Positions 1 through 21,890 of a stretch of DNA of 21,890 bases are shown here, one piece after another. Origin of the DNA: Ectocarpus siliculosus (lineage: Eukaryota; Sar; Phaeophyceae; Ectocarpales; Ectocarpaceae); the NCBI GenBank assembly GCA_000310025.1, contig FN648770.1, forward strand, positions 29,392 through 51,281. Direction: 5' to 3'. How positions within the stretch are numbered: the first letter of the stretch is position 1; each line of letters starts with the position of its first letter. A program made the position numbers and the translations under genes. The notes under the pieces were generated by a model that worked only from the letters and a program-made list of their open reading frames with translations, ran no database searches and had not been told where the DNA came from.

Positions 1-49
1 CAACAACAACAACAACAACAACTGTCGTACACTTGTTGTTGTTGTTGTC
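1..49. repeat. (CAA)n / (GTT)n inverted simple repeat
   Basis: The window opens with seven CAA triplets, then a 12-base spacer, then a GTT run on the same strand. The two arms are complementary and could fold back. The left edge is cut by the window, so the full length of the array is unknown. Confidence 0.8.
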
Positions 50-181
50 TTCACATTAAAAACCGTTCCGATCTGTCTCTACCCAGTACCTTCGTATGTC
101 CGTACTGATCCAACACTCGACGCGGTCGATTCCCGTGGTCACAGGTTAACTTACCCTAAAAAGGTACACTCAAATAAACTG
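34..181 (+). repeat. Dispersed direct repeat, copy 1
   Basis: This stretch starts in a GTT run and continues with a unique-looking sequence of about 130 bases that ends at ...CTCAAATAAACTG. It recurs almost identically and in the same orientation at 2719-2888. The copies differ in the length of the GTT run, one ATGT duplication and a few single bases. High identity over non-repetitive sequence shows a recent duplication or a dispersed element. No open frame is shared that looks coding. Confidence 0.85.
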
Positions 182-467
182 CGAGCAGACAAAGAGAGAG
201 AACACACCAGGCCAATGCAAAGGTGGCCACGTCATCATTGTTGCACATATTATTACTGGTGCTGAAAAAACGTCTGAGGGGTATGGTGGCGTGTGGGACA
301 TGTTCCCGTAGGCAGTCGAACCCCAAACGCACACCTCGTGGCTTTTGGTGTGACGAGGGTCGATTCAGAATATCGCATGCACAGATATATGTACATATAT
401 GCATATTGTGCGTGCAATAGAGTGGCCATGCACGCGAATGGTGTGTGCTGCTCAAGACGGGTAGTTC

Positions 468-765
468 CCCATGTGGCACGGCCACGTCACAACAAACCTC
501 TAGCAACTGGCAAGCGGCGGACCTTTCGGGTTGTTTGTGGTGGGCTGCAGAAACTCGACTGTTGTTTCCATTTTGAATGGAAACACAGTGGCCATGTAAG
601 GGACTAGTGTCTAGGGGTATGCATAGCTCCCCCTGTGGTATGGCCACGTCACAACAAACAACAAACGTCTGGCATTTGGCATGTAAGTGGCGGACCTTTC
701 GGGTTGTTCGCGGTGGGCTGCAATAAATCGTTTGTGTCCATTTTGACACATCTCTCGGAGATCCG
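468..765. repeat. Diverged tandem duplication, period about 162 bp
   Basis: Two copies begin near 473 and 635 (offset 162). Both contain GGCCACGTCACAACAAAC, then a GTGGCGGACCTTTCGGGTTG-like block (GGCGG in copy 1), then a GGTGGGCTGCA block and a TCCATTTTGA block. Indels and substitutions separate them. A partial GGCCACGTCA relative near 225 hints at a third remnant. Confidence 0.7.
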
Positions 766-1188
766 GGCGGATACACGCTGCCGCCCGCTTACCCGGGCTT
801 CGGTATCCTGTCCGATAGTTCTACCGTGGGGTGGACTATGTGCATGAACGACTCAAGACTATTTATCCACACTAAACGGACACATCATATTATATGTTGT
901 TCGTGTGTCTGTTGGTCTAACTTTTGTTCATGATGGCGACAGTCCCTCCATTTTCTGGTGAGACATCCGTACACTATTCAGTGTATTTTTCGTACAACTA
1001 CAACCATCCAGGGTTCACACAGAGGGGGGTAAACACCGGGTCTTTTTTTAATGCTTCAATTTTTGTGCCCCACCTTCCTCCTCCTGCGGTGCGTACTGAA
1101 TTGGTATTGGTTGTAGCGAGAAGGGTCCAGCTGCCTCTTTCCCTCGTAAACGGTGTTAACGTCGAAGTTTGGTACTCACGAGCTTTTC

Positions 1189-1243
1189 GGAGTTGAACTC
1201 ACACGACTCTACCACTAGCGGTTTCGAGGTTTCCACTAGACCA
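1189..1243 (-). other. tRNA-like A and B boxes, possible SINE or tRNA relic
   Basis: On the minus strand TGGTCTAGTGG (1243-1233) fits the tRNA A-box consensus TRGYNNARNNG. AGTTCAACTCC (1199-1189) resembles the B box GGTTCRANTCC. The two starts are 44 nt apart, the spacing of a real tRNA gene. However, the acceptor and T stems do not pair, so this is not a functional tRNA. It could be a tRNA-derived SINE head, a decayed tRNA or chance. Confidence 0.2.
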
Positions 1244-1630
1244 CCAGGGCGATCGGCTTCTTTGCGCGAACAATCGGTCGTCGGTCGTGGATCACGGGTA
1301 CCGCAGACCGCAGACACCCTAAGTTTGTTTTTCCCGGGATATTAATGGAGGAATTTGTGATTGAAAGCGAGCTAGGTCGTGCGTAAACAGACCTACTTCG
1401 GCTTCACGGTCAACGGGGGGCGGCTGAACCCTTCTCGCGATGGAAAACAAGGCAAGCACCGCAGGGGGTAAGGTGGCCCAGTAAAGCATGCAAAATATGA
1501 AGGAAGCTCCTGTGTGACCTTCCTGTTCGTGATCCCAGCTGATACGTCGGGAACGTACCATACATATGCCGAAAGACATGTAACCCGGCGCCAGACAATA
1601 GATGCGACGGACAAGCACACATGGTCCATC

Positions 1631-1665
1631 ACGCACGTACGCACGTACGTACGTACATACATACA
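1631..1665. repeat. ACGT/ACAT tetranucleotide microsatellite
   Basis: An imperfect run of ACGTACGCACGT units passes into ACAT units. The ACGT part is self-complementary and could extrude as a hairpin. Confidence 0.85.
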
Positions 1666-2717
1666 TTGCCTTCGCGTTACACTGTAGACATCCATGACAT
1701 ACATTCATCTCAGTCAGGGCATGAAGTGAACAAAGAGGAAGCGATGTGGCAGCACCACTTCGCTATGGCCTCGCGCAGTTCGGTAATTTTTCAAGAGGCA
1801 TGCTGTTGTTGTTATTATCTTCACAAGCTTGCTGGGGGTACCGGAAAAGTGTCTCCATATCCGTAGTGTCCGCAGTCACCGCCAACAATCTCCCGTTCTT
1901 GCCTGGATCCCCGTCATGACGATGCTGCCAGGTCAACGTTCAAATAACCCGATCGCCGCATCAACCCCATTGCTCTCGGTCCGAAGAAAGATGATCCAGA
2001 TCGCCACCCCCACCACGTCTCACTCCATTCTGTCCCTGCTTCGAAGTCACGTGCGTCTCCCGAGGCGCATCACAAGTGCTGCTCACACCAATCGGCAACA
2101 ATCCATTCCCAGGCGGTGAGCTCGTGGAATTCACTGTATTGGCGATTGCTTGCTCTGGTCTTGTGTTCACCTGGATGGCAATTTATCCCTAATATTGCGG
2201 ACGGGTATAGTGAGCGGTGTCACCAAAGGCTCACAATGACAAATCGGCATCCATATCCCTCTCAGATTGCTGTGGCGGTGGCGGCGTCACCATCCCGCTT
2301 GTCTTCAATGTTCGCGTAGTCGTTCTGCCTAATGCATCGCGCGTAAACTCAAAAGCGTGTGATGCCGAACACGGCGAAGTATTGTTTTGTTCGTCCCGCA
2401 CGAAACGTAATACTCAAAAACAGAGACTTTACAAGGCCTCTGCTACATAAAAAAGATGTTCTCGTACGAAAACAGCAGCCCTGGTAAGGCCGAAATTAGA
2501 GTGTACTTGTTGCGTTATTTCAGCAAACGTCAAATAAATCCGCTTAAGCGAGTTCTCCCCCAACACAAGTGGAAGGTTAATGACGCAAGTAGTCTTATCT
2601 GTTTTTAAAGTATTTTTCGACGGCCGTGGCAGCAGTGCGCAAGCAAGGGAACAGCAGCATGTGCCACACACAAACCATGTTGACACGTTTCGCAGGAGCA
2701 CGGTTGTGTTGTAGACA

Positions 2718-2718
<1 letters not shown>

Positions 2719-2750
<32 letters not shown>

Positions 2751-2888
2751 CTTCACATTAAAAACCGTTCCGATCTCTCTCTACCCAGTACCTTCGTATG
2801 TATGTCCGTACTGATCCAACACTCGACGCGGTCGATTCCCGTGGTCACAGGTTAACTTACCCTCAAAAAGGTACACTCAAATAAACTG
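2719..2888 (+). repeat. Dispersed direct repeat, copy 2
   Basis: Second copy of the element at 34-181, with a longer GTT run (about ten triplets, to 2750). It ends at the same CTCAAATAAACTG, after which the flanks diverge completely, which places the right boundary at about 2888 in this copy and 181 in the other. Confidence 0.85.
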
Positions 2889-3080
2889 GCCCCGAGGGGT
2901 CCGCAAGTCAATAGAAATCAACGACAGATATTCTGGAATCCTCCACTCCCTCTTCGCGCTATGCGAGATATCAACTGAGACTAGCAGTCACTATCTATCA
3001 TGGGCCGGAGAGAAAGAGGTACACCCCCTTGGTTCAATCTTGGTACTTCACAACGCAAGCAGAGACAAGGACATCTGGCA

Positions 3081-3190
3081 CAGAAAAAGAGAGAAAAAAA
3101 GAGAGAAAAAAGTGAAAAAAGAGAAAAATGGAAACCGTGAGGAGAAGAGAAAATAGAAATAAAATGAAAATAAAATGAAAAATGGCGAGG
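3081..3190. repeat. Purine-rich (GA/AAAAT) low-complexity tract
   Basis: Almost uninterrupted A and G on the plus strand, made of GAGAAAAA and AAAATGAAA-like units. The Phe/Ser/Leu-rich open frames on the minus strand here are artefacts of this composition. Confidence 0.85.
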
Positions 3191-4246
3191 ACAAAGAGGG
3201 ACCAGGCTGACAATAACAAGAAGTATGAGGCAGAGCAAGGCACACGGTGGAGACCACTAACGAACAAGCAAACACGCAAACATGAGTCCACAACCGAAAC
3301 GAAATTGTTCTAATGACAAGAGAAAATAGAAACTATAGTCTGTACTGCATGCACATACAGGAAGTTCCTCCCTTCGAGGGCTCACGAGATTGCAGGAAAG
3401 GCAATCCTTGGAAGGGTAGTTTGAAGATTGCTGTGCGCGCGACGTCGGCCGCAACCCCCCCCCGCTTGCCGTTGGGATCGAAAGTTGGACGGACAACGGC
3501 AGCAGGGTATCTTGTGTAACGTCAGTCGGGGACGTGGGCTCTTGGTTGACGGGTGTCGTGACAGTGAGGTGCACCACGTCAGCGGTTTTTGCCGAATCTA
3601 CATGTACGATGCTTGCCGAATCTGTCTAAAAACCGAACCGTGATTGGTGGAGTTATCGTAGATCTCATTGACGCGACCCCAGACGTCGGTAGCGCTGAAC
3701 GCAGTCCGCCTCGAAAACGTGTCGAACGGCCGGAAGGCCCTACATGTAGCAACACAGGGCTTGGTAGGTGAAATCTCGGTGCGAGATGACGTCATGGAGA
3801 AACCGCAAAAAATGGGGGTTAGGCTCACGGTTTGTCACGGCTTGGTCGAAAGTAGTGGTTGTCTTCATGTTGGAACACCATGTCTCGGAACATTCCCTGC
3901 TCTTACTGTAGTACACTTGAAGCTTTTGGTCACAGGTTGATCGCCGGGTTGGGGTGGGGTAGTAGGTACAGCAGTGCACAGAAATGCGAACACGCAAGTC
4001 TACACGTAGATACCGTAGTTGCCTTTTCTATTTGACAAAAATAGGATGAGGCCTTCTGGGGTCCATACTTGTTTTCCCAAAACTAAACGTGTACGTCCCT
4101 GTCGCGGAAGTACGGACATTATCAGTAGGTACTGGGCGGCAACCGGAACGAATGGTGTTAAGTGTAAGGACAATAACATCGACAACGTCAGGTGTTCGGT
4201 CCGGAGCAACGCAACACCCACTACCGTGTAGGTGAAATTTCTATTT

Positions 4247-4274
4247 CCCTCAAGGGGGCGTGCTCCGCTGAGGG
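4247..4274. other. GC-rich hairpin
   Basis: CCCTCA (4247-4252) pairs with TGAGGG (4269-4274), and an inner GGGGC/GCTCC stem can stack on it. It is flanked by A/T-rich sequence on both sides. No gene end is known next to it, so it cannot be called a terminator. Confidence 0.45.
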
Positions 4275-5204
4275 ATTTCTAGGGGTTGCCGATTGGCCAC
4301 CGGTTTACACATACATCTGTGTGGTAGGTGCTGAGTGGGATGATGGTGAACAAGGCATGTTGCACGGAATCATTGGTTTTCTCCTCACACGCATAGAAGA
4401 AACCGACATGTATTTGCATATTATTCAAGTATATGTTTCGGTGATGCGGTCGGGGCGACCCAACTACAGGTTTTGGTACAAGGATAGCCACACCATACCC
4501 ATGCGTTCCTGTGCGTTTGTTTTAAGGGCTGTTCTGAAGAGGTAATAGACAGAAAGTATGTATGTGCATTGCCGCGATCAGAAGGTAGCAGTCTGTGATG
4601 TGAGTCCGTGCGAGATGGTAATTGTGTCTCTTCAGGTGGCATAGCAGATGATGATGGTTTTCAACTTGAGTCACCTTGGGGATGGCATGTCCCAACATCC
4701 CGGAAAGGGGGAAGACCTGGTATGCATAGACTATGTAGGACATCGATTTTGTTTCTCTTAGCAATGGTTTTTCTCAGCTACTGGGACAGCGTTTGTTTAT
4801 TGTCACACTTTCTTCTGCATGGCACGCAGAGGACCCGTCGGTACATTTCCCGTTACGTGTGGGCCTCGCGAGACACCGGTGGTGCACGTTTGGGCCGCCT
4901 AAAGTCTCGCTGGGACTGGATTTCTTTTCAGGAGTTGGGAATCCGAACCCCAAAAGCCTCCTCGCGAACGGCACGAAACTGAAAATAAAACTTTTTTACC
5001 CCGCGGCACGCACTCACGCGCCCACACACTTGCTGCTTCTGTGATTGTTGTGCACGCACCAACCACACGGCAACTATCGCAAGCGTACCCACTGCGGGGA
5101 CCAAGACTCTTGATGCTCATGGGAACACACCACGCGACACAGGAGTTCTTATCTCGCACAACTGTTACAGCGGTTAATTTCAAGGTACACATCGGGAAAA
5201 TTCC

Positions 5205-5586
5205 CGCCGCTTTTTCCCGCCGTTGTGGGCGGTCCCGGTACTGGCGGTAAATACCGCCACAGTCGGTGGTACCGGGAACCGCCGAAAGTGGTACCGCCGA
5301 AAAACGAAATACCGCCTACCGCCTAAAAAGGACCGCCATATTGCAGTACCACCAAACAAAGTACCGCCAAAAAACGAATACATGTACCGGGAACTGCCTA
5401 AAAAGAACCGTCATATTGCAGTACCGTCAGAAAAGTACCGCCATAATTGGCAGTACCGGGAACCGCCAAAGGCGGTACCGCCGGAAAACGAAATACCGCC
5501 TACAGCCAGAAAAGTACCGCCACATTGAAGTACCACCACGCCTGAATCCCCCTAAAAAACTAGTACCGAGGGGTACCCTCGGGTAA
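5205..5586. repeat. TACCGCC motif cluster with potential cruciform
   Basis: TACCGCC, ACCGCC and their complements recur many times, separated by A-rich spacers, with three longer blocks that each start near GTACCGGGAA (about 5269, 5385 and 5454). At the left end an 8-bp perfect inverted repeat, TGGCGGTA/TACCGCCA (5242-5259, 2-nt spacer), is nested inside longer arms (5229-5241 and 5269-5282, one extra base). At the right end, 5562-5586 is a near palindrome around GGGGTACCC. Dense short motifs in both orientations resemble the subterminal regions of hAT or CACTA DNA transposons, where transposase binds, but no transposase or target-site duplication is visible. The open frames here only reflect the repeat. 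Confidence 0.75.
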
Positions 5587-6090
5587 ATTTGTAACTTTCT
5601 ATTCGATAAAATCGAAAAAGTCATGATGATCAGTCTTTGTATCTATCTGTGACTACTGCTTGGGCACGTCGAGCGTCTCTTTGATCCGTTGTTGTTGATG
5701 CAAATTCCATGTAAATTTTTAGTATGCAGATTGCACGCAAGCCGGCACTAGCGAACGTCATGCCTACCAACCATGCGACCGCGATGGCATTGGTTGACCA
5801 TTTTCGTCGCCCCCTGGAGGCAAATCACTTACCTCTCGCAGGGAAACCTTGTATGTTGTACATTTTAGTTGTATTGATGAGCTGGGCAGAAAACAGAGTG
5901 CGCTCCGGTGGGGGGTGACCGCTCTGCCTGGTCAGTCCTGTTGACTCCTGTCAAAACAACGGAGAACCTCAGCACCAGCCAGTCTGGAAACGTTCTGGAA
6001 GCAAAAAAGATCTGTGTGAACTCGGGCCGTTCGGAGCAAGACAGACTACAACGTACACGGGAAGGAACACTGCTAAATGTCGTTGCTTAC
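5587..6090. other. No feature recognised
   Basis: I see no gene, RNA or repeat that can be supported in this stretch. If the putative minus-strand exon at 6091-6201 is real, part of this interval would be its downstream intron. Confidence 0.5.
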
Positions 6091-6201
6091 CGGATGGATG
6101 GTATTGCACCAAATTTTCTTGCCGACGTCTGATATTGAGCATTAGTGCCAAGGTTTCCCCCCCAGCCTCGCCAAGAAGGAGGTGCACACATGCATGTAGG
6201 T
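6091..6201 (-). CDS. Possible internal exon of unrecognised minus-strand gene
   Basis: On the minus strand a CAG acceptor (ATAACAG) is followed by 111 nt of open frame and then the strong donor CCG|GTAAGC at 6091. The exon would be phase 1 at both ends and encodes about 36 residues, including HACVHLLLGEAGGETLAL and NIRRRQENLVQYHPS, which read like an amphipathic, charged globular segment. I do not recognise a family. It lies downstream of another coding-like minus-strand segment (6578-6898), but I could not find a clean junction linking the two, so they may or may not belong to one gene. It could also be a relic or a chance open frame. Confidence 0.25.
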
Positions 6202-6577
6202 CTGTTATCGTCGTTGCCCGCGTCACTATAGCCATAGGCTCGCCAGTGATTCAAGGCGATTCCGATTGTATGTTGTCACCGATGCTTCGTCCCCCATCTT
6301 GTCATGAATTCTGCAAGTCTCGACACCGGCAACCTACCCGACCGTCTCCAGGGCGCTGATCACGATGGTTAGCGACTGTACGCAGCTGCTGTTCACCCAA
6401 GGCGCATATCGCTTTAGTCACCTTTCCACTACGTCGGCCTTTCTCACAAGTGCCGTTATCACCATTGTCGTCACTCAATAAGCTTTGATGCATATGAAGT
6501 CCCCTTCTTCCCTTTGCCCCATCCTCATCCGGTTCCCCCATCGGCAACTCGTACGTCCACTTCACCCTCATTTCCAT
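6202..6577 (-). other. Interval between two putative minus-strand exons
   Basis: A minus-strand frame stays open across most of this interval (to 6302) and is rich in Asp, Glu, Gly, Lys and Arg, with a possible donor GG|GTAGGT near 6335. It is not convincing enough to call as an exon. If the neighbouring segments form one gene, part of this could be coding and the rest intron. Confidence 0.2.
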
Positions 6578-6898
6578 TCATACCCCCGCGACTGTGTCCT
6601 TGGCGCGCCAAAAAACACTTTTTTCTCGAAGGATGCTGTGTTGTGCAAAGAATAAATAGTCCATGGAAACACGAAAGACTCGCCATTTTCTGACGTGGAT
6701 TATTTCCGCCCCTTCCGAAAGCACCACTGCCACCTCCTCCCAGCTTTGGCCAGTTTCTCCTGGAGAAAATGCATGTTGGACCACCTCCGCGAGACCTTTC
6801 CCGACATCGGGCACAATGGCAGCGGGCGACAGGTCCATTAAGTTCAGACTTTTGTGAACGTATGTCGGCATGCTTGCCATGTGATGACGACGCGTGCG
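6578..6898 (-). CDS. Possible coding segment of unrecognised minus-strand gene
   Basis: A minus-strand frame is open from an acceptor-like AAACAG at 6899 down to a TGA at 6578-6580, and it contains ATG at 6880-6878 in a reasonable context (CACATGG). It encodes about 100 residues, including LSPAAIVPDVGKGLAEVVQH and GQSWEEVAVVLSEGAEIIH, which alternate hydrophobic and charged residues as a folded protein would. The last third (Phe, Arg, Tyr-rich) is less convincing and may be intron. A second open frame of 250 codons overlaps it on the same strand but has poorer composition. No family recognised; it may be a small gene, one exon of a larger one, or chance. Confidence 0.3.
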   Translation of the reverse strand, partial: RTRRHHMASMPTYVHKSLNLMDLSPAAIVPDVGKGLAEVVQHAFSPGETGQSWEEVAVVLSEGAEIIHVRKWRVFRVSMDYLFFAQHSILREKSVFWRAKDTVAGV

Positions 6899-8025
6899 CT
6901 GTTTCTGTTTGCTTAGGAAATGTATTGTGCCCTGTTTGGCATACCAGGTTGGGGCAGTCGTGAATTGCCGTCTGCCTTGGTCTGCATGCAGAAATCAAGA
7001 CCAGACAGCGTCCGCATAATGTCGTTGGCGTGCGGACCCGGTTGGCCCCAGGTTCCCACCGACCTTCATAATTTCCGGAGAACACGGTTGGTGGCAGATG
7101 CACCGTCTTCGTCGTCGCCCCAACTTCGTCGAACGGTGATTTATGGAGATGCACACAACCGGCAAACCGTCGAAGCAGGATACCCAAGCGATCGCTCACA
7201 TATGACGGGGGCAGAAACGACGAATTTTGAAGTTGATAGACACACCAATAGATAGACACACGAAAATCAGTATTCAATCGTTGATTCTCCTACAGGGCGG
7301 CAGTACAGTCTGCTCGAAACATACAGTTCACGCGTCTACCTCCACCCTCCTCCTTTGAAATCATGTAATACTTGACACCGTTCGTTCTAAATAATAGTGA
7401 AAAGAGCCAAAACGGAAGGCGCTCAAACTATGTCAATTTCGAAAGGGTGTCGCATTGTCTTGTCATTAGTGGAGGACATCATGCAGAAGCGTCGTGCTTG
7501 CTGGCGCGTTCAGGTTTGCTCATGGTGCTGAAATATTGAAGGTGGCAGCTGTTTCCGAAAACATCCGAAGTCTGCGCCGGAACTAAGCGGCATCCAACAT
7601 TTGTCGCAGCCGTGCACGCCGCACCGACCCCAACCTCTTGAACTGCTGGTTTACAGCAGTAGCTGATACTTACGCTACACTACTGCTGACAACCTCCCAT
7701 CAGGGAAATAAGGTCCGTGGCGGTTAGGGTTAGCTGTGACAAATGTTAGATGCCGCTTGGTTCCGGCGCATATTATTGACTGTTCTCAGAGGCTGCAGCG
7801 ACCTTTTCATACTGACGACAAAATAATGCAATATGTAACCCTGGCTGGAAGGTTGTACTTCTTGTTTTAGTATGAAAGTATGCGAGCAAGAGCCAGCGTC
7901 ACAACCCCCTTTCTGCACCCGAAACATGGGTTTTACCCTGCTGTTTCCCGCGATGTCTAATCTCGAGTGTTCGTTCTGGACCGTTCTGTGCACCTTGCTT
8001 GCATTTATGCAGGAGGACCACAACA
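6899..8025. other. No gene recognised; upstream region of the array gene
   Basis: This interval separates the putative minus-strand segment from the signal-peptide exon starting at 8026. If both genes are real it is a divergent intergenic region and should hold the promoter and 5' leader of the large gene. I see no convincing TATA box or initiator. GCAG at 8009-8012, just before the start codon, could be an acceptor of a leader intron, but this is speculative. Confidence 0.4.
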
Positions 8026-8148
8026 ATGAAGACAGTGACGGCATGCACGATGGGGATCGTGCCCGTCCTCCCAATCGTTCTACTCGCTCTTAGCGGCACC
8101 TCGGTCTCTGCCAGGTTCGCCTTCAGGGGCAGGAACGCTCACAACGAG
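8026..8148 (+). CDS. Exon 1: signal peptide
   Basis: ATG at 8026 in the context CAACAATGA opens 41 codons ending at AACGAG|GTACAT (phase 0). The peptide starts MKTV, has a hydrophobic core around [12 protein letters not shown], and a small-residue site VSA at residues 27-29, a textbook signal peptidase cleavage site. The mature N terminus would begin RFAFRGRN. It is the only convincing signal peptide upstream of the cysteine-module array on this strand, which is the main reason to join it. It could instead belong to a separate short secreted protein ending at 9778. Confidence 0.5.
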
Positions 8149-11100
8149 GTACATCGACCACTTCTCATCTACTGTCAAATTACTGATGATACGTTACCCC
8201 AAAGGATCAAATATGTTTTGTAAATTCAAAAAACAGCGGGAAACAACTGTGTCCGTGAAATTCAAAAATCTTTAGATTTGAAAAACAAGTTATGTACCGC
8301 TGTAGACTTCGTTCCATCTCCATGAATTTTTGTAACTTCGTTCCATCTCCATGAATTTTTGTAACAAACCAGCTAGCTGTCAATAGACCCTGCGCCGTGT
8401 CCCCTGTGAAGGTTACGTTTTACAAGATGACGAAACTTAGGGATTCTCCCCGATATTTTGTCGTTGACCCAGTGTTTTTGTGCTTAGCACCACCTGGCAT
8501 CACTGATATATAAATCATGAGTGTATATACTTGGAAAAGACTCGAAATAAGTCCAGTACCCAGCCGGTTTTTCTCCACTCACTGAAAAGACTCTACCACA
8601 TCCCGTTCGACTGTGGGTGTATCTCGAAGGGGTGGTCTTTCTGTGTGTGTATTTATTTTTCCTTAATTTTTTTCTTCCTCGAGCATTTTGTTTCCAACTT
8701 CGCGGCCTGGTGTCAAAATGGTTTATTACCAACAGATCAAAGGGAGAGAAAAGACTGCGTCATCCGAATAGACAAAAATATTGTGGGCATTTTGTGGGCG
8801 TTTTCCTCGCCTTTTACTTGGCGCCAAAGCGGGGGTTATACGGTATGAACCAACTTTGTCTAAGTACCCGATGTACATGCGTGTCGTCGTGTTGATGCAG
8901 ATATTTTTAGTAATCCTTCAACGTATGTTGTAAATTGGACAACTTTCGCTATTATGGGCGCGTGTTCACAGCAGCAACGTGCCGCTGGCCGTTTGAGTAC
9001 GGCAACGCATCGCTGTTCACTCTCGGTGTTCGATGTATGCAGTCTTAGTGTATAGGCCATTCTGCTCGTGGTCACGTGCGGGGCAAAGTACCTCCGGTGT
9101 CGTGCTGTATCACCTCAGTCCGTGGTGTTCGACCGGTAAAACATTACTGGGGATTATAACTGGGGAAGCTCGAATTCGGAATTAGGCTTGTTCGTCATGT
9201 TCATGTCTGCACTACTTTGAAAGTTTAAGTGGCTATCCAACCGGGTTTTCCGTGTCTCGTTGTGGAGAGATACCTGGTTGTTCATCGCAGAGGTATGAAC
9301 CGAAGATGGCATACGGTTGACGTTCGGAAATAGATGCGGATGAAGCCCTTGTCTCGGACCACTGTTGGGCGTACGCGCGCTGCGTCGAACCGAAGGATAT
9401 GGTTGCTTCCGTTGAAGAAAACGTCGACGCCTACATATGTAACCTTGCGTACTTTGATCGTCTCTGTCAACAGGGAAACCTCGAACATGTGGCCGACGCT
9501 CAAACGATCAACAGCAGTGTGCGCAGCCTCCAGGCCGAAGGTAAGACGTGTGGGCGATAAATGCCGACAAAGTGTATGCTCGTAGTACCATATTGGTGAA
9601 AACAAAGCGACAACCGTAGGAGGAGCGACGCCAGTGAAACAGCGGGGAATTTTTTCAGAAAGCTGGAAACGCACCAGGAATCATCGAGAGTGTTGGACAC
9701 GACCCAGACCTTTCAAGTCCAATGAGCGCCTATTGGCCAGACAAAATGTCGACAGTACGCAACTGGAGACACCCTTGAATGTAAAAGAGGCGGTGCGCCG
9801 TTCCCCGGGTAGAGCAGTCGGGTTTCATGGCCTTGGTAGGTTTGCGCCGAAGTGTTTTGCGATCTACGATCAGGTCGGCAGGAGGATGCAGGCACATTTC
9901 GTTGCTGCACTCGGAATGTCTCCGCCGAATGGTCTCTCCGTTTCTGCAGGCCCCTCTCCGCAGGCCCAAAAATGCGCAACACCGCCCCTCCTCGATCATC
10001 AAAGGCATGTTTTAGAAGATCTGTGTGAAGCGGACACTCAATTCTGGCCTACAGCATCACTGTGACGTAATCGGGAAATTCGAATGGAACGGATTCAAGC
10101 TTTGTACGACAGTCCAGTTCCAAACGTCTTGAGTTAAATTCGAGCCCTTGATGAAAAAAACAAATCCAACGAAGTACTGTACACACTCTGTATGGAACTA
10201 ACATTTTCGTGCCGAATGTCTCATCATTAGTTTTTGCGAAGCCTTCTTTGAGCTTTTCCTTCGTCCTGTGAAAAACGCTGTGGTACGACTCGTATTACCA
10301 CTTTGCAGGGAAGAAACTTCACCCCAGCAAAACCACGGTGGCTACACTGTATCGCCGAAAGTACATTCTACCAAACTACTGCTGTTACTTCCATTCTTTT
10401 TGGGAACGTCTCCCGCAGGAATAGACCGGCTTGGGATTCCTGAGAAACATATCACTGTAGTTCTTTGCCACCAACCTTTCCTCCAAGACCATAAAGAGTG
10501 AAAAGAACGCCCTCAACGTTTTGTGGTCGGGGTTGGATCAGAGGGAACTGTTTGTGGTGTTTGGTCGAATTTCGATACATGATTACAACAAACATTTCAG
10601 GAGTCGAATCCGACCCCTAAATTTTTTGCCGGTCTGATATATTGTCTCTACCCTAAGCAGCGGTACGCATATATGACACCTGCAGTTCCACTACCTTAAA
10701 TTTATTGTAAGCTGCCGCCATTCGCGCTGCCCCATACAGCTCTGTCCTGTGAAATTTGTTGTGCTTGCGTCACATACCTCCACAATGGGCATGACATAGA
10801 AACGATACTTGAATATAAGGAAACATTTCTCAAGTGACAACAACGCGCGATTGGCTAGTGATTATATCTTGTCTGCGTCCTTTCACTTGAACTTTGTTCT
10901 GGTAAGCACCACCCCTTGTCTGGGTCCGTTCACTTGAATTTAATTCTGGTAAGCACCACCGCTCTGTTGTGAATGGCGTCTTCGTATAAACCGAACAGTC
11001 TCCATGTGCGACGGCGGAATTGTCGGCATCCAGTCAAGCGATGTGTGCTGTTCCGCAAGCTGCGGGTCTTGCGGAGGTTCTGGGTGCTCTTCCAGGGACG

Positions 11101-14100
11101 GTGGATCGGAATCCTGCTGTGGTGGCGGAGTCAGGGCTTCCGGTCGGTACTGCTCCGTTACGGGAGAAGCGCCCTGCATGACTAGTAAGTCAATAGACAC
11201 GATCGAGGCTTGTGCAATGGTCGAAATGAGAAACTCACACCCCTGGCGTTTGCACTCTAGAGTTTGCTCCGCCATGTTGGCCCCTCCGGAACTGGAATCT
11301 TGGAAAGGTAGGTGTGTTGCGTGGTTAAAACTACATCTACATGCGGGAATAACCTAGAAGCGTGTAACGAATCATGCTATATATATACTTGCAGAATGGT
11401 CGACGTGTCGTGACACATTTCTTACTTTTAGTGTGGGAAAAATGAAAAACTGCTCGCTCGTAATTTGTCCCAAACAGCAGTATGGGCCAGACACCTGAGG
11501 TTCACGTTCCGCGGGGGCCGATCCTTCACCCTCTCGTGCCCTCTCGCTCTTTGCGAACGTCTCCATTTCTTGATGTCTTGATTGCCCAGCCGGTATACTC
11601 TATCGTGTCGCTTTGCTTCTTCTTTGTTCCTAACTTGCCTCAAAACCCTCACCGTCATCCATCCAGGTGTAACCGCCCGCCCCATCGGGGGCGGGGGGCC
11701 AATCCTTAACCCGAGCGTGTGAAACGGATGGCCACAGCAGGAATATATAAAATTCAGTGAGCCATGTATAAAGTCGGAGCAGATTGTTGTCTTTAAACAC
11801 TGCCGAACAATTCGACAACTTTTCCAATTTGTACAGGCCCGGCCCCTACGCCGGAACCTACGCCGGCTCCTACCCCTGCTCCCACACCTGAAAGTAAGTG
11901 GTTCTCCTTTGTTGGTTTGCTTTAAAACGTACAGGACACCTTCAGCATTGCATGCCGATCTGAAAAGTAGTGTCCACTGTACGGGTCGCCTTAGTCGTGG
12001 CTCCTCGAAACTGCACGTGGTTGAGGCGACAGCTTCGAAGTTCTAGGTTAGAGAATGACGACAGTAATTGACCGACCCGGGTTTTGAGGACGGATGCCTA
12101 TCGTGCCTATTCGAAACGCTTGTCATGTAGGTCAGCTTGTTTCGGGTTGCATCTGGAGGGCATGATCATTTGTTGTTTGCCCCCACGTTTACCACTGTCA
12201 TGTCCTGTCTCGAATATCTGTTCGGCTAATTATTTTTGACTGACTCTGAACCTTGACTATACTTCGCCGAACATCGGCTTCAAGCTGAAACAAACACCTA
12301 CAACCCGCAGGGTCGCAAGTAGTTCGTAATTGAACGATAATGACGTCTGATCGGCGTTGTCTCACTTGAAACTCATTTCTGAGGCGGCTGTGTTTTGAAT
12401 GCCGTCTTCGTATTAACCGAGCAGTCCCGATGTGCGACGGCGGAATTGTCGGCATCCAGACAAGCGATGTGTGCTGCTCCGCAAGCTGCGGGTCTTGCGG
12501 AGGTTCTGGGTGCACCGGCAGGGACGGTGGATCGGAATCCTGCTGTGGTGGCGGAGTCAGGGCTTCCGGTCGGTACTGCTCCATTACGGGAGAAGCGCCG
12601 TGCATGACCGGTGAGCCAAGAGGAACGATCGACGCTTGTTTGCACATTGATTTGATGGACTCGAAGTTTTGGTGACACTTATCATAGAGCGTGCTCCTCC
12701 AATGCCTTGCCCTCGATCGTTACATGTATGTGCGTATGCTCCCTCCCGTGCCTTCGCCTGATGTGGGAGACAGTACGTTGAGCGATTGGAACTTAAACCA
12801 CACGGTGGAAAATCGAAGTTGCTTGTTCACAAGAATTGAAACGGACAGGCACAGTTGGATATTATACACAGCAGTGTTATACCCAGAAGCAAGCCTCGTT
12901 GCCGATCACCAAGTCCCTAATACCTGCACCGATGTACTCATTTTGAACGTCATGTTACAACACTGCGCCAACAGTATTCTCTTCAACGCCTTGCCCAATT
13001 TGTGGAAGCAGGTCCGGCCCCTACCCCGGAACCTACGCCGGCCCCTACGCCGCCCCCTACAGTTGAAGGTAAGCAGTGCTCCGTTGCTGCCTTGCTTTCA
13101 TAACTACTGTATACTTTTAGCATCGCAATCAAATGTTGCCGACCTGAACAATAATACAAAGGGATGGGAGGGCGGGATTTTCTAAATTGCAGCCGCTACT
13201 GCGTTAGGCGGCTGCTGCTGTCCTTCCGTTGCTTCACGCGCTCTGTAGCTCTCACACGTTACCCGACTTTGCTACAGCCCCTGCGTGGACTCGATCACGG
13301 AATGACATCCCCAGCTATAGACTTCAATAATAAATCCAAACACCGTGACCCTGGGTTTCCGATAGAAAATGAAGCCAAATTCTAATTCGACTGTTACAAA
13401 ATAAACACCAGTTTATTCTATCTGCTCTTCGAACAAACCTTCCTGTCTTTACAGCAGTCGCGGCTCTTTTGGAACTGCACGTGCTTGGTGGTGCAGCTTC
13501 GATCCGTACAGTGATCTTTAAAGCACCCTAGCAATGCTCATGTAGCATGGATGTCCGTCGCACCTATTTGAGATGCAGGTCAGCGCATGTTGTGCTCCAT
13601 CGGAGTGGTCATCGACCGTTCGACTGATGCGCACATATGTGGCGTTGTCTCTCTTGAGCTGACGTCTACGATGGCGTCTGTCATGAATTTTGTCTCATGC
13701 ATACCGAGCAGTCCCGATGTGCGACGGCGGAATTGTCGGCATCCAGTCAAGCGATGTGTGCTGCTCCGCAAGCTGCGGGTCCTGCGGAGGTTCTGGGTGC
13801 ACTGGCAGGGACGGTGGATCGGAATCCTGCTGTGGTGGCGGAGTCAGGGCTTCCGGTCGGTACTGCTCCATTACGGGAGAAGCGCCGTGCATGACCGGTG
13901 AGCCAATAGGAACGATCGACTCTTGTTCGCACATTGAGGTGATGGAATTGCAGTTTGGTAGCACCATCCTCCAAGGCCTGGCCCTCGATCATTACTCAAC
14001 ATGCATGTGTTCCCTTCCGTGCCTTCGCCTGATGTGGGAGACAGTATGTTGAACGACTGGAGCTTGATCCACACGGTGGAGTTACAAGCCAAGGAAATTG

Positions 14101-17100
14101 CTGACAAGAATTGAACGGGCAGCCACATATGTATATTATATGATTTGCAATGACCTTAACACGTACTTTGTCGAGACTAATTCTGTGCTTCCAGTAACAT
14201 GTTGACACAGCAGTATTGTACCCCGAAGCAAGCCTCGTTGCCGATCACCAAGTCCCTTTTACCTGCATCGATGTTTTTAATCGAACGTCATATAACATCA
14301 CAACGCCAACAGCACTCTATTCGAACGCCCGCCCCAAATTGTGGAAGCAGGCCCGGCCCCTACCCCGGAACCTACGCCGGCCCCTACGCCACCCCCTACA
14401 GTTGAAGGTAAGCGGTGCTCCGCTGCTGCCTTGCGTTCAAAACTACTGTTCACCTTCAGCATCGCAATCAAATGTTGCCGACCTGAACAATGTCCATTGT
14501 GCACGACGTCTGAAAATAGTTGCACCTCCCTTGAAACTGCACGTGCTTGGTGGTGCAGCTTCGATCCGTACAGTGATCTTTAAAGCACCCTAGCAATGCT
14601 CATGTAGCATGGTTGTCCGTCGCACCTATTTGAGATGTAGGTCAGCGCATGTTGTGCTCCATCGGAGCGGTCATCGACCGTTCGACTGGTGCGCACATGT
14701 GTGGCGTTGTCTCACTTGAACTGACGTCTACGATGGCGTCTGTCATGAATTTTGTCTCATGCATACCGAGCAGTCCCGATGTGCGACGGCGGAATTGTCG
14801 GCATCCAGTCAAGCGATGTGTGCTGCTCCGCAAGCTGCGGGTCTTGCGGAGGTTCTGGGTGCAGTGGCAGGGACGGTGGATCGGAATCCTGCTGTGGTGG
14901 CGGAGTCAGGGGTTCCGGTCGGTACTGCTCCGTCACGGGAGAAGCGCCCTGCATGACGGGTGAGTCAATAGCGAAGCTTGTTTGCACTACTGTAGTGGTA
15001 ACATTGTCGTTAAAGTTTGCTCCTCCGACGTTTGCTTCGATCACTGCATAGTAATACATGTCACCTCTTGTCCGTTTACTCCGTCTTCGGAGAGGTATAT
15101 TAAACGGTTGAAACTTGATCCACATGCGTGTGACAAAACCTAACAAAACTGCTCCGAAGAATGTTAACGGGCAGCCACATAGAGATAAGATATGAATACC
15201 AGTGACCGTAACATGTTCTTTGTAAATTATCTGCTTCCATGCGCTTGTTGACACAACAATGTAAAACCCTGAACTACCAAGAAGCATCAGTACAACATTT
15301 ATTCCCAGTAAAATAACATAAATTCCTGCAGTACTCCCTGCATCAACGTTTTCAGTCGAACTTCATCTTGTATTTAGAAACAATGCCCAACAATAATATG
15401 GTTCGAAAACTTCCCCACTATAAAAAACAGGCGCGGCCCCTACGCCGGCCCCTACGCCGGCCCCTACGCCACCTCCTACAGTTGAAGGTAAGCGGTGCTC
15501 TGTTGCTGCCTTGCGTTCAAAACGACAGTATACCTTCGGCATCCCATATATATGTTGATGTCATGATGTATTGATAGTTGTCGTGATATAATACCTGGTA
15601 GTGATAGATCATCAAGAGACTGATAGTCTTAAATGCCTCATGTAGCACGGGCGCCTGTCGCGCCCATTCCAAATGATTTGGGTGGATGCACAGGTCAGCG
15701 CATGTTGTGATCTGCAGGGCATATATCGCGCTCACGACGACGCCACGACCCAGGTAGTGAGCTATTGACCATGAATTAAGGCTTGGTAGGCGTTGTCCCA
15801 CTTGAACTCCCCTCTACCAAACAACACCGCTGCTTCTGTTTCACCCAAACCGAACAGTTCCGAAGTGCGACGGCGGAATTGTCGGTATTCAGGCGAGCGA
15901 TGTATGCTGTTCCTTGAGCTGCGGGTCTTGCGGAGGTTCTGGGTGCACTGGCAGGGACGGTGGACCGGAATCCTGCTGTGGAGGTGGAGTCAGGGCCACC
16001 GGTCGCGATTGCTCTGTTACGGGAGAAGCACCCTGCGTTGTGACAAGTAAGCTAATTGGAATACGTTTGTGGGAACGTCGCAGGGACAAACTCACACCCT
16101 CACGACGTTCTTCGAAAGGGTAGAGTTGCGTCGAATCTATTGGGCCTCCGGTCCCTGCCAACATGTTTTCTTCCCTAACCGCCGTTGGAAACGTTTTTGG
16201 GCCCTCAGTCGCTGCAAATATTCGCCCTTCTCTTCCCGTACCGCTCTCAAAAAGGTATGTCGCACGCTGCATATTCGGTAAACTTCATTTTCGATAAGCG
16301 TATCGATAGGAAGAGATCCTAACCCATGTCCAATTGCTGTTCACATATGGAACCTTTCTCCACTTCAGTCTTCAAAGTTCTCATTTGAATATTTGCTACT
16401 ACCAACACCTGGTATAAACTGCCTTCGAGGCGAGTCCTACGCATTTAAACATCCATTCCCGGGCCCCATCTACAAATTGTTGGACCCACACCCTCAAAAA
16501 GGGCAGTTGAACGCTTTACGACCGTTCCTTTACTAAAACGAATGTATTCCGTCAAACGTCCTTTTTCACACTTGCAATACTGCGCAAACATAACGCACTT
16601 TGTACGAACCCTTCCGCCAACACGCAACAGGTCCGGAACCTTCGACGCCGGCCCCGACGCCGGCCCCTACACGTGCAGGTGCGGTTTTTGTCTGCCACTT
16701 GGCGCCATATTTCTTCTCTTGGGCATCGGATATATCGCAGACCGACACGTTTTTCTTCTGTTCCATGATTGCTGTCTCAATGACGTGTTCTCGAAGCCAC
16801 AACAAATGAATGTGAGGTTGCCTCGGCCTGCAGGACCGACCGGCACCTGAAGGTTTGAGCACGACATGTTTCGTACGCCTGAACGATGTGCATGGCATAG
16901 CAACAATTTTTCCTCAATTGGTTTTCGTCCGCTCACTCCAACGTAAAACAGCGGGGACGTGCGAGGGCGGAATTGTCGGTGTCCAGGCTCTTGATGTTTG
17001 CTGCGCCCTGAGCTGCGGTTCTTGCGGAGGTGTCGGTTGCAGTACCAGGGACGGTGGAGAAGACAACTGCTGTGGTGCCGAAATCAGGATCGCCGATCTC

Positions 17101-19145
17101 GATTGCTCTGTTACGGGAGAAGCGCCTTGCATCGTGACGAGTAAGCGAGTGTTGTACATGTGCATACACACGTCGAACTATCAAACGCACATCCTTGGAA
17201 ATACTCACGGTCGAGGCAGCAGCTAGTGTTGCTAGTCGAGGCAGCAGCTAGTGTTGCTCCGAGTTTGGCCCCTATGAAACTGCATCTCACTCGATCGTGG
17301 GGTGGTATGTTGAACGGTCAAACCTTAATGTACATTCTAACTCGCCACTAAGCATGTGAGAAATGGAACCAGCCGGCCAAACGCCGGACATCAGGTTCAT
17401 TGTGAGCATGACTTGTACTGTCGAGCTGCCATTTTTCTTGAGGCACCAGTTAAAAAACCAGCGCGAGGCCTTCACGCGAAGTATAAGCCGCAATATCAAA
17501 GACCAAGCCGCCCTTTACTTGCTTCAGCGTATTCAGTCCGACCGTCTTATTCTCTAGAAAGACTGCACCAAACTAATACTGCGTACGAACCCCAATATTT
17601 GTGAACATAGGCCCATCCACAACGCCGACGCCTACGACCGTCACTTCTTCGCCCGGAACTACGCCTGCGCCCGGAACTACCCCGACACCCACGACCGTCA
17701 CTGCTGCGCCCGGAACTACGCCTGCGCCCGGCACTACCCCGACACCCACAGCCGTCACTGCTTCGCCAGGAACTACGCCTGCGCCCGGCACTACCCCGAC
17801 ACCCACGACCGTCACTGCTTCGCCAGGAACTACGCCTGCGCCCGGCACTACCCCGACACCCACGACCGTCACTGCTTCGCCAGGAACTACGCCTGCGCCC
17901 GGCACTACCCCGACACCCACGACCGTCACTGCTTCGCCAGGAACTACGCCTGCGCCCGGCACTACCCCGACACCCACGACCGTCACTGCTTCGCCAGGAA
18001 CTACGCCTGCGCCCGGCACTACCCCGACACCCACGACCGTCACTGCTTCGCCAGGAACTACGCCTGCGCCCGGCACTACCCCGACACCCACGACCGTCAC
18101 TGCTTCGCCAGGAACTACGCCGGCGCCCGGCACTACCCCGACGCCTACGATGATCACACCTTCGCCCGAAACTACGCCGGCCCCTACGTCTGTCGGTGGA
18201 ACTACGCCGGCCCCTACGTCTGTTGGTGGTACTACGCCGGCCCCTACGTCTGTCGGTGGTACTACGCCGGCCCCTACGTCTGTTGGTGGCACTACACCGG
18301 CCCCTGCCGGAGGTCGTGGTGGAGGCCGTGGTACGCCGACCCCTACGATGATCGCCGGAACGCCGGCCCCTACGTCTGTTGGTGGTACTACGCCGGCCCC
18401 TACGTCTGTCGTTGGTACTACGCCGGCCCCTACGTCTGTTGGTGGCACTACACCGGCCCCTACCGGAGGTCGTGGTGGAGGCCGTGGTACGCCGACCCCT
18501 ACGATGATCGCCGGAACGCCGGCCCCTACGTCTGTTGGTGGTACTACGCCGGCCCCTACGTCTGTCGGTGGAACTACGCCGGCCCCTACGTCTGTCGGTG
18601 GAACTACGCCGACCCCTACGATGATCGCCGGAACGCCGGCCCCTACGTCTGTTGGTGGTACTACGCCGGCCCCTACGTCTGTCGGTGGTACTACGCCGGC
18701 CCCTACGTCTGTCGTTGGTACTACGCCGGCCCCTACGTCTGTTGGTGGCACTACACCGGCCCCTACCGGAGGTCGTGGTGGAGGCCGTGGTACGCCGACC
18801 CCTACGATGATCGTCGGGACGCCGGCCCCTACGTCTGTCGTTGGTACTACGCCGGCCCCTACGTCTGTTGGTGGCACTACACCGGCCCCTACCGGAGGTC
18901 GTGGTGGAGGGCGTGGTACGCCGACCCCTACGATGATCGCCGGAACGCCGGCCCCTACGTCTGTTGGTGGTACTACGCCGGCCCCTACGTCTGTCGGTGG
19001 AACTACGCCGGCCCCTACGTCTGTCGGTGGAACTACGCCGGCCCCTACCGGTGGTCGTGGTGGAGGGCGTGGTACGCCGGCCCCTACGTCTGTCGGTGGA
19101 ACTACGCCGGCCCCTGCTGGAGGTCGGGGAGGTCGAGGTCCTTAG
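8026..19145 (+). CDS. Multi-exon secreted protein with six ten-Cys modules and Pro/Thr repeats
   Basis: Proposed gene of 15 exons. Coding segments are 8026-8148, 8684-8720, 9334-9540, 10999-11184, 11837-11893, 12425-12610, 13012-13068, 13712-13897, 14351-14407, 14774-14959, 15431-15487, 15858-16046, 16631-16678, 16952-17140 and 17611-19145. They sum to 3,300 nt, or 1,099 residues plus stop. The order is signal peptide, five-Cys N-terminal region, six cysteine modules alternating with Pro/Thr linkers, and a long Thr/Pro/Gly repeat tail with Arg-Gly boxes. All junctions from 9334 onward are phase 1. The 12 exons from 10999 are well supported by repeated matching splice sites; the first three are less sure. 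Secretion is implied by the signal peptide and 60 paired cysteines. PT and AP repeats are likely O-glycosylated, as in arabinogalactan-type proteins. No transmembrane segment or GPI tail is visible at the C terminus. An extracellular-matrix, cell-wall or adhesive role is inference. Confidence 0.6.
8149..8683 (+). other. Putative intron 1
   Basis: Begins GTACAT and ends in a strong polypyrimidine tract (TTTTTTTCTTCCTCGAG). It contains a perfect 29-bp tandem duplication (8306-8334 and 8335-8363). No coding segment is convincing inside it. Confidence 0.4.
8306..8363. repeat. Perfect 29-bp tandem duplication
   Basis: The unit starting ACTTCGTTCCATCTCCATGA occurs twice, head to tail, without a mismatch, so it is recent. 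It lies in the putative first intron. Confidence 0.95.
8684..8720 (+). CDS. Exon 2 (tentative), bridging exon
   Basis: A strong acceptor (pyrimidine tract then CTCGAG) is followed by an open frame reading [12 protein letters not shown]. The donor AATG|GTTTAT at 8720 is weaker but converts phase 0 from exon 1 to the phase 1 needed by the exon at 9334. The joined reading [18 protein letters not shown] is smooth. A better donor (ACG|GTATGA at 8842) exists in the same frame but leaves phase 0, which would not fit. This exon is the weakest link of the model. Confidence 0.25.
8721..9333 (+). other. Putative intron 2
   Basis: The first 120 nt stay open in the frame of the preceding exon (to the stop at 8846), so a longer exon form is possible. 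A small acceptor-donor pair (CCTCAG at 9112-9117, CCG|GTAAAA near 9135) would define a 17-nt exon but with the wrong phase. Otherwise nothing recognisable. Confidence 0.3.
9334..9540 (+). CDS. Exon 3: cysteine-containing N-terminal region
   Basis: The acceptor GAAATAG at 9333 and the donor GAAG|GTAAGA at 9540 bound 207 nt that are open in the frame starting (G)AT GCG GAT, phase 1 at both ends. The peptide includes [32 protein letters not shown] and [16 protein letters not shown], with four cysteines here (a fifth in the tentative exon 2), acidic and helical in character. An upstream TGA at 9318 rules out a longer exon. Donor phase matches the first cysteine-module exon at 10999, giving an intron of 1,458 nt. 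I do not recognise the domain. The antisense open frame of 130 codons is a shadow. Confidence 0.5.
9663..9778 (+). CDS. Possible alternative terminal exon
   Basis: A pyrimidine-rich acceptor region (TTTTTTCAGAAAG) precedes a frame that continues phase 1 from 9540 and reads [18 protein letters not shown] then [18 protein letters not shown] before TGA. Joined to the three upstream exons it gives 483 nt, a secreted protein of 160 residues. This would be either an alternative 3' end or evidence that the signal-peptide gene ends here and is separate from the module array. Using the CAG at 9656-9658 instead puts the sequence into the 143-codon frame. Confidence 0.25.
10869..10960. repeat. Diverged 46-bp tandem duplication
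   Basis: Two head-to-tail copies (10869-10914, 10915-10960) share CTTGTCTG.GTCC.TTCACTTGAA and end CTGGTAAGCACCACC. Each contains a donor-like TG|GTAAGC. They lie 40 nt before the first cysteine-module exon and include the CACTTGAA core seen before the other module exons. Confidence 0.85.
10999..11184 (+). CDS. Exon 4: cysteine module 1
   Basis: Bounded by ACCGAACAG and ACTA|GTAAGT, 186 nt, phase 1 at both ends. The module follows the spacing C-x12-CC-x3-C-x2-C-x4-C-x9-CC-x10-C-x7-C, ten cysteines that can form five disulfides. Key segments are [25 protein letters not shown] and TGEAPC. Spacing and the many Gly residues suggest a compact, loop-rich fold. Similar cysteine-rich modules, to my recollection, occur in secreted proteins of stramenopiles, but I cannot name a database family. 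Confidence 0.85.
11185..11836 (+). other. Intron between module 1 and linker 1
   Basis: 652 nt, GTAAGT to TTGTACAG. An ACTCACACCC segment and the following stretch have relatives in the intron after module 5, so intron sequence was copied with the exons. No exon recognised inside. Confidence 0.7.
11837..11893 (+). CDS. Exon 5: Pro/Thr linker 1
   Basis: 57 nt between TTGTACAG and GAAA|GTAAGT, phase 1 at both ends. Encodes [18 protein letters not shown] after the split codon. Alternating Pro with Ala or Thr is typical of extended, O-glycosylated linkers. Confidence 0.8.
11894..12424 (+). other. Intron between linker 1 and module 2
   Basis: 531 nt. Shares with later introns the CTTCAGCAT...GCCGA block after the donor, a GAAACTGCACGTG block and the GGCGTTGTCTCACTTGAA motif about 70 nt before the acceptor. 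No exon seen inside. Confidence 0.75.
12425..12610 (+). CDS. Exon 6: cysteine module 2
   Basis: 186 nt between ACCGAGCAG and ACCG|GTGAGC, phase 1. All ten cysteines and all spacings of module 1 are kept. Differences include IQTSDV for IQSSDV, CTGRDGG for CSSRDGG and SITGEAPC for SVTGEAPC. The antisense open frames here are shadows. Confidence 0.85.
12611..13011 (+). other. Intron between module 2 and linker 2
   Basis: 401 nt. Its second half (from about 12870) is closely similar to the corresponding part of the intron before linker 3 (from about 14210), including AAGCAAGCCTCGTTGCCGAT. No exon seen inside. Confidence 0.75.
13012..13068 (+). CDS. Exon 7: Pro/Thr linker 2
   Basis: 57 nt between GGAAGCAG and GAAG|GTAAGC, phase 1. 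Encodes [18 protein letters not shown] after the split codon. Nearly identical to linker 3. Confidence 0.85.
13069..13711 (+). other. Intron between linker 2 and module 3, with insertion
   Basis: 643 nt. Compared with the equivalent intron after linker 3 it carries about 278 extra bases between roughly 13153 and 13460, containing two hairpins (13189-13215 and 13400-13417). The last 240 nt match 14535-14773 at a constant offset of 1,062. Confidence 0.75.
13712..13897 (+). CDS. Exon 8: cysteine module 3
   Basis: 186 nt between ACCGAGCAG and ACCG|GTGAGC, phase 1. Ten cysteines with the standard spacing. Almost the same peptide as module 2 ([21 protein letters not shown]) and nearly the same DNA as module 4, so it sits in the most recently copied part of the array. 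Confidence 0.85.
13898..14350 (+). other. Intron between module 3 and linker 3
   Basis: 453 nt. Contains GTGCCTTCGCCTGATGTGGGAGACAGTA, shared in kind with the intron after module 2, then the AAGCAAGCCTCGTTGCCGAT block. No exon seen inside. Confidence 0.75.
14351..14407 (+). CDS. Exon 9: Pro/Thr linker 3
   Basis: 57 nt between GGAAGCAG and GAAG|GTAAGC, phase 1. Encodes the same 18 residues as linker 2, [18 protein letters not shown], with only silent or split-codon changes. Confidence 0.85.
14408..14773 (+). other. Intron between linker 3 and module 4
   Basis: 366 nt, the compact version of this intron without the insertion seen after linker 2. Bases 14535-14773 match 13473-13711 with only scattered substitutions. 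Confidence 0.75.
14774..14959 (+). CDS. Exon 10: cysteine module 4
   Basis: 186 nt between ACCGAGCAG and ACGG|GTGAGT, phase 1. Ten cysteines, standard spacing. Carries [16 protein letters not shown] and SVTGEAPC. Downstream of its donor the similarity to the unit of module 3 breaks down. Confidence 0.85.
14960..15430 (+). other. Intron between module 4 and linker 4
   Basis: 471 nt, largely diverged from the corresponding introns of units 2 and 3. No exon seen inside; the 176-codon antisense frame covering module 4 and part of this intron is a shadow. Confidence 0.7.
15431..15487 (+). CDS. Exon 11: Pro/Thr linker 4
   Basis: 57 nt between AAAAACAG and GAAG|GTAAGC, phase 1. Encodes [17 protein letters not shown] after an initial Ala codon; the Glu of linkers 2 and 3 is replaced by Ala in the PAPT run. 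Confidence 0.85.
15488..15857 (+). other. Intron between linker 4 and module 5
   Basis: 370 nt. Keeps the CAGGTCAGCGCATGTTGTG block and the GGCGTTGTCCCACTTGAACT motif found in the equivalent introns. No exon seen inside. Confidence 0.75.
15858..16046 (+). CDS. Exon 12: cysteine module 5
   Basis: 189 nt between ACCGAACAG and ACAA|GTAAGC, phase 1, one codon longer than modules 1-4 because the end reads CVVT rather than CMT. All ten cysteines and spacings are kept. Substitutions include [19 protein letters not shown] and RATGRDC, so it is clearly more diverged than modules 2-4. Confidence 0.85.
16047..16630 (+). other. Intron between module 5 and linker 5
   Basis: 584 nt. A coding-like segment (16124-16254) ends at a strong donor, AAAAAG|GTATGT, but would be phase 0 to 2 and so break the array frame. 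Part of it is similar to the intron after module 1, so I treat it as intron. Confidence 0.65.
16631..16678 (+). CDS. Exon 13: Pro/Thr linker 5
   Basis: 48 nt between CGCAACAG and GCAG|GTGCGG, phase 1, nine nt shorter than the other linkers. Encodes [15 protein letters not shown] after the split codon. The ending TRA replaces TVE and the donor GTGCGG is weaker. Confidence 0.7.
16679..16951 (+). other. Intron between linker 5 and module 6
   Basis: 273 nt, the shortest intron of the array, with little similarity to the other introns. Nothing else recognised inside. Confidence 0.65.
16952..17140 (+). CDS. Exon 14: cysteine module 6
   Basis: 189 nt between GTAAAACAG and ACGA|GTAAGC, phase 1. The most diverged copy ([39 protein letters not shown]), yet all ten cysteines and every spacing are unchanged. 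SCGSCGG and CSVTGEAPC are intact. This pattern of change around fixed cysteines argues for selection on the fold. Confidence 0.85.
17141..17610 (+). other. Intron between module 6 and terminal exon
   Basis: 470 nt, GTAAGC to GAACATAG. It contains a perfect 24-25 bp tandem duplication (17210-17258). No exon recognised inside. Confidence 0.7.
17210..17258. repeat. Perfect 25-bp tandem duplication
   Basis: GTCGAGGCAGCAGCTAGTGT plus TGCTA occurs at 17210-17234 and again, bar the last base, at 17235-17258. It lies in the last intron of the array gene. Confidence 0.95.
17611..19145 (+). CDS. Exon 15: terminal Thr/Pro/Gly repeat exon
   Basis: The acceptor GAACATAG at 17610 gives phase 1 entry; the frame is open for 1,535 nt to TAG 19143-19145. 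The first part (to about 18180) is a 57-nt, 19-residue repeat, [19 protein letters not shown], with six virtually identical central copies and diverged ends. The second part has about 20 copies of PAPTSVGG or PAPTSVVG, mostly as decapeptides, plus PTPTMIAG-type segments. It is punctuated by five GGRGGGRG boxes and a final GGRGGRGP. There is no Cys and no hydrophobic tail. Thr/Pro/Ala repeats suggest dense O-glycosylation; the Arg-Gly boxes supply the only charge and could contact anionic wall polysaccharide. The 434-codon antisense frame is a shadow of repeat units that are multiples of three. Confidence 0.85.
17640..18166 (+). repeat. 57-bp minisatellite, about nine units
   Basis: In-frame 57-bp units starting ACTACGCCTGCGCCCGG. 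Units between 17761 and 18103 are in exact 57-bp register with almost no differences, pointing to recent slippage or unequal exchange. Assembly could have collapsed or expanded the count. Confidence 0.9.
18167..19137 (+). repeat. 30-bp minisatellite in higher-order arrangement
   Basis: Core unit ACGCCGGCCCCTACGTCTGT plus a Gly or Val-Gly tail and ACT. Two to four units are followed by a GGTCGTGGTGGAGG-type Arg-Gly box and a CCTACGATGATC-type segment, and this composite recurs five times with varying length. Confidence 0.9.
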
Positions 19146-19292
19146 TTCATGAGGTCGAGGTCAGTAATGGTGCTCTTTTGTGGCGTTGCGATATCGACTA
19201 CAAGATGCCTTTTTGATAAAATACCTCCCTAACATTCGTAGCGCGCACGTAAAATGACGCCTTTCTCAGTTTTCTCGAAATCGTGCTGCAAC

Positions 19293-19308
19293 TTAGGGTT
19301 AACCCTAA
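19293..19308. other. Telomere-like perfect palindrome
   Basis: TTAGGGTTAACCCTAA is a perfect 16-bp inverted repeat of two head-to-head TTAGGGTTAA halves. It is too short to be an interstitial telomere array. Confidence 0.6.
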
Positions 19309-20382
19309 TTGCTGAGACGGCGTTAAACACCTCGTCGATGATTCTGAACCGTGGATGCCATTCTTTGGTGTTTGGTTCGGTTTTATTGTAGTCAAGCGCA
19401 CATTTTGTTACGACTTCAGACATTTCGAATCACGAACCGCGATTGCCCCTACTCTTCGCACTGTCGATACAGGCCTACCCTTGGTTGGAAGGACGTTGGG
19501 AGACCACTTACAACCTCCAGTGGATGTTCCTGGCAAAATGTAAAGCCGGCCAGGTTGTGCAAGGTGAACCTTGTTGGAGGTTTCACGCACAAACTGGTTA
19601 AAGATCAAGTCGTTGATGGTATCTAGTGGAAGGTGTATCCTTTTTTCGAAGAATGGGCAGTAGCTCTAGATGATGTTGGGAATATATATATCGCATCGTA
19701 CATCAAACGTCTACATGGGTAACGTTGGTAAGTACCTAGGGTTGTGTCAGGGTTACCTAGTAGTGAGACGCGCAGTAGCGCGGCGTGCTCTTTGTGTCTT
19801 ATACTGCTGAAAGAGCAGAGTGCGTTTGATAGGACAAGTCTGTCCTTTTACTTTTTTGTATGCGATATTCCAGAAGTTTTATTCTGAAGAGACAACACTT
19901 TTTTTTCTTGATATTCGTAGTTTCAGCACCTTATTTTCTGAGTGTCACAGATTGGTGAATCGCCTTACCTACGAAAGTACGTTTCTAGAATTTCTTTAGT
20001 GGTATCTGGCGACTGGATGCTGCAGAGGCATAGAAGAATTGGTTTACCCTATGTTGAGTGCGTGGGCGCGTTTTGGACGCAAGTTTACCTGGGTTTCCGT
20101 CGGTATCCTGTTTGGATCGTGCAGCCCCCATCCCGCCACTCTGTTTTCTATCCGGTCTCACCGACGAGATAACTGTGTTTTTCCGACACCGTTTTTCCCC
20201 TGAGAATTCTTCGTACTGATGCAAGAGTCCACCGGCACGATCTCTCACGGAGGTTAAGTGCCACGAGCAGCGCAAGCCGTGTCGCAACGCACCACGTGTG
20301 TGTATACGCTGTGCTCCAAGTTCGGACTGCTGTAATATCTCACCCGCTTTTCATGTACGTCGGACTCAACTCGTTTTCCGAT

Positions 20383-20499
20383 TTCCCAAGCTCGCTAGAA
20401 CTTGGGTCTCTATCGACCTGAATTTACTTTTTCTGTCTGTCATTGTTATTCGCATAGCCCACCCCTTGCCCGGTCCGGTCTCAAACCCTGATCTCGAGC
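20383..20499 (+). repeat. Diverged direct repeat, copy A
   Basis: Shares with 21505-21620 the ordered blocks TTCCCAAGCTC, CTTGGGTCTC..TCGA, a T-rich block ending CTGTCTGT or CCGTCTGT, CATAGC..ACCCCTTGCCCG, and GATCTC. Small indels lie between the blocks. Confidence 0.7.
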
Positions 20500-21504
20500 G
20501 GTATTGAGAATCTCGTGGCCCCTGAAGTATGGTTCGGTGGGGAATCGCGGACCATGCCCCTTCCCAGAGTTTGAGCAGCTTCCGTTGTGACCGACACGAC
20601 TTGGCTTGACTGTCCCTCGTCTGTTTCGCCATGGGGACGGCGGGTTGAACAGAGAAATAGGGTCCTTCATGCTGCGCGCCACATTTGACCATATTTTAGG
20701 TGTACGTTTCTGTGTGTGATATACTTCTTGCTAATTGATGCTCGAAATGCGATGCAAAGGCTTGAGCTGCAAAGCCCGTAAGGTAATCGAGGACGACATA
20801 GCTGATTTGTTGAGTCCTCCATCTACTGCTACGGTTGTCTTCAGCCGGTGGTCCCGATGGTAGCACCGGCTTTGCTGCGGCGGCATACGCGGCCGCACAC
20901 TAGCCCCGGGGTTATGCGCGGGAACCGCTACCCGTCGAGGAGAGAGAAACAAATTGAAAGCCGCACGTGACACAAGATACCACACACCCTGGGGGCACTC
21001 AATACAACAGGCTGTACCTGCACCGATATTGTGCGCGTCCGGAGTGCGAATACACATCTCAAAGTTGCTTGTACGGCGCCCCGATGCCAATTCCACCTAA
21101 GTTCCATCCTTTTGTTATGCTAGAAATCGACATGGCCTAACCACAACCTATTACGACTCTGCATCAATACTTGATGCTTGGACCAGTTCGTTCGGTCTTC
21201 GTGAGGCATGGGTTTCGTGCGACCTATATGCGTTTGCCGGTGATGATTCTTTACCCTCGCAGGACCCCAAGCTCGAATTGTCAAGGACACCCACAGTATT
21301 TGTGACGGTGGTGCTATGCGTGCTGGTCTCCTCGAAAAGGGCCCTCGGGCAAGTCTATTGCAAGCCTAGGAAGCTACCGTCGCCTTATACCGAAACGACC
21401 GCTTTGCTGAAAGCACGTGTCTTGTTGTTGTTGGTTTATTGTATCATCGCAATTGTGGGAAAAGCGTCATGCTTCGACGGAATTGGCTGCCTCTTTCTCG
21501 CCCA

Positions 21505-21620
21505 TTCCCAAGCTCTATCTTGGGTCTCAGTCGATCAAAAGTCTTTTTTTTCCGTCTGTGGAGTTTTCAGTAGCATAGCGGACCCCTTGCCCGACCGGGT
21601 CGAAAAGGCCGATCTCAGCC
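21505..21620 (+). repeat. Diverged direct repeat, copy B
   Basis: Counterpart of 20383-20499. One plus-strand frame of each copy gives a similar peptide pattern (WVSID or WVSVD, then IAHPLP or IADPLP), so the pair could be duplicated exons, but a non-coding dispersed element is equally possible. Confidence 0.7.
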
Positions 21621-21890
21621 CGCACTGCAAACCTCCGAGAACTACCAGCAGTTCTGGGTAGCTGAGACGATTTCAAGACCTCTCACAGTCGTTTGAGCAG
21701 CTATCGCTTGCTGTGGGGCGATAACCAGTTTCTCCGTCGACAAGAAGATCTGCGTTACATCGTCACATCGGAACGACCAGATTGGTTGACTTGTCGTTGA
21801 GGGTCCTCTTATTATAGATCTTTTTGTAAAAGAGTCGTCTTCAATTTTTTTCGCCGCCCGCGCCAAGCCTTTTACAGATCGGTTTAGGGT

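Follow-up and report, generated by a model that had tools for sequence, protein, structure and literature searches.

A gene of Ectocarpus siliculosus with six ten-cysteine modules on symmetric phase 1 exons: a candidate modular glycoprotein of the wall or matrix

In the brown alga Ectocarpus siliculosus, six ten-cysteine modules and the Pro/Thr-rich linkers between them, each an exon bounded by phase 1 introns on both sides, make up much of a single predicted gene, which we read, with a probability of roughly 60%, as encoding a secreted, modular, AGP-like glycoprotein of the wall or matrix. The window (the whole stretch of DNA analysed, 21,890 nucleotides) corresponds to C229:29392-51281 of a genome of 189 Mb in 492 contigs. 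The features well founded on sequence are the anatomy of the gene, its intron phase, the size of the module family, selective constraint, differences in copy number between genes and the occurrence of one C-terminal exon in two contexts.

Gene structure

The original prediction placed twelve exons with precise splice sites at 10999-19145 and held every junction among them to be phase 1. All twelve were found (six modules, five linkers and a tail), with every junction in phase 1 and a spliced frame without a stop. The acceptors are all AG and the eleven internal donors all GT; gtaagc accounts for five of the eleven, and the weakest donor is gtgcgg after 16678. Two further exons upstream, one for a signal peptide and one joining it to the array, complete a 14-exon model that is open, has intact splice sites and encodes 1040 amino acids. 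Its exons are as follows.

8026-8148, plus strand: exon 1, start codon and apparent signal peptide, ending in phase 0 (model; fully covered by a match to paralogue C207)
9474-9540, plus strand: exon 2, short joining exon, phase 0 in and phase 1 out, less certain (AG/GT and frame fit)
10999-11184, plus strand: module M1, ten-cysteine exon, phase 1-1
11837-11893, plus strand: Pro/Thr linker exon 1, phase 1-1 (model)
12425-12610, plus strand: module M2, ten-cysteine exon, phase 1-1
13012-13068, plus strand: Pro/Thr linker exon 2, phase 1-1 (model)
13712-13897, plus strand: module M3, ten-cysteine exon, phase 1-1
14351-14407, plus strand: Pro/Thr linker exon 3, phase 1-1 (model)
14774-14959, plus strand: module M4, ten-cysteine exon, phase 1-1
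15431-15487, plus strand: Pro/Thr linker exon 4, phase 1-1 (model)
15858-16046, plus strand: module M5, ten-cysteine exon, phase 1-1
16631-16678, plus strand: Pro/Thr linker exon 5, phase 1-1, donor gtgcgg (same length and donor in C207 at 30331-30378)
16952-17140, plus strand: module M6, ten-cysteine exon, phase 1-1, the most diverged
17611-19145, plus strand: tail exon, phase 1 in, ending with the stop codon (model, repeats, composition)

Phase 1 introns thus flank the module exon on both sides in six of six cases. Pro/Thr/Gly repeats, 57 nt and 30 nt long, make up the tail exon together with GGRGGGRG boxes. Confidence in the joining exon is lower because it matched only itself in a genome search and has no counterpart in C207. 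Cleavage of the apparent signal peptide after ...SVSA was judged by eye. Similar signal exons occur at seven other places in the genome (C207, C204, C417, C303, C472 twice and C479); a TGA is reported in two of the seven, on C417 and C204, that on C417 lying beyond the exon end by reading. Two contigs that share the signal exon are nearly or wholly devoid of modules in the stretches examined: 9.2 kb of C472 gave a single degenerate match (E 2.4e-4), and 8 kb of C479 gave none. Short tandem duplications lie in introns of the model at 10868-10960 (47 bp x 2.0) and 8301-8365 (29 bp x 2.2).

A module without a named relative

Number and spacing of the cysteines are invariant in the window, as had been claimed, following C-x12-CC-x3-C-x2-C-x4-C-x9-CC-x10-C-x7-C in six of six modules. 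The accompanying statement that other residues vary applies to M5 and M6, with 85% and 59% identity to M3, but hardly to M1, M2 and M4, which are 93-98% identical to M3. Structure prediction with AlphaFold for M3 with the other five window modules gave no usable fold (mean pLDDT 36, pTM 0.14).

The earlier impression that the architecture belongs to no named family agrees with the libraries searched (Pfam, NCBIfam, PHROGs and PDB). All six window modules matched zero Pfam families up to E 10, CBM1, PAN, WSC and EsV-1-7 included; M1 and M6, the two searched against NCBIfam and PHROGs, matched nothing there; in the PDB, M1 gave only a match at E 5.1 and a profile of the module alignment gave none. 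The leader of the gene has no Pfam match, and no LRR or TPR repeat with ROC-COR or NB-ARC was found by Pfam in modules, leader or tail. A viral origin of the module was considered and set aside, no relative being found in viral contigs with one module and the module alignment as queries, as was a prokaryotic origin, no relative being found in the prokaryotic genome contigs scanned. Nor was a description of this module found in the literature, the search covering titles and abstract openings, with subscription papers outside its scope.

Conservation and recent duplication

When the window was compared by blastn with 28 kb of the paralogue C207, counting any match as coverage, 12 of the 14 exons were fully covered (more than one of the six module exons may be covered by the same C207 module), and 11 of the 13 introns were covered over 0-16% of their length. 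The exceptions are the two introns around linker 5, of which C207 covers 87% and 100%. Neither the joining exon nor the tail exon was covered in this comparison; C207 has a shorter tail of its own, with VTTTAPPT repeats ending in GGRGGR. That paralogues have the same exon edges, and that exons and mostly not introns are conserved against C207, indicates that the exon structure is more than chance.

Within the window, 13469-13912 and 14531-14975 are 96% identical over a module and flanking intron, with both ends inside introns, which makes M3 and M4, together with some of the intron sequence around them, a recent duplicate. This is a module exon duplicated through breakpoints in its flanking introns, the pattern by which class 1-1 modules are recognised. 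Such recent copying invites the thought that the array is decaying or unexpressed and open through recent duplication only, and the close family does sit on small contigs (14.8-57 kb in the five fetched), while one of its relatives, the module at C204:38843-39022 on the minus strand, has an in-frame stop (a similar module on C417 is open). We nonetheless give this explanation very little credence, given that 14 of 14 window exons are open with splice sites, that conservation against C207 is limited to exons, and that M5 against M1-M4 gives dN/dS of 0.12-0.21, a synonymous excess between older modules.

A large module family

A module search of the alga's own genome, taken to E 1, returned 147 matches, of which six belong to the window itself and 133 fell below E 0.01. 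Comparison was made of 82 full-length modules from the loci fetched, partial modules and those failing E 1e-3 having been dropped. The ten cysteine columns are kept in 82, 81, 82, 82, 82, 82, 82, 82, 82 and 79 of the 82, with exactly ten cysteines in 78 modules and nine in four, a high conservation that the filters for full length and a terminal Pro-Cys favour.

Intron phase is similarly constant. At the nearest CAG or TAG, the acceptor of these 82 modules is phase 1 in 73, phase 0 in six and phase 2 in one, with two not found; the donor, taken as GTRAG, is phase 1 in all 64 recognised, with none in another phase and 18 not found. The close group and the C4 modules (26 each) share their splice sites by descent. 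The scattered set of 30 is more independent, with some loci contributing several modules, and there the acceptor is phase 1 in 21 of 30, the donor phase 1 in 15 and not found in 15. A scan for linker exons in every phase gave 29 candidate rows, nested alternatives counted, of which 26 are phase 1-1. Full module counts are 11 close modules on C207, three on C303 and 26 in 40 kb of C4. The expectation that units can be gained or lost in frame is accordingly borne out, the phase being kept in other genes with very different module numbers. The C4 array, at C4:5398001-5438000 on the minus strand, has its 26 full-length modules in phase 1 wherever sites were recognised, and it ends beside a WSC match.

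A tree of the 82 modules is poorly resolved, with nine of 70 inner branches starred and bootstrap values unsettled. Modules group in it largely by gene and type, with window modules M5 and M6 beside C207 modules, and we read this as amplification within genes from a common starting array.

Amplification of this kind could also feed a diversifying recognition system, in which symmetric-exon arrays supply combinations, by duplication or alternative splicing, for the detection of pathogens or mates. One repeat per symmetric exon is a general layout that these modules share with brown algal ROCO-LRR and NB-TPR genes, for which such a role has been proposed, and the amplification of modules within genes would suit it. 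It is nevertheless an unlikely account of these modules, which are constrained (mean pN/pS 0.41 over 25 close modules) and whose recent copies are nearly identical; dN/dS over the fifteen window module pairs is 0.12-0.84, the top value coming from very few changes, and the window model has no transmembrane or signalling part by reading. On these ratios the close modules appear to be under constraint overall, not diversification.

Domain partners and a shared C-terminal exon

Two wall-related domains accompany the modules at other loci, the window gene itself carrying neither. Among WSC loci, eight of 69 lie within 5 kb of a module locus on the same strand, against 0.12 expected by random placement; among CBM1 loci the figure is one of 12, against 0.02. 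The comparison used 53 module loci with the 20 weakest module matches left out, six close-family contigs entered once each and C207 a second time, some WSC matches fall below the Pfam cut-off, and the random expectation ignores clustering of secreted genes. An exon on C21 joins a WSC part to the module that immediately follows it, the WSC score of 24.6 bits being short of the 27.8-bit cut-off, and CBM1 (40.5 bits) is present in an exon on C11. It is from these neighbours, at other module loci, that the modules are taken to belong to wall proteins. Binding by the modules through CBM1-like, cellulose-type stacking on sugar rings is unlikely, since no Trp occurs in any of the 82 and 19 have no aromatic residue at all.

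Other domain matches in the genome are recorded here as side observations. Chlorophyll-binding matches number 79, of which eighteen, on C92, C232 and C488, share one score (127.6 bits), which points either to repeats in the assembly or to light-harvesting genes that expanded recently. EsV-1-7, a family expanded in brown algae, has at least 150 matches (all of the 150 scored among 880 candidates). CBM1 has 23 matches over the Pfam cut-off, whereas a 2012 paper reports no CBM1 in E. siliculosus (PMC3532174); brown algal PR-1 proteins are listed with a CBM domain in a 2026 paper (PMC12879055).

A C-terminal exon offers a possible case of domain exchange. On C303, the third linker is followed by a Pro/Thr exon (8731-8790, phase 1-1) and then by a C-terminal exon with its acceptor before 9414, phase 1 in, and a next donor that, if used, is phase 0. 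A genome search with this C-terminal part gave three matches, on C212, C303 and C18. The C212 and C303 copies, nearly identical at 98.7-99.9% over the two longest matches, could represent a single locus that was assembled twice. Upstream of the C-terminal exon, C18 has a phase 1-1 Pro/Thr exon and WSC sequence (48.3 bits); no ten-cysteine module was found on the exon's strand in 10 kb. The match between C18 and C303 spans 2192 columns at 95.1% identity. It begins inside the intron, 211 nt from the intron start on C18 and 232 nt from it on C303, so that the exon and about two thirds of the upstream intron are shared and the sequence before is not. Alternatively to exchange, the first part of the intron may have diverged beyond detection between C18 and C303. 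From order and phase, we infer that the module array of C303/C212 and the C-terminal exon belong to one transcript. The pattern expected of exchange between domain contexts through an intronic breakpoint is seen for the C-terminal exon, whereas the ten-cysteine exon is seen only in different neighbourhoods.

The C-terminal exon carries a cysteine-rich domain (CGPADW...CCNHDYCW; L008, on C212, at 6251-7185, L006 with L038, and L037), which we took by eye to resemble a secreted phospholipase A2. That identity was set aside, Pfam giving nothing relevant and the PDB one match at E 0.48. An intron of C212 (L008, about 3306-5791) holds an insertion of about 2.5 kb absent from the C303 copy, with inverted ends CAGTCGAGGGACCCTTTTAGTGCC and, by reading, TA on each side; it looks like a DNA transposon.

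Proposed function

Proteins are called AGP-like when at least half of their residues are Pro, Ala, Ser or Thr, with AP, SP and TP dipeptides. The mature predicted protein exceeds this, with a Pro/Ala/Ser/Thr content of 0.542 (0.701 in the tail) and 147 such dipeptides. The suggestion of an extracellular-matrix protein gains indirect support from this content, from the apparent signal peptide and from the same-strand WSC and CBM1 neighbours elsewhere; on those neighbours a wall role is likely.

The same properties would suit a sticky mucilage or holdfast adhesive, with the repeat rod and cysteine modules cross-linking outside the cell: the protein is apparently secreted, repetitive, cysteine-rich and Pro/Thr-rich, and the sole Pfam match of its tail is Cytadhesin_P30 (E 0.0046), which at 17 bits against a cut-off of 40 was rejected as probably a matter of composition. 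Adhesives are usually rich in Tyr/DOPA; the mature protein has four Tyr and nothing specific to adhesion, and we hold an adhesive to be improbable.

For a wall or matrix glycoprotein, the following mechanism may be proposed. The signal peptide would export the protein from the cell. Pro/Thr spacers would separate its six ten-cysteine domains, probably with five disulfides each, and after the last of them would come a long rod of Pro/Thr/Gly sequence bearing Arg-Gly boxes; spacers and rod would probably be O-glycosylated. Through its repeated domains the protein could touch wall components at many points, and anionic alginate or fucan could be held by the cationic Arg-Gly boxes. As module and linker exons are 1-1 symmetric with intronic breakpoints, unequal crossing-over, itself presumed, would add or remove units in frame, and whole C-terminal parts would be exchangeable between genes.

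Relation to known systems

EGF, kringle and sushi domains are examples of animal class 1-1 modules. The window gene has likenesses to several known systems. Firstly, the chimeric AGP-like core proteins mentioned for brown algae (PMC8307928) have a backbone rich in Pro, Ala, Ser and Thr joined to other domains, as here; the partner in the window gene is instead a ten-cysteine module, and the AGP likeness is one of composition. Secondly, CBEL of Phytophthora couples CBM1-PAN/Apple with a Pro/Thr hinge (PMC3532174); it too sets small cysteine-bearing domains on a Pro/Thr-rich hinge in a non-enzymatic wall protein, but the window modules match neither CBM1 nor PAN in Pfam. Thirdly, one study of brown algal ROCO genes reports phase 2 LRR exons, each 72 bp long, together with alternative splicing and four positively selected sites (PMC11378527). 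One repeat per exon, a single phase throughout and a tandem array are common to both, and with the ROCO-LRR genes repeat-exon shuffling has already been published for brown algae. Those are phase 2 LRR exons of GTPase genes with positively selected sites, whereas the window gene has 186/189-nt cysteine modules in phase 1, an apparent signal peptide and overall purifying selection.

The last comparison is with animals. A review attributes the animal extracellular toolkit to the shuffling of class 1-1 modules and raises the question of why exon shuffling should be confined to Metazoa (PMC8001218). As in that animal system, a small domain stands alone on an exon with both introns in phase 1, in an apparently secreted protein, with in-frame gain and loss and intronic breakpoints; unlike it, the domain is without a sequence relative in Pfam or the PDB, and the host is a photosynthetic brown alga. 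By analogy, the window protein may work as animal class 1-1 modules do, with a domain of its own. Tentatively, and with the balance of our judgement slightly against it, brown algae may have evolved their own class 1-1 exon shuffling for extracellular proteins, independent of animals, in which a lineage-specific ten-cysteine module, Pro/Thr linker exons, WSC and other domains are interchangeable. The large phase 1 module family, with its apparent signal peptide, and the C-terminal exon seen in two contexts with a homology edge inside an intron would extend extracellular class 1-1 modules to a second lineage of complex multicellular life. The family, to which none of the libraries searched gives a name, also joins the candidate wall proteins.
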